The position numbers and the translations under genes were made by a program. The notes beneath the pieces are model-generated. The model was not told the origin of the DNA, did no database searches, and saw only the letters and a list, made by a program, of their open reading frames with translations. Of a DNA stretch of 64,000 bases, positions 1-64,000 are shown one piece after another (position 1 is the stretch's first letter; each line of letters begins with the position of its first letter). The stretch lies in contig JAAXCX010000001.1 in the NCBI GenBank assembly GCA_013036105.1, forward strand, positions 248,001-312,000, read 5' to 3'. This DNA is from Vulcanimicrobiota bacterium (GTDB lineage Bacteria; Vulcanimicrobiota; Vulcanimicrobiia; Vulcanimicrobiales; Vulcanimicrobiaceae).

Positions 1-1025
1 TTGTACGAGTTGGTCGTCGGCGCGCAGAACGCCATCAGCGAATCGATGTGCGTGAGCAAACCGCCGATATAGTAGAGCATCGTCTGAGAACATTCGGCGT
101 AGCCGTCCTTGTCGTAGAACAGCGGCTCGCCTTCGTCCCAGAGCGATTGATGCACGTGCATGCCGCTGCCGTTATCGCCGAAGACCGGCTTGGGCATGAA
201 CGTCACGCTTTTGCCGAACCGCGCCGCGACGCTGCGCACAACGTATTTGAACGTCATCAGGTTGTCGGCCGTTTTAAGCAGCGAATCGAAACGGAAATCG
301 ATCTCGGCTTGGCCCGGCGCGCCCACCTCGTGGTGCTGCATCTCAACGTTGATGCCCCACTCTTTGAGAACCAGAGCGGTTTCCGCCCGGACGTCGGCGG
401 TCGTGTCCGCCGGACCCGCCGGAAAGTAGCCTTCCTTCGCGCGCAGCGTGTAACCGCGCGAGCCTTGCTCGTTTCCGCTGTTCCAATGCGCTTCGTTGGA
501 ATCGATTTCGTAGAACGCACGGTTGGGAGAGTTCTCATACGAGACGCGATCGAAGTAATGGAACTCCGCTTCGGGTCCGAAGTAGGCGGTCGTGGCGATT
601 CCCGTGGAGCGCAAATACGCTTCGGCTTTGCGCGCGATGTTGCGCGGATCGCGGTGGTACAGCTCTTTGGCGATCGGATCGAAGACGTCGCAAATCAGTG
701 AAAGCGTCGGAACGCCGCAGAAACTGTCAACCTCAGCCGTACTCACGTCGGGCTTCAGAATCATGTCGGATTCGTGAATTGCCTGGAAGCCGCGAATGGA
801 AGAGCCGTCAAAGCCGATTCCGGCAGACAGCAGATCCTCGTCGACTTGATCGGCCGGCACGCTCGTATGCTGCCAGGTCCCCGGAACGTCGGTGAACTTG
901 AAGTCCACCATTTTGATGCCGGTCTTTTTGATGTACTCCACGAGTGCTTTCGGCGAGCTCTTTTTATGTACGCCGTTGCCGTTGGATGAAACGGATGTTT
1001 TGAGCTCTCCGGCCGTGATTGCCAT
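1..1025 (-). CDS. glnA: Glutamine synthetase type I, 5' part (runs off the window)
   Basis: Makes glutamine from glutamate, ammonia and ATP in the cytoplasm. Only the first 341 codons lie in the window; the C-terminal part continues beyond base 1. Visible family motifs in order: FDGSSIRGF near residue 72 (beta-grasp domain), PEAEFHYFD (metal-binding glutamate), HHEVGAPGQAEIDF, FMPKPVFGDNGSGMHVHQS (ATP and glutamate site), and TTNSYK at the window edge. A GYFPAGPADTTADVR segment of the GSI-beta kind is present, so adenylylation control is possible but its tyrosine site is outside. Start ATG at 1025 follows an AGGGAGAA ribosome-binding site. A palindrome lies just upstream. Identification is firm. 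Confidence 0.95.
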   Translation of the reverse strand, partial: MAITAGELKTSVSSNGNGVHKKSSPKALVEYIKKTGIKMVDFKFTDVPGTWQHTSVPADQVDEDLLSAGIGFDGSSIRGFQAIHESDMILKPDVSTAEVDSFCGVPTLSLICDVFDPIAKELYHRDPRNIARKAEAYLRSTGIATTAYFGPEAEFHYFDRVSYENSPNRAFYEIDSNEAHWNSGNEQGSRGYTLRAKEGYFPAGPADTTADVRAETALVLKEWGINVEMQHHEVGAPGQAEIDFRFDSLLKTADNLMTFKYVVRSVAARFGKSVTFMPKPVFGDNGSGMHVHQSLWDEGEPLFYDKDGYAECSQTMLYYIGGLLTHIDSLMAFCAPTTNSY

Positions 1026-1047
1026 GCGCGTTCTCCCTTATATACAA

Positions 1048-1061
1048 AAAAGGCGCCTTTT
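1048..1061. promoter_or_regulatory. 14-bp perfect palindrome upstream of glnA, candidate operator
   Basis: The palindrome AAAAGGCGCCTTTT lies 22 bp upstream of the glnA start. On the minus strand it sits between a TTGTCA (-35-like) and a TATATA (-10-like) hexamer about 16 bp apart, which would suit a repressor site. A second GGCGCCTT occurs about 38 bp further upstream. The promoter would give a very short leader, so the promoter reading is uncertain; the palindrome itself is seen directly. Confidence 0.4.
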
Positions 1062-1148
1062 GACAATCTTGCCATGCTTCTCGTCCCGGCGCCTTAGCCA
1101 CGCGGTAAAAGGTTGGGGCCGCGGGTTATGCTGCTTGTCGACCCGGCC

Positions 1149-1919
1149 TCATGTCGCCGAGGGAAAAATCCGGCTGATTCCCGAGGGGGTGGTCACCGAC
1201 TCCATCTTCAGGCCGTAGGCTTGCTCGAGCAGGGCCGGGGTGAGGGCGCGATCCCTTCGATCAAATGCCAGGATGCCGCCGGCGGCCAGAAGCATCGCCC
1301 GGTCCGCGTACGCCGCGGCTTCGTTGGGGTCGTGCAGCACGCAGACGACGGTCTTGCCCGCATGCACTTGTTCGCGCAGCAGCTTGAGCACATGCTGTGC
1401 CGCGCGCAGATCGAGATGGCCGGTCGGCTCGTCCAGAAAAAGCAGCGGCGCTTCCTGTGCGATCGCGAGCGCGATCCACACGCGCTGCCGTTCGCCGCTG
1501 GAGAGTGTGGCAAATTCGCGATCGGCGAAACTCTGCAACTCGACCGCCTCGAGTGCGCCTGCGATCGCTTTTGCGTCGTGCGAATCTTGAGTCCACTGCC
1601 ACCAGCGGTGATGAGGGTAGCGTCCGGCCGCGATGACGTCTCGCACCGTCAAGCGATCCGCGAAGACGTCGTCGCTGGTCACAAAGGCAATCGCGCGGCT
1701 GCGTTCCGCCGGCGAGAATGCGGCGACGCTGCGCGACTGTAATGCGACGCTTCCGCCGTCGGCCGGGCGCAAGCCGGCGAGCGCGCGCAGCAGCGTCGTC
1801 TTTCCGGCGCCGTTGCGTCCCAGAATACTCACGAACTCGCCGGCCCCGATATCGAACGACATCGCCGCCAGCAGCGGCTTTCCCGCGACGCGCAGCTCCA
1901 GATCGCGAACCGCGATCAT
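1149..1919 (-). CDS. btuD: ABC transporter ATPase, cobalamin/iron-siderophore type (BtuD-like)
   Basis: Cytoplasmic ATPase that should energise the BtuC-like permease encoded immediately upstream. The 256-residue protein has Walker A GRNGAGKT (residues 34-41), signature LSSGERQ (139-145), Walker B LLFLDEP (159-165) and an H-loop histidine near 196. The start chosen (ATG at 1919) overlaps the permease stop by 4 bp; a reading frame continues upstream but only inside the permease gene. The operon order btuB-btuC-btuD behind a cobalamin riboswitch supports vitamin B12 as substrate rather than an iron siderophore. Length is normal for the family. Confidence 0.9.
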   Translation of the reverse strand: MIAVRDLELRVAGKPLLAAMSFDIGAGEFVSILGRNGAGKTTLLRALAGLRPADGGSVALQSRSVAAFSPAERSRAIAFVTSDDVFADRLTVRDVIAAGRYPHHRWWQWTQDSHDAKAIAGALEAVELQSFADREFATLSSGERQRVWIALAIAQEAPLLFLDEPTGHLDLRAAQHVLKLLREQVHAGKTVVCVLHDPNEAAAYADRAMLLAAGGILAFDRRDRALTPALLEQAYGLKMESVTTPSGISRIFPSAT

Positions 1920-2899
1920 GCTGCCGCCGTGCGCCGGTCTCGAAGGTAGAGATAGAGAAACGCCGGCACGCCGATGAACGCAAGCAGCACGCCGATCGGG
2001 ATCTCCGCGGGTGCGAACAGCGTGCGGCTCAGCGCGTCGGCGACGATCGTCAACGCGGCGCCAAGCAGAGCCGACGCCGCGAGCACATACCGCGCATCGG
2101 ATCCGACCATGCGGCGCGCGATGTGCGGCACGATCAAACCGACGAAGCCGATCGTGCCGGAGAGCGTGACGGCGGAAGCGGCGAGCAGCGACGATGAAGC
2201 GAGGATCGTCCATTGCGCGCGGCCGACGTCAACGCCCACCGCCGCTGCCCGCGTGTCCCCTAAACGCAACGCATTGAGTGCCGGCGCGCTCAAGAGCGCC
2301 AAAACTACACCGAGAAACGCGTATGGCGCCGCGAAGAACAGGTCGCCCCACGAGCGTCCGGAGAGCGTGCCTGCCAGCCAACTGACGATCGCCGGCGCGC
2401 TGCCGGCGCCCTGCACGCGCGTTAATACCAGTGCGATGATCGCGGCGAAGAGCGACGAGAGCGAGACGCCCGCCAAAATGAGACGCGTCGCATCCAAACT
2501 CGCGCCGCGCCGCGCCAGCGCCGCGACCGTTATCGCGGTTGCCAACCCTGCTGCGAATCCGAGCGCGGGAACGGCCGCGGCCGCAACGCCGGCAGATATT
2601 GAAAGAACGATCGCAACCGCCGCGCCCGCGCTAACGCCGGTCAGATACGGATCCACCAGCGGATTGCGCAGCAATCCTTGCAGAAGCGCGCCCGCAATCG
2701 CCAGCGATGCCCCGACGAACGCGCCGATCGCAATCCGCGGAAGCCGCAGCTGCCAAACGATCGTCGCGATCTCACCGCTGTTGGGATGCAGCAGCGCGTT
2801 CCAGATCGCGGCCGGCCAAAGCACGGTACCGCCGACGAGCAGCGCTCCCGCCGCGACACCGAGCAATCCGGCGGCCAGCGCTGCGAAACGAAGAATCAC
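1916..2899 (-). CDS. btuC: FecCD/BtuC-family ABC permease
   Basis: Inner-membrane permease of the BtuCDF type, 327 residues and almost entirely hydrophobic, consistent with about ten membrane segments. Family motifs are visible: LPRIAIGAFVGASLAIAGAL followed by QGLLRNPLVDPYLTGVSAGA near residues 50-100, and GFVGLIVPHIARRMVG in the C-terminal half. The start is a GTG at 2899, one base after the TAG stop of the TonB receptor; the open frame upstream overlaps the receptor gene and was ignored. The gene overlaps btuD by 4 bp, so receptor, permease and ATPase form one transcript below the riboswitch. Confidence 0.9.
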   Translation of the reverse strand: MILRFAALAAGLLGVAAGALLVGGTVLWPAAIWNALLHPNSGEIATIVWQLRLPRIAIGAFVGASLAIAGALLQGLLRNPLVDPYLTGVSAGAAVAIVLSISAGVAAAAVPALGFAAGLATAITVAALARRGASLDATRLILAGVSLSSLFAAIIALVLTRVQGAGSAPAIVSWLAGTLSGRSWGDLFFAAPYAFLGVVLALLSAPALNALRLGDTRAAAVGVDVGRAQWTILASSSLLAASAVTLSGTIGFVGLIVPHIARRMVGSDARYVLAASALLGAALTIVADALSRTLFAPAEIPIGVLLAFIGVPAFLYLYLRDRRTAAA

Positions 2900-2900
2900 G

Positions 2901-4685
2901 CTAGTGCGTGGAAAGTTCGAACGCGAACGTGCGGCCGGGCATGGGGAACCCGCTGACCGCTTCGTAGCGCTCGTTTCCGATGTTGTACGCGCGCACTGTG
3001 AAGAGCACGTTGGGCGCCGCGCGCAGGGAGATGTAGGCGTCGGCGCGCGTAAATGCACTTGCGCCATGCGCTCCGGCGGAATGCGCCGACGCGCCCGCCG
3101 CCGCCACCAGACCTGTGCCGGCGTAATCAAGGCCGAGGTTTGTTGTCAGGACCGGATCGTCGGGAAGGCGCGACCGCGTGTCGAGATCTTGCGCCCGGTA
3201 GAGGTCGGTGAGATTGAATGAAGCCGTAAATCCGTGCAGCGGTTGCGTTTTGGCATCGAACGTCAGGCCTTCGATCAACGCATGTCCGATGTTCTCGGGC
3301 GCGAAGGTGAAGTTAACCGGATCGATCAAGGTCGTCACGATTAAATTGTTCGTGCGGTCGCCGAACCATCCGATCGATACTCCGCCAAAGGGCGCCGAAT
3401 CGACGAACGTAAGGTCGGCCACTTTCGCGCGCTCGGGCCTGAGCGCCGGATTACCGAAATCCGGAAAAAAGAGCTCGCTGGCGTTAGGCGCCCGGAACGC
3501 CGTCGCCAGATTCCCTTTGATCGATGCTTGCCCGGACAAATGTACGACGAAGCCGGCTGACGGCGAGAATTCGCCGCCGAGCGAACCGTCGCGCTCGCCC
3601 CGGAGACCCGCGTATGCGCTTCCCCAGCGTGTCGTGAATTTTTGCTGTACGTACGCCGCGGCTTGCGCGAAGCTGTTTGTCGAAAACAACCCGCCCGCAT
3701 CGGCGCGCACGGTTCCGCGCGCCAGATCGATGCCGTAGAGCAGCTGCTCGTTTTCGCCGCTGACGACGTTGCGTGCGCCGAAGTCAAACCGCCCCTCGGT
3801 ATTTAACGATTCCGTGGTTTGAAAACAATTCAGATCGTTGACTGCATCGCACGCGAACGTGATCGCTTGGCGCGTGCCGCCGAACTGCAGGGTCATTTCA
3901 GAGCGTATCGTTTTGCGCGTAAGCGTAAGGTTCGCGCCCGAATTGAGATCGGATTCCCGCGAAGTCGGAGAGAGGAAGTCGGTCGGGCCCGCCGCGCCGA
4001 GGCGATCGCCTGAAATCTCGGCGCGCACGATCGCATCAAACGAACCGAGCCGGCTGCCGAAATTCGCATGCAGGTCAGAGCTCTGGTAATCGCTGTCGGG
4101 CCGTGTAGAACCATCGGCGAGCGTGAAATCGTTACGCGCGACGATTCTGGAAATTTGGATGTTCGGCGTGCGCGCCTCGAGAGAAGCATCCCCGTAGGAG
4201 CCCGCGCGCAGCGTCGCTCCGTCCGTAGATTTCCGCTCGGTGATAACGTTGATGATGCCGCCAATCGCGCCGGTGCCGTACAGCGTCGAACCGCCGCCCT
4301 CGACGACCTCGATACGGTCGACGCCGGTCGTCGGCATCGTGGCGAGCTCGACCGAGTTAGCAAACGATCCTGGAGCCGGCAGGCCGTCGATCAGCACGAG
4401 CACTTGCGAACTGTTGTTGCCGCGCACGCCGTATTCCGCGCTGCTCCCTATCGGCCCGTTAGGCGAATACTCGAACGCCGGCAGGTTTTCGAGCGCATCG
4501 CCCACGGTGCGATATCCGCGGCGCTCGATCTCTGCACGCGTGACGACGTACGTCGTGCGCGCGGAATTTTTCAGCGTACTGTCGGTGCGATCGCTCGTGT
4601 AAACGTGGGCGATTTCCGGAAGCGGCGACGGCGAAGGCGACGCGGCGGCAGCGCCGAGCGTAATAACCAGAAGAAACGAGAACAT
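2901..4685 (-). CDS. btuB: TonB-dependent outer-membrane receptor, BtuB-like
   Basis: Outer-membrane receptor, 594 residues, expected to bind cobalamin and pass it to the periplasm using TonB energy. A signal peptide (residues 1-16, FSFLLVITLGAAAA) precedes a plug domain with SAEYGVRGNNSSQVLVLIDG (about 82-101) and STLYGTGAIGGIINVIT (133-149), both classic plug motifs. The rest is a beta-barrel. Length is close to the usual 600-odd residues of BtuB. Start ATG at 4685 follows an AAGGG ribosome-binding site and lies downstream of a cobalamin riboswitch on the same strand, which is the main evidence for B12 as substrate. Confidence 0.92.
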   Translation of the reverse strand: MFSFLLVITLGAAAASPSPSPLPEIAHVYTSDRTDSTLKNSARTTYVVTRAEIERRGYRTVGDALENLPAFEYSPNGPIGSSAEYGVRGNNSSQVLVLIDGLPAPGSFANSVELATMPTTGVDRIEVVEGGGSTLYGTGAIGGIINVITERKSTDGATLRAGSYGDASLEARTPNIQISRIVARNDFTLADGSTRPDSDYQSSDLHANFGSRLGSFDAIVRAEISGDRLGAAGPTDFLSPTSRESDLNSGANLTLTRKTIRSEMTLQFGGTRQAITFACDAVNDLNCFQTTESLNTEGRFDFGARNVVSGENEQLLYGIDLARGTVRADAGGLFSTNSFAQAAAYVQQKFTTRWGSAYAGLRGERDGSLGGEFSPSAGFVVHLSGQASIKGNLATAFRAPNASELFFPDFGNPALRPERAKVADLTFVDSAPFGGVSIGWFGDRTNNLIVTTLIDPVNFTFAPENIGHALIEGLTFDAKTQPLHGFTASFNLTDLYRAQDLDTRSRLPDDPVLTTNLGLDYAGTGLVAAAGASAHSAGAHGASAFTRADAYISLRAAPNVLFTVRAYNIGNERYEAVSGFPMPGRTFAFELSTH

Positions 4686-4714
4686 TGCAACCCTTTCCCT
4701 TTCGCGAGGCGGTT

Positions 4715-4876
4715 GTGTGCGTCGTTTGCGCTGGTATCCTGACTCGCGGATCGTAGCCTCGTGCCCGTGCCTTCCCCCCAAAGGAGTGACATCGGGCGGC
4801 TCCCCGCATACAGTGGCGCGACCGTGCCGGCATTCGACCGGCTTCCCGCGCACAAACGTGTATGCCGGGTTACCGC
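4715..4876 (-). promoter_or_regulatory. Cobalamin riboswitch upstream of btuB
   Basis: Read on the minus strand, the leader contains the conserved cobalamin-riboswitch blocks in order: GGGAA with the AATGCCGG-containing arm, CGCGCCACTGTATGCGG (CCACTGT core), a GTCACT block, GGGGAAGGC, and the B12-box AGTCAGGATACCAGCG near 4726-4742 (consensus AGxCAGGAGACC, one mismatch). The aptamer ends about 30-40 bases before the btuB start. A CAACC/GGGTTG pairing near the ribosome-binding site suggests translational control, but the expression platform is inferred. Ends are approximate to about 10 bases. Confidence 0.93.
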
Positions 4877-4915
4877 GGTGCAGGCTAGCCTTCCTGGTTT
4901 TTGGAAAGCTGCGGC

Positions 4916-6208
4916 GTGAACGATCGGCTTGTGGTTGCCGCGGTGGCGACCGGGGAAGGCAAAACGCTAACGGGGTTGGCGCTGGCGGCGTTGCTCGCGC
5001 GTCGCGGCATCGCCGTGCAGCCGTTTAAGATCGGTCCTGACTATATAGACGCGCGCCTGTATGAAGACGTTTGCGGGCAAGCCGCGCGCAACGTCGATCT
5101 TTGGTTGGACGGTCCGCTCAAGGTGCGCGCCCATGTGCAACGCGCAGCGCGCGGATCGTTCGCCCTGCTCGAAGGGATGATGGGCCTTTTTGACGGCGAC
5201 AATTCGGGTGAAACGTCCACTGCCCACGTTGCCGCGATTTTGGACGCGCCGGTCGTGCTCGTGATCGATCTTTGGCGCATGTCGCAAAGTGCGGCTGCGG
5301 TAGCGATCGGCTGCGCGCAGATGCTTCCGCGCGTCAACATTGCCGGAGTCATACTGAACCGCGCCGGCGGACCGGCGCATGAAAATGCCGTTCGTAAAGC
5401 GTTCGAACCTACCGGTATAGACGTGCTTGCCGTGTTGCCGCACCGCGCCCAGTGGACCATTCCGGAACGGCATTTAGGTTTAGACCGCGACCGCGCAGGT
5501 CACGTTGGCGAAATCGCGAGCTCGATAGCGGACGTGCTTGAGCCGCAAATCGATCCCGCGTTTTTCGATGCCGCGCCGCAAAGCGCCGCTCCGCAATCTC
5601 GCAGCGTTGGCCGGACCGCGATCGCGGTCGCCGGCGATCCGGCGCTGTGGTTCGTGTATCCCGAAACGATCGAAGCCCTCGAGCATGCAGGCGCGCGCGT
5701 CCTTCCGTTTTCGCCGCTTCGCGATGAAGCGATCCCGCCGGACGCAAAAGGGCTGTGGCTAGGCGGCGGCTACCCGGAAGCGCACGCGCCGGGACTCGCC
5801 GAAAACGAATCGATGCGCCGGAGCGTCGCATCGGCCGTAGCGGCCGGCATTCCGGTGTATGCGGAGTGCGGCGGCTTGATGTATTTGGCACAAGAGATAG
5901 AAACCACCGGCGGAGTCTTTCCGATGTGCGGCGTTCTGCGCGGCCGCACGAGCATCGTCCGGCCGCAAATGCATATAGGGTACCGGCGCGCGCGAGCACT
6001 GCATGACTCGGTCTGCGACGCCGGCGGGGACGAGATCCGCGCATACGAGTTTCATTACGCAAACGAAGCGCTCTCGGAGGATCCGGCATACGAGATCGAC
6101 GGCAAGCGCGTCGGAGCCTGGCGTCCGCGCGCGCTTGCGAGCTTTCTGCACCGGCATTTCTTAGCGGGCGATCCGGCGATCGAACGTTTTGTCGCGCAAT
6201 GCGCTTGA
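4916..6208 (+). CDS. cobB: Cobyrinate a,c-diamide synthase (CobB/CbiA)
   Basis: Amidates the a and c side chains of the corrin ring using glutamine and ATP. The N-terminal dethiobiotin-synthetase-like domain has the P-loop ATGEGKT (residues 11-17), then KIGPDYID and EGMMGLFDG. The C-terminal class I glutaminase domain has the nucleophile cysteine in YAECGGLMYL (Cys318 from this start). The GTG at 4916 is preferred because GGAAAG lies about 8 bases upstream; an in-frame TTG at 4901 is the alternative. It diverges from the riboswitch-led btuB operon and overlaps btuF by 10 bp. Without the rest of the corrin pathway nearby, a role in salvaging incomplete corrinoids is possible. Confidence 0.92.
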   Translation: MNDRLVVAAVATGEGKTLTGLALAALLARRGIAVQPFKIGPDYIDARLYEDVCGQAARNVDLWLDGPLKVRAHVQRAARGSFALLEGMMGLFDGDNSGETSTAHVAAILDAPVVLVIDLWRMSQSAAAVAIGCAQMLPRVNIAGVILNRAGGPAHENAVRKAFEPTGIDVLAVLPHRAQWTIPERHLGLDRDRAGHVGEIASSIADVLEPQIDPAFFDAAPQSAAPQSRSVGRTAIAVAGDPALWFVYPETIEALEHAGARVLPFSPLRDEAIPPDAKGLWLGGGYPEAHAPGLAENESMRRSVASAVAAGIPVYAECGGLMYLAQEIETTGGVFPMCGVLRGRTSIVRPQMHIGYRRARALHDSVCDAGGDEIRAYEFHYANEALSEDPAYEIDGKRVGAWRPRALASFLHRHFLAGDPAIERFVAQCA

Positions 6209-7041
6209 ATCTCCGCGCGCTCGCCGTGCTGCTGTTTGCGGGGTTGGCGGCGTGTGCTCACCAAGTCCCGGGGAACGCAGCGACGGCTCATCCGCGCATC
6301 GTTTCGCTCATCCCTTCGTTGACCGAAGATCTCTGCGCGATTGGCGCCGCGAAACAGCTGGCGGGAGTCTCGCAATTCAGTTCGGGAATTCCATGTGCGA
6401 AGGGACTGCCCGAAGTCAATGACGCCTCGAGCGTCGACGCCGAAAAGGTCGTCGAGCTGCATCCCGATGTCGTGGTCGGCATTCCCTCGCAGGCGCGCGC
6501 CGTCTCCGCGCTGCAGCGCGCCGGAATAAAGATTTCGCTGCTGCGCGACGACAGCTATGTGGACTTGTTTGACGACATCAGCGAACTCGGTGCGCTCAGC
6601 GGGCATGCCGCCGAGGCACGTGCGCTGGTTGCGAGTTTGCGCAAAGAAACGGAAAAACTGCAAGCCACGGAACGTTTTGCGCGGCGGCCCTCGGTTTTTG
6701 TCGTGCTCCAAACCAATCCGATTTGGACGGTCGGCCCGCACTCGTATATTTCTTCGCTGATTTCGCTCGCAGGGGGACGCAATGCCGTCGCTGCGCTGCC
6801 GCAATCGTACGCGCAGTTCAGCGGAGAAGCGCTGTTGCGGCTGCAGCCCGATGCGCTTTTAGCCGCGCGCGATGCGCAACTCGAGCAGAGCGTAAGCCGC
6901 GAACCGTGGCGTTCTTTGCAGGCCGTGCGCGCGAAGCGGCTGCTGATCGTGCCTAATTCCGATCTGCTGTACCGTCCCGGTCCCCGCTATAACGAAGCCC
7001 TGTCATGGCTCATCGCACGTCTGCGCCCGATCGCTCGTTAA
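6199..7041 (+). CDS. btuF: Cobalamin/siderophore-binding lipoprotein (BtuF-like)
   Basis: Periplasmic binding component expected to deliver cobalamin to BtuCD. A lipoprotein signal with lipobox LAAC (Cys19) is followed by the class III binding-protein fold: RIVSLIPSLTEDLCAIGA (about 33-50), DAEKVVELHPDVVVG, and the C-terminal motif GPRYNEALSWLI. Length 280 residues is normal. The start overlaps the end of cobB by 10 bp, and its own end overlaps hflX by 37 bp. Its placement in a B12 block makes cobalamin the likely ligand; an iron-siderophore role cannot be excluded from sequence alone. Confidence 0.88.
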   Translation: MRLNLRALAVLLFAGLAACAHQVPGNAATAHPRIVSLIPSLTEDLCAIGAAKQLAGVSQFSSGIPCAKGLPEVNDASSVDAEKVVELHPDVVVGIPSQARAVSALQRAGIKISLLRDDSYVDLFDDISELGALSGHAAEARALVASLRKETEKLQATERFARRPSVFVVLQTNPIWTVGPHSYISSLISLAGGRNAVAALPQSYAQFSGEALLRLQPDALLAARDAQLEQSVSREPWRSLQAVRAKRLLIVPNSDLLYRPGPRYNEALSWLIARLRPIAR

Positions 7042-8087
7042 AAACGGGGGCGCTCGTCGTAGCGGTCGATACCGCCGATCCTGCGCGTCCGATCGAACCC
7101 GAGCTCGCCGAGCTCGAAGCGCTCGCCGAAGCATCCGGCGTAAAGACCGTCGGCCGAATCGTGCAGAAGCGTGCGCGCGTTGACCCGGCGACGCTCGTCG
7201 GGACGGGAAAAGCGCAAGAGATCACAGAGCTCGCGCAATCGCTGCGGGCCGGCTTAGTGCTGGTTCTCAACGATTTGCGGCCGCGTCAGCGGAAGAATCT
7301 CGAAAACATTATTCCGCTTCCGATCGTCGATCGCACGATGCTCATCCTCGACGTTTTCGCGCGGCACGCGCGCAGCCGCGAAGGCAAGCTGCAAGTGGAA
7401 CTCGCGCAGCTGCGCTACCGCCAATCGAATCTGATTGGCGCCGGCGCAGATCTCTCGCGCCTGGGCGGCGGCATCGGCACGCGCGGTCCGGGCGAAACGA
7501 AGCTCGAGGTGGACCGCCGCGGCATTCAAGCGCGCATCAGCATCTTAAACAAACAATTGGAAGAAGTGCGGCGCCAGCGCACGACGCGCCGCGGCGGTGA
7601 CCGGCGCGAACCGCTGGCGGCGCTCGTTGGCTATACGAACGCCGGCAAGACGTCGCTGCTCAACCGTTTGGCGCGCTCGAAGGCATTCGTTGCCGATCAG
7701 CCGTTCGCAACGCTCGATCCGACCGTGCGCCGTGTTTGGTTTGGAGAAGGCCGGTACGTCCGGATCGTAGACACGGTCGGCTTCATTACCGATCTCCCCA
7801 AAGATTTGCTGAGCGCGTTTCGGGCGACGCTCGAGGAATTGGCGGAAGCCGATCTGCTCGTTCACGTGGTCGACGCATCCAATCCCGATTGGCCGCGCCA
7901 GATGACGGCGGTCGAGAACACGCTTGCCGCGCTGCATTTGGAATCTAAGCGTTGCCTCGTGGCGTTCAACAAGTGTGACTCGATCGAGGAAATACCGCAT
8001 CGCGAACAGTCGTTGGCCGTCAGCGCCCGCACCGGAGCGGGCATCGCGGAATTGAAGACGGCGATCGAAATGTCGGTGGCGTGGTGA
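7005..8087 (+). CDS. hflX: HflX family ribosome-associated GTPase
   Basis: GTPase that binds the ribosome and splits stalled 70S particles in other bacteria. The N-terminal HflX domain contains DPATLVGTGKAQEI (substituted nucleotide-like fold) and the glycine-rich GGGIGTRGPGE near residue 154-164. The G domain follows with G1 GYTNAGKT (209-216), the threonine of LDPT, G3 DTVG and G4-like NKCD. Length 360 is slightly short because the C-terminal extension is small. The start overlaps btuF by 37 bp; a later start is possible but would trim residues before the HflX domain. Confidence 0.92.
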   Translation: MAHRTSAPDRSLKTGALVVAVDTADPARPIEPELAELEALAEASGVKTVGRIVQKRARVDPATLVGTGKAQEITELAQSLRAGLVLVLNDLRPRQRKNLENIIPLPIVDRTMLILDVFARHARSREGKLQVELAQLRYRQSNLIGAGADLSRLGGGIGTRGPGETKLEVDRRGIQARISILNKQLEEVRRQRTTRRGGDRREPLAALVGYTNAGKTSLLNRLARSKAFVADQPFATLDPTVRRVWFGEGRYVRIVDTVGFITDLPKDLLSAFRATLEELAEADLLVHVVDASNPDWPRQMTAVENTLAALHLESKRCLVAFNKCDSIEEIPHREQSLAVSARTGAGIAELKTAIEMSVAW

Positions 8088-8773
8088 GACGGGCGGCCGC
8101 TTGCACGGTGCTTCTGCTGCTCGCGGCGTGCGCGCAGCCAAAACCCGCCGACGATGCGTTCGTCGCCGCTGCGGCCAAGCTGCGCCCAGCGACGATCTTG
8201 TTGACGATGAACGTGCCGGGCGAGTCGAAGAAGGACGGCCCCGATACGGAGTACGCAAGCGGCGTCGTCGTCGCCAGCGGAAATTGGGGGAGCGACATTC
8301 TCACCGTCGAGCACGCGCTCGAAAAAACGTGGAATCACGTTGCGACGATCGGCAACAAGCGCAAGGTTCGGTTTGCAGTGATCGCGAGCGACGGCGATCT
8401 CGACGTCGCGCTCGTCCGCACAACGGCCAAAAATCTTCCGGTCGCAACGCTCGGTTCCAGCGCCGATGCGCAGCCCGGCGTTTCGATCGGACTGCTTGGC
8501 TATCCGATTCCGGACGAGTTCGATAACGAAGGGCTGGGGTTGGCGACGTCGCTGAACTCGGGACGCATATCGGCGTTGCGCCGCGACGCGATCGAAGTGA
8601 CGCTGCCGATCGTCCCCGGTGAAAGCGGCGGCCCGGTTTTCCTAGCCGATAGCGGCGAGGTGATCGGCATCGCGGAATCGCGATTTGAAGACGAGCGCTC
8701 GATCGGATTCGCCCTGCCCATCAACGATGCGAAGCGCTTCCTTCATAAGCACGATGCGGCGCACGGCTTTTAA
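8081..8773 (+). CDS. Trypsin-like serine protease, lipoprotein
   Basis: Exported S1-type protease predicted to sit in the periplasm as a lipoprotein (LLLLAAC, Cys17). The catalytic triad can be read: His78 in LTVEHAL, Asp108 in DGDLDVALV and Ser182 in PGESGGPV. There is no PDZ domain after the 230-residue protease domain, unlike DegP or HtrA. Start is GTG at 8081 (or GTG at 8084), overlapping the hflX stop. It ends convergently with the K+ channel gene: the two stop codons share a TTAA and overlap by 4 bp. Substrate is unknown. Confidence 0.85.
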   Translation: MVRRAAACTVLLLLAACAQPKPADDAFVAAAAKLRPATILLTMNVPGESKKDGPDTEYASGVVVASGNWGSDILTVEHALEKTWNHVATIGNKRKVRFAVIASDGDLDVALVRTTAKNLPVATLGSSADAQPGVSIGLLGYPIPDEFDNEGLGLATSLNSGRISALRRDAIEVTLPIVPGESGGPVFLADSGEVIGIAESRFEDERSIGFALPINDAKRFLHKHDAAHGF

Positions 8774-9855
8774 GGGTGCCGCAGGATCGAACGGTCTCCG
8801 ACCCACTGAACGGGCGGAATCTCGAGCCAGCGCGCAAGCGTGTTGAGATGCGCCGCGTACGTTCTGCGTAAGTCATAGAAGCGTTTCCACGCCCCGTCGC
8901 CATCGGCGCCCCCGTCGCGCAGCGCGTATCCGACCTCCGTCAGATGTTTACACGCATCGTTGAACTCGGCGCGCTCGATTCCGGCGGCGCTGCCGCTATC
9001 GGGAAAGCCGAAGTAGTTCGTGAAATCGTGCGTCAGATGCCGGCCGAGGTTGTATGCGATGTGCGCCTGTCCGCGGATCGCATCGTCCACTTCAACCGTC
9101 GCGAGGACCAGCGCAGAGGCGTCGAGCAGCGTACCGAGCGTTCCGACCCACGATTCATAGTCATGGCTGGAACGAAAGAGCGTGAGGATCGGATAGGCCA
9201 GATGGCTTTCCATCACTTCGGCCATCCAGTTTTGTCCGTCGCGGAAAACTTGCGCCAAATCTCCGACGATCTTGGCTTGCGCGTGTTCGATCAGCAGACC
9301 GACGCCGCTCGGCGGCGCTCCCGCATGGGCGCCCAGCGTCACGACGAAGCGTTCGCGCACTTGAAACGCCCCGAAGATCGAAAACAGAAATGTCGCCACG
9401 ACTGCAACCACGGCGAGGCCGCAGGCGCCGGCCACCAGCGACAGCATGTGCGAGAGCGTCGTAACGCCGACGATGTCGCCATAGCCGATCGTGAGGAAAG
9501 ATGCGCCGGCAAAATATATGCACTCGGCAAACGATAGACCGGCGGGACGCAGCTGATCGCGGATCCCATAGAAAATCAAACCCCAGCCGGCGATCAGCAG
9601 CACCACCCACGTCGCCAGATAAATCACGAGCATAAGCGGCGCGAACGTTCCCAAGAAATTTTCGCGGCGCCGGGCATCGCGGTAGAGCAGATAGGCAATC
9701 CACGGCCACACGCGCCAGCAGCTGCGGTTCAAGTAGTGGCTGACGCGCAGCACCGTGTTCTCGGCGCGCGGCACGATGACGCCTTGAAACACGTCGCGCA
9801 GTGCGACGAGCACCAAGAATATGCCGCCGGCGATGGCCAGGAGGTTGAGCGCCAC
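8770..9855 (-). CDS. Two-pore-helix K+ channel family protein (Ion_trans_2)
   Basis: Inner-membrane potassium channel. A membrane segment near residues 70-95 is followed by a pore loop with the selectivity filter TIGYGD (122-127) and an inner helix at about 132-161; an extra hydrophobic stretch opens the protein (5-20). The C-terminal 190 residues are soluble and lack an evident RCK/TrkA nucleotide-binding motif, so the gating ligand is unknown. GTG start at 9855 overlaps the TAG stop of the upstream lipoprotein gene by one base, so both are probably co-transcribed. Confidence 0.85.
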   Translation of the reverse strand: MALNLLAIAGGIFLVLVALRDVFQGVIVPRAENTVLRVSHYLNRSCWRVWPWIAYLLYRDARRRENFLGTFAPLMLVIYLATWVVLLIAGWGLIFYGIRDQLRPAGLSFAECIYFAGASFLTIGYGDIVGVTTLSHMLSLVAGACGLAVVAVVATFLFSIFGAFQVRERFVVTLGAHAGAPPSGVGLLIEHAQAKIVGDLAQVFRDGQNWMAEVMESHLAYPILTLFRSSHDYESWVGTLGTLLDASALVLATVEVDDAIRGQAHIAYNLGRHLTHDFTNYFGFPDSGSAAGIERAEFNDACKHLTEVGYALRDGGADGDGAWKRFYDLRRTYAAHLNTLARWLEIPPVQWVGDRSILRHP

Positions 9856-10304
9856 TACGGCGAGGGACTAGTGCTGCCGGTTGGGCTGGGTTCAGGAGTG
9901 AGCGCGGGCGTCGGCGTCGCCGGGCCGGCCGTGGGGGTCGGCGTCGGAGGCGGCGGCGCGGTCGGACCGCCTGAGAGCGGAAGCAGCCGGACGTAGTACG
10001 CGTTGGTCGTCTGGTCCTTGTGCACCGGAACGGTGACCGTGGTCGTCGCGTAGCCCGGCGCGCTCGCGCTCAAGCCTTGGCGGCCAATCGGAATTCCGGA
10101 GAGGTTAAAGGCGCCGTCGGGATTCGAGTAGCCCGTGTAGAGCGCGCCGACCGCCACGAGTGCGTTTGGAACCGGACGGTTGTTTGTCGCATCCAGCACG
10201 CGGCCGACAATCGAGCCGTAGTCCTGAACACCGCCGCCGTTGGGGTTATTGCACCCGCCGGCTTGGGCCAAAACAAAGACAATCGCCGCCGCAAACAGTT
10301 TCAT
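9855..10304 (-). CDS. Small lipoprotein with carboxypeptidase-regulatory-like domain
   Basis: 149-residue exported protein. A signal peptide ends in a lipobox-like AGGC (Cys18). Residues 30-100 look like a carboxypeptidase-regulatory-like beta sandwich (SIVGRVLDATNNRPVPNALV, then GAFNLSGIPIG). The C-terminal 40 residues are a Pro/Thr-rich tail of TPTP and PSPT repeats, likely a wall- or envelope-spanning linker. It diverges from nuoA, and a Crp-type palindrome lies between the two. Function is unknown; association with the downstream K+ channel is only positional. Confidence 0.75.
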   Translation of the reverse strand: MKLFAAAIVFVLAQAGGCNNPNGGGVQDYGSIVGRVLDATNNRPVPNALVAVGALYTGYSNPDGAFNLSGIPIGRQGLSASAPGYATTTVTVPVHKDQTTNAYYVRLLPLSGGPTAPPPPTPTPTAGPATPTPALTPEPSPTGSTSPSP

Positions 10305-10335
10305 GCCGCTATTCTTTCTTCAAGGGGTTGGGAAA

Positions 10336-10359
10336 GGCTTGTGAAAACTGTCACAAGCC
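10336..10359. promoter_or_regulatory. Crp/Fnr-type palindrome between lipoprotein gene and nuoA
   Basis: GGCTTGTGA, six bases, TCACAAGCC: a 9-bp perfect inverted repeat with core TGTGA-N6-TCACA, the consensus of E. coli Crp half sites. It ends one base before the nuoA ATG and is about 32-55 bp upstream of the divergent lipoprotein start. As DNA it could be an operator; as RNA it could form a hairpin over the nuoA initiation region. A Crp/Fnr-family regulator is encoded at 35878-36546 in the same window. Confidence 0.6.
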
Positions 10360-10360
10360 G

Positions 10361-10714
10361 ATGACCCCCTACGCTCCCGTCGCGATTTTTGCGGCCGTCG
10401 CCGTTGCCGCCGCGCTGGCTTTCAGCCTGCTGCCGGGCGTCCTCGCGCAACGCAAACCCAACCCCGAAAAAGAGAAGGCCTATGAGTGCGGCGTTGAGCC
10501 GACCTCGGCCATCGCCGGCCGTTTTCCGGTGAAATTTTACTTGATCGCGATGCTCTTCGTGATCCTCGACGTCGAAGCGGCTTCCTTTTATCCGTGGGCC
10601 GTGCAGATGCACGCGCTGCGCATGTTCGGCTTGGTCGAAATGGGCGCGTTCATTGTCGTGCTCGGGATTGGTTATGCCTATGTTTGGAAAAAACGAGGCT
10701 TCGAATGGAGGTAG
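10361..10714 (+). CDS. nuoA: NADH-quinone oxidoreductase subunit A
   Basis: Membrane subunit of complex I, 117 residues with three predicted helices. The family motif [11 protein letters not shown] (about 37-47) is followed by [19 protein letters not shown], which carries the conserved charged residues at the quinone-site junction. The ATG at 10361 is chosen because homologues begin near here; the open frame upstream runs through the intergenic region. It overlaps nuoB by 10 bp. First gene of the nuoA-N operon. Confidence 0.93.
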
Positions 10715-11184
10715 GACCGGGGCATTTCCTTTTAGCGAAGCTCGACGACGTAGCGCGCTGGGCGCAGAGTTCCAGCGTCTGGCCGCTCACGATGGGTTTA
10801 GCATGCTGCGCGATCGAGATGATGAGCGCGACCGCGCCCGAGTACGACATCGGCCGCTTAGGTTCCGAAGTTTTCCGCGCATCGCCCCGGCAAGCCGACT
10901 TGATGATCGTCTCCGGGCGCGTCGCGCAAAAGATGGCGCCGGTCGTAAAGCGGCTCTTCGATCAAATGGCTGACCCGAAGTGGGTCATTTCAATGGGTGC
11001 TTGCGCGAGCTCGGGCGGCGTCTTCGATAATTACGCCATCGTACAAGGCGTCGATACGATCATTCCGGTCGACGTCTACGTTCCCGGCTGTCCGCCGACG
11101 CCCGACGGTTTACTGTATGCGGTCAATTTGATCCAGCAACAGATCCGTGAAGGCGGCCGCGGCGGTCTGCTGGCGCGAACGTAA
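10705..11184 (+). CDS. nuoB: NADH-quinone oxidoreductase subunit B
   Basis: Peripheral subunit that carries iron-sulfur cluster N2, the last electron carrier before quinone. All four ligand cysteines are present: the tandem pair Cys34-Cys35 in GLACCAIE, Cys100 in [10 protein letters not shown] and Cys129 in VPGCPPTPD. 159 residues, normal length. ATG at 10705 overlaps nuoA by 10 bp. An eight-base gap separates it from nuoC. Confidence 0.95.
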
Positions 11185-11192
11185 CGTAAAGC

Positions 11193-11771
11193 GTGCCAAG
11201 TACACAAACACCGCCGCTGACCGGAACGGCGACCAATCCGCCCGCGTTGCGGCCGCCGATCGACGATGCGGCGATCGAGCGAATCGAGCCGGCGAATATC
11301 CACGCGCGGCTTGCGGAGCTCAAACGCAACGGCTTCACGATGCTGCTCGATCTCGGCGCGGTGGATTATCCGCAGCGCACACCGCGTTTCGACGTCGTCT
11401 ATCACCTGTTGAACCTGCGCGAAACCAAGCGCGTGCGGCTGCTCTGCGGAGTGCCCGACGGCGATCCCAAACTTCCGACTGCGACGGATTTGTGGAAGTC
11501 CGCCGACTGGGCCGAGCGCGAGATCTTCGATCTGTTCGGCATAACATTCGACGGCCACCCGGATTTGCGCCGCATTCAAATGCCCAACGATTGGGAAGGC
11601 CACCCGCTGCGCAAGGATTATCCGTTGCGCGGACCCGCGCGCGAGCGTTCGCCGCGCCCCGCCTTTGCGCTCAAGAGCAACGTGCAGGCGGGAACGCCGC
11701 CCTCGGGCCGCACGCTCGAAGCGCTGCAGCAGCAGATCGCCAAAATTCGCGGTCAGGACGGCTCGAAATGA
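11193..11771 (+). CDS. nuoC: NADH-quinone oxidoreductase subunit C
   Basis: 30-kDa subunit of the peripheral arm, 192 residues, separate from NuoD rather than fused. The signature WAEREIFDLFGITFDGHPDL (about 110-129) is followed by RRIQMPNDWEGHPLRKDYPL. Start is GTG at 11193. The gene overlaps nuoD by an ATGA junction. The first 20 residues are Pro/Thr-rich and probably disordered. Confidence 0.93.
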   Translation: MPSTQTPPLTGTATNPPALRPPIDDAAIERIEPANIHARLAELKRNGFTMLLDLGAVDYPQRTPRFDVVYHLLNLRETKRVRLLCGVPDGDPKLPTATDLWKSADWAEREIFDLFGITFDGHPDLRRIQMPNDWEGHPLRKDYPLRGPARERSPRPAFALKSNVQAGTPPSGRTLEALQQQIAKIRGQDGSK

Positions 11772-12985
11772 GCATGACGACATCGCCGCTCACGCCGGAG
11801 ATCGTTTCGCAAGACGGCAACGCGATGGTGCTCTCCATGGGCCCGCAGCACCCATCGACGCACGGTGTGCTTCAGATTATGCTTGAGATCTCGGGCGAGA
11901 ACATCGTCAAGGCGGAGCCTGAGATCGGCTACCTGCACACGGGCATCGAAAAAACCGCCGAAAATCTCTTCTGGTCGCAGGCGCAGACGGTGATCGAGCG
12001 CATGGATTATCTCGCGCCCAGTAGCAACGCGTATTGTTATTGCTTGGCCGTGGAGCAATTGCTCGGCATCACCGATCGCATTCCGGAGCGGGCGAAACAG
12101 ATTCGCGTGATGCAGGCCGAGCTCACGCGCATCGCATCGCACTGCGTCTGGCTGGGAACGCACGGCATCGATCTCGGCGCGCTTTCGGCGTTTTTCTATT
12201 GCTTCGACATGCGCGAGAAAATTCTCGACCTGCAAGAAGCCGCCGGCGGCGCGCGCATGCACCCCAACTATTTGCGCGTCGGCGGCGTGCAAGCGGATCT
12301 TCCCAGCGGTTTCATGGAGCAGCTCGACGCGCTCATCGAGATGTTTCCCGGGCGCATGCGCGATCTGCGCAAGCTGCTGCAGGCCAATCCGATCTTGCAA
12401 GATCGCTTGGTCGACGTCGGCATTATGTCGCAAGAAGAGGCGCAAGAGTGGAGCATCACCGGCCCCTCGTTGCGCGCGACCGGCATCGCGTACGACGTGC
12501 GCCGCGCATTTCCGTACGGCGGCTATGAAGCGTACGAGTTCGACGTCATTACGCGCACCGAAGGCGATTCGTACGCGCGCTTTCTTGTGCGGCTCGACGA
12601 AATGGAACAATCCATGCGCATCGTTCGCCAGGTGCGCGATGCGCTCAAACCCGGACCGATCGCGATCGACGATACGAAGGTCATGCCGCCGCCCAAAGAG
12701 ACGATTGCGCTTTCAATGGAAGCCCTGATCCATCACTTCAAAATTATGACCGAGGGTTTCCGCGTGCCGCCCGGAGACGTCTATCAGGCCGTCGAGGGGC
12801 CGCGCGGCGAGCTCGGTTACTACGTCGTCTCCGACGGCGGCAACCGCCCGTACCGCGTGCGCACACGCCCGCCTTCGCTCTACAACTTGCAAGCGCTCAA
12901 AGGCCTTGCGCCGGGCAACCTGATTGCGGATCTCGTGGTGATCATCGGCTCGCTCGATCCGGTTTTCGGCGAGGTCGATCGATGA
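11768..12985 (+). CDS. nuoD: NADH-quinone oxidoreductase subunit D
   Basis: 49-kDa subunit that forms the quinone pocket with NuoB. The 405-residue protein shows MGPQHPSTHGVLQ near residue 22, EIGYLHTGIEKTAE, YLAPSSNAYCYCLAVEQLLG and, near the end, RPPSLYNLQALKGL, all typical. ATG at 11768 overlaps the nuoC stop; a longer in-frame reading upstream lies inside nuoC and was rejected. It is followed by the only long gap of the operon, which contains a nested palindromic element. Confidence 0.95.
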   Translation: MSMTTSPLTPEIVSQDGNAMVLSMGPQHPSTHGVLQIMLEISGENIVKAEPEIGYLHTGIEKTAENLFWSQAQTVIERMDYLAPSSNAYCYCLAVEQLLGITDRIPERAKQIRVMQAELTRIASHCVWLGTHGIDLGALSAFFYCFDMREKILDLQEAAGGARMHPNYLRVGGVQADLPSGFMEQLDALIEMFPGRMRDLRKLLQANPILQDRLVDVGIMSQEEAQEWSITGPSLRATGIAYDVRRAFPYGGYEAYEFDVITRTEGDSYARFLVRLDEMEQSMRIVRQVRDALKPGPIAIDDTKVMPPPKETIALSMEALIHHFKIMTEGFRVPPGDVYQAVEGPRGELGYYVVSDGGNRPYRVRTRPPSLYNLQALKGLAPGNLIADLVVIIGSLDPVFGEVDR

Positions 12986-12998
12986 TCGCATTACCGGA

Positions 12999-13134
12999 TA
13001 TGGTGCGGGCGGGAACCTCTGGCAAAAAAACGTCCATGTTTTTTTGCCGTTTGAGCACTTTTTCGAGAAAACAAAGTTTTGAAGTCGACATCCTGTCGAG
13101 CTCGAAAAAGTTGCACATTCCCGCCCGCACCATA
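12999..13134. repeat. 136-bp nested inverted-repeat element between nuoD and nuoE
   Basis: Outer 17-bp perfect arms: TATGGTGCGGGCGGGAA at 12999-13015 and its reverse complement at 13118-13134. Inside are GGCAAAAAAAC/GTTTTTTTGCC (13021-13048, 6-base loop), CTTTTTCGAG/CTCGAAAAAG (13058-13067 with 13101-13110), AAAAC/GTTTT (13068-13080) and TCGACA/TGTCGA (13085-13099). As RNA this would be one closing stem around two arms, the second carrying two hairpins. Read as DNA, the ends fit a MITE with 15-bp terminal repeats flanked by a TA duplication. No ORF of its own. Confidence 0.8.
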
Positions 13135-13169
13135 CCCCGAACTGCGATCTCGATCGAGGGTGAGAGGGC

Positions 13170-13910
13170 ATGAGCAACTTCGCCTCATTACGCGAAAAAC
13201 TCAAACCGGAGTGCGAAGCGATCATCGCGCAGTACGAGCAGCCGCGATCGGCGTTGCTGCCTCTGGTGCATTTGTTTCAATCGCACGAAGGTTACGCGAG
13301 CGCGGATGCGCTGCGCGCCGTTTCGGAGTTGCTCGACCTTTCGCTCGCCGTCGTCGAGTCCACGGTATCGTTTTACACGCTGTTCTATCGCAAGCCCGTC
13401 GGCAAATACATGCTGCAGGTTTGCCGCGGTTTAGCGTGCACGCTGAACGGCGCCGAAGATATCATGGCGTATTTTCGCGAGCAGCTCGGCGTCGGTCACT
13501 TGGAAACGACCGGCGACGGGTTGTTTTCATACGAAGAGGTCGAATGTTTGGCGGCCTGCGATCGCGCTACGTGCATGCAAGTGAACTTAAATTTCGCCTA
13601 CGATTTGACGCCGCAGATGATCGACGACATGCTGGCAGCGATGCGCGCCGGCACGTACGCGGTTGCCGCGCTTCCGCAGATGCAAACGCCGCCGCGCACG
13701 TGGACGCTGCGCCAAGATCTGCAAGTTTCGCATGGCGAGAAGTCCGCCGGAGCGCAAGATCAGCCCGAACCGAATAATCCCGGCGGGCTCGATCGCGACG
13801 GCATCATTATGCTCGACCGGATCATCTCCGACGAGGCGCGTTTTAGGGGGCGCACAAAAGAACGGCTCGCCAACATGGAGCCCGCGATGGCGGAGGCGAT
13901 CGAAGAGTAA
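13170..13910 (+). CDS. nuoE: NADH-quinone oxidoreductase subunit E, with C-terminal extension
   Basis: 24-kDa subunit with a thioredoxin-like [2Fe-2S] cluster (N1a). The four ligands are Cys85 and Cys90 (VCRGLACTLNG) and Cys126 and Cys130 (EVECLAACDRA). At 246 residues it is longer than the usual 160-180; residues from about 165 on form an extra tail, partly low-complexity (EKSAGAQDQPEPNNPGG) and ending in an acidic helix-like stretch. A strong GAGGGTGAGAGGG ribosome-binding site precedes the ATG at 13170, suggesting this gene re-initiates translation after the long gap. It abuts nuoF with a TAATG junction. Confidence 0.93.
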   Translation: MSNFASLREKLKPECEAIIAQYEQPRSALLPLVHLFQSHEGYASADALRAVSELLDLSLAVVESTVSFYTLFYRKPVGKYMLQVCRGLACTLNGAEDIMAYFREQLGVGHLETTGDGLFSYEEVECLAACDRATCMQVNLNFAYDLTPQMIDDMLAAMRAGTYAVAALPQMQTPPRTWTLRQDLQVSHGEKSAGAQDQPEPNNPGGLDRDGIIMLDRIISDEARFRGRTKERLANMEPAMAEAIEE

Positions 13911-15169
13911 TGCCGGTCGTGAAAGTTTTAACCGAAGGGATCGGCGAGGCCGACCTGCGCGACATCAAAGTCTATCGCGATCGCGGAGGCTACAAGCAAC
14001 TCAAGCGCGCGTTCACCGAGATGAAACCGGCTGACGTGCAGGCGCTTTGCGATAAGTCCGGATTGCGCGGACGCGGCGGCGCCGGATTCCCCACGGGAAA
14101 GAAGTGGTCGTTTCTGCCGCCCGAGATTCGGCCACGCTATCTGGTCTGCAACTGCGACGAGGCCGAACCCGGCACGTTCAAAGACCGCATGCTCCTCGAA
14201 GAAACGCCGCATCAGGTGATCGAGGGCATTCTGCTCGGCGCATATGCCATCGAGTCGCACCACGCTTTCATTTATATACGCGGCGAGTTCAAGCGCGGCT
14301 ACGAGATTTTCATGGAAGCGCTCGCGCAGGCGCGCAAAGCGGGATTTGTCGGCAAGAATCTCTTCGGCAGCGGCTTCGATCTCGAATTGACGGTGCACCG
14401 CGGCGCCGGCGCCTATATTTGCGGCGAAGAAACCGCGCTGCTCAATTCGCTCGAAGGCAAACGCGGCGAGCCGCGCCTCAAACCGCCGTTTCCGGCGGTG
14501 CAAGGTCTTTACAGCAAACCGACCGTCGTCAACAACGTCGAGTCGCTTGCGTACCTCATTCCAATCCTCGAACGCGGCCCGGAATGGTTTTCCTCGGTGG
14601 GCACCGAGCGCAGCAAGGGCTACAAAGTCGTTTCGATTAGCGGCCACGTGCAGAAGCCCGGCAATTACGAAATACCGCTTGGCACGCCGGTGCGGGAACT
14701 GCTGGAGATCGCCGGCGGCTTGCGGCCGGGAAGAAAACTGATGGCCATTCAACCCGGCGGCGGTTCGTCAGCATGCATCTTCGAAGAGCAGCTCGATCTG
14801 GCGTACGATTATGAATCGCTGCAAAAAGCCGGGACCATGCTGGGCTCGGGCGCGATGGTCGTCATGGACGATACCACCGACTTTGTGCGCGCCGCATTCA
14901 ATCTCGTGCGCTTCTTCGCGCATGAGTCGTGCGGACAGTGCACGCCGTGCCGCGAAGGCGGACATTGGCTGGAGCGTGTGCTGCATCGCTTCCTCGAAAA
15001 CCGCGGGCTCAAATCCGATATCGACATGCTCGCGCGCGTGAGCCACGAGATAACCGGCATCAATCTCTGCCCGCTCGGCGATTCTATCGAGCCATTTTTG
15101 GCGTCAGTCCTTAAGCGTTTCCCGGAGCAGTTTGAGGCTCGCGTAGCGCGCGAAACGGTGCGCGCATGA
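13910..15169 (+). CDS. nuoF: NADH-quinone oxidoreductase subunit F
   Basis: 51-kDa subunit that oxidises NADH through FMN. NADH/FMN motifs: LRGRGGAGFPTGKKWSF (52-68) and CNCDEAEPGTFKDR (about 80-93), then GAYICGEETALLNSLEG. The C-terminal [4Fe-4S] cluster N3 ligands are in ESCGQCTPCREG (Cys341, 344, 347) with the fourth in NLCPLGDS (about Cys387). Length 419 is normal. It overlaps nuoG by 4 bp. Confidence 0.95.
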   Translation: MPVVKVLTEGIGEADLRDIKVYRDRGGYKQLKRAFTEMKPADVQALCDKSGLRGRGGAGFPTGKKWSFLPPEIRPRYLVCNCDEAEPGTFKDRMLLEETPHQVIEGILLGAYAIESHHAFIYIRGEFKRGYEIFMEALAQARKAGFVGKNLFGSGFDLELTVHRGAGAYICGEETALLNSLEGKRGEPRLKPPFPAVQGLYSKPTVVNNVESLAYLIPILERGPEWFSSVGTERSKGYKVVSISGHVQKPGNYEIPLGTPVRELLEIAGGLRPGRKLMAIQPGGGSSACIFEEQLDLAYDYESLQKAGTMLGSGAMVVMDDTTDFVRAAFNLVRFFAHESCGQCTPCREGGHWLERVLHRFLENRGLKSDIDMLARVSHEITGINLCPLGDSIEPFLASVLKRFPEQFEARVARETVRA

Positions 15170-17514
15170 GCGAGCAGCCGTTGGTCACGGTGACCATCGA
15201 CGGCACGCAAGTGCAGGTTCCGAAAGGAACGTGGCTTGTTGAAGCGGCGAAGCAAATTCAACGCGAGATTCCTGTCTACTGTTACCATCGCAAGATGGGG
15301 CCGGCCGGCTTGTGCCGCATTTGCCTCGTCGAGATCGAGGGTATGCCGAAGCTGCAGATCGCCTGCAACACCGCCGTGACCGACGGCATGGTCGTGCACA
15401 CGCAGAGCGACAAAGCGTCGGACGGACGCCGCGCCGTGCTCGAGCTGTATCTCGTGAATCATCCTCTAGACTGCCCGATTTGCGACAAGGGCGGCGAGTG
15501 TGATCTGCAAGATTACGCCATGGCATACGGCCAGGGCTACTCGCGCAGCGTCGATCCGAAAGTGAGTAAACCCAAAGCAGTGGACCTTGGCCCGACGATC
15601 GTTCTCGATGAAGAACGCTGCGTCGTCTGCCAGCGCTGCGTGCGCTTCGACGACATGATCGTCGGCGAACGCGAGCTGGTTCTGAAAGATCGCGGCGTGC
15701 GCAATATCATCGCGACGGCAAACGGGGAGCCGTACCGGCATAACTATACGGGGAACGTGACCGAGCTTTGCCCCGTCGGCGCATTGACCTCGAAAACGTA
15801 CCGCTTCAAATCACGCCCGTGGGATCTGCGGCGCACGGAAACGACGTGCACGCAGTGCCCGGTCGGCTGTCAAATGCACGTAGACGTGCGTGTCGGCGTC
15901 GTGCAGCGTACGATGTCGGTCGAAAACGACGACGCGATCAGCGATGGCTGGCTCTGCGATCGCGGCCGCTATAACGTTGGTTTTTACGACGCTCCCGAGC
16001 GCATCACACAGCCGATGTACAAGCGCGACGGCGGCTGGGTGCAAATCGGCTGGGACGACGCACTCGATCTCTGGGCAACGGCAATTCGCGAGGCGTGCGC
16101 GGTGAATCCGGCGTCAGTTGGGGTTGTCGGCGGCGGCCGCTTGACGAATGAAGAAACGTTTGTGCTGCAGCATCTCTTCCGCGCTAAAGGCGTGGCAAAT
16201 CTCGATTGGCGCGCCGGACGTCAGCGCCAGGCATCGCCGGGACGCAACGCCGGCTCGCTCGTCGATCTGGAGAGCTGCTCCGCTATTCTGCTCGTCGGAG
16301 AATCGCCGGCCGAGCGCGCGCCGGTCATGGATCTGCGCATTCGCAAAGCCGCGCTGCAAAAAGGCGCCAAAGTCGTTCGCATCGCGTCGGCCGAGCGCGC
16401 TTATCCTGCCCCAATTCCGTCGACGGATGTGGCGACCGTTGCGGAAGCGATAAAAACTGTGCCGAAGGAAGCCAAGCGCATCGCGATCGTGTGGGACGGC
16501 TGCGACGGCGAACTCGCGACCTCGCTGCTCGAAAGACTCCCCGCCGACGCGGAGATTCTAACGTACATCAGCGGCGAGCAGCCGAATGCGCGCGGCGCCG
16601 AAGCGATGGGCATGCTCCCGTTTGGCAAGCCCGGGTACGTCAAGGTCGAGTCGGGACTAGGCGCCGCAGAAATGTTCGCAGCCGCGAGTGACGGGAAGCT
16701 CGCCGTGCTTTCGATCTTTGGCGCTAACCCGGCGCTCTATCGCGCGGATTTCGCGCCCGCGTCGTTTACGGTCGTGAGCGATCTCTTCATGAGCGAAACC
16801 GCGCAGCTCGCGGATCTGGTGCTTCCCGCGAAGGGACCGTTCGAAAAAACCGGCACTACGACCAACATGACGGGCGACGTGCTGCCGGTCAATGCCGCGC
16901 ATTCGCTCGAGACGCCGGCCGATGCTTTGAGCGACCTCGAGATGATCGTCGCGCTCGCCGAAAAACTCGGCGTGGAACTGCCGGGTGCCGAGGAAGTGGA
17001 TGCGGCGGTAATACGCCACCTCGCAAAACCGCCCGAAGATTTCACCCTTGGCGACGCGCGTTTTGGCTTCGAGGCGCGCGAAAAGAAGAAGCGCGGCAAA
17101 GAGACATCGTTCGAAGTTGTCGTGCAGACACGCATCTTCGCGGGCGGCGGAACGAGCGCGCACGATGCTCGCATCGCCGAACTTTGTCCGCTCCCCGCGG
17201 CAGCAATCTCCCCGGAAGATGCCGCCGAGATTGGTGTGAGCACCGGTGATTACGTCGATTTAGTGCCCCTCGACCGAGGCGCCGACGGCGCCTTGCTCGG
17301 GGTCCTTCGACAGGCTCAGGATGACAATCCTAATCACAACGTTGGGCGCGATCTGCTCGTCGAAGTGCGCGAGGGAATGCCGCGCGGAGTGGTCGCGCTG
17401 ATTGGCGGACTGCCCGACAGCCCGGCCAATCTTTTCGACGGCGCGAACGTGAGCGTCACGAATATCCGGCAGACCGCTGAAGACCCGGCGGAAACGGTCG
17501 GGGCGCCGGCATGA
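15166..17514 (+). CDS. nuoG: NADH-quinone oxidoreductase subunit G
   Basis: 75-kDa subunit holding the remaining peripheral clusters. The N-terminal [2Fe-2S] ligands are Cys39, 50, 53 and 67; the His-Cys cluster motif is HPLDCPICDKGGEC (99-112); EERCVVCQRC (149-158) with ELCPVGALTSKTYRF follows; TTCTQCPVGCQMHVD marks the molybdopterin-oxidoreductase-like fourth-cluster motif. The rest is the degenerate molybdopterin domain. Residues about 712-721 (GVLRQAQDD region) are encoded by a copy of a dispersed intergenic repeat kept in frame. 782 residues. Junctions with nuoF and nuoH overlap by 4 bp. Confidence 0.94.
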   Translation: MSEQPLVTVTIDGTQVQVPKGTWLVEAAKQIQREIPVYCYHRKMGPAGLCRICLVEIEGMPKLQIACNTAVTDGMVVHTQSDKASDGRRAVLELYLVNHPLDCPICDKGGECDLQDYAMAYGQGYSRSVDPKVSKPKAVDLGPTIVLDEERCVVCQRCVRFDDMIVGERELVLKDRGVRNIIATANGEPYRHNYTGNVTELCPVGALTSKTYRFKSRPWDLRRTETTCTQCPVGCQMHVDVRVGVVQRTMSVENDDAISDGWLCDRGRYNVGFYDAPERITQPMYKRDGGWVQIGWDDALDLWATAIREACAVNPASVGVVGGGRLTNEETFVLQHLFRAKGVANLDWRAGRQRQASPGRNAGSLVDLESCSAILLVGESPAERAPVMDLRIRKAALQKGAKVVRIASAERAYPAPIPSTDVATVAEAIKTVPKEAKRIAIVWDGCDGELATSLLERLPADAEILTYISGEQPNARGAEAMGMLPFGKPGYVKVESGLGAAEMFAAASDGKLAVLSIFGANPALYRADFAPASFTVVSDLFMSETAQLADLVLPAKGPFEKTGTTTNMTGDVLPVNAAHSLETPADALSDLEMIVALAEKLGVELPGAEEVDAAVIRHLAKPPEDFTLGDARFGFEAREKKKRGKETSFEVVVQTRIFAGGGTSAHDARIAELCPLPAAAISPEDAAEIGVSTGDYVDLVPLDRGADGALLGVLRQAQDDNPNHNVGRDLLVEVREGMPRGVVALIGGLPDSPANLFDGANVSVTNIRQTAEDPAETVGAPA
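17301..17326. repeat. Dispersed repeat copy inside nuoG
   Basis: The 26-bp segment runs from GGTCCTTCGAC to CTCAGGATGACA. Its right 12 bases are the exact reverse complement of TGTCATCCTGAG at 28819-28830, and its left end matches GTCGAAGGAC of that copy, so two copies of one repeat family are in the window. Here it is translated as VLRQAQDD. A short hairpin (AGGCGCC, 3-base loop, GGCGCCT) lies just upstream. Confidence 0.75.
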
Positions 17515-18515
17515 ACGGCTTCATGACGCCGCAGTCGTCGATCTGGTGGATGGTTTTGCTCAAGTGCGCCATTCTGCTTTTGGTCGTGATCACGACGTTC
17601 GCGTATGCCATGCTCGCCGAACGCAAAGTCATGGGGTGGATGCAGTTGCGGCCGGGACCCAACCGGGTCGGCCCTTGGGGACTGCTGCAGCCCGCCGTCG
17701 ACGCGGTCAAGCTCATATTAAAGGAAGACCTGACGCCGAAGACCGCCGACCCGCTCATCTACCGGCTGGCGCCGTTCATCTCGCTCGTCACCGCGTTTGC
17801 CGTTTACGCCGTCATTCCGTTCTCGGAACCCGGACCCGGAAACGTGTGGGCCGTCGGTGATGTGAACGCGGGCATCTTGTTGATCCTGGCGATGACGTCC
17901 ATTGGCGTCTACGGCATATCGCTTGGCGGTTGGGCTTCGGGATCGAAGTACCCGCTCTTGGGCAGCGTGCGTTCTACCGCGCAGCTGGTCAGCTACGAAC
18001 TGGCGATGGGCATGTCGCTGGTCGGCGTGCTGATCCTCGCGGGCACGACCTCACTTGTCGGCATCGTCAACAGCCAAGCCAAGTTGTGGTTCTTCATTCC
18101 GCAATTCATCGGCTTCATGATTTACGTGATCACGGCCGTGGCCGAAACCAATCGCGCGCCGTTCGATTTGGTTGAAGCCGACGCAGAACTCGTCGGCGGA
18201 TTCAACACCGAATACTCCGGGCTGCGCTTTGGATTATTTTTCATCGCCGAGTATATCAACATGCTGACGGTCTCGTGCATCGCGACGCTGCTCTTTCTGG
18301 GCGGATGGAATGCGGTCGCGGGATTGACGATCGTTCCCGGCATCGTGTGGTTCTTGTTGAAAGTGGCGTTCTTTATGTTCGCGTACATCTGGCTGCGTTC
18401 GACATTCCCGCGGATCCGGTACGACCGTTTGATGACGTTCGGCTGGAAGGTGCTGCTTCCGGTTGCCACGCTCAATCTGATCGCAACCGCGGCTTACGTG
18501 GCGGTGCGCGGATGA
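17511..18515 (+). CDS. nuoH: NADH-quinone oxidoreductase subunit H
   Basis: Membrane subunit that links the peripheral arm to the proton-pumping arm and lines the quinone tunnel. 334 residues with about eight helices. Conserved loops are present: ERKVMGWMQLRPGPNRVGPW (about 37-56) and AETNRAPFDLVEADAELVGG with GFNTEYSG, containing the acidic residues implicated in quinone coupling. ATG at 17511 overlaps nuoG; nuoI overlaps its end by 4 bp. Confidence 0.95.
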   Translation: MNGFMTPQSSIWWMVLLKCAILLLVVITTFAYAMLAERKVMGWMQLRPGPNRVGPWGLLQPAVDAVKLILKEDLTPKTADPLIYRLAPFISLVTAFAVYAVIPFSEPGPGNVWAVGDVNAGILLILAMTSIGVYGISLGGWASGSKYPLLGSVRSTAQLVSYELAMGMSLVGVLILAGTTSLVGIVNSQAKLWFFIPQFIGFMIYVITAVAETNRAPFDLVEADAELVGGFNTEYSGLRFGLFFIAEYINMLTVSCIATLLFLGGWNAVAGLTIVPGIVWFLLKVAFFMFAYIWLRSTFPRIRYDRLMTFGWKVLLPVATLNLIATAAYVAVRG

Positions 18516-19111
18516 GCCGCAAAAATTTGTACAACGTCGGCGCGCTGCTGGCAGGGCTCGGCGTGACCTTCAAGTTCATGTTCAAGCGCAAGCCGACGAT
18601 TCAATATCCCTCGCGCAAGAAGAAGCACGCGCCGCGTTTCCACGGTTTGCACGAACTGCGCCGCTACGGCGACGGCAAAGAGCGCTGTATCGGCTGCGAG
18701 CTCTGCTCGAGCGTTTGTCCGGCTAACGCGATCACCGTGATCGGGGCGGAAAACTCGCCGGCCGACCGCCGCTCTCCCGGCGAGCGTTACGCAGCGCGAT
18801 ACGAGATCGACGAGCTGCGCTGTATTTTCTGCGGGATGTGCGAGGAAGCGTGTCCCACGGACGCGATCGTGCTTACGCCGCGCTTTGAGATGTCCGATTA
18901 CCGGCGCGGATCGTTCATCTATTCCAAAGATCGCTTGCTCGTGCCGCCGGAGGCGGGCACCGGATTGGCGCCGGACGACCGGCCCAACGGCATTCCGTCC
19001 GACCTCGGCCGGGTCGCAGAAATCAAATCCACCGTCGACACCGGCGAAGGCTACGACGCCACCTGGCGCGGCACGATCCTCAAGACGCAAACCAAAGGCT
19101 TGGCCGAATGA
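18512..19111 (+). CDS. nuoI: NADH-quinone oxidoreductase subunit I
   Basis: Ferredoxin-like subunit carrying two [4Fe-4S] clusters (N6a, N6b). The motifs are CIGCELCSSVCP (Cys59, 62, 65, 69) and CIFCGMCEEACP (Cys104, 107, 110, 114). The N-terminal amphipathic part LYNVGALLAGLGVTFKFMF associates with the membrane. 199 residues; about 50 residues after the second cluster are typical. ATG at 18512 overlaps the nuoH stop; the upstream open frame lies within nuoH. Confidence 0.95.
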   Translation: MSRKNLYNVGALLAGLGVTFKFMFKRKPTIQYPSRKKKHAPRFHGLHELRRYGDGKERCIGCELCSSVCPANAITVIGAENSPADRRSPGERYAARYEIDELRCIFCGMCEEACPTDAIVLTPRFEMSDYRRGSFIYSKDRLLVPPEAGTGLAPDDRPNGIPSDLGRVAEIKSTVDTGEGYDATWRGTILKTQTKGLAE

Positions 19112-19710
19112 CTGTTGCGTTCTGGATCTTGGCGCTGCTGCTGATCGCGTCGGCAATCTTCGTGATCACGGCGCAGAAACCGGTGCATAGCGTTGCCGGC
19201 CTGCTCGCGCATTTTCTTTTTCTGGCGATCACGTACTTCATGCTCTCAGCCGAATTTCTCGGCGTGATTCAACTGATCGTCTACAGCGGCGCAATCCTCA
19301 TGCTCTTCGTTTTCGTCATCGCGCTGCTTTCCAGCGGCGTCGCACCGTTTGCGGTGGGGCCGGATCGCCTGCCGAAGATTGCCGCGCCCGCTGTCGTCAT
19401 TATCGCGATTCTCCTGGGCTTCGTCGCTTATGCCGTCTCGCGCGAACCCGCCGTCACGCCGGCGCTGCATGGAGTCGCTTCGGGTCCGGTCGGGACGGCC
19501 GGCGTCTTCGGTTCGGTAGCGGATTTCGGACACGCGCTCTTCACGCTGAATCTGCTGCCGTTTGAAATCACCGCGTTCATTCTCATGGTCGCCGTCGTGG
19601 GCGTGATCTTGCTGGCCGGCGATCACGTGCCGTACGTGCCTACGCGCCGTCGCGCGCGCTTGGTCGAAAGCGATATGCGCGAAGCGATCGTGCGCGCGGG
19701 AGAAGAGTAG
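19108..19710 (+). CDS. nuoJ: NADH-quinone oxidoreductase subunit J
   Basis: Membrane subunit of complex I, 200 residues with five predicted helices. The conserved stretch FLGVIQLIVYSGAILMLFVF (about 51-70) contains the pi-bulge helix of the family. The C-terminus is a short basic and acidic cytoplasmic tail. Overlaps nuoI by 4 bp and shares one base with the GTG start of nuoK. Confidence 0.94.
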   Translation: MTVAFWILALLLIASAIFVITAQKPVHSVAGLLAHFLFLAITYFMLSAEFLGVIQLIVYSGAILMLFVFVIALLSSGVAPFAVGPDRLPKIAAPAVVIIAILLGFVAYAVSREPAVTPALHGVASGPVGTAGVFGSVADFGHALFTLNLLPFEITAFILMVAVVGVILLAGDHVPYVPTRRRARLVESDMREAIVRAGEE

Positions 19711-20030
19711 TGCACGCCAATCTCTTGCCGGTCGCGTTGGCGAACTACGTCGCGCTTTCGTCGGTCATTTTCTTTATCGGTGTGGCGGGCGTGGTGCTGC
19801 GCCGCAACCCGCTGATCATGCTGATGAGCATCGAACTGATGTGGAACGCGGCGAACCTGCTGTTTCTGGCGTTCGCGCGGGCGTGGCTGAACAATGCCGG
19901 GCACATCTTCGCGTTCCTCGTGATAACCGTCGCCGCCGCGGAAGCCGCGATCGGTTTGGCTATCGTCGTTATCGTCTTCCGGAGCCGCGCGAACGTCGAC
20001 GTTGACGAAGTCGCGATGATGAAAGGATGA
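19710..20030 (+). CDS. nuoK: NADH-quinone oxidoreductase subunit K
   Basis: Small membrane subunit with three helices, 106 residues, homologous to MrpC. Contains GVAGVVLRRNPLIMLMSIEL with the conserved glutamate, and a second one in AAAEAAIGLAIVV. GTG start at 19710 overlaps the TAG stop of nuoJ; the end overlaps nuoL by 4 bp. Confidence 0.94.
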   Translation: MHANLLPVALANYVALSSVIFFIGVAGVVLRRNPLIMLMSIELMWNAANLLFLAFARAWLNNAGHIFAFLVITVAAAEAAIGLAIVVIVFRSRANVDVDEVAMMKG

Positions 20031-21955
20031 TGCTGCTCGCGATTTGGCTCGTGCCGTTAGCCGGCGCGATCGTCAACTGGGCGTTCGGTCCGCAGTTAAA
20101 GCGCGCGGCCGGAGTTGTCGGATGCGTAGCGTTGGCCGTGCCGTTCGTTGCGACGATCTTGTCCTGGAGTGCGGCGACGCAGAACGCCGGCTCAGCCGTC
20201 GGCATGCATCAGGCGCTGTTCTCATGGATGCCGGGATTTGATTTCGGATTGCTTCTCGATCCGCTCTCGCTGATTTGGGCGCTCATTATTACCGGCGTCG
20301 GCTTTTTGATCCACGTGTACTCGGTCGGCTACATGTGGAACGACAACGCGATCGCGCGGTTCTTTGCCTACATGAATTTCTTCGTCTTCGCGATGCTGAC
20401 GCTTGTCCTGTCAGATAACTTCGTAGGCCTGCTCGTCGGTTGGGGACTCGTCGGTTTGGCTTCGTATTTCCTGATCGGCTTCTGGTTTTTCAAGCCAACC
20501 GCCGTCGCCGCGGCTCGCAAGGCGTTCGTCATCAACGTCGTAGGCGACGTTGCGATCATGTTCGCGATCTTCCTGATGTTCGCGAAGACCGGCTCGACCA
20601 GCTTTGCGACAGTCTTCGGGCACGTGCCCGCGCTCGGCAACTGGCTTTTCCTGGTTTGCGTGTTTCTGTTTATCGGCGCGGCAGCGAAATCGGCGCAGAT
20701 TCCGCTGCACACGTGGCTCCCCGACGCAATGGAAGGCCCCACGCCTGTCTCCGCGCTGATCCACGCCGCGACGATGGTTACGGCGGGTGTCTACCTCGTC
20801 GCGCGATGCTGGCCGCTCTGGAATGCCTCCCACGAAGCGCAGCTGCTCGTCGGAACGATCGGCGGCCTAACCGCGCTCGCCGGCGCGCTCCTCGGCATCG
20901 CGCAATGGGACATAAAACGGATCCTCGCCTATTCGACCATGTCGCAGATCGGCTACATGATCATGGGCGTCGGCGTGACGGCCTATCAAGCGGGCGTCGC
21001 GCATTTTTTCACGCATGCGTTTTTCAAGGCGTGCCTGTTCTTGGGCGCGGGCATCGTGATTCACGAACTCGCCGACGAACAAGACATTCGCCGTATGGGC
21101 GGCATGCGGTCGCGTGCGCCCGTGGCATTCTTTGCGATGTTTGCCTCGGTGCTGGCGATCAGCGGATTCCCCGGCTTCGCCGGTTTCTTCAGTAAAGACG
21201 CGGTCATTTTCGGAGCGCTCGAGCACGGGCATCCGTGGCTGTACGTCATCGGAATCATCACCGCCGGAATTACCGCCTACTATATGTTCCGGCTCTTTTT
21301 CGTGACGTTCTTCGGCACGTACCGCGGCGATTTGGATCCGGCGCAAGTGGGCGTGATGAATCCGAGCGAGCCGGCCGCGCACGAACCGGCGCACGGCGAG
21401 ACGCACGCGCCCGCGTGGCTGATGGGCGCCCCGGTTGCGATTCTGGGCGTTTTCGCGGTGATCGCCGGCTACGTCATGATCGGAGCGAACTCGGCTTGGA
21501 ACCGTTTTTTCGCGCAAACGTTTCCATCTGCAAATCTTGCCGCACCGGCAATAAGCGAAGGCTGGACGACCGCGATACTCTTCGTGGTGATGGCGGGCGG
21601 CATCGCGATCGCATATGTGCGGTACGCGACGCCCGTCGCACTCGCGGATGCGCCGGCGCGACTGCGCGCGGAGTCTCAACGCCTGCCCGCAATACTGGTG
21701 AAGCTGTTTTACTTCGATGAGCTCATCGATTGGCTGTTCGTCAAACCGTCGCAGGCGCTCGGAAGATTCTTCGGTTCCATCTTCGATCCCGACGTGATCG
21801 ACGGCGGGGTGCGCGCCCTCGTTGGTTTCAACACAGGCTTGGGCACGCTCGTACGCGGAGCGCAGACCGGCTTGCTGCGTTCGTACGCGCTGGTCATCGT
21901 CTTCGGAGCAGCGCTCTTTGCGGTGTACTACGCGCTCCAGGGGGCTGCGCGCTAA
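20027..21955 (+). CDS. nuoL: NADH-quinone oxidoreductase subunit L
   Basis: Largest antiporter-like proton-pumping subunit, 642 residues. The Proton_antipo core is clear: VGWGLVGLASYFLIGFWF, KSAQIPLHTWLPDAMEGPTP with the conserved lysine and proline, and ALIHAATMVTAGVYLVAR. The C-terminus continues into the long lateral helix region (after about residue 470). ATGATG start at 20027. Shares one base with nuoM. Confidence 0.95.
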   Translation: MMLLAIWLVPLAGAIVNWAFGPQLKRAAGVVGCVALAVPFVATILSWSAATQNAGSAVGMHQALFSWMPGFDFGLLLDPLSLIWALIITGVGFLIHVYSVGYMWNDNAIARFFAYMNFFVFAMLTLVLSDNFVGLLVGWGLVGLASYFLIGFWFFKPTAVAAARKAFVINVVGDVAIMFAIFLMFAKTGSTSFATVFGHVPALGNWLFLVCVFLFIGAAAKSAQIPLHTWLPDAMEGPTPVSALIHAATMVTAGVYLVARCWPLWNASHEAQLLVGTIGGLTALAGALLGIAQWDIKRILAYSTMSQIGYMIMGVGVTAYQAGVAHFFTHAFFKACLFLGAGIVIHELADEQDIRRMGGMRSRAPVAFFAMFASVLAISGFPGFAGFFSKDAVIFGALEHGHPWLYVIGIITAGITAYYMFRLFFVTFFGTYRGDLDPAQVGVMNPSEPAAHEPAHGETHAPAWLMGAPVAILGVFAVIAGYVMIGANSAWNRFFAQTFPSANLAAPAISEGWTTAILFVVMAGGIAIAYVRYATPVALADAPARLRAESQRLPAILVKLFYFDELIDWLFVKPSQALGRFFGSIFDPDVIDGGVRALVGFNTGLGTLVRGAQTGLLRSYALVIVFGAALFAVYYALQGAAR

Positions 21956-23331
21956 TGGTCCTGCTGCTGATTCTGTTGCCAATCGCAGCCGGCTCGGTGC
22001 TCTTTGCGCTCCCGCGCGGCGAACGCTTATGGAGCCGCGTGATCGGCTGCGTGGTAGCGGCGGCGACGTTTGCGCTTCCGCTACTCGATCCCAACGGCGG
22101 CGACTTCTCGGCGCGCTGGCTCTCGCGACCATTCACCGCCTCGCTGCATTTCTCGTGGAGCGGATTCTCGCTGTGGCTGGTGCTGCTGCTCGCGCTCTGC
22201 ACGTTCTGCGCGATTCTGGCGACGAATGCCGCCCAGAGCCGCACGATGGTTGCCTTGCTGTTGATGCTCGAAGGCGGCATGATGGGCGTGTTTACGGCGC
22301 GCGACATTCTCGCGTTCGCACTTTTCTGGGACCTGATGCTCATTCCGCCCTTCTTTGCGCTGATCGAATGGGCGCCGCATCGTGAAACCGCTTGGCGTTT
22401 TCTGATCTACAATTTCTCGGGCGGCCTGACGCTGTTGCTGGCGACGGCCGCATTCGGCATCCTGAGCGGATCGACCGATGTGATCGGCGGCACGCACCAG
22501 TTCGCCGGATCGTGGGCGCCATGGATTTTCGCCGGCTTCGCGTTTGCGTTCGCCGTAAAAACGCCGTTGTGGCCGCTGCATACGTGGATGCCCAACACCT
22601 ACGCGGAACTCCCGCCGCCCTTCGTCGCGGTCATCAGTGCGGTGCAGTCGAAAGCCGGACTCTACGGATTCATCGTTATCGCGTTGCCGTTCTTGCGCTC
22701 GGCGCTGGTGGAATGGCGCTGGCTCCTCGTTGCGCTGGCGCTCGTCTCGCTGCTCTACGGCGCGTTCGTGGCGCTCACGCAAACCGACACCAAGCGCATC
22801 GTGGCCTACTCGTCGCTTTCGCACCTCGGCCTGATCGTGCTCGCCATCGCGAGCGCCAATCCGGTCGCGATTCAAGGCGCGCTTGTCTACATCGTCGCGC
22901 ACGGACTCTTTAGCGCCGCGCTGTTTCTAATTTTAGGGTATTTGGAAGAGCGCGAAGAGACGCGGTCGGTGCTGAAGCTTGGCGGTCTGGGTGCCGTCAA
23001 TCCAAAACTTGCGGGCGCGTTTACGATCGCAGCGTTGGCGGCGCTCGGGCTTCCGGGCTTGGCCGGCTTTGCCGGCGAGCTCGTGATCCTTACCGGAGTC
23101 TTCCGCGCCGGATACTTCTGGCCGGCGCTCATCGCGCTCGTTCCGATCGTGCTCGCGTCGGCCTATATGCTGAGGCTGCTGCAGGACGTCATCAACGGAC
23201 CGCAAGTCGCGGCGTTGCCGCGGCGCCCCGATCTGACGGTCATCGAAGCGCTGGCAGTTGCGCCGCTGCTGGCGGCATTGCTTTTGGTCGGAATCTATCC
23301 GCACGCGCTCCTGGCAGCAGTGATGCGCTGA
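21955..23331 (+). CDS. nuoM: NADH-quinone oxidoreductase subunit M
   Basis: Antiporter-like membrane subunit, 458 residues. Motifs: FWDLMLIPPFFALIEW with the conserved glutamate, AVKTPLWPLHTWMPNTYAEL, and TDTKRIVAYSSLSHLGLIVL. ATG at 21955 shares a base with the nuoL stop; the upstream in-frame extension overlaps nuoL and was rejected. Ends in a TGATG junction with nuoN. Confidence 0.95.
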   Translation: MVLLLILLPIAAGSVLFALPRGERLWSRVIGCVVAAATFALPLLDPNGGDFSARWLSRPFTASLHFSWSGFSLWLVLLLALCTFCAILATNAAQSRTMVALLLMLEGGMMGVFTARDILAFALFWDLMLIPPFFALIEWAPHRETAWRFLIYNFSGGLTLLLATAAFGILSGSTDVIGGTHQFAGSWAPWIFAGFAFAFAVKTPLWPLHTWMPNTYAELPPPFVAVISAVQSKAGLYGFIVIALPFLRSALVEWRWLLVALALVSLLYGAFVALTQTDTKRIVAYSSLSHLGLIVLAIASANPVAIQGALVYIVAHGLFSAALFLILGYLEEREETRSVLKLGGLGAVNPKLAGAFTIAALAALGLPGLAGFAGELVILTGVFRAGYFWPALIALVPIVLASAYMLRLLQDVINGPQVAALPRRPDLTVIEALAVAPLLAALLLVGIYPHALLAAVMR

Positions 23332-24749
23332 TGCCGAATTTCATCACGCACGAGGATTGGCTGGCGATCACGCCGCTGCTCATAGCGGGCGGAGGAGCGC
23401 TGATCGTGCTGCTCGTCGATCTGCTTTGGCCCAAGCATGCGCCGCGTTACGTTTCGCTCGCGCTTGGAATCGGCGTGTTGCTCGCGGCCGGTGCGTTCGC
23501 CGCGACCACGTACGGCCGCAGTTACGACGCCTTCAACGGCGGGTTTATGCTCGGCGGTTTTGCCGTGGTCTTCCAAGAGATCATCGTCGTCTCTGCGATC
23601 TTCTCGCTCGCGCTCTTCGGCACGTTCGGGCGCGACGATCGCATGGCGGGCATCACAGCGCTCTTGTTGTGGAGTACGACCGGCGCGATGTTGATGGCCG
23701 GCGCCGCGAACTTGATGACGATCTTCTTGGGACTCGAGCTGCTTTCGCTCGCGCTCTACTGCTTGTGCGGCGTCGCCGGCCGGCCCGCGTCGCAAGAGTC
23801 GGCGCTGAAATACTTGATCTTGTCGTCGACCGCGTCGGGCTTTTTGCTCTTCGGTATGGCGCTGCTGTTCGGAGCGACGGGAAGCGTCACGCTGGCGAGT
23901 TTGACGCTGCCGGGTTTAACGGCGAATCCGCTCTACTGGATGGGCGGCGGATTTTTTTTGGTGGGCATCGCGTTCAAACTCAGTCTGATGCCGTTTCACG
24001 TGTGGTCCCCCGACGTGTACGAAGGCGCGCCGTTGCCGGTGACCGCGTTCATGAGCGTGGTGACCAAGGCCGGAACGCTTGCCGTTTTCGCGCGGTTCGC
24101 GTACGCTTTGCCGCACGGTGAGAAGCTGCTGCTGCCGTTTTTCGTCATCGCCGGCATCTCGATGATCGGCGGAAATCTCGCGATGCTGGCGCAGACCGAC
24201 CTCAAGCGTTTGCTGGCGTATTCGGGCGTCGCGCAAGCCGGATACATGGTCGCGGCGCTGGCCGGGGCTTCGGCGCTCGGCATGCGCTATGCCATCTATT
24301 ATTTGGCTGCTTACATGTTTATGAATCTGGGCGCATTTGCCATCGCTGCGCTGTTATCCGGAGAGCGGGAAGAGGGCGCGCAAATCGCCGCGTTCCGCGG
24401 TCTGGGTCAGCGGCAGCCGCTGCTGGCCGCCGCCATGAGTTTCTTCCTGTTGGCCCTGGCGGGCTTTCCGCCGACGGCGGGCTTTCTGGGCAAGATTCTG
24501 ATTCTGGCGGCGACGGTCAATGCCGGATATGCTTGGCTGGCTGCCCTCCTGATAGCCGGAACTGCCATCTCCCTGTACGCCTACTTCAAGATATTCCGGC
24601 TCATGTACGACCCTCACGATTCGCCCGCACCGGCCGTCCGCACGAGCGCGCCTCTCGCCTACGCCGGGGCCGCTTTTTGCGCGGTTTGTGTCATAATCAT
24701 GACTTTCTATCCGTTGACCCCAAGTAACGTATTGCCACTCGTCAAATAG
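23331..24749 (+). CDS. nuoN: NADH-quinone oxidoreductase subunit N
   Basis: Last gene of the operon; antiporter-like subunit of 472 residues. Conserved parts: IFLGLELLSLALYCLCGVAG, FKLSLMPFHVWSPDVYEGAP and AQTDLKRLLAYSGVAQAGYM. Completes the 14-gene nuoA-N set in canonical order, so a full NADH dehydrogenase (proton-pumping) can be made. No clear terminator follows; a TPR gene starts 43 bp downstream and may be co-transcribed. Confidence 0.95.
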   Translation: MPNFITHEDWLAITPLLIAGGGALIVLLVDLLWPKHAPRYVSLALGIGVLLAAGAFAATTYGRSYDAFNGGFMLGGFAVVFQEIIVVSAIFSLALFGTFGRDDRMAGITALLLWSTTGAMLMAGAANLMTIFLGLELLSLALYCLCGVAGRPASQESALKYLILSSTASGFLLFGMALLFGATGSVTLASLTLPGLTANPLYWMGGGFFLVGIAFKLSLMPFHVWSPDVYEGAPLPVTAFMSVVTKAGTLAVFARFAYALPHGEKLLLPFFVIAGISMIGGNLAMLAQTDLKRLLAYSGVAQAGYMVAALAGASALGMRYAIYYLAAYMFMNLGAFAIAALLSGEREEGAQIAAFRGLGQRQPLLAAAMSFFLLALAGFPPTAGFLGKILILAATVNAGYAWLAALLIAGTAISLYAYFKIFRLMYDPHDSPAPAVRTSAPLAYAGAAFCAVCVIIMTFYPLTPSNVLPLVK

Positions 24750-24792
24750 ACCGATACACTAAGAAAGACGCGGCGCAAAAAGAGGCGAGATC

Positions 24793-25986
24793 ATGCAGCG
24801 ATTCCTGTCTGCCATTTTGGCCATTTCCTGTTTCGTGCTTGCGCCGGCCGCCGCCGTGCGCGCCGGAACCGTGACCGTCAACGCTCCCGACCGGGTGATT
24901 CTTCCGTCGGACCCGCTGGGAGCAATCCAAGCGGCGCGCGAGCGCGTTGCCGCCGACGATTTGGATGGCGCCATACGCGGCCTGGCGCAGTACGTCACCG
25001 GCCACCCCGGTGAGATCGGTCCCGAACGCCTGCTTGGGGACCTGTACTACCGGCATGGAGAACTTTCGAAAGCGGAAGAGCAGTACCAGCACATCCTCAC
25101 CTACGCGCCCAAAGACAAAGAGACGCACAACCGTTTAGGGTCGGTTTTTGCCACGGAAAACAAGATCGACGCCGCGATCGACGAGTTCAATCGCAGCCTG
25201 CCCGGCACCGATTCGGTGCCCGACTTGGTGCAGCTGCACCTTCGCAAAGGCGACTTTGCGCAGTACCAATACGAGCGCGAAAAAGCCGCCATCGACTACC
25301 CCACGGATCCTGACGCTCAGCTCGAACTTGGCGACGTCTATCTGGCCATTCACCAGACCGAGGACGCGGTCAAATATTTCCGGCGCGCGCTCGACGAGGA
25401 TCCGGCGTCTATGCAGGCGATGAACGATCTTGGCCGCGCGTATCTAGACTTGCAAGATTATGACGGCGCGATCGACATCTTCGGAAAATGTTTGGGACGA
25501 GACGCCGGCTATTATCCGTGCGCCGTCAACTTGGGCGCGTCATATTTGGAAAGTAAACGATACGCGCAAGCGGCAAACATCTTGGCGATCGCGCATCGCT
25601 TGCAGCCCGAACGCGGCGAAGCGCTCGTGAACATCGGCTACTTGGCCGACGTCAACGGAGACTGGAAACAAGCGGTGACGTATTACGTGCAGGCGATGAC
25701 CGTCTACCCGTACGCGCCCGAGGCGTACATCGATCTGGGCCTGGATTACAACAACCACGGATTTTACGAACTCGCGCAATCGGCGCTGCTCAAAGGTTTG
25801 GCGGTTGCACCCCAGGACGGACGCTTACACTTCGTGCTCGGCGACGTCTATTCGCGTCAGGGCAATCAATCGATGGCGACGGCGCAATTTAAGATGGCCC
25901 TCGACTCTTACGATCCGGCCGTGAAATCGCTGGCCAAAGAACGCGTGGCCGCGCTCGAACGTACGGGTTTACGGGTAACCCCTTAG
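24793..25986 (+). CDS. Exported tetratricopeptide-repeat protein
   Basis: 397-residue protein with a cleavable signal peptide (about 1-24, ending AAAVRAG). The mature part is a series of about nine TPR units, e.g. AQLELGDVYLAIHQTEDAVK, AMNDLGRAYLDLQDYDGAID, VNLGASYLESKRYAQAANIL and HFVLGDVYSRQGNQSMATAQ. No catalytic domain. Likely a periplasmic scaffold for protein-protein contacts. AGAGGCGAG ribosome-binding site before ATG 24793. Partner unknown; its position after nuoN may be incidental. Confidence 0.85.
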   Translation: MQRFLSAILAISCFVLAPAAAVRAGTVTVNAPDRVILPSDPLGAIQAARERVAADDLDGAIRGLAQYVTGHPGEIGPERLLGDLYYRHGELSKAEEQYQHILTYAPKDKETHNRLGSVFATENKIDAAIDEFNRSLPGTDSVPDLVQLHLRKGDFAQYQYEREKAAIDYPTDPDAQLELGDVYLAIHQTEDAVKYFRRALDEDPASMQAMNDLGRAYLDLQDYDGAIDIFGKCLGRDAGYYPCAVNLGASYLESKRYAQAANILAIAHRLQPERGEALVNIGYLADVNGDWKQAVTYYVQAMTVYPYAPEAYIDLGLDYNNHGFYELAQSALLKGLAVAPQDGRLHFVLGDVYSRQGNQSMATAQFKMALDSYDPAVKSLAKERVAALERTGLRVTP

Positions 25987-26366
25987 CCCGGCATGGCGAT
26001 CGCGTCGACCTCGACGCGCGCACCTTTTGGCAGGCCTGAAACCGCGACGGTCGTTCGCGCGGGTTTGTTGGCGTCAAAATATTTGGCATAAACGGCGTTG
26101 ACCGCCGCGAAGTCGTTCATGTCTAAGAGGAAGATGGTCGTTTTTACGACGTTCGCATAGGTCATGTGCGCTCCCTCAAGCACCGCGCCCAAATTTTTCA
26201 AAGCCTGGTCGGCTTGCGCTGCCACGTCGCCTTTGACAAGCTCGCCGCTCTGCGGATCGATGGCAATCATCCCGCTGCAGAACACGGTCAGGTTGCTGCT
26301 CCGAATCGCCTGGCTGTAGGGTCCGATAGGGGCGGGCGCTTTGTCCGTATGAATCGCCTCCGGCAT
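25983..26366 (-). CDS. ridA: RidA family enamine/imine deaminase
   Basis: Small cytoplasmic protein (127 residues) that hydrolyses reactive 2-aminoacrylate-type enamines formed by PLP enzymes. Typical features: APAPIGPYSQAI near the N-terminus, VFCSGMIAIDPQSGELV, and the signature GARVEVDAIAMPG at the end, with the conserved arginine for the substrate carboxylate. ATG at 26366 shares one base with the stop of the aldo/keto reductase (TGATG), so they form an operon. A divergent PLP decarboxylase nearby fits the theme. Confidence 0.92.
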   Translation of the reverse strand: MPEAIHTDKAPAPIGPYSQAIRSSNLTVFCSGMIAIDPQSGELVKGDVAAQADQALKNLGAVLEGAHMTYANVVKTTIFLLDMNDFAAVNAVYAKYFDANKPARTTVAVSGLPKGARVEVDAIAMPG

Positions 26367-27397
26367 CAGACTGCCGCCTGCGCCGGGGTCATGGTGCCCT
26401 TGAACGACATCGGGGGTTCCTCGATTCCAAAGTTGCGCGCGTACAGCTCCGCGATCTTGTCGAGCTCTTCGCGCGTGAGTTGCGGAGTGTCCACTGCTTT
26501 GGCGAACTCGACGAGCTGTTCGCTGTTGTAGATGTTCGGCAGCACCGTCATGACGCGCGGTTCGTTCAGCAGCCATTGGATGGCGGCTTGTCCGAGCGTG
26601 CGCTGCGGCGTTTCCAGAAAGCGCAGCTGCTCGATCTTTTTGACGCCGTTGACCAGCCACGAACGCGGACGGTGCCGGCGGTGGTCGCCTTCGGGGAAGA
26701 CGGTCGCTTCGGTGTACTTGCCCTCGAGCATACCGCTCGAATGCGGCACTCGGATCATGTATCCGGTATCTGCGTCTGCATCGTGCGCGGCCTTGATCTG
26801 CTCGTCTCCCGGATACTGCTCGAGCATGTTCCAGATGATCTGCAGCGATGAGATGTTGCGCTTTTTGACCGCATCGATGCCTTCGTAGAGCCAGCCGATG
26901 GCCGGTCCGAGCGCGACGCCGTACATCCGGATCTTGCCTTCGGACTTGAATGTTTCCAGCAGCGCGAAGAGTTCGTCGTTCTCGATTTGGGAGAGGCGCG
27001 CGTTGTGCAGCTGGTAGATGTCGATGCAGTCGGTTTTCAGGCGCAGCAGCGATTGCTCGAGTGCATACCGTACGAAGCCCGAAGAAATATCTTGCGGCAG
27101 TTCGCGTTCGCCGCGTTTCTTATCCGGGTTGTTGTAAAAATCGTAACCGAACTTCGTGGCATACACCACTTTGTCGCGGCGGTCGCCGAAAGCCGCCGCC
27201 AGCTGTTCTTCGCTGCGGCCGTTGCCGTAAACGTCGGCGGCGTCGAAGAGCGTGACGCCCAGATCGAAGGCCTCGTGCAGTAAAGCGATCGATTCGCTTT
27301 CGGTCTTTTTGCCCCACCAGTCCGTCGCGGTCGTCCACAAGCCGAAACCGACTTCGCTGACGGTCACGCTGCTGTTGGGGTAGGTCCGGTATCGCAT
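26366..27397 (-). CDS. Aldo/keto reductase
   Basis: NADPH-dependent oxidoreductase with the TIM-barrel AKR fold, 343 residues. The catalytic tetrad is readable: Asp52 and Tyr57 (FDAADVYGNG), Lys82 (YATKFGYD) and His131 (IYQLHN). Closest in layout to YghZ/potassium-channel-beta-like and Tas-like reductases; the substrate cannot be told. Starts 19 bp from the divergent PLP decarboxylase and is followed by ridA with one-base overlap. Confidence 0.9.
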   Translation of the reverse strand: MRYRTYPNSSVTVSEVGFGLWTTATDWWGKKTESESIALLHEAFDLGVTLFDAADVYGNGRSEEQLAAAFGDRRDKVVYATKFGYDFYNNPDKKRGERELPQDISSGFVRYALEQSLLRLKTDCIDIYQLHNARLSQIENDELFALLETFKSEGKIRMYGVALGPAIGWLYEGIDAVKKRNISSLQIIWNMLEQYPGDEQIKAAHDADADTGYMIRVPHSSGMLEGKYTEATVFPEGDHRRHRPRSWLVNGVKKIEQLRFLETPQRTLGQAAIQWLLNEPRVMTVLPNIYNSEQLVEFAKAVDTPQLTREELDKIAELYARNFGIEEPPMSFKGTMTPAQAAV

Positions 27398-27416
27398 TGC
27401 CTTAATATACTCCGTC

Positions 27417-28829
27417 GTGAGCGACTTCGCTGCAGAGTTTGCCGCAGCCGGGGCATGGATCGATCGGTATCTTTCGGAGGCGCGAGATTATCCCGTGCTT
27501 TCCAAGGTCTTGCCGGGCGAGATCGCCTCGCGCCTGCCGGCGGAGGCTCCCGAACGCGCCGAGCCGTTCGAAGCGCTGCTCGGCGATTTTCAATCGATCG
27601 TTCTGCCGGGCATCACGCACTGGAACAGCCCGCGCTTTTTCGCCTATTTTGCAACGAGCGCCGCGCCGATCGGCATAACGGCCGAAGCGCTGGCGGCGGC
27701 CCTCGACGTCAAAGCGATGCTGTGGCGTACGTCGCCCGCCGCGACCGAGCTGGAAGAAGTCGTCATGCGTTGGCTGGCGCGCCTCATCGGCTTGCCGAAC
27801 GCGTTTACCGGAATCATCTATGATACGGCTTCGATCGGCGGGTTTACCGCGCTAGCGGCTGCGCGGGAATCGCTCGGGCTCGACATTCGCGAGCGCGGCA
27901 TGACGGCACGCGATCTGCCGAAGTTGCGAGTGTATATCACGAGCGAAACGCATTCGCATATCGAGAAGGCGTGCATCGCGCTTGGACTCGGCCGCGAAAA
28001 CGTCGTCCGTGTGGAAACCGACGCCGAATTGCGCATGCGGTCCGATGATTTGGCGCAACGTCTCGGCGCCGACATCGCGGCGGGGATGCGTCCCATGGCC
28101 ATCGTCGCAACCGTTGGAACAACCTCGACGACGTCGTGCGATCCGGTTCAGGAAATCGCGGCGATTGCGCGCGAGCGCAAGGTTTGGCTTCACGTCGACG
28201 CCGCCTACGCGGGCGCAGCTGCAATCATGCCGGAGTTCCGCTCGATTCTCGCGGGAGTTGATAACGCGGATTCGGTGGTCGTCAACCCGCACAAGTGGCT
28301 TTTCGTGCCGATGGATTGCTCGGCGCTCTTCGTACGCGATCCCGAGATGCTGCGCCGAGCATTCAGCATAGTGCCCGAGTACGTGCTGCAGCACCAGGAC
28401 GCTTCTTCGGGCACCAATTTCATGGAGTACGGCTTGCAGCTCGGGCGCCGCTTTCGCGCGCTCAAACTCTGGTTCGTTTTGCGCTACTACGGCGCTGAAG
28501 GTTTGCGCGAACATCTACGCCGGCACATCGCGCTCGCGCAAGAGTTCGCCGGCTGGGTTGAAGCGCAAGCGGACTGGGAGATTCTCGCTCCGCATCCGTT
28601 TTCGGTCGTGTGCTTTCGCTACGCGCCTCCCGGTCTCGACGAGGCTGCTCTCGAAAAACTGAACGCGCGCATACTTGACGACACCAATGCGACGGGCAAA
28701 GTGTTCTTGTCACACACGAAGATTCGCGGCCGCTACGCACTGCGATTAGCGATCGGCAACATCGCTACTACGCGCGACGACGTTGCGCTGGCGTGGGAGA
28801 TGTTGCGAGACATAGCATTGTCATCCTGA
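27417..28829 (+). CDS. PLP-dependent aromatic-L-amino-acid-type decarboxylase
   Basis: Group II decarboxylase, 470 residues. The PLP lysine is Lys293 in VNPHKWLF. Family motifs: GITHWNSPRFFAYFATSAAP (substrate pocket), SETHSHIEKA with the histidine stacking on PLP, and HVDAAYAGAA with the PLP-binding aspartate. Substrate may be tryptophan, tyrosine, dopa or phenylalanine; sequence alone does not decide. GTG start at 27417; a TAATAT hexamer ends 8 bases earlier, so the transcript may be leaderless. The last codons and TGA stop lie inside a dispersed repeat copy. Confidence 0.9.
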   Translation: MSDFAAEFAAAGAWIDRYLSEARDYPVLSKVLPGEIASRLPAEAPERAEPFEALLGDFQSIVLPGITHWNSPRFFAYFATSAAPIGITAEALAAALDVKAMLWRTSPAATELEEVVMRWLARLIGLPNAFTGIIYDTASIGGFTALAAARESLGLDIRERGMTARDLPKLRVYITSETHSHIEKACIALGLGRENVVRVETDAELRMRSDDLAQRLGADIAAGMRPMAIVATVGTTSTTSCDPVQEIAAIARERKVWLHVDAAYAGAAAIMPEFRSILAGVDNADSVVVNPHKWLFVPMDCSALFVRDPEMLRRAFSIVPEYVLQHQDASSGTNFMEYGLQLGRRFRALKLWFVLRYYGAEGLREHLRRHIALAQEFAGWVEAQADWEILAPHPFSVVCFRYAPPGLDEAALEKLNARILDDTNATGKVFLSHTKIRGRYALRLAIGNIATTRDDVALAWEMLRDIALSS

Positions 28830-29001
28830 GCCGCCGTTCAGCCGTTAAGGCTGAACGCGTGTCGAAGGACGGCCGAGCGAAGTCGAGGCCTGCGGGCTTC
28901 GCCTAGACTCGCTGCGCTCGGCGCTCAGCCGTGGTTCGACATCGCGTTCGCCAAGGGCGAACGCGGCTCACCATGACATAGATGCGCCGCTCACCATGAC
29001 A
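28819..29001. repeat. Dispersed repeat module between convergent genes
   Basis: About 183 bp bounded by TGTCATCCTGAG (28819-28830) and CTCACCATGACA (28990-29001), which are inverted repeats with 10 of 12 matches. Inside: GTTCAGCC/GGCTGAAC hairpin (28836-28856), GTCGAAGGAC matching the nuoG copy, and CGCGTTCGCC/GGCGAACGCG hairpin (28943-28965). A 13-bp direct repeat GCTCACCATGACA occurs at 28966 and 28989 (23-bp period). It sits between convergently ending genes and may serve as a two-way terminator, though there is no U-tract. Confidence 0.75.
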
Positions 29002-29005
29002 CAAT

Positions 29006-30292
29006 CTAATACAGCCTGAGATACGCCCGGTGCTCCCACGGATGAACCGCACGACGGTAGCGTTCGTACTCCTCGAGTTTGGCGTCGCGGAACGCGTGAT
29101 AGATGTGGTCGCCGAGAGCGGCACGGATGACTGGATCGTTATCGAGCTCGCTGATCGCCTGACGTAGCGATTTTGGAAGCGTGCCGATACCGCGTTCGTG
29201 CCGTTCGCGCTCGGCGAGTTCGTACGTTGAACCGGTGAGCGGATCGCCCGGGAGGCGGTGCTGATCGACTCCGTCCGTGAGCGCTCCAAGCAACACTGCC
29301 AGCGAGAGATACGGATTGCCGGCCGCGTCGGGACTGCGCATCTCGAGCTGCGGCGGGTCTTGGCGCGGAACGCGGACTAACGCGTTCGCGCTGCGCTCGG
29401 ACCAGACGGTATAGATCGGCGCGTCCCACGCGTTGACCAAGCGTTTGTACGAATTGACGGTGGAGTTGCAGATGGCGGTAAGCGCGCCCGCATGCGCCAG
29501 CAGGCCGCCGATCATGTAGAGTACTTCCGGCTGCTGCTCGCTTGCGACGCGGAAGTTGACATGCAGCCCGCTCCCGGCGCGATCTTCGAGCGGCTTGGGC
29601 ATGAACGTCGCTTCCAGTCCGCGCGCGGCGGCCACATGCTTGGCGATCGAGCGCAGCGTGAGCAGCGCGTCCGCCGCCGCCAGCGGATCGCTGTGCGGAA
29701 AATCGATCTCGTGCTGTCCCGGGCTATGCTCGTGATGCGAGCTCGCGACCGCCACGCCCATCGCTTGCAGCGCCGCGACGATCGCGCTGCGCGCATCTTC
29801 ACCGCGATCGTTGGCGGAAAAATCGAAATACGATCCGACGTCGGCCGTCTTGGTCGAGCCATACTCACTGTCGAGGGCTTCGAAGAGAAAGAACTCGACT
29901 TCAAGTGCGACCGCGATGCCCGCAAGCGGGCCTTTCGCCTCTTCGATCGCGCGTCTGAGAGTAGTTCGCGGGCAACCTTCGAACGGCGAACCGTCCGGCA
30001 TAGCGATATCGCAGAGCAAACGCGCTTCGGGCATTTCCGGCGTCGACCACGGGTAGAGCGCGAAGGTTGAGGGATCGGGGCGCAGCACCATGTCGAGCTC
30101 TTCGCCGCGCACGAATCCGTCGATCGAGCCGCCGTCGAACGTCACCTTGCCGTCGAGCGCGGCTTCGAGTTCGGTCGCCGGGATGGAAACATTCTTGGCG
30201 ACGCCGAGCACATCGACGAACGACAGGCGCACGAACTTTACGTTGCGATCCTTGGCGAGGCGCAAAACGTCGCGTTTAGCCGGTGAGTGCAT
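29006..30292 (-). CDS. Glutamine-synthetase-like protein (second copy)
   Basis: 428-residue member of the glutamine synthetase family, distinct from the glnA at the window start. Features: VKFVRLSFVDVLGVAKNVSI and TFDGGSIDGF (the usual FDGSSI has Ser to Gly), ALEVEFFLFE and SSHHEHSPGQHEIDF (metal and substrate glutamates), GSGLHVNF, NSTVNSYKRL and LEMRSPDAAGNPYLSL. It lacks the GSI-beta insertion, as GSI-alpha enzymes do. It may be a true glutamine synthetase or a gamma-glutamyl ligase acting on another amine. It overlaps the PucR-type regulator by 17 bp and is last in the M-box operon. Confidence 0.85.
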   Translation of the reverse strand: MHSPAKRDVLRLAKDRNVKFVRLSFVDVLGVAKNVSIPATELEAALDGKVTFDGGSIDGFVRGEELDMVLRPDPSTFALYPWSTPEMPEARLLCDIAMPDGSPFEGCPRTTLRRAIEEAKGPLAGIAVALEVEFFLFEALDSEYGSTKTADVGSYFDFSANDRGEDARSAIVAALQAMGVAVASSHHEHSPGQHEIDFPHSDPLAAADALLTLRSIAKHVAAARGLEATFMPKPLEDRAGSGLHVNFRVASEQQPEVLYMIGGLLAHAGALTAICNSTVNSYKRLVNAWDAPIYTVWSERSANALVRVPRQDPPQLEMRSPDAAGNPYLSLAVLLGALTDGVDQHRLPGDPLTGSTYELAERERHERGIGTLPKSLRQAISELDNDPVIRAALGDHIYHAFRDAKLEEYERYRRAVHPWEHRAYLRLY

Positions 30293-31424
30293 CGATTGCG
30301 ATCGCCATTCTCAGCGTGAGCTGGTCCCCAGGGTCGTCCAATTTGCAGCCGCAGATCTCGCCGATTTGGCGCAGCCGGTAGAAGACCGTGTGGCGGTGGA
30401 CGTTTAATTCCGCCGCGGCCGTCTTAACGTTTTCGCCGACCGAGAAATACAATCGAAGCGTGCGTTCCAACTCGGTCTGATGCTTTTCGTCGTAAGCGCG
30501 CAGCGGAGCGAGAATACGCCGCGCAAAATCGCGCATCGTATCGGCGCCGCCGCCGGAAAGCAGCAGCGGATACGCGCCGAGCTCTTCGTAGACGCCGACG
30601 CGCCCGGGGCCGTAGAGCCGGCGCGAGATCGTAAGCGCGGCTTCGGCTTGCGCAAGCGAACGGTGGGCGTCTGCAACCGGCGCTCGCGTACCGACTCCAC
30701 CGCTGATGCGAACGTCGAGTTCTTTCTTCTGAAGGTTTCGCTGCAGCATGGCGGCAGCGGTGCGCGTGTTCGACGCGTCCACCTCGCGCGAAGCCGGAAC
30801 AAAGATAACGAGTGCGCCTCTGCGTTCGAGTACACCCGCCTCTCCCTCTCCGCCGCGAAACGCGTCGAGAGCGGCGGCGCGAAAAGCTCCGGGCTCGCCG
30901 GTTTCGGTTTCGAGCGCGACGGCGACGTAGTGCGTCGCGAGCACGATGCCGCGCGCCGCCGCGTCGTCGCGAACTGCCGTCGCGTCGGGATAAGCTTCGG
31001 CGACGAGCTGCTCCCAAAATGTTCGCCGCCGGCCGGGTTGCGCGCCGGATTCGCGCGCGAGCTCGACGGCGATAGCGCTTGCGGTCAAACGGGCGGCGTA
31101 TTCGCACGTGTCGAGATCGCTGCTGCCGAAAATCGACAGGCGTCCTAAATTCGAGTCGCCGCTGACGATCGCGATCGTGCGTCCCGCGTATCCGTTACGC
31201 AGTTTTTGGAATTCCGCGGTCGCATTGTGTGCGAGCAGGGGCTGTACGCTGCTGGGCATGCCCGTGCCGCCGGCCGCTGCAAGGTGCCGCCACTGCGAGT
31301 CTTCCACGAGCACGCCGACGCTCGCGCGTTTGGCAAGGTGGCCGGCCAGTGCTTTCGGGCCGCCGCCGCCCGCCGCTATGCGCGCGAGATCTTCGGCAAA
31401 TGCGACCAATTCGTCGGCCGTCAT
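30276..31424 (-). CDS. PucR-family transcriptional regulator
   Basis: 382-residue regulator with an N-terminal GAF-like region (about 1-120), a central degenerate GGDEF-like region of the CdaR/PucR kind (VRISGGVGTRAPVADAHRSL, followed by AEAALTISRRLYGP) and a C-terminal HTH: TLRLYFSVGENVKTAAAELN then VHRHTVFYRLRQIGEICG. PucR relatives usually act as activators of nearby nitrogen or purine genes. It overlaps the downstream glutamine-synthetase-like gene by 17 bp, which is its likeliest target, and starts 21 bp after the Nramp-related gene. Confidence 0.85.
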   Translation of the reverse strand: MTADELVAFAEDLARIAAGGGGPKALAGHLAKRASVGVLVEDSQWRHLAAAGGTGMPSSVQPLLAHNATAEFQKLRNGYAGRTIAIVSGDSNLGRLSIFGSSDLDTCEYAARLTASAIAVELARESGAQPGRRRTFWEQLVAEAYPDATAVRDDAAARGIVLATHYVAVALETETGEPGAFRAAALDAFRGGEGEAGVLERRGALVIFVPASREVDASNTRTAAAMLQRNLQKKELDVRISGGVGTRAPVADAHRSLAQAEAALTISRRLYGPGRVGVYEELGAYPLLLSGGGADTMRDFARRILAPLRAYDEKHQTELERTLRLYFSVGENVKTAAAELNVHRHTVFYRLRQIGEICGCKLDDPGDQLTLRMAIAIDALTG

Positions 31425-31445
31425 GCCCGGAGGGTTCGCCGCTTG

Positions 31446-32735
31446 CTAGGCCGTTCCGCCGAAGACGAGCGTCAAAGCGTAGTAGATGGAGAGCGCGCCG
31501 ACCAGCGCCACGGTCGCCCACGCGACCGTATTTCCGAACCACCTATTGGTGTGGCGGCCCATCACTCCGCGCTTGTTGACGATGATCAGCATCAGCACGA
31601 GCTCGGGCGGCAGCAAGATTCCCTGTGCGACCTGCGCGTAAAAGATCAGATTCAGCAGCGGCAGATGTGGAATCAAAACGAGCGCCCCACCCGCGATCAA
31701 CCCGATCGCGAAAAGCGTGAAGAAGACGGGCGCTTCGGAAAACTTGCGATCGAGCGCCGCTTCGAAGCCAAACGCTTCGCAGATCACGTAACTGGTCGAG
31801 AGCGGCAAAACCGTTGCCGTAAAGAGCCCGGCGTTGAAGATGCCCAGTGCGAAAATGATCGACGCCGCGGCACCCGCGAGCGGCCGCAGCGCCGCCGCGT
31901 AATCGGCTGCTTGCAGCGGGGCGATGTGCGCCCCGTGACGGTTGGCCGTAAAAATCGTCGCCGCATTGGCGATGATCATGAAGCCCGCAATAGCGATCGC
32001 CAGAATCGATCCGCTGATCACGTCCGCGCGCGCCAAGCTGAGCTCGCGCTCGTCCGAACCTTTTTCGACGACCGCCGACTGTAAGAAGAATTGCATATAG
32101 GGCGAAATGGTCGTGCCGATCAGGCCGACGACCATCACCAGATACGCGCGGTTGTTGAAATCGAATGCCGGTACGACGGCGCCGTGGGCTACTGCGCCCC
32201 AGTTCGGGTGCGCTAATATGGCCGAGGCGATATAGCAAAAATAGATCAGCGAAAAACACACGAAGGCGCGGTCGATGCTCTTGCTGTTAAAGCCGAACAC
32301 CAGGATGAGCACGATGAGCATTGCCACAGGAACGGCGATGAAGCGCGAGATATGAAAAATCTCCGATGCGGCGGCAATGCCCGCAAACTCGGTTGCCGTG
32401 ATCACCAGATTTATGGCAAAAAATGCGGCCATCGCGAAGAACGAAATGCGGACGCCGAAATTCTCGCGAATCAGCGCCGCCAGCCCTTTGCCGGTCACGG
32501 CTGCCATCCGCGTCGCCATCTCTTGCACGACGATCAGCGCGAGTGCCAGCGGAATCAGCACCCATAGAATGCGATAACCGAAATGTGCGCCCGCTTGGGA
32601 GTAGGTCGTAATGCCGCCGACGTCGTTGCCCGCCGACGCCGTGATGAATCCCGGTCCCAGAACCGCGAGAAGCAGAACGAGGCTGCGCCAGCGCCAGCGC
32701 CTGCGCTTGCGCTTGCGAGCGGCCTCTGGAGCCAT
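31446..32735 (-). CDS. Nramp-related divalent metal transporter, probable Mg2+ importer
   Basis: 429-residue inner-membrane protein with about eleven helices after a very basic N-terminus. The first helix has GPGFITASAGNDVGGITTYS where Mn/Fe Nramps have DPGN, so the coordinating asparagine is missing. The sixth helix reads GTTISPYMQFF instead of the usual A-M-P-H type motif. These changes match the Nramp-related Mg2+ transporters, and the gene lies behind an M-box Mg2+ riboswitch, 3 bp after a MgtE-N/CBS protein. Mg2+ specificity is inferred, not shown; Mn2+ or other ions remain possible. Confidence 0.85.
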   Translation of the reverse strand: MAPEAARKRKRRRWRWRSLVLLLAVLGPGFITASAGNDVGGITTYSQAGAHFGYRILWVLIPLALALIVVQEMATRMAAVTGKGLAALIRENFGVRISFFAMAAFFAINLVITATEFAGIAAASEIFHISRFIAVPVAMLIVLILVFGFNSKSIDRAFVCFSLIYFCYIASAILAHPNWGAVAHGAVVPAFDFNNRAYLVMVVGLIGTTISPYMQFFLQSAVVEKGSDERELSLARADVISGSILAIAIAGFMIIANAATIFTANRHGAHIAPLQAADYAAALRPLAGAAASIIFALGIFNAGLFTATVLPLSTSYVICEAFGFEAALDRKFSEAPVFFTLFAIGLIAGGALVLIPHLPLLNLIFYAQVAQGILLPPELVLMLIIVNKRGVMGRHTNRWFGNTVAWATVALVGALSIYYALTLVFGGTA

Positions 32736-32738
32736 GAC

Positions 32739-34034
32739 CTAGTCCTTTACCGCACGGCTCGTGCGCCGCGTCGGAGTGATGCGCGGAAGTTCTTTGGCGA
32801 GATCTGCGGGCATGATTGCGTCGATAGCGTCGTCGACCGTCACGATGCCGAGCATCAGCCCGTCGGGATCGACCACGGGCACCGCGAGCAGATCGTAACG
32901 CGCGATCGTCGCCGCAACGTCGCGCGCTTGCATCGCCGGCGCGATCGTTACGATATCGTCTTCCATGATGCGTTCGATCACGTCGTCTTGGGGTGCGAGC
33001 AGAAGCGCGCGCAGCGTCAATACGCCCAGGAGCCGCCGGTCCTTGTCGACGACATACAGATAGTAGATGAATTCCGTTTCGGGCGCGATTTCGCGAATCT
33101 TGTGGATGGTCTGCTCCGCGGTGCGATGCGGAAGAATCCAGACGTAATCGGTCGTCATCAATCCGCCGGCCGTGTCGTCCTGGTACTTCACGAGTTCGCG
33201 CAGCTCGCCCGCAGTGGATTGATTCATCTCCGCGAGCAGCTCGCTTTGCTGATCCTCCGGCAGGTCACCCAGCAGATCGGCCGCGTCGTCGGAGTCCATC
33301 TCTTCGATGATGTCGGCGGCGCGCTCGCGCCCGATGTCGTCGATGATCGCGCGCTGCTTCTCGGGTTCGAGATGTTCGAGCGCGTCCGCCGCGGTTTCGT
33401 CGTCGAGCGAATGGATGATTGCGGCGGCTTCGCGCGCGGAAAGATCGCTGATGACCTCGGCCAATTCGCTCGGATGCAATCGCGTCAGCTTGCTCTCTTT
33501 GACGGCAAGCTGAACTTGCGAGGGATTTTTCTCGCGAATCGGAGCCACCGAATCCCACGCGATCATCGCGCGCGGCACGCGCCGGTACACCCACGGCGTA
33601 AAGCGTTTGCCGATCCCTCGTAAGCCCAGACGGCGCAACAATCCGCTGACCCCGACGTCGGCGGCAACGACACGCAGTTTACCGCCCGTATTGGCGATCT
33701 CGATGTCGTTGATGCGCACGACCTTGCGGCCGTCGACGTCGACAATTTGTTTGTCGAGAAGATCCAGGACCAGGTAGAGCGCCTCGTCGTCGGGCGGCGC
33801 GGCGACCTTGGGGGCGGCGTTGAGCGCGACGGCGCCATCGGCGTCAACGTCGGAGACGGTATCCATCGGCGCGAAGCGCGGACCTTGACTCGTCTTGATA
33901 ATCAGTCCGTCAACTTCCGGAAACGTTTGGTCCGGATTGTTGACCAGGAAGTCGGTGACCCGGCCGATGGGCAATTCGTTGACCGTCGCACGCCGCCCGA
34001 CGAGTTCGGAGATAAATCCGTCCTGAAAAGCCAT
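32739..34034 (-). CDS. PRC-barrel/MgtE-N/CBS protein without a membrane domain
   Basis: 431-residue soluble protein. Residues about 8-75 look like a PRC barrel (NELPIGRVTDFLVNN, then VDGLIIKTSQGPRFAPMDTV). A superhelical MgtE N-domain follows (about 165-270) with repeated acidic units such as LAEVISDLSAREAAAIIHSL and AADLLGDLPEDQQSELL. A CBS pair fills 285-415 (GGLMTTDYVWILPHRTAEQT; LLAVPVVDPDGLMLGIVTVD). The MgtE channel domain is absent; the protein stops after the CBS pair. It probably senses Mg2+ and gates or regulates the Nramp-related transporter encoded 3 bp downstream. GGGAGGTG ribosome-binding site before ATG 34034. Confidence 0.87.
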   Translation of the reverse strand: MAFQDGFISELVGRRATVNELPIGRVTDFLVNNPDQTFPEVDGLIIKTSQGPRFAPMDTVSDVDADGAVALNAAPKVAAPPDDEALYLVLDLLDKQIVDVDGRKVVRINDIEIANTGGKLRVVAADVGVSGLLRRLGLRGIGKRFTPWVYRRVPRAMIAWDSVAPIREKNPSQVQLAVKESKLTRLHPSELAEVISDLSAREAAAIIHSLDDETAADALEHLEPEKQRAIIDDIGRERAADIIEEMDSDDAADLLGDLPEDQQSELLAEMNQSTAGELRELVKYQDDTAGGLMTTDYVWILPHRTAEQTIHKIREIAPETEFIYYLYVVDKDRRLLGVLTLRALLLAPQDDVIERIMEDDIVTIAPAMQARDVAATIARYDLLAVPVVDPDGLMLGIVTVDDAIDAIMPADLAKELPRITPTRRTSRAVKD

Positions 34035-34054
34035 GCCGCACCTCCCTTCCGCGC

Positions 34055-34089
34055 AAAAATAAAACCGGTTCCGCTGGGCGGCGACCGGT
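34055..34089 (-). terminator. Intrinsic terminator, expression platform of the M-box
   Basis: On the minus strand ACCGGT (34089-34084) pairs with ACCGGT (34069-34064), enclosing an inner CCGC-CCA-GCGG hairpin, and is followed directly by TTTTATTTTT. It lies between the M-box aptamer and the MgtE-like gene, as expected for a riboswitch that ends transcription when Mg2+ is high. An antiterminator pairing was not worked out. Confidence 0.75.
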
Positions 34090-34119
34090 CGTGGCGTGGA
34101 ACGGCGAGCGTTCTATACC

Positions 34120-34295
34120 CCAATCGCGTCTGCTTTGGCACCACGCGCCGTAAAGCCCCAACAGGGCTTAGCCGCATTAGACGACGCCTTAGGTCGGCGA
34201 AGTCTGGTCTACCCGCTTGGCGTCTCTCGACGTTTCCGGGCAGCGGCCTGTGTTTCGCGTGGACGCCTCACCTAGCGAGGTATCCTCACCTAAGT
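34120..34295 (-). promoter_or_regulatory. M-box (ykoK) magnesium riboswitch
   Basis: Minus-strand leader with the conserved M-box blocks in order: TAGGTGAGGC (34277-34266 region), GGCCGCTGCCCGGAAACGTC, AGACGCCAAGCGGGTAGACCAG, a CTAAGG block, TCTAATGCGGCT, and near the 3' end GGTGCCAAAGCAGACGCGATTG. These match the Mg2+-sensing M-box consensus blockwise, including the terminal AAAGC-xx-CGATTG. A second TTAGGTGAGG just upstream makes the 5' boundary uncertain. It controls the MgtE-like/Nramp operon through the terminator at 34055-34089. Confidence 0.9.
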
Positions 34296-34385
34296 ATAGG
34301 CCTCCGGGTCAACCCACACCGGGGAGAACGGGCCGCTGGCGAAAACTCGGCTTTTTGCGCGGGATTGCCCGCGGAAAGGTGCCGC

Positions 34386-34832
34386 ATGAGAACTCAGGCT
34401 GCCGCGGTCGCATTACTCTTTCTTCTGATTGCGGGCGTCGCGCAATCGGCCTCACTCGCGCCGGGGCCGGGAGCGGCGGTTATCAATGCGGATGCAATTC
34501 GCTGGCTGCCGTCGTCTTTCGGCGCGATAAAATTTGCGCAAGTTCTCGGGAATTGGAGCGACTCGAAGGCGCTCTACACCGTACGTTTTCTTATGCCGGA
34601 CGGCTCCGCTTTTCCGGTGCATTATCACGGAAGCGATGAAGTGCTCACCGTCATACAGGGCACGTTTATGTTCAAGGCCGGAACGAATACGGCGCGAACG
34701 GGAGGGCGCGCGGTCAAAGCCGGCGGCGTTTTGTTCATTCCCGCCAATATGCGCCACTGGGGATGGGCGGTACATACAACGGTCGTGCAGATCAACGGAA
34801 TCGGCCCGCACAGCGTGCACGTGCTCAAATGA
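34386..34832 (+). CDS. Exported cupin-domain protein
   Basis: 148-residue single-domain cupin with a signal peptide (residues 1-22, ending AQSAS). The cupin metal motif is visible as FPVHYHGSDEVLTVIQGTF (His, His, Glu) with a second-motif histidine in IPANMRHWGWAV. Probably a periplasmic metal-dependent or sensor-type cupin; no enzymatic activity can be assigned. ATG at 34386 has GGAAAGG upstream. It diverges from the Mg2+ operon, but nothing else links them. Confidence 0.8.
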   Translation: MRTQAAAVALLFLLIAGVAQSASLAPGPGAAVINADAIRWLPSSFGAIKFAQVLGNWSDSKALYTVRFLMPDGSAFPVHYHGSDEVLTVIQGTFMFKAGTNTARTGGRAVKAGGVLFIPANMRHWGWAVHTTVVQINGIGPHSVHVLK

Positions 34833-34984
34833 TGCGGTCCGCAAATCTGTCGCAGGCCTAGCGAAAGCGCGCGCGCATTTCTAGTTTTATTAAGCAAGCG
34901 TAAAGTAGCGATTAAGAGTTTTTTCAGAGGTTCGCGCGATGATGTCATCCGCGGCGCTATTTATTACTGGAAGGATTTGAAAGC

Positions 34985-35881
34985 ATGTTGTTGCGCCGCA
35001 AATTGTTGACCTTATCCGCACTCGCAGCGCTCGCGCTCGCAGCTTGCGGGGGCGGCTCGAGCGGGCTCGGAGTGAATCCGGGCACGATTTCACCGGGCAG
35101 TGCTGCACGCCAAGTTACGCTCGCATTCCCGGGCGTCTCTTCACTTTCAACGGGCAGACAGACGCAATCCGTCGGCGGTACCGCCGTAACGCTGACGTTC
35201 AACGGACAAATTGTCGGTAAGGGCACGCTCGATGCGACGGGCAAAGTCACGATCGAACTCGACCAAGCGGTGCCGGCCGGCTCGACCATTACCGTTACTG
35301 CAGGCTCGACGATCGTAACGTTCGTCCTGGCCACGAGCGCGCACGATACGGCGGTCATGGTGCAGCGCAATGCCGACGGCACCCTTACAGTGACGACCGC
35401 CGGCGGAGAGCAGCCCGAAACGAATCCCGATCCGAACGATCCCGATGGCGAGCAAGAAGTCGAAGACGGTCAGGGCGGTACGGAAATGGTCAGCGACAAT
35501 GACGGGCACTCGGTTCTGCCGAGCAATCTGCCAATCACCGTCACGAATACCTGCACGACAATAACGATTACCGCAAAGAGCGGCCAGTCGTTTTCACGCC
35601 TTCGTTTTGAAGAGAACGTTCACGATGGCGACGGCGGATCGAAACTCAAGTTCGACGGACCGTTTACTTCGCCGCAAACCTTCGCACTGATCGCGCAAAG
35701 CGCGCGGATCCGGATCGAACTCTTTGATGCGAACGGAAAGCAAGTGCTCGACGTGCGCGCTCCGATCAGCGCGTTTACCGCGGTAGCCGGACAGCCAACG
35801 CCCTCGCCCTGTCCGTCGGTGACGGCCAGCGCGTCGCCGCTGCCCAGCGCCTCGCCGTTACCAACCGGAACGCCGCACTAA
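34985..35881 (+). CDS. Lipoprotein of unknown function, beta-rich
   Basis: 298 residues. A lipoprotein signal (LALAAC, Cys21) is followed by GGGSSG linker sequence, then a Thr/Val-rich, probably all-beta region (SVGGTAVTLTFNGQIVGKG; SRLRFEENVHDGDGGSKLKF). An acidic linker (PNDPDGEQEVEDGQ) separates two halves, and the C-terminus is a Pro/Ser tail (PSASPLPTGTPH). No recognised domain. Its stop overlaps the last bases of the convergent Crp/Fnr gene. Confidence 0.7.
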   Translation: MLLRRKLLTLSALAALALAACGGGSSGLGVNPGTISPGSAARQVTLAFPGVSSLSTGRQTQSVGGTAVTLTFNGQIVGKGTLDATGKVTIELDQAVPAGSTITVTAGSTIVTFVLATSAHDTAVMVQRNADGTLTVTTAGGEQPETNPDPNDPDGEQEVEDGQGGTEMVSDNDGHSVLPSNLPITVTNTCTTITITAKSGQSFSRLRFEENVHDGDGGSKLKFDGPFTSPQTFALIAQSARIRIELFDANGKQVLDVRAPISAFTAVAGQPTPSPCPSVTASASPLPSASPLPTGTPH

Positions 35882-36546
35882 TGCGAAGCGGAGTTCCCGT
35901 TTAGCTGGCCCATGGCGACGCGATAGCACTCGCATGATGCCGATTCGAGTCCTTCGCGATCGACAACGGTCAACTGCCCGCGGCGGTATCGTATGAACCC
36001 GGCTTGCTGCAAAGCGCCGGCTGCGATACTGACCGCGGGGCGGTGAACTCCCAGCATCATCGCCAGAAACTCTTGGGTGAGGGAGAAGTTATCGCCGCGC
36101 ACGCGATCGTGCGTGAGCAGCAGCCACCGGGCGCAGCGTTCGGTCAGCGTATGCAGTCTATTGCAAGCGATCGACTGTCCCATGAGGGTAACCGAAGCGC
36201 GCGCATACTTCTGCGTCAGCTCTCGCAGTTGGGACCCGTTCCGGATCGCGTCTTGAAAAGCGTCGAGCGGAAGGCATTTGGCGGCGCCGGGAACTTGGCA
36301 GATCGTTTGGCTCGGCGCTACGAGCGTGCCGAGCATGATCGCAACGCTTCCCGAGAGGCCTTCGCAGCCTGTCGTGCCGATCTCAACTCCGGCTCCGTCG
36401 CGCATGAGAAGAATGACCGAGAGAACGCAACTCGTCGGAAAATAGATATGTGAAAGTGTTTCGCCGGGATTGTGAAGTACTTCGCCGCTTTTGAGCGATA
36501 TGTCGCGCAAATGCGGCAACAGGGCGGACATCTCGGCTTGCGGCAA
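35878..36546 (-). CDS. Crp/Fnr-family transcriptional regulator
   Basis: DNA-binding regulator with an N-terminal cyclic-nucleotide-type beta-roll (GEVLHNPGETLSHIYFPTSC; VEIGTTGCEGLSGSVAIML) and a C-terminal winged HTH (FSLTQEFLAMMLGVHRPAVS, then AGALQQAGFIRYRRGQLTVVD). No Fnr-type N-terminal cysteines, and the cAMP-binding arginine-serine pair is absent, so the signal is unknown. The annotated start is TTG at 36546, but the open frame continues upstream as NRVIDA before LPQAEM, which looks like family sequence; a CTG about 45 bases upstream, after AGGTG, could be the true start. Confidence 0.85.
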   Translation of the reverse strand: MPQAEMSALLPHLRDISLKSGEVLHNPGETLSHIYFPTSCVLSVILLMRDGAGVEIGTTGCEGLSGSVAIMLGTLVAPSQTICQVPGAAKCLPLDAFQDAIRNGSQLRELTQKYARASVTLMGQSIACNRLHTLTERCARWLLLTHDRVRGDNFSLTQEFLAMMLGVHRPAVSIAAGALQQAGFIRYRRGQLTVVDREGLESASCECYRVAMGQLNGNSASH

Positions 36547-36702
36547 CGCGTCAATAACACGGTTGCCCGTTGGACTAGAATTGGGGATCAGGGGAACACC
36601 TGCTCTTTCAAAAATCGAGCAAGTGGGCGCTCGCTAGGGCGCTGAATCGGGCCTGCCTGAACTCTTAGTATAACACCATACGCACTAAAGACGAAGTTTT
36701 TC

Positions 36703-37026
36703 TCAGCTTGGTGAGAGCGCGCCGGCGTTCTGAGCGTGTTCGAGCGAGGGATAGAGCTCGAAAGTTTTGTCTAGCCCGCAGATTTCAAAAATTCGGCGCA
36801 GCGATTCGGAAGCGCCGGCGATTCGCAGCACGGCGGCGGTCCCATTTTCGAGCATACGTTTCTTTTGGAGCGCTAAGCAGCTCAAGCAGCTTGAGTCGAT
36901 GTAGGTTACGCCCGCAAGGTCGATAATGGCAATATCCGTATCGTCTACTTCAGCCAAGAGCTCGGCGATCTGCGCCTTTCTCGAAAAGTCGAGATCGCCG
37001 TCCAGTTTCACGACCTTCATTGTCAT
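36703..37026 (-). CDS. STAS-domain protein (anti-sigma-factor antagonist type)
   Basis: 107-residue single STAS domain. The motif DLAGVTYIDSSCLSCLALQK (36-55) carries the serine (Ser45/46) that is phosphorylated in SpoIIAA/RsbV. It would act in a partner-switching pathway, but no anti-sigma kinase is nearby. GGAGAG ribosome-binding site supports ATG 37026; the longer open frame upstream reads into the next gene's leader. Confidence 0.82.
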   Translation of the reverse strand: MTMKVVKLDGDLDFSRKAQIAELLAEVDDTDIAIIDLAGVTYIDSSCLSCLALQKKRMLENGTAAVLRIAGASESLRRIFEICGLDKTFELYPSLEHAQNAGALSPS

Positions 37027-37163
37027 GATACTCTCCACGCAAGCAAAAAAAAGGCCCGCTCTGAAACGAACAACCTTCATAATAGGCCTCTGTCCGCCAA
37101 AGATCAGTATGGAAACGTACGCTCCCGGCATGTTGCCGGACGCTATCGAAGAACCTCACCGGA

Positions 37164-37940
37164 ATGCCGCCCAACCCTTTAACGGTCGCCCTCGACGCCG
37201 CGCGTTTGGCAGGCGAGGTTCTCATGGAGCATATCGGTGAGCCATTGGAGATTCGTGAAAAAGGCCGCCGCGCCGATCTGGTAACGTTGGCCGATGGGGC
37301 GAGCGAGCGCGCCGTCGTCGAGCGGCTGCGGGCGGATTTCCCGCACGCCGCTTTTCTGGGAGAAGAAGGCGGCTTGCAAACCGGAACATCACGCGAGCGG
37401 TGGATCATCGATCCGCTGGACGGCACGACGAATTACGCGCATGGCTATCCGATCTTTTGCGTTTCGATCGCATTCGAGCGCGAGGGAAAGGTCGTGGCGG
37501 CCGTCGTTCACGCGCCGGCGATGCACGAAACGTTCGTGGCGCAACTCGGCGGCGGAGCTACGCTGAACGATCGCGCCATGCGCGTGTCGGCCATTCAATC
37601 CTTATCGGCTTCGCTTGTCTGCACGGGATTTCAGCCCGCGCGCTACGAGCGGAACATGCGCTATTTTGATGCGGCTTCACAAATGACGCAGGGCGTGCGC
37701 CGCGATGGTTCGGCTGCGCTCAATCTTGCCTACGTCGCGTCGGGACGCTTCGACGTGTTCTGGGAGTTCGATCTCCATCAGTGGGACACGGCGGCCGGCG
37801 CGCTCCTTGTGCGCGAAGCCGGCGGCCGCGTGACGACGATTGAGGGAGCGGACTGGGCGCTTGAGAGCGAGTCGGTTCTCGCGAGCAACGGCCGCGCCGT
37901 CCACGAAGAGTCGGTCGAGGTCTTTTCGCGCCTTCGCTAG
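37164..37940 (+). CDS. Inositol monophosphatase family protein
   Basis: Mg2+-dependent phosphatase of the IMPase/FBPase superfamily, 258 residues. Metal ligands are in LGEEGG (Glu67-Glu68) and WIIDPLDGTTN (80-90); the second motif WDTAAGALLVREAGG lies at about 208-222. Likely acts on inositol phosphate, with other sugar or nucleotide phosphates (CysQ- or SuhB-like) possible. ATG at 37164. Confidence 0.9.
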   Translation: MPPNPLTVALDAARLAGEVLMEHIGEPLEIREKGRRADLVTLADGASERAVVERLRADFPHAAFLGEEGGLQTGTSRERWIIDPLDGTTNYAHGYPIFCVSIAFEREGKVVAAVVHAPAMHETFVAQLGGGATLNDRAMRVSAIQSLSASLVCTGFQPARYERNMRYFDAASQMTQGVRRDGSAALNLAYVASGRFDVFWEFDLHQWDTAAGALLVREAGGRVTTIEGADWALESESVLASNGRAVHEESVEVFSRLR

Positions 37941-37963
37941 CGCACCTAAACTGGAGCGGATTT

Positions 37964-39316
37964 TCAGCTTGAGGCGAGCAGTTGGCGGCGCGTCCAACTT
38001 TCGCCGCGCAACTTTATTGCGGTCGCGACGGCGCGTGCGCTCCAGGCGACGATCCAGGCGACGGGCACTCCATACAAACCGATGTGTAAGACTTTGATGC
38101 AGAGATAGCACACCGGCACCACGAGGACGCCCGTGAGTATGCCGACCGTGAGCGAAAAACGCGTGTCGCCCGACGCGCGTATCGGCGACATGGACACCAT
38201 CGCGTAACCTTTGACCGGCAGCGTGAGCATGTGCAGCGCCAGCGGCACCGCCGCGGCGGATGCGACGACGGCGTTGAGCGTGAAGATATAAGCGAGCGGC
38301 CACGCCAGCATCGCGCATACGGCCCCGGTCAGCGTCGTGAGCCAGAACGAAAGGATTCGCGCCCGCGAAAAAAACGAACGCGCGCCCTCGACGTCGCGCG
38401 CTCCCAGGCGTTGTCCGATCACGGTTTGTGTGGCGGATTGCAGTGGGCTCGGAACGACAAACGTGAGATCCGAGGCGACGTTGAGCGCGCGGAACGCAGA
38501 GATCGCGACTGCACCCAGCGGCGCGAGCATCGCGACGATAAACGAGTCAGGAGCGATCACGGCAAAGAGGAACACGACCTCCGGCAATCCCAGACGAGCG
38601 CATTCCAACGCCAGCCGCCAATTGAGGTCGAACGAAGCAAAGACGCGGTAAATCGGACGCCTCAGCGTGTAGATAATCGCGCAGACGCAAGCGATGCTTT
38701 CCGAAAGCAGCGACGATATGCCCGCGCCTTCGATGCCGAGCGGGTGGTGCGTGCCCCACCCTAAGGCCAAGATCAGCAGTAGCGGAATGTGCACGATGTT
38801 GACGACGGCCAGCACGAGCACGCCTAATACGCGGTTGCCGGCCGCACCTAAGCCGACGATCAGCGTTCCGGAAATGGCGATCGGCAGAAGCGAAAAACAC
38901 CGCAAGGCCAGATAGATCGAACTGCTGTGCGCGCTCGCGAGCTGTCCCACCATCGCGTGTATGACGACGGGCGCCAACGGGATGCTCGCGAGCGCCGCAA
39001 CGATCGCGCCGAGAAATGGAATGATGAATCCCGCGCGCACCGTGCTGCCGTAAGCGTCCAAGTCACGGGCTCCGACGCGCTGCGCAGCGATGATCGACAT
39101 GCCGCTGAAAAAACCGAAGATCGAAAATGCGACCGCCGTAAAAACGGTTGCCGCACCCGTCACTCCGGCCAGCGCAACGGCGCCCAGGCTGCCGATCGCA
39201 ATCGTGTCGACCACGCCCAAGAGTTGGTCGCCGAGCATCGTGAAAGCGATAGGAAGCGAAAGGCGCCGGATTGCGGCGCCCATGTTCCTGTGGTCGACGA
39301 GCATTCCGCTTTCCAT
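37964..39316 (-). CDS. MATE-family multidrug/metabolite exporter
   Basis: 450-residue inner-membrane protein with twelve predicted helices in two MATE halves (MGAAIRRLSLPIAFTMLGDQ near the N-terminus; second half beginning about residue 230 with LECARLGLPEVVFLFAVIAP). ATG at 39316 shares one base with the stop of the kynureninase-like gene; a later ATG at 39304 is possible. The operon context with tryptophan 2,3-dioxygenase suggests export of a kynurenine-pathway product, but this is inference. Confidence 0.87.
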   Translation of the reverse strand: MESGMLVDHRNMGAAIRRLSLPIAFTMLGDQLLGVVDTIAIGSLGAVALAGVTGAATVFTAVAFSIFGFFSGMSIIAAQRVGARDLDAYGSTVRAGFIIPFLGAIVAALASIPLAPVVIHAMVGQLASAHSSSIYLALRCFSLLPIAISGTLIVGLGAAGNRVLGVLVLAVVNIVHIPLLLILALGWGTHHPLGIEGAGISSLLSESIACVCAIIYTLRRPIYRVFASFDLNWRLALECARLGLPEVVFLFAVIAPDSFIVAMLAPLGAVAISAFRALNVASDLTFVVPSPLQSATQTVIGQRLGARDVEGARSFFSRARILSFWLTTLTGAVCAMLAWPLAYIFTLNAVVASAAAVPLALHMLTLPVKGYAMVSMSPIRASGDTRFSLTVGILTGVLVVPVCYLCIKVLHIGLYGVPVAWIVAWSARAVATAIKLRGESWTRRQLLASS

Positions 39317-40461
39317 CACGAACGAATCTCGTCCAGTGCTTCGAAGAACGCGCCGATCTCGTCGTCGGTCGTGTAGAAGTGCGGTCCGATGCGGATGCCG
39401 CAGCCGGGACGGTAGTCCACAAAGATGCGGCGCGCGATCAACTCGCGGTACGCTTCCTGCGCCCCGGGGAATTCGATTGCGATCCAGCCCGTGCGCTTTT
39501 CCGCTTCCAGCGGCGTGTTCACTTGCAAACCGCGTTCGAGCGCGCTCTGCGCGATCAAATTGGTCAGCCGTACGTTGTGCGCGCGAATTTGCGGCACGCC
39601 CACTTCGCGAATCAGGTCGTGTCCAGGTTTCGCCGCCATGTAGCCCGGAATCGTCGGCGTTCCCGTTCCCCAGCGGTACATGGACGGAGCCCACACCATC
39701 GGCGCCGGCTCGAACGAGAAGGGACGCGCATGCGCCATCCATCCGGTGACGGCCGGTTCGAGCCGTTCGCGCAGCTCGGGCTTGACGTAGATCCAGCCGC
39801 AGCCTGCCGAACCGCACAACCACTTGTGGCTTCCGCCCGTCACGATGTCGAGATCCCACTCGGTCACGTCGTAAGGATAGACGCCGGTCGTTTGGTAGGC
39901 GTCGACGCAGAGCAGCGTACCGGTCTTGCGGCAATGCGCTTGGATCGCGCGCACGTCGCACAGCGCGCCGGAAAGATAATACGCGTGCGAGAGCACGGCG
40001 ATCGCGGTGCGTTCGGTGATTGCGCCGATGATGCGCTCGGCTGGGACGGTGCGCCCGTCGTCGGAGGGAACGATGCGCGGCTGCGCGCCGAAGCGCTGCC
40101 ACTCGCTCCAAACGTACGTCAGCGAAGGAAACTGCAAGGCCTCGTACACGACCTCATTGCGCGGCGCTTCGAAACGCAGTGAAGTCGCGAGCGCGGCTTG
40201 CAGCACCGAAACGTTGGGACCCAGGAAGATGCTCCCGGCCGGCGCGCCGACGATCGCGCCGATGCCGTCGGCGATTTCCGCGATGCGCGGAAGCCACAGT
40301 TCCCACGCCTCCGGGCCCTCGGCTTGCCATTCGTCCGCGTACTGCTCGAGCGCCGCCTTCGCACCGCGCGGCGCCGCGCCCATCGAGTGGCTCACCAGGT
40401 ACCTTGACGTCTCGAGAATCGGAAAACGATCTCGCAACACCGGCGCTGTAGCAGTCTGCAT
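39316..40461 (-). CDS. kynU: Class V aminotransferase fold enzyme, probable kynureninase
   Basis: 381-residue PLP enzyme of fold type I. PLP-site motifs: VDAYQTTGVYPYDV (PLP-binding aspartate) and GGSHKWLCGSAGCGWIYV with the internal-aldimine lysine. It begins RDRFPILETSRYLVSHSMG, as kynureninases and related class V enzymes do. Being directly after tryptophan 2,3-dioxygenase (one-base overlap), kynureninase is the best assignment: kynurenine to anthranilate plus alanine. A class V enzyme of another specificity is the alternative. ATG 40461; upstream in-frame sequence lies in the dioxygenase gene. Confidence 0.78.
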   Translation of the reverse strand: MQTATAPVLRDRFPILETSRYLVSHSMGAAPRGAKAALEQYADEWQAEGPEAWELWLPRIAEIADGIGAIVGAPAGSIFLGPNVSVLQAALATSLRFEAPRNEVVYEALQFPSLTYVWSEWQRFGAQPRIVPSDDGRTVPAERIIGAITERTAIAVLSHAYYLSGALCDVRAIQAHCRKTGTLLCVDAYQTTGVYPYDVTEWDLDIVTGGSHKWLCGSAGCGWIYVKPELRERLEPAVTGWMAHARPFSFEPAPMVWAPSMYRWGTGTPTIPGYMAAKPGHDLIREVGVPQIRAHNVRLTNLIAQSALERGLQVNTPLEAEKRTGWIAIEFPGAQEAYRELIARRIFVDYRPGCGIRIGPHFYTTDDEIGAFFEALDEIRS

Positions 40462-41246
40462 CAATAGCCCTTTCCTAAATGCGTCCGGACTTCCCACAAC
40501 TCCGGGAAAAAGCGGTTGTCGAGCGTCGTGGCCAGATAGGTCACGCCGAGCGAGCCGCCCGTCCCGCGCCTCGCTCCGATCATGCGCTCGACCATGCGGA
40601 TATGGCGTCCGCGCCACAGTAAAAAGCGTTCGTCGAACTCGATCAGCTGCTCCAGCAACATGTAGAGATCGTAGTGTTCTTTGCTTCCCGAGTAAATCGT
40701 GCGAAACGTTTCGATCAGTTCGTCGTGCGTACCGACGGCAAAGCCGCGGCTGCGCAGATACTCTTTGACGCGATCGTAGAGCGACGGTTCGGCGAGCCGC
40801 CGTTCCAAACGAGCGCGCTGCTCGGCGTTCATCTGGATATGTTTGAGCGTCTCCGTATTACGTAATCCCGCGATGAATTCGATCTCGCGAAACTGCAGCG
40901 ATTGAAAGCCGCTGGCCGGATTGAGGTGGTCGCGGAACGCGTTGAATTCGTGCGGGGTCATCGTTTCGAGGATGTCGACCTGGGTTTCGATCAAGCGTTG
41001 GATCGGATCCATGCGTCGGAAATGTTTGGCAACGCGCAATAAGTCGCCGGCCGTCAGATCGCGCATGACCGCCTCGATCTCGTGCAGCAGCTGCTTGAAC
41101 CAGAGCTCGTACACCTGATGGATGATGATGAAGAGCATTTCGTCGTGGTGCGGCGGCGACGAAAGCGGCTGCTGCAGCGCGAGCAGCTCGTCAACCTGCA
41201 GGTACGAGCCGTAAGAGAGCCGCTCGTTGCCGGAATCGGGCGTCAT
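40461..41246 (-). CDS. kynA: Tryptophan 2,3-dioxygenase
   Basis: Heme enzyme that opens the indole ring of tryptophan to N-formylkynurenine. 261 residues. Motifs: LSYGSYLQVDELLALQ, DEMLFIIIHQVYELWFKQLL with the distal histidine (His43), RNTETLKHIQ, and LLWRGRHIRMVERMIGARRG with the proximal heme histidine (His215) followed by GTGGSLGVTYL. First gene of a three-gene operon with the kynureninase-like enzyme and MATE exporter. No kynurenine formamidase is seen in the window. Confidence 0.93.
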   Translation of the reverse strand: MTPDSGNERLSYGSYLQVDELLALQQPLSSPPHHDEMLFIIIHQVYELWFKQLLHEIEAVMRDLTAGDLLRVAKHFRRMDPIQRLIETQVDILETMTPHEFNAFRDHLNPASGFQSLQFREIEFIAGLRNTETLKHIQMNAEQRARLERRLAEPSLYDRVKEYLRSRGFAVGTHDELIETFRTIYSGSKEHYDLYMLLEQLIEFDERFLLWRGRHIRMVERMIGARRGTGGSLGVTYLATTLDNRFFPELWEVRTHLGKGY

Positions 41247-41308
41247 GTGGAGTCGTTTTGCCGGACGACCCTACGGGGCCCGCCGCGCGGCGGCGCGAAG
41301 CTCGCGCG

Positions 41309-41941
41309 ATGCGCAGAATGTTTCTCTACGCCCTTCCCGCGGCACTCGCATTAGCCGCGTGCAGCGGAGGGCAGTCGCCGGCTCCGGCTCCAACGCCGTC
41401 ACCGGTTCTTCGCAATCCGGTCAACGTCGCGCTGTATCCGCAAGCCCAGATCATTTCGGTGCAATCGTTCCGTCAAGCCGTGACGGGCGGACAAACGCGC
41501 GGCACCGTCTTTGCTGATGGGGCGGGAACGTACGACGGGCAAGAAGTCGTCGCGGCCAGCGGCGCGCCGTTTTCCAAACTCGCCGCCTGGGTGCGTCACT
41601 TTGGCTCGCATGGCCCGGGCGATACGCATCAGTATGGCTTCGATTACGCCGCCTTCGAACGCGGCGCCGGAAAAGGGACGCATGGGACGCTCGTGGTCGT
41701 GATGGATCCGCAGGTGGTCGACCGGCAGTTCGGATCGGTACTGGATATGATTGCGAAGTACCGTTCGATGCCGGCGTTCATGCGCGCTCCGATCGATGAC
41801 GAAGTAAAAAGGCGCACCGGCATTACGCTTTCCGACGCGATGCAGCCGGCGAGTCCCATCGGCGCGACGCTGGCGGCGCTCGGCGACTTCGAACAGCGCA
41901 ATTCGCGCGGCATCGTTATCGTGGACGCGGTGCGCCGCTAG
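41309..41941 (+). CDS. Lipoprotein of unknown function
   Basis: 210 residues with a lipoprotein signal (LALAAC, Cys18) followed by a short Pro/Ala linker. The mature domain is soluble and mixed alpha/beta; no known motif recognised. ATG 41309 is used, with ATG 41318 (MFLYALPAAL) as the alternative. It diverges from the tryptophan dioxygenase operon across a GC palindrome (CCGCCGCGCGGCGG, 41280-41293). Confidence 0.7.
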   Translation: MRRMFLYALPAALALAACSGGQSPAPAPTPSPVLRNPVNVALYPQAQIISVQSFRQAVTGGQTRGTVFADGAGTYDGQEVVAASGAPFSKLAAWVRHFGSHGPGDTHQYGFDYAAFERGAGKGTHGTLVVVMDPQVVDRQFGSVLDMIAKYRSMPAFMRAPIDDEVKRRTGITLSDAMQPASPIGATLAALGDFEQRNSRGIVIVDAVRR

Positions 41942-41952
41942 CCGTCTTTACT

Positions 41953-41975
41953 GTTGTGCACGGCTTATGCACAAC
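41953..41975. repeat. Inverted repeat after the lipoprotein gene
   Basis: GTTGTGCA, seven bases, TGCACAAC: a perfect 8-bp inverted repeat 12 bp after the stop codon. The right arm overlaps TTATGCACA (41965-41973), which fits the DnaA-box consensus TTATNCACA. No U-tract follows. It could be a rho-type or factor-dependent end signal or a protein-binding site. Confidence 0.45.
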
Positions 41976-42059
41976 TTATTGATCCTTATCCCCGCTCTCA
42001 ACAGGGACTCACAAGCTCGCCCCGCTTAAAACGAGGGCCGTCTTTATTGGGAGTACTGC

Positions 42060-42380
42060 ATGAGCGGGCTTGTTGTTTTCACGTCTCTGCGCGCGGCGTT
42101 GAACGCCGGATACCACGTCTATGAGAGAAACGAACGTGGGTATTTGGCTCGTCTGCGCACCGACGGCGGCTGGGCGATCGCCCTTGTCGAGTGTATTCCG
42201 GGGGTGGCGATGGGTAGGAACAGCCATATGGAACGCGACGAAACGCAAACCGGCCGGTCTGAAAAACCCGATGCCGCCAAAGAAGCCGAAGACGCCCGCA
42301 AAGGCGACCGGCAGCTCGAAGATTACGACAAAACGATAGCGGACTCGTTCCCGGCAAGCGATCCGCCGGCGCAGCCTTAA
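42060..42380 (+). CDS. Small conserved-type protein of unknown function
   Basis: 106 residues. The N-terminal half (ALNAGYHVYERNERGYLARL, then RTDGGWAIALVE) resembles small uncharacterised proteins that stand alone elsewhere, and the C-terminal half is hydrophilic and ends in DKTIADSFPASDPPAQP, a tail seen on another group of small proteins. An internal Met at about residue 57 could start the second half separately. GGGAG ribosome-binding site before ATG 42060. No function can be given. Confidence 0.6.
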   Translation: MSGLVVFTSLRAALNAGYHVYERNERGYLARLRTDGGWAIALVECIPGVAMGRNSHMERDETQTGRSEKPDAAKEAEDARKGDRQLEDYDKTIADSFPASDPPAQP

Positions 42381-42383
42381 CTC

Positions 42384-42953
42384 TTAACGGAGAGAAGCAT
42401 CAAGCGAATATGGTTGGCCGGTACTCGGGCGTATTCTCGGATTTTCCGCGATGTATGTCTGTATGAATCTCTCGGCATCGGCCGCTAGCCACTCAGTGTC
42501 CTTCCAAAGATAAGGATTGTCGGTAACCTCGCGGCTCAGCTTGACGAGCGGGGCTAGATTGATCCACGTGCCGATGATCATGTTGCCCCAATTGTAATAG
42601 AAGGGTTCGCCTTCGAGTAGACCCATTCGTACGAAAACGCCAATGTGTTCCATCGTGCTCAGTGCCCTGTGCCACGGAAAGTCGGCATACGGAGTGGTGC
42701 GCAAGTACTCTTCGAACCCGGGTTCTAGCATTCGAGCCGGCAGAACATTCATGATGTATAGCCTGGCCGCGATGAATTGAGGCTCGTCAAATTTCTCGAA
42801 TATGCGCATCATACCGTCGAGCTGCGTTGCTCGGTGCGTCTCGCCGATCTGATCGAGGGCCGCGCGCGCTTGCCGGACACCGATAATCACCGTGAACATG
42901 ATGACGAGACCGGTAAGCGCGGTCGCGATCGCGCTGAGTGCTTCCCAGTTCAT
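42384..42953 (-). CDS. DUF4760-like membrane-anchored protein
   Basis: 189 residues. One N-terminal helix (ALSAIATALTGLVIMFTVII, about 5-24) anchors a soluble helical domain with LDGMMRIFEKFDEPQFIAAR and a conserved-looking WHRALSTMEHIGVFVRMGLL. This layout is that of DUF4760-type proteins; function unknown. On the minus strand a 7-bp hairpin (CGCCGGG, seven bases, CCCGGCG; 42954-42974) lies directly before the start codon with no clear ribosome-binding site. Confidence 0.65.
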   Translation of the reverse strand: MNWEALSAIATALTGLVIMFTVIIGVRQARAALDQIGETHRATQLDGMMRIFEKFDEPQFIAARLYIMNVLPARMLEPGFEEYLRTTPYADFPWHRALSTMEHIGVFVRMGLLEGEPFYYNWGNMIIGTWINLAPLVKLSREVTDNPYLWKDTEWLAADAERFIQTYIAENPRIRPSTGQPYSLDASLR

Positions 42954-43011
42954 CGCCGGGTTTTAACCCCGGCGAAAGGGACGCCCTTCGCGCGGCCCAA
43001 AGCACGCTGGC

Positions 43012-43098
43012 GGAGAGGTGGCAGAGCGGTTGAATGCAGCGGTCTTGAAAACCGCCGAACCTTTGCGGGTTCCGAGAGTTCGAATCTCTCCCTCTCCG
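43012..43098 (+). tRNA. tRNA-Ser (anticodon TGA)
   Basis: Class II tRNA. Acceptor GGAGAGG pairs with CCTCTCC before discriminator G. The anticodon stem-loop is GCGGTC-TTGAA-AACCGC with TGA in the loop; a long variable arm (CGAACCTTTGCGGGTTCCG) and the T arm GAGAGTTCGAATCTCTC complete it. 87 bases without an encoded CCA. Reads UCA and other UCN codons. Confidence 0.95.
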
Positions 43099-43109
43099 GA
43101 TCTTATCTT

Positions 43110-43559
43110 ATGCCTGAGCACAAAAAAGACGTCGATTATAGAATCGAGACTCGACTCTCGCGCATCGAGCATTGGCGGATTGGCTTTGAAATTGCCGCGC
43201 TGGTCGTTGCAGCGTTCTGGGGCATGTACGTTTTCGACTTCAAGAACATCGGTGCCGCGGACGTTCGGCTGGTTGGCATTTCCGTATCGGTGTATGGTCT
43301 GCGATTTGAAAAATCGGCCCACGCTCGCTCCGACATGCACCCCGAATACCAGGGGTGGAGGGACGGGATTCGCACGTCGGACACGTCGCCGCCCGTCTTG
43401 CTGCGCAGCGCGGTCGATCTTTTCTCGCCGAGCGGGCCCAGCAACCGAAGCGTCACGATTCCCCGGGGCGGCGATTTGCGTCCGACTTTCCCTGGCGGAA
43501 AAATCCCGACGGCAGCTTGGATATTCTTTCAATTGGTGCGCGCGGGCCAAGCGGCGTAG
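43110..43559 (+). CDS. Small predicted membrane-anchored protein, uncertain
   Basis: 149-residue reading frame starting 12 bp after tRNA-Ser. Residues 1-22 are charged (KKDVDYRIETRLSRIEHWR), then one helix (IGFEIAALVVAAFWGMYVF), then a soluble tail without known motif. No strong ribosome-binding site is visible, since the start is so close to the tRNA 3' end. The reading frame could be chance; codon usage looks acceptable in the first half only. Confidence 0.4.
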   Translation: MPEHKKDVDYRIETRLSRIEHWRIGFEIAALVVAAFWGMYVFDFKNIGAADVRLVGISVSVYGLRFEKSAHARSDMHPEYQGWRDGIRTSDTSPPVLLRSAVDLFSPSGPSNRSVTIPRGGDLRPTFPGGKIPTAAWIFFQLVRAGQAA

Positions 43560-43613
43560 AGATGCATCAGCGCATCCGCCAGTTTGCATAGTAGACGCGC
43601 GCGCGCCGTCGCC

Positions 43614-44318
43614 CTAAATGATCGGAAACGGTTTCCAGCCGTATTCTTGGGCTTGCTGCACTGACGCGACGCCAGCCGGCACGACGATGAATCCCGGCAG
43701 CACGTTCTTTTCGAAGTCGGCGAGAACGCCGGCAACTGTTGCGCCCGGCATCTTTGAGGCTACGACGAACGCAACGGCCGTCATCGCGTTGTGGCAGACG
43801 AAGAATTTTCCACCGCGCTTGAGCACGGCTTGCCCGCTCCAGTCCTGATAGATGCCTTTCGGATCGTCCGGCGCCGCTGAGAGATTGAGATTCGAGCTCG
43901 CCTTATAATAATCGTTCGTCGCATCGAGATTGAAAGCTTTACCGAAACCATATTTTTTCCAGATCGTATCGTTCAGCGCCAAAATAACGGAAGAGCCGAG
44001 CACCACCGCCAGCGTCGAAAGTTTCCCCGTGCCCATCGAAAACTGGTAAGCGTTCATCGAGTTCTGCATGTGGATATACAGGCTTGCGATGCCGGGCGCG
44101 ACCGTCAGTGGAGAAACCGATTGAAAAACTTGCTTGTGGGCGCCGCCGCCCTTCAGGATGCTCATCACGGCAGCGCGATCGTATTGTGAGGGTTTGAGAA
44201 TGTGAAAACTGACCGGGGCACGCTCCTGCGCCTGGGCGGCAGAAGGCTCCAAGCCGATCGCGGCCGCCGAGATTCCGAGCGCTGTAGCCGAAACGAATTG
44301 CTTTCTGGAGAGAGGCAT
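43614..44318 (-). CDS. Exported protein with Tat-like signal, DsrE-like size and layout
   Basis: 234 residues. The N-terminus MPLSRKQFVSATALGISAAA resembles a Tat signal (SRKQF rather than a full twin arginine), cleaved near AAQAQ. The mature domain has LSTLAVVLGSSVILALNDTI and FFVCHNAMTAVAF with a lone cysteine, and ends in GWKPFPII. It has the look of periplasmic proteins of the DsrE-like class, but that assignment is weak. Single gene; function unknown. Confidence 0.65.
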   Translation of the reverse strand: MPLSRKQFVSATALGISAAAIGLEPSAAQAQERAPVSFHILKPSQYDRAAVMSILKGGGAHKQVFQSVSPLTVAPGIASLYIHMQNSMNAYQFSMGTGKLSTLAVVLGSSVILALNDTIWKKYGFGKAFNLDATNDYYKASSNLNLSAAPDDPKGIYQDWSGQAVLKRGGKFFVCHNAMTAVAFVVASKMPGATVAGVLADFEKNVLPGFIVVPAGVASVQQAQEYGWKPFPII

Positions 44319-44413
44319 GCGAAAGGGCTCCTTCCTTACAATGAGAGCAACGGGTGCATTGCAATTTCACCGCCCTTTAGGAAGCCCCTAGTGTTGGGGC
44401 GAATCCAGCGCCC

Positions 44414-46150
44414 GTGAACGCTCGCGGTGTTTCCGTGGCCGCTGCCACCTTGACCGCCTTGGTCTTGCTCGGCATCGAGATCGGATCGTGGTCCCGGAGC
44501 GCCCGCTTCGATTCGACCACCGAACCGATTACGCGCTGCTCGTTGCAGGTGACGGCGGTCACTCCGGCTGACCGGGCGGCCGGTTTGCGCGAGGGAGACG
44601 AGTTGTGGCTGCCGCCGATGAGCGTTCCGGCTCGCACGGCGCTGGTCTACCACTATACACCCACGCAATCCGGACGTGCCGGCGAAACGATTGTGCTCTC
44701 AGTTCAGCGCGGCGCTTCCCGCCTGACTCTGCCGTATACGCTACGCCACTCGCAATCCACCGCATCGTTCGCCGCCCAACTCGCGTTCAAGTTTGTCATT
44801 CTTGCCGTCGGCGTCTTCGTATTGTGGCGTGGGAGAGCCCGCGCGGCTACCGTGCTCGGCGTTTGGTGCTTAGGTGTTGCCGTTGCCCTGCCCGACGCAT
44901 GGTGGGGTGCGCTGCCGCCGGACGGCCGGATCTTCGGCGGCATTCTTACGGCGGCGCTGTGGACGTATTCGCCGTTGATGCTTTACCTTGTGGTGGAGTC
45001 GCTCGCCGCCGGATTATCTCGCAACACCATTGCGATTGCCCGTCTTGCGATGCTCGCCACGGTTGTGCCGGCATTGATTCTCAATACGATCAATGCCACG
45101 CAGCAGGCGCAGACGGGCTGCTCGTTTGCTTTTCTTACACCATGGCTCGTGAACGGCGCATTCTCTGCTGCGCAACTGGTCATCATCGCGTTTTTCGCGA
45201 TCAGTTATGCGCGTACGACGGGCATCGCGCGGCAACGCATCCGCTGGGTATTCTGGGCGTTCATAATCAGCCGCTTCGGCGTCTTGCTCAATCTTTTCAA
45301 CCGCCTGCTCGTGCATCCGATCCATCTCTCCGGTGCGGAGTGGCTCACGGTCATGATCTTTCCGCTGGGCTGCGCGTACGCGATCTTGCGCCACCGCATC
45401 ATCGACGTCAACTTCGTCCTGAACCGCACGCTGATTTATACGATCCTCACGTCCGTTGCGGTCGGCATTTTCGTTCTGCTGGAGCATTTCCTCAATGCGA
45501 TCGCCGTCAGCCGCGAAGGCAGCCTCGCGGTTGAACTGGCGGTAGCGTTGGCGTTGGGGCTCTCGTTCAACGCCGTGCACAAGCGGACCGAACAATTTCT
45601 CGACCGCACGCTCTTCCGAAGTAAGTACGATGCAGCCGTGAAGATGCGGCAGCTTTCCGAAGACGCGGCGTACATGGAAAATCCCGAAACGCTGCTCGAA
45701 ACCGCCACGCGCGAAATTCCGCGCGCGATGGCGTCGCGCGGCGCGGCGATCTACGAGCGCGTGGACGGGAAGTATGCGCTGGCAGCATCCACTGGTTTGA
45801 GCGGCCTTCCCCAAGATGTCGAAGTGGACGATCCCGCGTTCGTGCGGCTCCGCAAGCGTCTTTCAGAGATCGATCTCTCTGAAGTCAACAGCGCGCTGGG
45901 AAGCGATGCATTCGCGTTCGCACTCTCGGTACGCGGTCAGCTCACGGGCGCGTTCGTCTTCGGCCCGCGCGTCAACGGCGAGACGTTCGCTCCCGACGAA
46001 ATCGCGCTGCTGCGCAACGTCGTCCACGAGATCGGCGTGGAGCTCCACGCCATCCGCTCGCGCGAAAAGGCCGAGATTCTTGGCGCGCTTACCTCGGGCA
46101 TGATGGATTTGCCCGCCGCGCGCCGGCGGCTGGCCCGAAAAGAGGAGTAA
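44414..46150 (+). CDS. PDZ-like/multi-TM/GAF membrane sensor without a kinase domain
   Basis: 578 residues. After an N-terminal helix (1-20) comes a periplasmic PDZ-like segment (about 43-110, TPADRAAGLREGDELW). Seven to eight helices follow (about 120-350), ending RHRIIDVNFVLNRTLIYTI, a sequence typical of ComP-like histidine kinases. Then a helical linker (AVHKRTEQFLDRTLFRSKYD) and a GAF-like domain (about 430-555). The expected HisKA/HATPase is missing; the protein ends ARRRLARKEE. GTG start at 44414. The ammonium transporter gene starts 23 bp downstream, so it may signal ammonium or nitrogen state. Confidence 0.75.
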   Translation: MNARGVSVAAATLTALVLLGIEIGSWSRSARFDSTTEPITRCSLQVTAVTPADRAAGLREGDELWLPPMSVPARTALVYHYTPTQSGRAGETIVLSVQRGASRLTLPYTLRHSQSTASFAAQLAFKFVILAVGVFVLWRGRARAATVLGVWCLGVAVALPDAWWGALPPDGRIFGGILTAALWTYSPLMLYLVVESLAAGLSRNTIAIARLAMLATVVPALILNTINATQQAQTGCSFAFLTPWLVNGAFSAAQLVIIAFFAISYARTTGIARQRIRWVFWAFIISRFGVLLNLFNRLLVHPIHLSGAEWLTVMIFPLGCAYAILRHRIIDVNFVLNRTLIYTILTSVAVGIFVLLEHFLNAIAVSREGSLAVELAVALALGLSFNAVHKRTEQFLDRTLFRSKYDAAVKMRQLSEDAAYMENPETLLETATREIPRAMASRGAAIYERVDGKYALAASTGLSGLPQDVEVDDPAFVRLRKRLSEIDLSEVNSALGSDAFAFALSVRGQLTGAFVFGPRVNGETFAPDEIALLRNVVHEIGVELHAIRSREKAEILGALTSGMMDLPAARRRLARKEE

Positions 46151-46173
46151 CCCCGCCTGCCGAACGCCTGCTC

Positions 46174-47400
46174 ATGATCAACATCGGCAACACCGCATTC
46201 ATGCTCATCTGCGCGAGCCTCGTCATGTTGATGACGCCGGGACTCGCCTTCTTTTACGGCGGCCTGGTCGGGCGCAAAAACGTGCTTACGATCATGATCC
46301 AAAGCTTCATGTCGCTGGGCTGGACGACCGTTCTCTGGGTGGTCTTCGGCTATTCAATGTGCTTCGGACCCGACTGGCACGGGCTGATCGGAAATCCGAT
46401 GACGTACTTCATGCTCAAGGGCGTGACGCTGCACACCATGTTCCTGGGCAACGACGCGGGTATTCCGCTGGTCGTGCACATCGCCTATCAAATGATGTTC
46501 GCGATCATCACGCCGGCGCTCATCACGGGCGCATTCGCGAACCGCGTCACGTTCAAAGCCTACTTCATATTTTTGACCGGCTGGCTGATCTTCGTGTACT
46601 TTCCGTTCGTCCACATGCTGTGGAGCCCGAACGGCGTGCTTGCGAAATGGGGCGCGGAAGACTTTGCCGGCGGTATCGTCGTTCACGCGTCGGCCGGATT
46701 CGCGGCGCTGGCTTCGGTCTTGTTCATCGGGCGGCGGTACGTGATCGAAAACAAGCCGCACAACGTTCCGCTGATCGCGCTGGGCACCGGCTTACTCTGG
46801 TTCGGATGGTACGGGTTTAACGCCGGATCAGAATTGCGCGTCGATGCGGTGACGGCTTCCGCGTTCCTCAATACCGACATCGCCGCATCGTTCGCGGCGA
46901 TCACGTGGCTGCTGGTCGAGTGGTCGCGCGGACGTCAGCCGAAATTCGTCGGGTTGTTGACCGGCGCGGTAGCGGGGTTGGCAACGATTACACCCGCCGC
47001 GGGCTTCGTTTCTCCGGTCACCGCGATCATCATCGGCATAGCCGCGGGCTTGGTCTGCTATTTCGCCGTTGCGCTCAAGAACAAGTTGGAATGGGACGAC
47101 GCGCTCGACGTCTGGGGCGTGCACGGCGTCGGCGGTTTCTTGGGAATCACCCTGCTCGGAATCTTCGGGTCACGTTTGTGGAACCCGGCGGGCGCCGACG
47201 GTTTGATCTACGGCGGAAGCAGATTCTTCCTCGTGCAACTTGCGTCGGCGATCATCTGCAGCGCGTGGGCATTCGTCTTCACGTACGGATTCCTGTGGCT
47301 GATCAGTAAAGTCACCGTGACGAAAGTCGATCGCGATGCCGAAGAAACCGGCCTCGACATCACCTTACACGGTGAGGAAGCCTATCCGGTCGGTCTCTAG
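46174..47400 (+). CDS. amt: Ammonium transporter, Amt family
   Basis: 408-residue inner-membrane channel for ammonium with eleven helices. The twin histidines of the pore are visible in FAGGIVVHASAGFAAL and VWGVHGVGGFLG, and the family signature is MMFAIITPALITGAFANR. No N-terminal signal peptide of the proteobacterial AmtB kind is evident. Unusually, no glnK/PII gene follows; instead a PDZ/GAF membrane protein precedes it by 23 bp. ATG 46174. Confidence 0.95.
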   Translation: MINIGNTAFMLICASLVMLMTPGLAFFYGGLVGRKNVLTIMIQSFMSLGWTTVLWVVFGYSMCFGPDWHGLIGNPMTYFMLKGVTLHTMFLGNDAGIPLVVHIAYQMMFAIITPALITGAFANRVTFKAYFIFLTGWLIFVYFPFVHMLWSPNGVLAKWGAEDFAGGIVVHASAGFAALASVLFIGRRYVIENKPHNVPLIALGTGLLWFGWYGFNAGSELRVDAVTASAFLNTDIAASFAAITWLLVEWSRGRQPKFVGLLTGAVAGLATITPAAGFVSPVTAIIIGIAAGLVCYFAVALKNKLEWDDALDVWGVHGVGGFLGITLLGIFGSRLWNPAGADGLIYGGSRFFLVQLASAIICSAWAFVFTYGFLWLISKVTVTKVDRDAEETGLDITLHGEEAYPVGL

Positions 47401-47407
47401 GCCGCGC

Positions 47408-48559
47408 CTAGAACTGCGCGCCAACCTCCAGCCCCAAACGGGTTTGGTTGGTGCGCAGTCCGCCCGGGCCAAAACCTAATCCCGGCGAAATGTTGTTGCC
47501 CACTACGTGCGACCACTCGCCGCGCACCATCAGGTGCGCCGTTTTATAGGCCGGCGTCAACGTGAACGTCGTCGCGCTGCTGCCGGGGCCGTAGCCGACC
47601 AAGTCGGCGTTAAAACTCGAATCGTTCGTCGAGCTGGAGTTGCCGACGGCTTCGAATCGTCCGCCCAGCGAGAGCACGCCGTTGAAAGCGTAGTTTGCCA
47701 ACAGCACCGCGCCGAAAGCACTCTGGGATCTGACAGAGCCGAGCGCGCTTGATGCCGGCGATTGCACCCATAACGCATACGGAAGCACTTGAAGCTTGCC
47801 GATTTGCTGCGTGTACATGAGGTCGTATTCGCGTTTGTTCGCGATCAGGGCGGTGTTGTTCGACGGCGTATTTGCATCGGGAATGATGAAGATGAATTGC
47901 AAGCTGGCGGCCGCGGTGGGATTCCAGCCGAGCAGACCTTCGACGGCACGCCGGCTGCCCGAATAAAATCCGTCGTTGTATTCCAGCGCGGCGCTAAAAT
48001 TGGCGTTGGCGTACGCGACGCGGATACCGTTGCTGACGACCGGTTCCATGTTCCACACGAGACCGCGCTGAATGTTGATGTTCTGAAAAGTGAAGGCGTT
48101 TTCTTGACCGAGCAGCGTCGGGAGTTTCCCGGCGCTGATCGTCCAGTTTGCATTCGGGACGTACTGCACGTACGCGTTAGGGAGATAACCGAAGAGGTTC
48201 GTGTTGGCGAACCTTTGGAACGTCGGATTGATCGCGACTCCCACGACCGGAAAATTGTAGGCGCCCGCAGTGAGCGAAAACCGGAGTGGCCCGCTCGAAT
48301 GCGCGACGGTGATCAGCGCATTTGAAAGCTGTGTTCGAGACGAGAGGTCGGCACCGCCGGCCGTATCGAGCGCGCCGGTCGCATTTGGGTTGTCCGACGT
48401 CAGGGTGAAGCCGCTGACGATCGCCGTGACCGTGATCGGCGGCGGTGGCGGCGAAGGCGCCGGCGACGGTGTCGAAGGCACGGGGTCCGCAAGAGCGGGA
48501 ACGGCGCACACGGTGGCGGCAAGCATGGCAAAAAGCGAGCGCGTCAAAAAGCGAAACAT
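47408..48559 (-). CDS. Porin-like outer-membrane beta-barrel protein
   Basis: 383 residues. A signal peptide (1-24, MLAATVCAVPALA) is followed by a Pro/Ser linker and then alternating hydrophobic strands ending in a C-terminal phenylalanine (LGLEVGAQF), as outer-membrane barrels do. Segments like YVQYVPNANWTISAGKLPTL and GQENAFTFQNINIQRGLVWN match the putative porin family with a BBP2-like fold. Probably a general or nutrient porin. ATG 48559; the start overlaps the divergent binding-protein gene by 35 bp. Confidence 0.82.
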   Translation of the reverse strand: MFRFLTRSLFAMLAATVCAVPALADPVPSTPSPAPSPPPPPITVTAIVSGFTLTSDNPNATGALDTAGGADLSSRTQLSNALITVAHSSGPLRFSLTAGAYNFPVVGVAINPTFQRFANTNLFGYLPNAYVQYVPNANWTISAGKLPTLLGQENAFTFQNINIQRGLVWNMEPVVSNGIRVAYANANFSAALEYNDGFYSGSRRAVEGLLGWNPTAAASLQFIFIIPDANTPSNNTALIANKREYDLMYTQQIGKLQVLPYALWVQSPASSALGSVRSQSAFGAVLLANYAFNGVLSLGGRFEAVGNSSSTNDSSFNADLVGYGPGSSATTFTLTPAYKTAHLMVRGEWSHVVGNNISPGLGFGPGGLRTNQTRLGLEVGAQF

Positions 48560-50126
48560 CGTTCTGCTGTTACCGCGCCCGAAGGCCTTGACCCTGGGAC
48601 TCGCGCTGCTGATCGCGGCCTGCGGCGGAGGCGCGCCTCGCGGAAACGCGAGCGCCGCCCACGTGTTGCGCATCGCCGATCTCAGCGATCCGTCCTCGCT
48701 CGATCCGCTGCTCGCGCACGATCAAGACACGATCGGTTACGACTTGCTCGTCTGCCAGACCCTCGTGGGAATGGACGCGCACAACCGTCTGACTCCGGTT
48801 TTGATCGAGCGCATTCCATCTCGTGTCAACGGCGGTATTTCCGCCGACGGCAAGACGATCGTCTATCGTTTGCGCAAAGGCGTGCGATTTTCCGATGGCG
48901 TGGAACTCACGTCCGCCGACGTATCCTTTACCTATCGCGCGATCATGGACTCGCGCAACCCCGTTCTTTCGCAGGACGCTTACCGGCGAATCGCTTCGCT
49001 CACGACACCGGATCGTTATACCGTCGTCATCCGGCTCAAACGTCCATGGAATGCTGCCGTCAGCGACCTGTTCGCGCAATCCGATTTCGCGTTCGGGATT
49101 CTTCCGGCGCACGCGTTTGAGAGCACGCTGCTGCAGCATGCAGCCTGGGAGCAACACCCGTTCGGCAGCGGACCGTTCCGGGTCACGCAGTGGCGCCGCG
49201 GCGATCGCGTCGTGCTCGAACCCAATCCGTATTTCTCCCCCAAGCCGAAGCTGGCGCGCATCGAGCTGCGGATGATTCCCGATCGCGGCTCGGCGCTGGT
49301 GGCGCTCCAGGCGCACGACGTCGATGCCGCTCCGATTCTGCCCGAATCGATCGCGCGCACCGAGGGTACGCCCGGCCTGCGCGTTCTGCGCACTCCGGAG
49401 AATGCAACCGTATGGCTGACGCTGCAAACGCAGCAAGGCCCGGCGAAAAACATTCGCGTCCGGCGCGCGATTGCGTTGGCGCTCGACGCCGCCGAACTGC
49501 AAAAGGCCTATCAAGCGGCATATCCCCAGGCAGCCGCGTTTTTGCCGCCCGTCCTGCAGTGGCACGATTCGAGTATCCGCGCAGCCGCCACCGATCCGCG
49601 CGAAGCCCGCGAGCTGCTCGGCGGTCAGACGATCGATGCCTTGCTGGTGCTGCAGTCCGGCAACGCGGCGTGGCTGCGCATCGCAACGGTCGTGCAGCGG
49701 CAGCTTGCCGCAGCGGGTATCCGCGTCACGATCAAAACGTTCACGACGACGCTGTTCAACGCGCCGGACGGCCCGGTTCGTAACGCGCGGTTTGCAATCG
49801 CGATCGACGGATGGCTGGGCGGCGCCGACCCCGAGCAATCGATCGTCTTCACGTGCTCGCAAGCAACGGTGAATGGCGACAACATCTCGCGGTATTGCGA
49901 TCCGCGCTTCGAAGCGTTGTTTACCGACCAGCAGACCGCACGGAACACGGCGCGGCGGAGGGCCGACTTCCTGGCCATGCAGCGGCTGATCCACCAAGCG
50001 CTGCCCGTCATCCCGATCTATTACGAAGTCTACTTTGACGGCGTGAATTCGCGTGTCCACGGCTTTGAGCGGAATATGCTGCGGTTTCCCGTGGCGCCGG
50101 AGACTTGGGACGCCGGCGGGGAATAA
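48525..50126 (+). CDS. Oligopeptide-type ABC solute-binding lipoprotein (SBP family 5)
   Basis: 533 residues. A lipoprotein signal (ALLIAAC) follows a basic N-terminus. Family 5 motifs: LRIADLSDPSSLDPLLAHDQ, YRLRKGVRFSDGVELTSADV, GSGPFRVTQWRRGDRVVLEP and NIRVRRAIALALDA. It should bind peptides, nickel or another small ligand, but no permease or ATPase genes are nearby. ATG 48525 overlaps the divergent porin gene by 35 bp; a TTG at 48588 would avoid this but shortens the signal peptide. Confidence 0.85.
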   Translation: MAKSERVKKRNIVLLLPRPKALTLGLALLIAACGGGAPRGNASAAHVLRIADLSDPSSLDPLLAHDQDTIGYDLLVCQTLVGMDAHNRLTPVLIERIPSRVNGGISADGKTIVYRLRKGVRFSDGVELTSADVSFTYRAIMDSRNPVLSQDAYRRIASLTTPDRYTVVIRLKRPWNAAVSDLFAQSDFAFGILPAHAFESTLLQHAAWEQHPFGSGPFRVTQWRRGDRVVLEPNPYFSPKPKLARIELRMIPDRGSALVALQAHDVDAAPILPESIARTEGTPGLRVLRTPENATVWLTLQTQQGPAKNIRVRRAIALALDAAELQKAYQAAYPQAAAFLPPVLQWHDSSIRAAATDPREARELLGGQTIDALLVLQSGNAAWLRIATVVQRQLAAAGIRVTIKTFTTTLFNAPDGPVRNARFAIAIDGWLGGADPEQSIVFTCSQATVNGDNISRYCDPRFEALFTDQQTARNTARRRADFLAMQRLIHQALPVIPIYYEVYFDGVNSRVHGFERNMLRFPVAPETWDAGGE

Positions 50127-50133
50127 GGGCACG

Positions 50134-50649
50134 ATGATACGAGGCATTGTTCTTGGCGTGGTGGCCACGCTCGCAGTCGCGGCACTGGCTGCTTACCTGA
50201 CGATCCGGTCGGGGATAGTCTCCGCGGCCGCGGACGAGCGCGTTCCTAAACTGGAACGGTGGGCGGCAAAAACCTCGCTGCGCGCGTCATTTGTGCGCAA
50301 CCGCGTTGCGGACATAAAAAATCCGCTGCCCGCCAGTGATGCGAACCTCGCGGCCGGGCTCAAGTTGTACTCGCAGAATTGCGCCGTCTGCCATGGCGGT
50401 GCCGGAGGCCGTCCGAGCAACATCGCCGCCGGACTTTATCAGGATCCGCCGCAGTTTCACCGCGAGGGCGTTTCGGACGATCCGCCCGGCAAAGTCTATT
50501 GGCAGATCGACCACGGCATCCGCTGGACCGGCATGCCGTCTTTCGGTAAAGCGCTCAGTGAAAAACAGCTTTGGCAGCTGACGCTCTTCGTGCAGCACAT
50601 CGATACGCTGCCGCCGGACGTGCAGCGCGCATGGGGGCAGGTCCGCTGA
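50134..50649 (+). CDS. Membrane-anchored cytochrome c
   Basis: 171 residues. One N-terminal helix (about 3-24) anchors a class I cytochrome c domain with the heme motif CAVCH (in LYSQNCAVCHGGAG) and an axial methionine in GMPSFGKAL. The order fits a mono-heme electron carrier of the cbb3/CccA-type family. ATG 50134; the stop overlaps the MgtC-like gene. A role in respiration beside complex I is plausible. Confidence 0.87.
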   Translation: MIRGIVLGVVATLAVAALAAYLTIRSGIVSAAADERVPKLERWAAKTSLRASFVRNRVADIKNPLPASDANLAAGLKLYSQNCAVCHGGAGGRPSNIAAGLYQDPPQFHREGVSDDPPGKVYWQIDHGIRWTGMPSFGKALSEKQLWQLTLFVQHIDTLPPDVQRAWGQVR

Positions 50650-51320
50650 TGGTGGATTTCACGTTTTCGCCGCTGCTTGGCATTGCCGGAGCTGCAGTCC
50701 TGGGCGGTATCCTCGGCTTGCAGCGTCAGGCGGCGCAAAAAGCGGCGGGTTTTCGTACGCACTTGATCGTTGCGACTGCGGCAGCCGCATTTACGGCGAT
50801 GGGCGCGCACTTGCACGACACGCGTATCCCTTCATATATCGTCGTCGGCATCGGCTTTTTGGGAGCGGGCGCGATCATTCGGCAAGGTGCCACCGCTCAC
50901 GGGCTGACGACCGCCGCCAGCATTTGGATGTCGGCGGCGATCGGATTGCTGCTCGGCTATTCCAACGGATTCGGGCTCGCGGCCGGATTGGTCGCGACGG
51001 CGATTACGCTGGGGGCACTGTCAATTTCGGATGACGTCCTCATGCGCGTCTTTCGTATGCGCCGCAAGGTCGCTTTGTTGGTGACGTGCACGCCGGGTGC
51101 GCAACTCATGCAGGCGATCGACGGCGTTTTGCGGGCCGAGAAGATCGCCTTCGAGAGTGAAATGGTTTCCATCATTGCCGATACGGAGAGCGATTGCGTC
51201 GAGCTGCGCTACAGCGTTACGCTGGAAATGGGACGCCGGCTGAGCGCGGTCGCCGAGCGCATCAGCGCGCTCTCGGGCGTGCGTCGCGTGGAGGCGAGCG
51301 AACAGTTTTTCGCCGGCTGA
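50649..51320 (+). CDS. MgtC/SapB-family membrane protein
   Basis: 223 residues. N-terminal membrane domain with the family motifs GGILGLQRQAAQKAAGFRTH and GIGFLGAGAIIRQGATAHGL, then TTAASIWMSAAIGLLLGY. The C-terminal 80 residues form an ACT-like soluble domain. MgtC proteins relate to Mg2+ limitation and ATP-synthase control in pathogens; here the role is unknown. ATG 50649 overlaps the cytochrome stop. Confidence 0.88.
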   Translation: MVDFTFSPLLGIAGAAVLGGILGLQRQAAQKAAGFRTHLIVATAAAAFTAMGAHLHDTRIPSYIVVGIGFLGAGAIIRQGATAHGLTTAASIWMSAAIGLLLGYSNGFGLAAGLVATAITLGALSISDDVLMRVFRMRRKVALLVTCTPGAQLMQAIDGVLRAEKIAFESEMVSIIADTESDCVELRYSVTLEMGRRLSAVAERISALSGVRRVEASEQFFAG

Positions 51321-51643
51321 GCGTTTGGCTTGGGATCGATGCGCGCAAGAGCGCGGCGCTTCACCCGTCGCGATCCGTCGAACTCGAGCTGCCGCAAGGT
51401 GCCGCGCAGGCCCGGTGCCGTTACGGGATCGAGGGCGTACTGGGCGGCGTGGTGCGTGAAGAACATCCCGGAACGATCGAAGCGACGTTTGGGTTAATCG
51501 GTTCTGAACGCCTCACGTGCACGATCGCGGGTTTGGAGGGCGGACGATCGCGCGTGACGATCGAGACGCGGCGCGGAGCGCAAGCCGGCAGCCCGGCAGC
51601 TTCGCCGTACGTCAAAGCGTTGGCCGATTACTTAGCCGGCTGA
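51317..51643 (+). CDS. Hypothetical protein with unclear start
   Basis: Open frame continuing to 51643 with plausible coding sequence (LSVWLGIDARKSAALHPSRS, SVELELPQGAAQARCRYGIE, DYLAG end), about 108 residues. The first conventional start (TTG 51194) would overlap the MgtC-like gene by 127 bp; the only start at the gene junction is a CTG overlapping the MgtC stop. It ends 11 bp past the stop of the convergent serS, overlapping it. No known domain. Confidence 0.5.
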   Translation: MSVWLGIDARKSAALHPSRSVELELPQGAAQARCRYGIEGVLGGVVREEHPGTIEATFGLIGSERLTCTIAGLEGGRSRVTIETRRGAQAGSPAASPYVKALADYLAG

Positions 51644-52921
51644 GATTTTTTCCGCGCGCATATACGGCTGCAAAACGTTGGGGATGGCAACTGAACCATC
51701 GGGTTGCTGAAAATTTTCGAGAATCGCGAGCAGCGTCCGGCCGACGGCTAGGCCCGATCCGTTGAGCGTGTGCGCGAGTTCGGGTTTCGCTTTTGCGTCG
51801 CGCCGCAGACGGATCGCCGCGCGGCGGGATTGGAAATCCGTGCAATTCGAACACGAGCTGATCTCACGATACGCCTGCGAACTCGGAACCCAAACCTCGA
51901 GATCGTACGTCTTGGCCGGATTGAAGCCCACGTCGCCGGCACAGAGCGCGACGACGCGATAAGGCAGCTCGAGTTCGCGCAGTAAGTCCTCGGCGTCTTG
52001 CGTGAGCGCCTCAAGTGCACCGGCGGAATTTTCGGGCGCCGTCACCCAGACGAGCTCGACCTTTTCAAACTGGTGCTGGCGCAAGATTCCGCGCGTGTCT
52101 TTGCCGGCGGCGCCGGCTTCTTTGCGGAAGCACGGCGTGAAGGCGGCGTACTTGCGCGGAAGCGTATCGGCCGCCAGGATTTCGCCGCCGTGGAGCGCCG
52201 TGAGCGGAACCTCTGCCGTCGGTACGAGAAACAGCTCGGCGTCGTCGTCGCGAAACATCGCGTCGGCGAACTTGCTCAATTGACCCGTCGACCACATCGT
52301 GTCGCGCGACACCAGCAGCGGCGGGTTGATTTCGATGTAACCTTTTGCGGCGGCCCGATCGAGAAAAAATTGCGTGAGCGCGCGGGCCAAGCGCGCGCCC
52401 GGGCCAACGAGGATTGAGAAACGTGAGCCCGACAGTTTAGCCGCGCGCGGGAAGTCCAAGATGCCCAAGCGTTCGCCCAGCTCCCAGTGCGGCAGCGGAT
52501 CGAACGAAAACGTCGGAGGTTCGCCGCCCGTCCGCAAGACGATGTTTTTCGACGCGTCGTTTCCTTCGGGAACCGAGTCGTCCAAAATGTTCGGAGATTG
52601 GGAGAGCAACTCGTAGAGCGGCGAATGACGCTCGCTTGGCGCGAGCTCGCGCACGCGCGTTTCGAGCTGTTCTAAGCGTTGGGCCAATTCGTCAAGTTTT
52701 GGGCGCAGTTCGCGCGCGGCTGCCGCCTTGTCGGCTGCCTTGCCAATCTCGGCCGAGAGGCGGTTTTTCTCGGCCTGCGCGCTTTCCGCCGCAGTTAATG
52801 CGGAGCGGTACTCCTCGTCCAGGCGCAGAACTTCGTCGACGAACGCAGGATCGAGTCCGCGGCGTTTTGCAGAAAGCCGCACGCGCTCCGGATCGCGACG
52901 AATGAGTCCGACATCCAACAT
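51632..52921 (-). CDS. serS: Seryl-tRNA synthetase
   Basis: Charges serine onto tRNA-Ser in the cytoplasm. 429 residues. N-terminal coiled-coil arm (about 25-100, alternating charged residues) that grips the long variable arm of tRNA-Ser, then the class II core: motif 2 in PCFRKEAGAAGKDTRGILRQ and motif 3 in NGSGLAVGRTLLAILENFQQ. The start MLDVGLIRRDPERV is typical. Its ATG (52921) lies next to the divergent moeA start (52922/52940), so there is no intergenic space. Confidence 0.95.
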   Translation of the reverse strand: MLDVGLIRRDPERVRLSAKRRGLDPAFVDEVLRLDEEYRSALTAAESAQAEKNRLSAEIGKAADKAAAARELRPKLDELAQRLEQLETRVRELAPSERHSPLYELLSQSPNILDDSVPEGNDASKNIVLRTGGEPPTFSFDPLPHWELGERLGILDFPRAAKLSGSRFSILVGPGARLARALTQFFLDRAAAKGYIEINPPLLVSRDTMWSTGQLSKFADAMFRDDDAELFLVPTAEVPLTALHGGEILAADTLPRKYAAFTPCFRKEAGAAGKDTRGILRQHQFEKVELVWVTAPENSAGALEALTQDAEDLLRELELPYRVVALCAGDVGFNPAKTYDLEVWVPSSQAYREISSCSNCTDFQSRRAAIRLRRDAKAKPELAHTLNGSGLAVGRTLLAILENFQQPDGSVAIPNVLQPYMRAEKISAG

Positions 52922-52939
52922 ATGAAGGAACGGCGCATT

Positions 52940-54178
52940 ATGCGAGGTTTGCAAAGCGACCTGCAAACGATAGGTTTTCGGAACGACGCGCTGCTCGCTC
53001 CCGAACAGGCGCTCGCGCTCTTTTTTTCACGCGCGCAGCTGCGCGAGCGCGCGGTTGAGGTTGTTGCGTTTGAAGCCGCCGCCGGGCGCGTTCTGGCCAA
53101 GCCGGTGATTGCCGGTGACGCGTATCCGGCGGTCGCGCGCTCGGCGATGGACGGTTTTGCCGTGCGGTCCCGCGAGTTGCCGGGCACCTTGCATATCGAC
53201 GGTGAGATCCGGATGGGACACGCGTGGACGGGCGAGCTCGGATCCGGAGGCGCCATCCGCATCCCGACCGGCGGAGCGTTGCCCGCGGGCGCCGATTGCG
53301 TGGTGCCCATTGAGGACGCGCAAGTTGCCGGCGCAGACGTCCGGATTGAAGCGGCCGTCCCGGCCGGCGCGAGCGTGGTTCCGGCGGGTTCGGATATGCG
53401 TGCGGGAGAGACGCTATTAGAAGAAGGACGGCGCATCGGCGGCGCGGAGCTCGGCGTGATCGCCGCGCTCGGATTGACGAGTCTCCCCGTCTATGCGGTT
53501 CCGGTGTTTGGCATCGTCAGCAGCGGCGACGAGATCGTCGACGTTCCTTCCAAGCCCGGGCCGGCGCAAGTGCGCGACTCCAACCGGTGGGCGCTGGCGG
53601 CAAAACTCACGCGGTTCGGGGCTTCCGCCCGGCACTACCCGATCGCGCCCGACGACGAAACGGCATACGCGCGTATTCTGCAGGCGGCGGTCAGCGAATG
53701 CGACGGTGTGCTCTTGAGCGGCGGATCTTCCGTGGGTCTGCGCGATCTCACGCCGCGCCTGGTGGAACGCTGCGGATCGCCCGGGGTCATCGTGCACGGC
53801 CTGCGCGTCAAACCTGGAAAACCGACAGTGCTGGCGTCGGTGCAAGGCAAGCCGGTGATCGGCCTGCCGGGAAATCCCGCCTCGGCGCTGATGATCCTCG
53901 AGGCGGTCGCGGGGGCGATCGTCGCGCAGCTCGCCGGCGCATTTCCCCAGCGCGCGGAAGTCGAGGCCGTGCTGGCAGCTCCGGTGCGCAAACGGCTGGG
54001 ATGGACACAGTTCGTTCCGGTGCGGCTGGAAGGCGCTGGAATCTGTACCGCGTTTCCTTTAGACATGCACTCCGCTTCGGTGAGCGTGCTCGCGCGCGCA
54101 AGCGGATTTCTCATTTTGGGCGAAACGGTAGAGTCCGCCGCGGCCGGCGAGACCGTGACCGCGATGCGCTTCTTATAA
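52940..54178 (+). CDS. moeA: Molybdopterin molybdenumtransferase
   Basis: Inserts molybdenum into adenylylated molybdopterin. 412 residues with the MoeA domains in order: VAFEAAAGRVLAKPVIAGDA with ARSAMDGFAV, IRIPTGGALPAGADCVVPIE, GIVSSGDEIVDV, LLSGGSSVGLRDLTPRLVER and KPVIGLPGNPASALMILE. ATG 52940 follows AAGGA at about 10 bases; ATG 52922 is the alternative and abuts the divergent serS start. AAGGGGGACG separates it from the next gene. Confidence 0.93.
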   Translation: MRGLQSDLQTIGFRNDALLAPEQALALFFSRAQLRERAVEVVAFEAAAGRVLAKPVIAGDAYPAVARSAMDGFAVRSRELPGTLHIDGEIRMGHAWTGELGSGGAIRIPTGGALPAGADCVVPIEDAQVAGADVRIEAAVPAGASVVPAGSDMRAGETLLEEGRRIGGAELGVIAALGLTSLPVYAVPVFGIVSSGDEIVDVPSKPGPAQVRDSNRWALAAKLTRFGASARHYPIAPDDETAYARILQAAVSECDGVLLSGGSSVGLRDLTPRLVERCGSPGVIVHGLRVKPGKPTVLASVQGKPVIGLPGNPASALMILEAVAGAIVAQLAGAFPQRAEVEAVLAAPVRKRLGWTQFVPVRLEGAGICTAFPLDMHSASVSVLARASGFLILGETVESAAAGETVTAMRFL

Positions 54179-54186
54179 GGGGGACG

Positions 54187-55296
54187 ATGACGCAGAACGT
54201 GGAGTTTTTGGCGGCGCCGCACATTGAGGCGATTCCGCCGATGACGCCGTTCATCGGCCCCGAGCAGCTGATGCGCGAAGGCGGTCACGCGGAGTTGCTG
54301 CGGCTGGGAGCCAACGAAAGCGCCTTCGGTCCTTCGCCGCGCGCGGTCGAAGCGATGAGTGCGGAGCTGCCGCACATCTCGTGGTACGGCGATCCGGAGT
54401 CGTACGATCTTCGCCTAGCGCTGGCGGCACGCCACGGATGCGGAATCGAAAACATCAGCGTCGGATCGGGCATCGACGATCTGATGGGCTTGGCGGTGCG
54501 CGCCTTCGCAGCTCCCGGTGCGGTGACGCTGACGACGCGCGGAACCTATCCCACTTTCAATTATCACGTGATGGGATTCGGCGCGAAGCTCGCGACCGTT
54601 GATTACCGGCACGACGGAATGCTCGACGTCGACGCGCTGATCGAGACCTCAAAGCGCCTTCGTCCCGCGATCGTCTACGTCGCCAACCCCGACAATCCCA
54701 GCGGAACGCTGCTGCCCAAGGACGAGATCGTGCGGCTGTTTGAAGGATTGCCCGCCGAAACGCTGCTGTTTCTCGACGAAGCGTATGCCGACTTCGTGAC
54801 CGGTGATCTCCTGATTCCCGAGTTTATACACGGGCGGCTCCTGCGCGTGCGCACGTTTTCGAAAGCGTTTGGGATGGCCGGTGCGCGCATCGGTTACGCG
54901 ATCGCCACGCCGCGTAACGTCACCACGTTTCAGAAGATTCGCCTGCACTATGGCGTGAACCGCAATGCGCAGATCGGCGCGCTCGCTTCGCTGCAAGATC
55001 CCGAATTCGCGCAGCATGTCGCCGCTGAAACCGCGCGGGGCCGCGAAGACTATTACAAACTCGCGAGCTCCCTCGGGCGGCCTTACCTAGAGTCATGCAC
55101 GAACTTTGTCTGCATCGACTTCGGCGCCGCCGAGGTTGCGACGCAACTGATGAATGCGCTGCTGGCGCACGGCGTCTTCGTGCGCAAACCGGCCGCGCCG
55201 CCGCTGGATCGTTTCGTGCGCGTGAGCGTCGGCACGGCGGCGGAACGCGACGAATTTGCGGCGCGCCTGCGCGTACTCTGGCGCGAGATCGCATGA
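54187..55296 (+). CDS. hisC: Histidinol-phosphate aminotransferase-like PLP enzyme
   Basis: 369-residue class I/II aminotransferase. Motifs: RLGANESAFGPSPRAVEAM (N-terminal HisC hallmark), VYVANPDNPSGTLLP, LFLDEAYADFV and the PLP lysine in TFSKAFGMAGARIGYA. HisC is the natural call; CobD-type threonine-phosphate decarboxylase is the main alternative given the B12 genes elsewhere, but no his genes are adjacent. Strong GGGGG ribosome-binding site. Overlaps the metallophosphoesterase by 4 bp. Confidence 0.85.
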   Translation: MTQNVEFLAAPHIEAIPPMTPFIGPEQLMREGGHAELLRLGANESAFGPSPRAVEAMSAELPHISWYGDPESYDLRLALAARHGCGIENISVGSGIDDLMGLAVRAFAAPGAVTLTTRGTYPTFNYHVMGFGAKLATVDYRHDGMLDVDALIETSKRLRPAIVYVANPDNPSGTLLPKDEIVRLFEGLPAETLLFLDEAYADFVTGDLLIPEFIHGRLLRVRTFSKAFGMAGARIGYAIATPRNVTTFQKIRLHYGVNRNAQIGALASLQDPEFAQHVAAETARGREDYYKLASSLGRPYLESCTNFVCIDFGAAEVATQLMNALLAHGVFVRKPAAPPLDRFVRVSVGTAAERDEFAARLRVLWREIA

Positions 55297-56018
55297 GGTA
55301 CGCGGTCGTCTCCGATATCCACGGGAACCTCGAATCGTTGCAGGCGGCGCTCGCGCTGATGAAACCGGACGACGCGATTCTCTGCTTGGGCGACACGGTC
55401 GGTTACGGTCCCAACCCCAACGAGTGCCTGCACCTGATTCGCGAGCGCGCTCAGGAGTGCGTGCTGGGGAATCACGAAGTAGCGGCCCTGGACAACTTCG
55501 GCATTGAGTATTTCAATCCGGCGGCGCGTACGGCGATCGAATGGACGCAGGGCAAGATCGATCGCGAGTATATGGAGTGGCTGAATGGATTGGGATACGA
55601 AGTGCGGTTTCCGGAGTACTTGCTCGTGCACGGCGCACCCGTCAACTACTTTGAGTACATTCTGGACAAACGCCAAGCAAAAGCTGCTTTCGAGCGCACC
55701 GACGCGCCGCTCATCTTCGTCGGACACACGCATGTAGCGGAGTATTACTCGCTGGAGCCCGACGGGAGCATCGGACACGAACACCGCCAGCATGGCGGCG
55801 AACTCGACCTCGACCCCGCTAAGCGGTATATCATCGATGTGGGCAGCGTTGGCCAGCCGCGCGATCTGAATCCGCAGCCGTCGTTCGTTTTCTACGAACC
55901 AGAAAAAAAACGCATCGAGTGGGTTCGTTACGATTACCCGATCGCCGCGGTGCAGGAGAAGATTCTCGCAGCCGGCTTACCCGAGGTGCTTGCGCAGCGG
56001 CTGGAGCAAGGCCGGTGA
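55293..56018 (+). CDS. YfcE/MJ0936-type metallophosphoesterase
   Basis: 241 residues with all calcineurin-like metal motifs: VVSDIHGN (6-13), LGDTVGYGPNP, VLGNHE and VGHTHVAEYY, plus GSVGQPRD. Two-metal phosphodiesterase or phosphatase in the cytoplasm; substrate unknown (cyclic nucleotide or symmetrical dinucleotide hydrolysis are common in the family). Overlaps hisC and the thioesterase gene by ATGA/GTGA junctions. Confidence 0.9.
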   Translation: MRYAVVSDIHGNLESLQAALALMKPDDAILCLGDTVGYGPNPNECLHLIRERAQECVLGNHEVAALDNFGIEYFNPAARTAIEWTQGKIDREYMEWLNGLGYEVRFPEYLLVHGAPVNYFEYILDKRQAKAAFERTDAPLIFVGHTHVAEYYSLEPDGSIGHEHRQHGGELDLDPAKRYIIDVGSVGQPRDLNPQPSFVFYEPEKKRIEWVRYDYPIAAVQEKILAAGLPEVLAQRLEQGR

Positions 56019-56464
56019 GGACCGTTGATGACGGACGCTGTTTTGCCTGCGGTCCGGAAAATCCGATTGGGATGCATCTGCAGTTCGAACGAAGTGAGGA
56101 CGGCGTCCACGCGCGCGCGACGCTCGGCGAACAGTTTCAGGGCTGGCGCGGAATCGCGCACGGCGGCATCGCGCTGGCGCTGCTCGACGAGGCGATGGCC
56201 CACGCGGCCGGATACGCCGGCTACCGCGGCGTGACCGCCAGCATGAACGCGCGCTTTCGCAAACCGGTTCCGCTAGGATCGCCGATCGATATCGACGGCA
56301 AGATCAAATGGATGCGCCGCGACGTGCTGGAGATCGAAGCAAGCGTTCGCGATGGCGAGGGCAGCGTGCTCGTCGAAGCCGAAGGGCGCTTCGTCGCCAA
56401 AGGACGCGTCGAAGACGAGAACGATCGCCGAAATCCCAACGCAAGCGCGTCAACCTCTCGCTAG
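56015..56464 (+). CDS. PaaI-type hotdog-fold thioesterase
   Basis: 149 residues. The N-terminal CFACGPENPIGMHLQFERS and the hotdog helix WRGIAHGGIALALLDEAMAH place it among acyl-CoA thioesterases of the PaaI superfamily. The GTG at 56015 gives RTVDDGRCFACG, a normal start for this group. Cytoplasmic; substrate not known. Confidence 0.87.
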   Translation: MRTVDDGRCFACGPENPIGMHLQFERSEDGVHARATLGEQFQGWRGIAHGGIALALLDEAMAHAAGYAGYRGVTASMNARFRKPVPLGSPIDIDGKIKWMRRDVLEIEASVRDGEGSVLVEAEGRFVAKGRVEDENDRRNPNASASTSR

Positions 56465-56471
56465 TCGAAGA

Positions 56472-56957
56472 ATGGCTAAATCGAAACAGGTTCGGGCCGC
56501 CCAAAAAGTGGTCAAGAAAGCAGCGCCCGCGGTTGACAATAGGCGTGCGAGGCACGAGTTCCACATATTGGAGTCGCTCGAGGCCGGCATCGCGTTGACG
56601 GGCACCGAAATTAAATCGATCCGGGCGGGCGGCATCAGCCTCAATCAGGCTTACGCGCGTTTGCGCGACGGCGAAATGTGGCTGCTGGGCATGCACGTGC
56701 CCGCGTACAAACAGGGAAGTTTTTCCAACGTTGATCCGGATCGCCCGCGCAAGCTGTTGTTGCACAAAGACCAAATTGCACGCTTAGGGGGAAAGGCGTC
56801 GGAGAAGGGACTCACGCTCGTCCCGCTGCGGCTCTATTTCACGCGTGGAAAGGCGAAGATCGAGATCGGTCTGGCCCGCGGCAAAAAACTTTGGGACAAG
56901 CGCGCCGACACCGCCAAGCGGGACGTCGAGCGCGAGATCGCCCGTCACTCCCGCTGA
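56472..56957 (+). CDS. smpB: SsrA-binding protein
   Basis: Binds tmRNA and brings it to stalled ribosomes. 161 residues with an unusually basic N-terminus (about 1-22), then HEFHILESLEAGIALTGTEI, GLTLVPLRLYFTRGKAKIEI and the C-terminal tail KKLWDKRADTAKRDVEREIA. ATG 56472. No ssrA gene was seen in the window. One-base overlap with tilS (TGATG). Confidence 0.95.
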   Translation: MAKSKQVRAAQKVVKKAAPAVDNRRARHEFHILESLEAGIALTGTEIKSIRAGGISLNQAYARLRDGEMWLLGMHVPAYKQGSFSNVDPDRPRKLLLHKDQIARLGGKASEKGLTLVPLRLYFTRGKAKIEIGLARGKKLWDKRADTAKRDVEREIARHSR

Positions 56958-57841
56958 TGCGCGGCGCCAAACCGTTGCGTTCGATCGAACAGGCCGTCAA
57001 ACGGGAAGGCGCCCTGCGCGAGGGCGAGCATGTCTTGGTCGCGTGCAGCGGAGGCTCCGACAGCGTCGCACTCGCGGCGATTCTGGGCACGCTTTGCACA
57101 TCGCTTCGCTTGCGCCTAACGCTCGCGCACGTCAATCACGGTGCGCGGGCCTCCGCATGGCAAGACGAAGCGGTCGTCATGCGCGTCGCCGCAGCTCTGG
57201 GCCTTCCATTTAAAGTGGCGGCGCTGAAGCTGTCGCGGCATGGCGAGGCCGAGATGCGCGAAGCGCGTTATGAAGCGCTGGTCCGGCTCGCGCGCGAGGC
57301 CGGATGTTCGGCCGTCGCAACCGGCCACAACGCGAGCGATCAAACCGAGACGGTATTGCTGGCGCTCTTCCGCGGAACCGGCGCCGAGGGTTTGGCCGGC
57401 ATGCCGCCCCGCAGACCGCTGGCGGAGGGGGTCGATCTCGTGCGGCCGGTGCTCCGCTTGGAGCGTGAGGACCTGCGCTCCTATGCCGCTCACGTGGGTT
57501 TGCCGTATGCAATCGACCCGACCAACGCCGACCGCACGCTGCGGCGAAACGCGGTGAGAACAGCGCTTGCCGCGCTGCGGCCGCTCTTCCCGGGTTTGGA
57601 CGCGGCGGTCGCCCGCGCGGCCGAGGTGGTCGGTGCCGAGTTCCGGGCAACCCCCGCGGCGGCGGTGCGCAGGCAGGTTCGCGAGGCGCTGCGGGAGCAC
57701 GAAGCTCTGGATGGCGTCGATTTCGAACACATCGAGGCAGCGGTCCGCGCGCTTCAGCAGGGCGGTTCGGGCCGTTTCTTCATGGCGCGCGGGGTCGAAA
57801 TCGAAGTCGCGGGCGGTGCGCTAACCGTGCAGCGTAAGTGA
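56957..57841 (+). CDS. tilS: tRNA(Ile)-lysidine synthetase
   Basis: Modifies C34 of tRNA-Ile2 to lysidine. The PP-loop motif SGGSDS is at residues 31-36, followed by LAHVNHGARASAWQDE and ATGHNASDQTET. 294 residues is short: the C-terminal domain of E. coli TilS (about 430 residues) is mostly missing, as in many bacteria. ATG 56957 overlaps smpB; overlaps hpt by 4 bp. The order tilS-hpt-ftsH is common in bacteria. Confidence 0.93.
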   Translation: MRGAKPLRSIEQAVKREGALREGEHVLVACSGGSDSVALAAILGTLCTSLRLRLTLAHVNHGARASAWQDEAVVMRVAAALGLPFKVAALKLSRHGEAEMREARYEALVRLAREAGCSAVATGHNASDQTETVLLALFRGTGAEGLAGMPPRRPLAEGVDLVRPVLRLEREDLRSYAAHVGLPYAIDPTNADRTLRRNAVRTALAALRPLFPGLDAAVARAAEVVGAEFRATPAAAVRRQVREALREHEALDGVDFEHIEAAVRALQQGGSGRFFMARGVEIEVAGGALTVQRK

Positions 57842-58395
57842 AAGAGACCATCGAGAAGGCGCTCTTTTCGCCCGAAGAGATAGCCGCCGCCATCGACCGT
57901 CTGGCCAAGCAGATCGCGCGCGACTACGCAGGGCAACCGCTGCTGGTGTTGGGCGTGTTAAAGGGAGCGCTCTACGTCACGGTCGATCTGGTGCGCGCCC
58001 TGTCGCGCTTGCCGGACGGACCAAGCAGAATCGAACTCGATTTCATCGTCGTTTCCAGTTACGGAAACTCGAGCCGGTCGAGCGGAGAGGTGCGGTTGCT
58101 CAAAGATACCAGCGAGAAGATTGAGGGGCGAAACGTGCTCGTCGTCGAGGATATTATCGACAACGGGCTCACGCTGCAGTACCTTCGATCGTTACTTTCC
58201 GGACGCGAGCCCGCCAGCCTGAAATCGTGCGTGCTTTTCGACAAACCGTATCACCGGATTGTCGAGGTGCCCGTCGATTACACGGGTTTGACCGCGCCCG
58301 ACGTCTTCGTCGTAGGGTACGGTTTGGACTATCAAGAAAACTACCGCAACCTTCCCTACCTCGCGCAGCTGCAGTCTTGGGTATTTTCGGAATAA
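57838..58395 (+). CDS. hpt: Hypoxanthine phosphoribosyltransferase
   Basis: Purine salvage: hypoxanthine (or guanine) plus PRPP to the nucleotide. 185 residues. PRPP loop VLVVEDIIDNGLTL (100-113), pyrophosphate loop in LGVLKGALYV (38-47) and the flexible-loop segment VVSSYGNSSRSSGEVRLLKD. GTG start at 57838, inside the tilS end. Confidence 0.95.
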   Translation: MKETIEKALFSPEEIAAAIDRLAKQIARDYAGQPLLVLGVLKGALYVTVDLVRALSRLPDGPSRIELDFIVVSSYGNSSRSSGEVRLLKDTSEKIEGRNVLVVEDIIDNGLTLQYLRSLLSGREPASLKSCVLFDKPYHRIVEVPVDYTGLTAPDVFVVGYGLDYQENYRNLPYLAQLQSWVFSE

Positions 58396-58412
58396 CCGCC
58401 CCTTAAAATCCT

Positions 58413-60322
<1,910 letters not shown>

Positions 60323-60326
<4 letters not shown>

Positions 60327-61585
60327 TCATTCGGGGCGCGCGCGGTGCGGCGGCCGTTTTGTGCCTCACCGCAGCGCTTTTCGCGCCTGCGCGCGCCCAG
60401 CTCGTCACGACGCATGCCGACCCGGCAGCGGCGACCACCGCGGTCGAGCTGTGGTACCGCGCTCCATCCGCGGGTTACGATTTCACATCGCCGGGGATTG
60501 CGCGCATGGCGCTGGCGGCAGTGGTCGCATCGAAACCTGCCGGCGCGGCGTCGCTCAGCGAACTGGTCAACCGCCTGGGCGGATCACTTTCGATCCAAGT
60601 CTTTCCGGATATCTCGATGGTCGGCGCGAGCGTGCCGGCGGCATCGGCGCCCGCGGTATTGCGCGCGATGACGGCCGCATTTTTCAATCCCGTCATCACC
60701 CCCGCCGGTTTGAAGATCGCAGTTCAAGATAATGGCGTTGCCGCGGCGTCTCAACTTTACGATTCCGCGCAAACCCTGCAAGACGCGCTGTTCGCTGAAC
60801 TGTTTTCCGAAGGTCCAGCACATTACGCGCCGGTTCCCACCGCTGCGCAATTTGCCAAAATGGCGCCGGCCGAGGTCCAATCTTTCGCAGCGCGCGCGTT
60901 TCGTCAGAGCAACGCTATCTTTTCGCTCGCGGGAAATGTGTCCGACGCGCTCAAGGCAGCCGTACCGGCATCCGCTCCGGCGCTCGATACACCTCCGCTC
61001 GACTCGACGCTGCGAAACGCACCGGTCGAAACGAGCGCGGCCGCGCCCGTGCCGGGAATGGGATTTGCTTGGACCGGTCCGCGCATTTCCGATGCACGCG
61101 CCGCAACCGCCATGGATTTCATTGCGGACTACCTCTTCGATCCGGATAGCGGGACGGTCATTCGCGCGACGCGCTCGCAGCCTAACGCGTTTGTCCTCGG
61201 ACAATTCGTGACGTTGCACGATCCCGGCGTTCTTCTCGTAACGCTTTCGGGTGCGTCGGCAGCTGCGCTGGAACAGCCGCTGCTGGACTCAGTATCGGCT
61301 ATGGCGCAGCCGCTGGATGCGGCGACGTTTGCCAAAGCACGAAAAATATTTCTCTACCATATCATGAGCCAGATACAGACGCCGATGCAGCGGGCCGACG
61401 ACGCGGGGTGGTATGCGGCCGAAGGCAATGCGCAATACGCACCGGGCGACCCTTCGGATATCTACCTCAATGCCGTGAACTCGCTCGACCCTCAGTTCGT
61501 GGCGCAAGTCGCGCGCATGTATCTGCAGCGTCCGGCGATCGTGCGGCTCATCCAAAGCTCTTCGGGCGGGAGCACGGCAACGTGA
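60323..61585 (+). CDS. Exported M16-like protein lacking the zinc motif (first of pair)
   Basis: 420 residues with a signal peptide (1-25, ending PARAQ). The fold reads as M16 peptidase halves: VELWYRAPSAGYDFTSPGIA at the place of the usual N-terminal strand, and LGQFVTLHDPGVLLVTLSG in the second domain. The HxxEH zinc motif is absent (ARMALAAVVAS at that position), so it should not be a peptidase by itself. ATG 60323 overlaps ftsH by 4 bp; the second M16-like gene overlaps its end by 4 bp. Confidence 0.75.
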
Positions 61586-62889
61586 GGGGCCCCATCGCCG
61601 CACTCTGTGGCCTGCTGCTTCTGGCGAGCTCGATGGCGCCGGCAGGCGCCGCTGCAAACAGTAGCGTCACGGGCGTTTCGGGCGGCTCGGTCGTGCGTCA
61701 AGACGATCCTGCAGCCGACTTGATCGGAACGCAAATGCGAATCCCGGCCGGTCTGGACCGGCAGACTCCGAATCAGAACGGGCTTGCCGCGCTGGTTGCC
61801 GAGTCGATTCTGCAAACACCGGTGGATGGCGTACCGCTGGCGGATTCGATCGCCGGCGACGGCGGTTCGATCGTCTACGACGTCGATCCGCACGACGTGC
61901 GCTTTTATCTCGAAGGCCTTCCGGCTTCATACGATTCGATGCTCGCGCGTTTCCGCGGCGCGCTCGCGCGCCCCGACTTTAGCGCGGCGGCGCTCGCGCG
62001 TGCGCGCACCGCGCTCGGCGCGCGCATTACGCGAACGCAACAATTACCGCTTACCGTCGGCTTGCAAATGCTCAACCGCACGTTTTACACGGATTCCAAT
62101 GCCGGCATGCCGCCGCTGGGTTTGCCACAGACCTTGGCGGGTTTTGTGAGCGCCGACGCGCAGGCGTTCTTTTCGGCGCACTATTTGCGTGGAGGAGCGG
62201 TTGTGAGCGCGGCGGGTAAACTGGGCAGCATTGCCCCCGGTTCTCTCGAGGCGCTGATCGCCGTGCTCGGGCCCGGTTCGTCCGCGCCGGTAAAGGTATC
62301 GCTGAAACAATTGCCTTCGAACACGCGCCAGCTGATCGCGCGGCGCGATATTCCCGTCCCGTGGCTGGTCGCGCAGTACAAGGCTCCCGATTTGCAGAGC
62401 CGCGATTTCGGCCCCATGCTCGTGCTCACGTCGTTCTTGGAACGCACGCTGGCCGACGTTGCAGGCGTCCCGACGCTTTCTACGGCGACCACCGGTTCGC
62501 GCGGGGTCGGTGCGACCTACAATTTCGATACGCAGCCGGCAAACGTCGTGGTCTACGTGGACGGCGGCGGCAATCCCACGCAAGTTTTCGCGACCGCGCT
62601 CACGATCGTCAACGTCCTAGGCCATGCGAAGCTCGCGGGCGACTTGAGCGACATGAAAACGTTTGCGATCGGGCGCTTCCTGGACCAATCCACCACACTG
62701 CGCGATCGCGCGTGGCTGGCCGGCACGTTCGTGAGCGGGCATCTCGGCCCGGATTACGCTGCCCAAGCGATCGCCGCCATCCAGAAAACGACCGCGTCGG
62801 ATCTGCAGCGCGTCGCCGTCCGCTATCTGGGTTTCCCGAATATCGCGCTCGTGTTGCCGCGAGACCCGCAGCAAAACCCATCGCCCTAG
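61582..62889 (+). CDS. Exported M16-like protein lacking the zinc motif (second of pair)
   Basis: 435 residues, GTG start at 61582, signal peptide (1-24, ending APAGAAA). Again a two-domain M16-like layout (TPNQNGLAALVAESILQTPV; AFFSAHYLRGGAVVSAAGKL) but no HxxEH. Paired with the preceding gene it may form a heterodimer, as M16B proteins do, here with neither subunit catalytic. Periplasmic. Function unknown; one base separates it from the glycosyltransferase. Confidence 0.75.
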   Translation: MRGPIAALCGLLLLASSMAPAGAAANSSVTGVSGGSVVRQDDPAADLIGTQMRIPAGLDRQTPNQNGLAALVAESILQTPVDGVPLADSIAGDGGSIVYDVDPHDVRFYLEGLPASYDSMLARFRGALARPDFSAAALARARTALGARITRTQQLPLTVGLQMLNRTFYTDSNAGMPPLGLPQTLAGFVSADAQAFFSAHYLRGGAVVSAAGKLGSIAPGSLEALIAVLGPGSSAPVKVSLKQLPSNTRQLIARRDIPVPWLVAQYKAPDLQSRDFGPMLVLTSFLERTLADVAGVPTLSTATTGSRGVGATYNFDTQPANVVVYVDGGGNPTQVFATALTIVNVLGHAKLAGDLSDMKTFAIGRFLDQSTTLRDRAWLAGTFVSGHLGPDYAAQAIAAIQKTTASDLQRVAVRYLGFPNIALVLPRDPQQNPSP

Positions 62890-62890
62890 T

Positions 62891-63952
62891 TTGCGCGTAG
62901 CGCTCGTTCACGATTACTTAAATCAGCGCGGCGGCGCCGAGCGTGTGTTTGCACACATCGCGCAAGCCTATCCGGAAGCTCCGGTCTACACGGCTTTGTG
63001 TGATGCACGCGCGACGGGCGACTTGATCGACGGCACGCGCGTGCGCGCGTCGTATCTGAACCGCATTCCGGGTTCGAGCCGCTTCTTTCGGTATCTCGCG
63101 CCGCTCTATCCGCGCGCGTTTGAACATTTCGACTTCTCGGGTTTCGATACAATCATCAGCTCGACGACGTCGTGGGCGAAAGGCATTCGCGTTCCGCCCG
63201 GCGCGATTCACGTCTGTTACGTCAATACGGTCAGCCGATTTCTTTTTGCGTACGACGAATATGTCGGTTCCGGTTTGGCGCGGCCGATCGTCCGCAGACT
63301 CGCGGACTGGGACCGGCGCGCCGCGATGCTTCCCACTCGGCTCGTGGCGAATTCGCGCAACGTAGCGGACCGGATCATGCGCTATTACGGGCGCGAGAGC
63401 ACGGTGCTGCACTGTCCCGTCGACCTCGACCGGTTTACCGTCGGCCACGGCCAAGGAAACTATTTTCTCCTGGCGTCGCGGCTGCTGGCGTATAAACGCG
63501 TCGACTTAGCGATTCGCGCCGCGCAGATCGCCCAAGTGCCGTTGATCATTGCGGGCACTGGTCCTGACGAAAAACGGTTGCGTTCGATCGCCGGTGATTC
63601 GCCGTGGATCACCATGACCGGATTCATCAACGACAAAGAGCTCAACGAGCTCCTCGGTAACGCGTTGGCCGCGATTGTGCCCGGCGAAGAAGATTTCGGA
63701 TTGGTTCCGCTGGAAGCGGCGGCGGCGGGAAGACCGGCGATCGCCTATCGCGCGGGCGGCGCGCTCGAAACGATCGATGAAGGCAAAACGGGTGCGTTCT
63801 TTGACGAAGGTTCTCCCGAAGCGCTGGCGCGCGTTATGGAAACGTTCGATACGCGAACGTACGATTCGGCCACGCTGCGCGCGCACGCCGAGAAATTTTC
63901 ACCCCAGGTTTTTATCGCGAGGCTGCGCGAGATCGTGGACGAGACGCGCTAA
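62891..63952 (+). CDS. Family 4 glycosyltransferase
   Basis: 353 residues with a GT-B fold. N-terminal RVALVHDYLNQRGGAERVFA, middle LASRLLAYKRVDLAIRAAQI and the C-terminal donor-binding EEDFGLVPLEAAAAGRPAIA, with a glutamate pair typical of GT4 retaining enzymes. TTG start at 62891 is the only reasonable one. Likely adds a sugar to an envelope polysaccharide or lipid; donor and acceptor unknown. Confidence 0.87.
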   Translation: MRVALVHDYLNQRGGAERVFAHIAQAYPEAPVYTALCDARATGDLIDGTRVRASYLNRIPGSSRFFRYLAPLYPRAFEHFDFSGFDTIISSTTSWAKGIRVPPGAIHVCYVNTVSRFLFAYDEYVGSGLARPIVRRLADWDRRAAMLPTRLVANSRNVADRIMRYYGRESTVLHCPVDLDRFTVGHGQGNYFLLASRLLAYKRVDLAIRAAQIAQVPLIIAGTGPDEKRLRSIAGDSPWITMTGFINDKELNELLGNALAAIVPGEEDFGLVPLEAAAAGRPAIAYRAGGALETIDEGKTGAFFDEGSPEALARVMETFDTRTYDSATLRAHAEKFSPQVFIARLREIVDETR

Positions 63953-64000
63953 GATACGGGCAGGCGCGACCGGATCGAGCGACGCCGCGCGTGCCAGGCC
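63953..64000. other. Window end, no feature seen
   Basis: The last 48 bases after the glycosyltransferase stop hold no recognisable feature. Confidence 0.5.

Follow-up and report, generated by a model that had tools for sequence, protein, structure and literature searches.

Why should a protein built like the cytosolic domain of the Mg2+ channel MgtE be encoded without its channel, and directly in front of a carrier of the Nramp family? This question is raised by a gene cluster within a stretch of 64,000 nucleotides from a Vulcanimicrobiota bacterium (contig JAAXCX010000001.1, positions 248,001 to 312,000; here called the window, whose own numbering is used throughout). A first-pass annotation had read the cluster as a two-protein Mg2+ import system. 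Our analysis leads to the following answer, which we regard as probable: the cluster represents a Mg2+-starvation operon for an NRMT-type importer and a detached sensor that throttles it. At ample cytosolic Mg2+, the M-box riboswitch in the leader would fold, a terminator would form and transcription would stop, while at low Mg2+ the leader would be read through and sensor and carrier would be made together. The NRMT-type Nramp carrier would import Mg2+. The sensor, presumably a Mg2+-responsive N-CBS module of MgtE type freed from its channel, would be attached via tandem PRC barrels to the carrier on its cytosolic side and most likely throttle import as Mg2+ rises.

The leader was analyzed for the M-box aptamer and the intrinsic terminator that the first-pass annotation had named. 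Indeed, cmscan detected a Mg2+ riboswitch aptamer of the M-box family (RF00380), complete over model positions 1-169 of 169, at 34112-34286(-), which scores 130.7 bits and thus far above the gathering score of 44 (E 4e-29), and reaches 193 bits with a covariance model built in the present analysis. It is the only M-box that the genome search found. The terminator was likewise located: between the aptamer and the start codon of the sensor gene, at 34055-34090(-), the 28-nt hairpin GACCGGTCGCCGCCCAGCGGAACCGGTT (-14.9 kcal/mol) is followed by the T run TTATTTTT, providing the expression platform. As a simple terminator scanner missed this element, we used a scripted search for a hairpin plus T run with random stretches as control. 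A hairpin of -8 kcal/mol or below was found 3' of the M-box in 52 of 58 cases (window and related loci), versus 51 of 290 random stretches from the same DNA. Folding of the whole leader yielded a minimum free energy not more stable than that of shuffled sequences (z -1.19) and was left out of the argument. The arrangement resembles the M-box (ykoK) riboswitch of B. subtilis, which also combines a complete aptamer with a transcription-terminator platform, but controls mgtE, whereas the M-box of the window controls the sensor and the Nramp carrier. By analogy with the riboswitch family, the M-box of the window is expected to act in the Mg2+-OFF direction.

Pairs of this kind are not new, but were first described in 2014, when Shin et al. 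reported M-boxes ahead of Nramp-related genes, named these genes NrmT and demonstrated Mg2+ rescue for two members from C. acetobutylicum (PMC4072509). Most NrmT genes adjoin a homologue of the MgtE cytoplasmic domain, often under M-boxes, and the authors speculated on feedback regulation by this MgtE-like partner, leaving its role open (PMC4072509). That the C. acetobutylicum carriers function without the partner counts against our explanation (PMC4072509). In the window, a gene for an MgtE cytosolic domain lies beside an NRMT gene with an M-box in front, i.e. the arrangement that defines an NrmT/MgtE-fragment operon, and carrier clade, partner type, riboswitch and gene adjacency are common to both. 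The window pair differs in coming from a new phylum, Eremiobacterota, and in having a partner with tandem PRC barrels; it is also unlike the C. acetobutylicum locus, where the partner is divided between two genes, and unlike that of Acidobacterium capsulatum, which has no M-box. The term PRC is absent from the 2014 paper (PMC4072509), and a literature search covering only a minority of subscription papers retrieved no paper combining PRC-barrel, MgtE and CBS. New here are the spread and uniformity of the pair, and the features that the sensor retains or lacks.

The sensor gene (32739-34034(-)) encodes 431 amino acids, and the assignment of its product relies on Pfam, PDB profile matches, AlphaFold and Foldseek. 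PRC, MgtE_N and two CBS matches were each obtained above the Pfam cut-offs: MgtE_N comprises residues 186-287 (33174-33479(-); PF03448, 91.3 bits, cut-off 25.9), and the CBS pair extends over residues about 288-410 in two stretches (32805-33173(-); PF00571, 62.2 bits). The MgtE channel domain PF01769 is absent from the protein and from the genome in our searches, and the match to full-length MgtE (TIGR00400) stays at 199.7 bits, under the cut-off of 232.75. No other MgtE_N was found in the genome. The protein matches the MgtE cytosolic domain 2yvy with E 5e-67, and its model superimposes on the Mg2+-bound form of this domain with a TMt of 0.84 (Foldseek). A PRC/MgtE-N/CBS protein without the channel had been proposed by the first-pass annotation; the domains and the loss of the channel hold, while the single PRC barrel has to be replaced by two barrel-like units in tandem, which the AlphaFold models place at residues about 1-75 and 88-165. 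The second barrel with its tail (residues 88-165; 33540-33773(-)) matches PF05239 just above the cut-off at residues 91-149. A Pfam PRC match was obtained for 35 of 43 partners scanned individually.

To assess residue conservation in the sensor, 100 partners were aligned with T. thermophilus MgtE. At the positions equivalent to E59, D91, D95, D246, D247 and D250, an acidic residue is present in about 90, 93, 99, 91, 97 and 89% of the partners, respectively. The position of D226 is occupied by Asp in 63% and by Asn in 25%, which counts against our explanation. Most of these seven positions we take to be Mg2+ ligands at the N-CBS interface of MgtE. At the plug-helix positions E258 and D259, the partners mostly carry Ala, Thr, Lys or Arg instead. 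The ATP site of MgtE consists of Tyr170, Arg187, Asp188, Asn203 and Phe227, and the F227A exchange abolished ATP binding (PMC5529423). The window sensor retains the equivalents of Y170 and R187, but carries A, E and L in place of D188, N203 and F227. Since the ATP-stacking Phe227 is Leu in 81% of the partners and F227A abolished ATP binding (PMC5529423), ATP control has probably been weakened or lost in the sensor. Compared to T. thermophilus MgtE (2yvx/2yvy), the sensor thus has the N domain, the CBS pair and the interface acids, but lacks the channel and the plug-helix acids, carries Leu for Phe227 and has gained PRC barrels.

Conservation within the sensor is highest in the second PRC barrel, where residues 91-120 have a mean majority frequency of 0.70 among the 100 partners; D94, Q96, R107, N109, D110, R134, R135 and W160 are near invariant in this barrel and its tail. 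A prediction of sensor and carrier as a complex, suggested by the first-pass annotation, was run as a tethered pair. A single TAG separates the two genes, which share a reading frame, so that the read-through product could be modeled; this is a modeling device and implies no claim about the organism. Natural fusions of sensor and carrier were also sought among the loci having both genes in frame, all of which carry at least one stop in between. In the tethered model (pLDDT 86.2, pTM 0.71), the carrier part aligns to EleNRMT with a TMt of 0.91 and the sensor part to the MgtE cytosolic domain with 0.82; pLDDT and pTM of the sensor alone are 80.2 and 0.52. Presence of the carrier raises pLDDT by about 2-3 in the N-CBS part, by 5 in the first PRC barrel and by 19-30 at residues 131-160, the tail of the second barrel (68/50/63 alone, 87/80/84 with the carrier), a comparison confounded by the tether and by 60 versus 43 sensor rows in the alignments, and lacking an inter-chain error estimate. 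The gain fits docking of the sensor on the carrier via this tail, but is only suggestive, because the alignment depths differ and the tether biases the result, and no atomic interface is claimed. A more specific version of our explanation, to which we would give somewhat less than an even chance, is that a modular Mg2+ sensor has moved from the MgtE channel to the NRMT carrier, where it would act in trans: the PRC barrels would dock, Mg2+ at the N-CBS interface would inhibit import and ATP control would have been dropped. In that case, a separate regulatory subunit would place an Nramp carrier under feedback control. The near-invariant residues of the second PRC barrel and tail, together with the N-CBS acids, are targets for mutation by which docking and sensing could be probed separately.

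Next to structure, gene neighbourhood bears on the proposed partnership. Among 149 Eremiobacterota genomes surveyed at a match threshold of E 1e-10, a sensor match was obtained in 132 and an Nramp match in 132. In 67 of the 123 sensor places compared in this phylum, a strong Nramp is encoded no more than 1 kb from the sensor, 63 times in tandem with the sensor followed by the carrier and four times convergently. The convergent neighbours, found in genomes G016, G024, G025 and G137 (loci L070 and L071 in the last two), represent adjacency without an operon. About 45% of the sensor places are more than 1 kb away from a carrier, some of them on short contigs, and we count this against our explanation. 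Unlinked sensors with an M-box were also observed (L033, weak; L036, L039, L043), and an M-box leads the sensor or the carrier in 88 of the 123 M-boxes of the phylum. In a bacteria-wide survey, GTDB representative genomes were scanned once with an NRMT alignment and the best 80 loci were evaluated, which by record title belong to Eremiobacterota, Firmicutes, Bacteroidetes, Spirochaetes, Nitrospirae, Omnitrophota, Kapabacteria and others. A partner is present in 68 of these best 80 NRMT loci, almost without exception immediately 5' of the carrier gene in the same orientation and mostly fused to PRC, so that the pair is co-conserved, as the reading of the first-pass annotation requires; the 12 loci without a partner in view count against our explanation. 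Our own covariance model detected an M-box in 34 of the best 80 loci, in 24 cases with a partner and in 10 before an NRMT gene without a partner in view. The pair is thus the rule across many phyla.

Downstream of the carrier gene, a PucR-type regulator (30276-31424(-); PF13556, PF17853) follows after 21 bp, and a glutamine-synthetase-like paralogue (29006-30292(-); PF00120, 304 bits) follows with a gap of -17 bp. The suggestion that the transcript may continue into these genes is weak: the order sensor-(carrier)-PucR-glutamine synthetase on one strand is kept in 42 of 43 loci of the class, yet only 15 of those 43 have PucR at a distance of 150 bp or less. In this genus, the genes may share a transcript. 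The synthetase had also been tied in as a Mg2+-requiring enzyme, but nothing links it to Mg2+ control, and another glutamine synthetase of the same genome scores higher. With 428.8 bits against 304, the latter also led us to reject the window enzyme as the only one of the genome. Alternatively, the sensor might act not on the carrier but on another target, e.g. PucR or glutamine synthetase, or serve as a cytosolic Mg2+ buffer or chaperone. Sensor, PucR and glutamine synthetase stay together without an adjoining carrier, e.g. in L032, L038, L040 and L044, and co-expression of the partner did not improve Mg2+ rescue by the A. capsulatum carrier (PMC4072509). The latter result, obtained with a carrier that transports mainly Mn2+, also counts against our explanation. 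The earlier reading as a two-protein import system is thus supported in part: M-box control, NRMT-type carrier, detached sensor and co-conservation hold, while gating of the carrier by the sensor is only presumed. On the other side, the association with PucR and glutamine synthetase was seen only in Eremiobacterota loci, outside of which the sensor accompanies NRMT without either gene, and four of the five unlinked carriers read have an M-box of their own (L047, L048, L049 and L050; none seen in L051). We consider action on another target unlikely, albeit the strongest of the alternatives.

The carrier gene (31446-32735(-); 429 aa) starts 3 bp after the sensor gene and encodes an Nramp (PF01566, 287.6 bits) that lacks DPGN, exactly as first annotated. 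Its closest solved relative is EleNRMT of Eggerthella lenta (7qia; E 1.7e-95 versus 2.7e-24 for MntH), with a TMt of 0.91 in Foldseek and 43% identity in the structural alignment. EleNRMT is a demonstrated Mg2+ transporter, and NRMT activity goes along with a DxxG-TxxA/T motif (PMC8806188). The window carrier has NDVGG in TM1, which agrees with DxxG, and D.GG is present at TM1 in all 107 loci tabulated. TM6 reads TTISPY instead of the MntH-type AxxMPH; the Thr of TxxA/T is kept, but the last position is Ser rather than the Ala of EleNRMT, and Tyr instead of Trp follows the Pro. Ser at a position where the NRMT consensus is Ala or Thr counts against our explanation; the variant occurs in 39 of 54 M-box-linked homologues. 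From family knowledge, we infer that Mg2+ is the substrate. The EleNRMT paper treats no partner protein and mentions neither CBS nor genomic context (PMC8806188).

An importer of mainly Mn2+, or of Mn2+ and Mg2+, whose MgtE-like partner senses Mn2+ or acts as a chaperone, is slightly less likely still. The A. capsulatum carrier transports mainly Mn2+: its rescue of a Mn2+ defect was complete, whereas that of a Mg2+ defect was confined to low millimolar Mg2+ (PMC4072509). The genome of the window encodes two Nramps, the second of which also lacks the DPGN and MPH residues, and no MntH-type Nramp was seen in it. However, the A. capsulatum gene has no M-box (PMC4072509), whereas the window gene is under one, and this Mg2+ aptamer points to Mg2+ together with the finding that CorA, the MgtE channel and MgtA were not detected in the assembly (95% complete). 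This absence, for which the assembly alone is no proof, is credible because the same pattern extends across the class: among 117 genomes, a strong NRMT was found in 103 and the sensor in 107, an MgtE channel above cut-off in 0 and CorA in 17. Owing to the relatedness of the genomes, we gave no weight to a Fisher test of NRMT versus MgtE channel (p about 1e-6). A large bacterial class without a detectable MgtE channel and with little CorA thus seems to rely on the sensor/carrier pair, and in our explanation of a Mg2+-starvation operon the NRMT carrier would be the main identifiable Mg2+ importer of the cell. As a separate observation, the second Nramp (L154:1423-2757(-); G000:C3:1514-2611) has the non-canonical motifs DDDPSG and TTITPY and adjoins a thiC-like gene.

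A chance neighbourhood of a decayed MgtE remnant and an unrelated Nramp, to which the missing channel domain might point, is highly improbable and was rejected because the partners are uniform and conserved. The 100 aligned partners, which come from many phyla, share an intact architecture and keep the acids and the PRC signature; in addition, the tandem order is maintained and the pair is co-conserved across phyla. For the MgtE fragment next to NrmT, whose function has been a question since 2014, our data sharpen, but do not solve, the issue of whether such a detached domain gates the carrier.

M-boxes of relatives also lead other genes. One family of about 640 amino acids (L155:512-2554, L156:164-2155, L164:2138-4099, L165:2356-4470, L167:550-2430, L169:266-2191) has signal-peptide-like N termini, a hydrophobic last residue and 48-58% identity to its first member, and no Pfam or PDB match was obtained. 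By sequence, these proteins look like outer-membrane proteins and would be candidate outer-membrane Mg2+ channels. A further set of genes near M-boxes (L163:525-2174 and 2149-3513; L168:912-2561; L171:953-2347) includes a second Nramp-like protein of about 550 amino acids led by M-boxes. In L163 its gene is followed by an OprB-family porin gene (PF04966), and in L171 an OprB porin gene lies downstream of the M-box. This arrangement is reminiscent of the Mn2+ porin MnoP, which works with MntH.

Elsewhere in the window, MATE-efflux-like and kynureninase-like genes were recognized by reading of the sequences at 37964-40617(-), and a tryptophan-2,3-dioxygenase-like gene in relatives (e.g. L038:2193-2963), which suggests a tryptophan-degradation neighbourhood. 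Finally, a cobalamin riboswitch (4733-4847(-), 64.1 bits) lies where a TonB-receptor-like gene begins, and genes for an ABC permease and an ATPase come after this gene.
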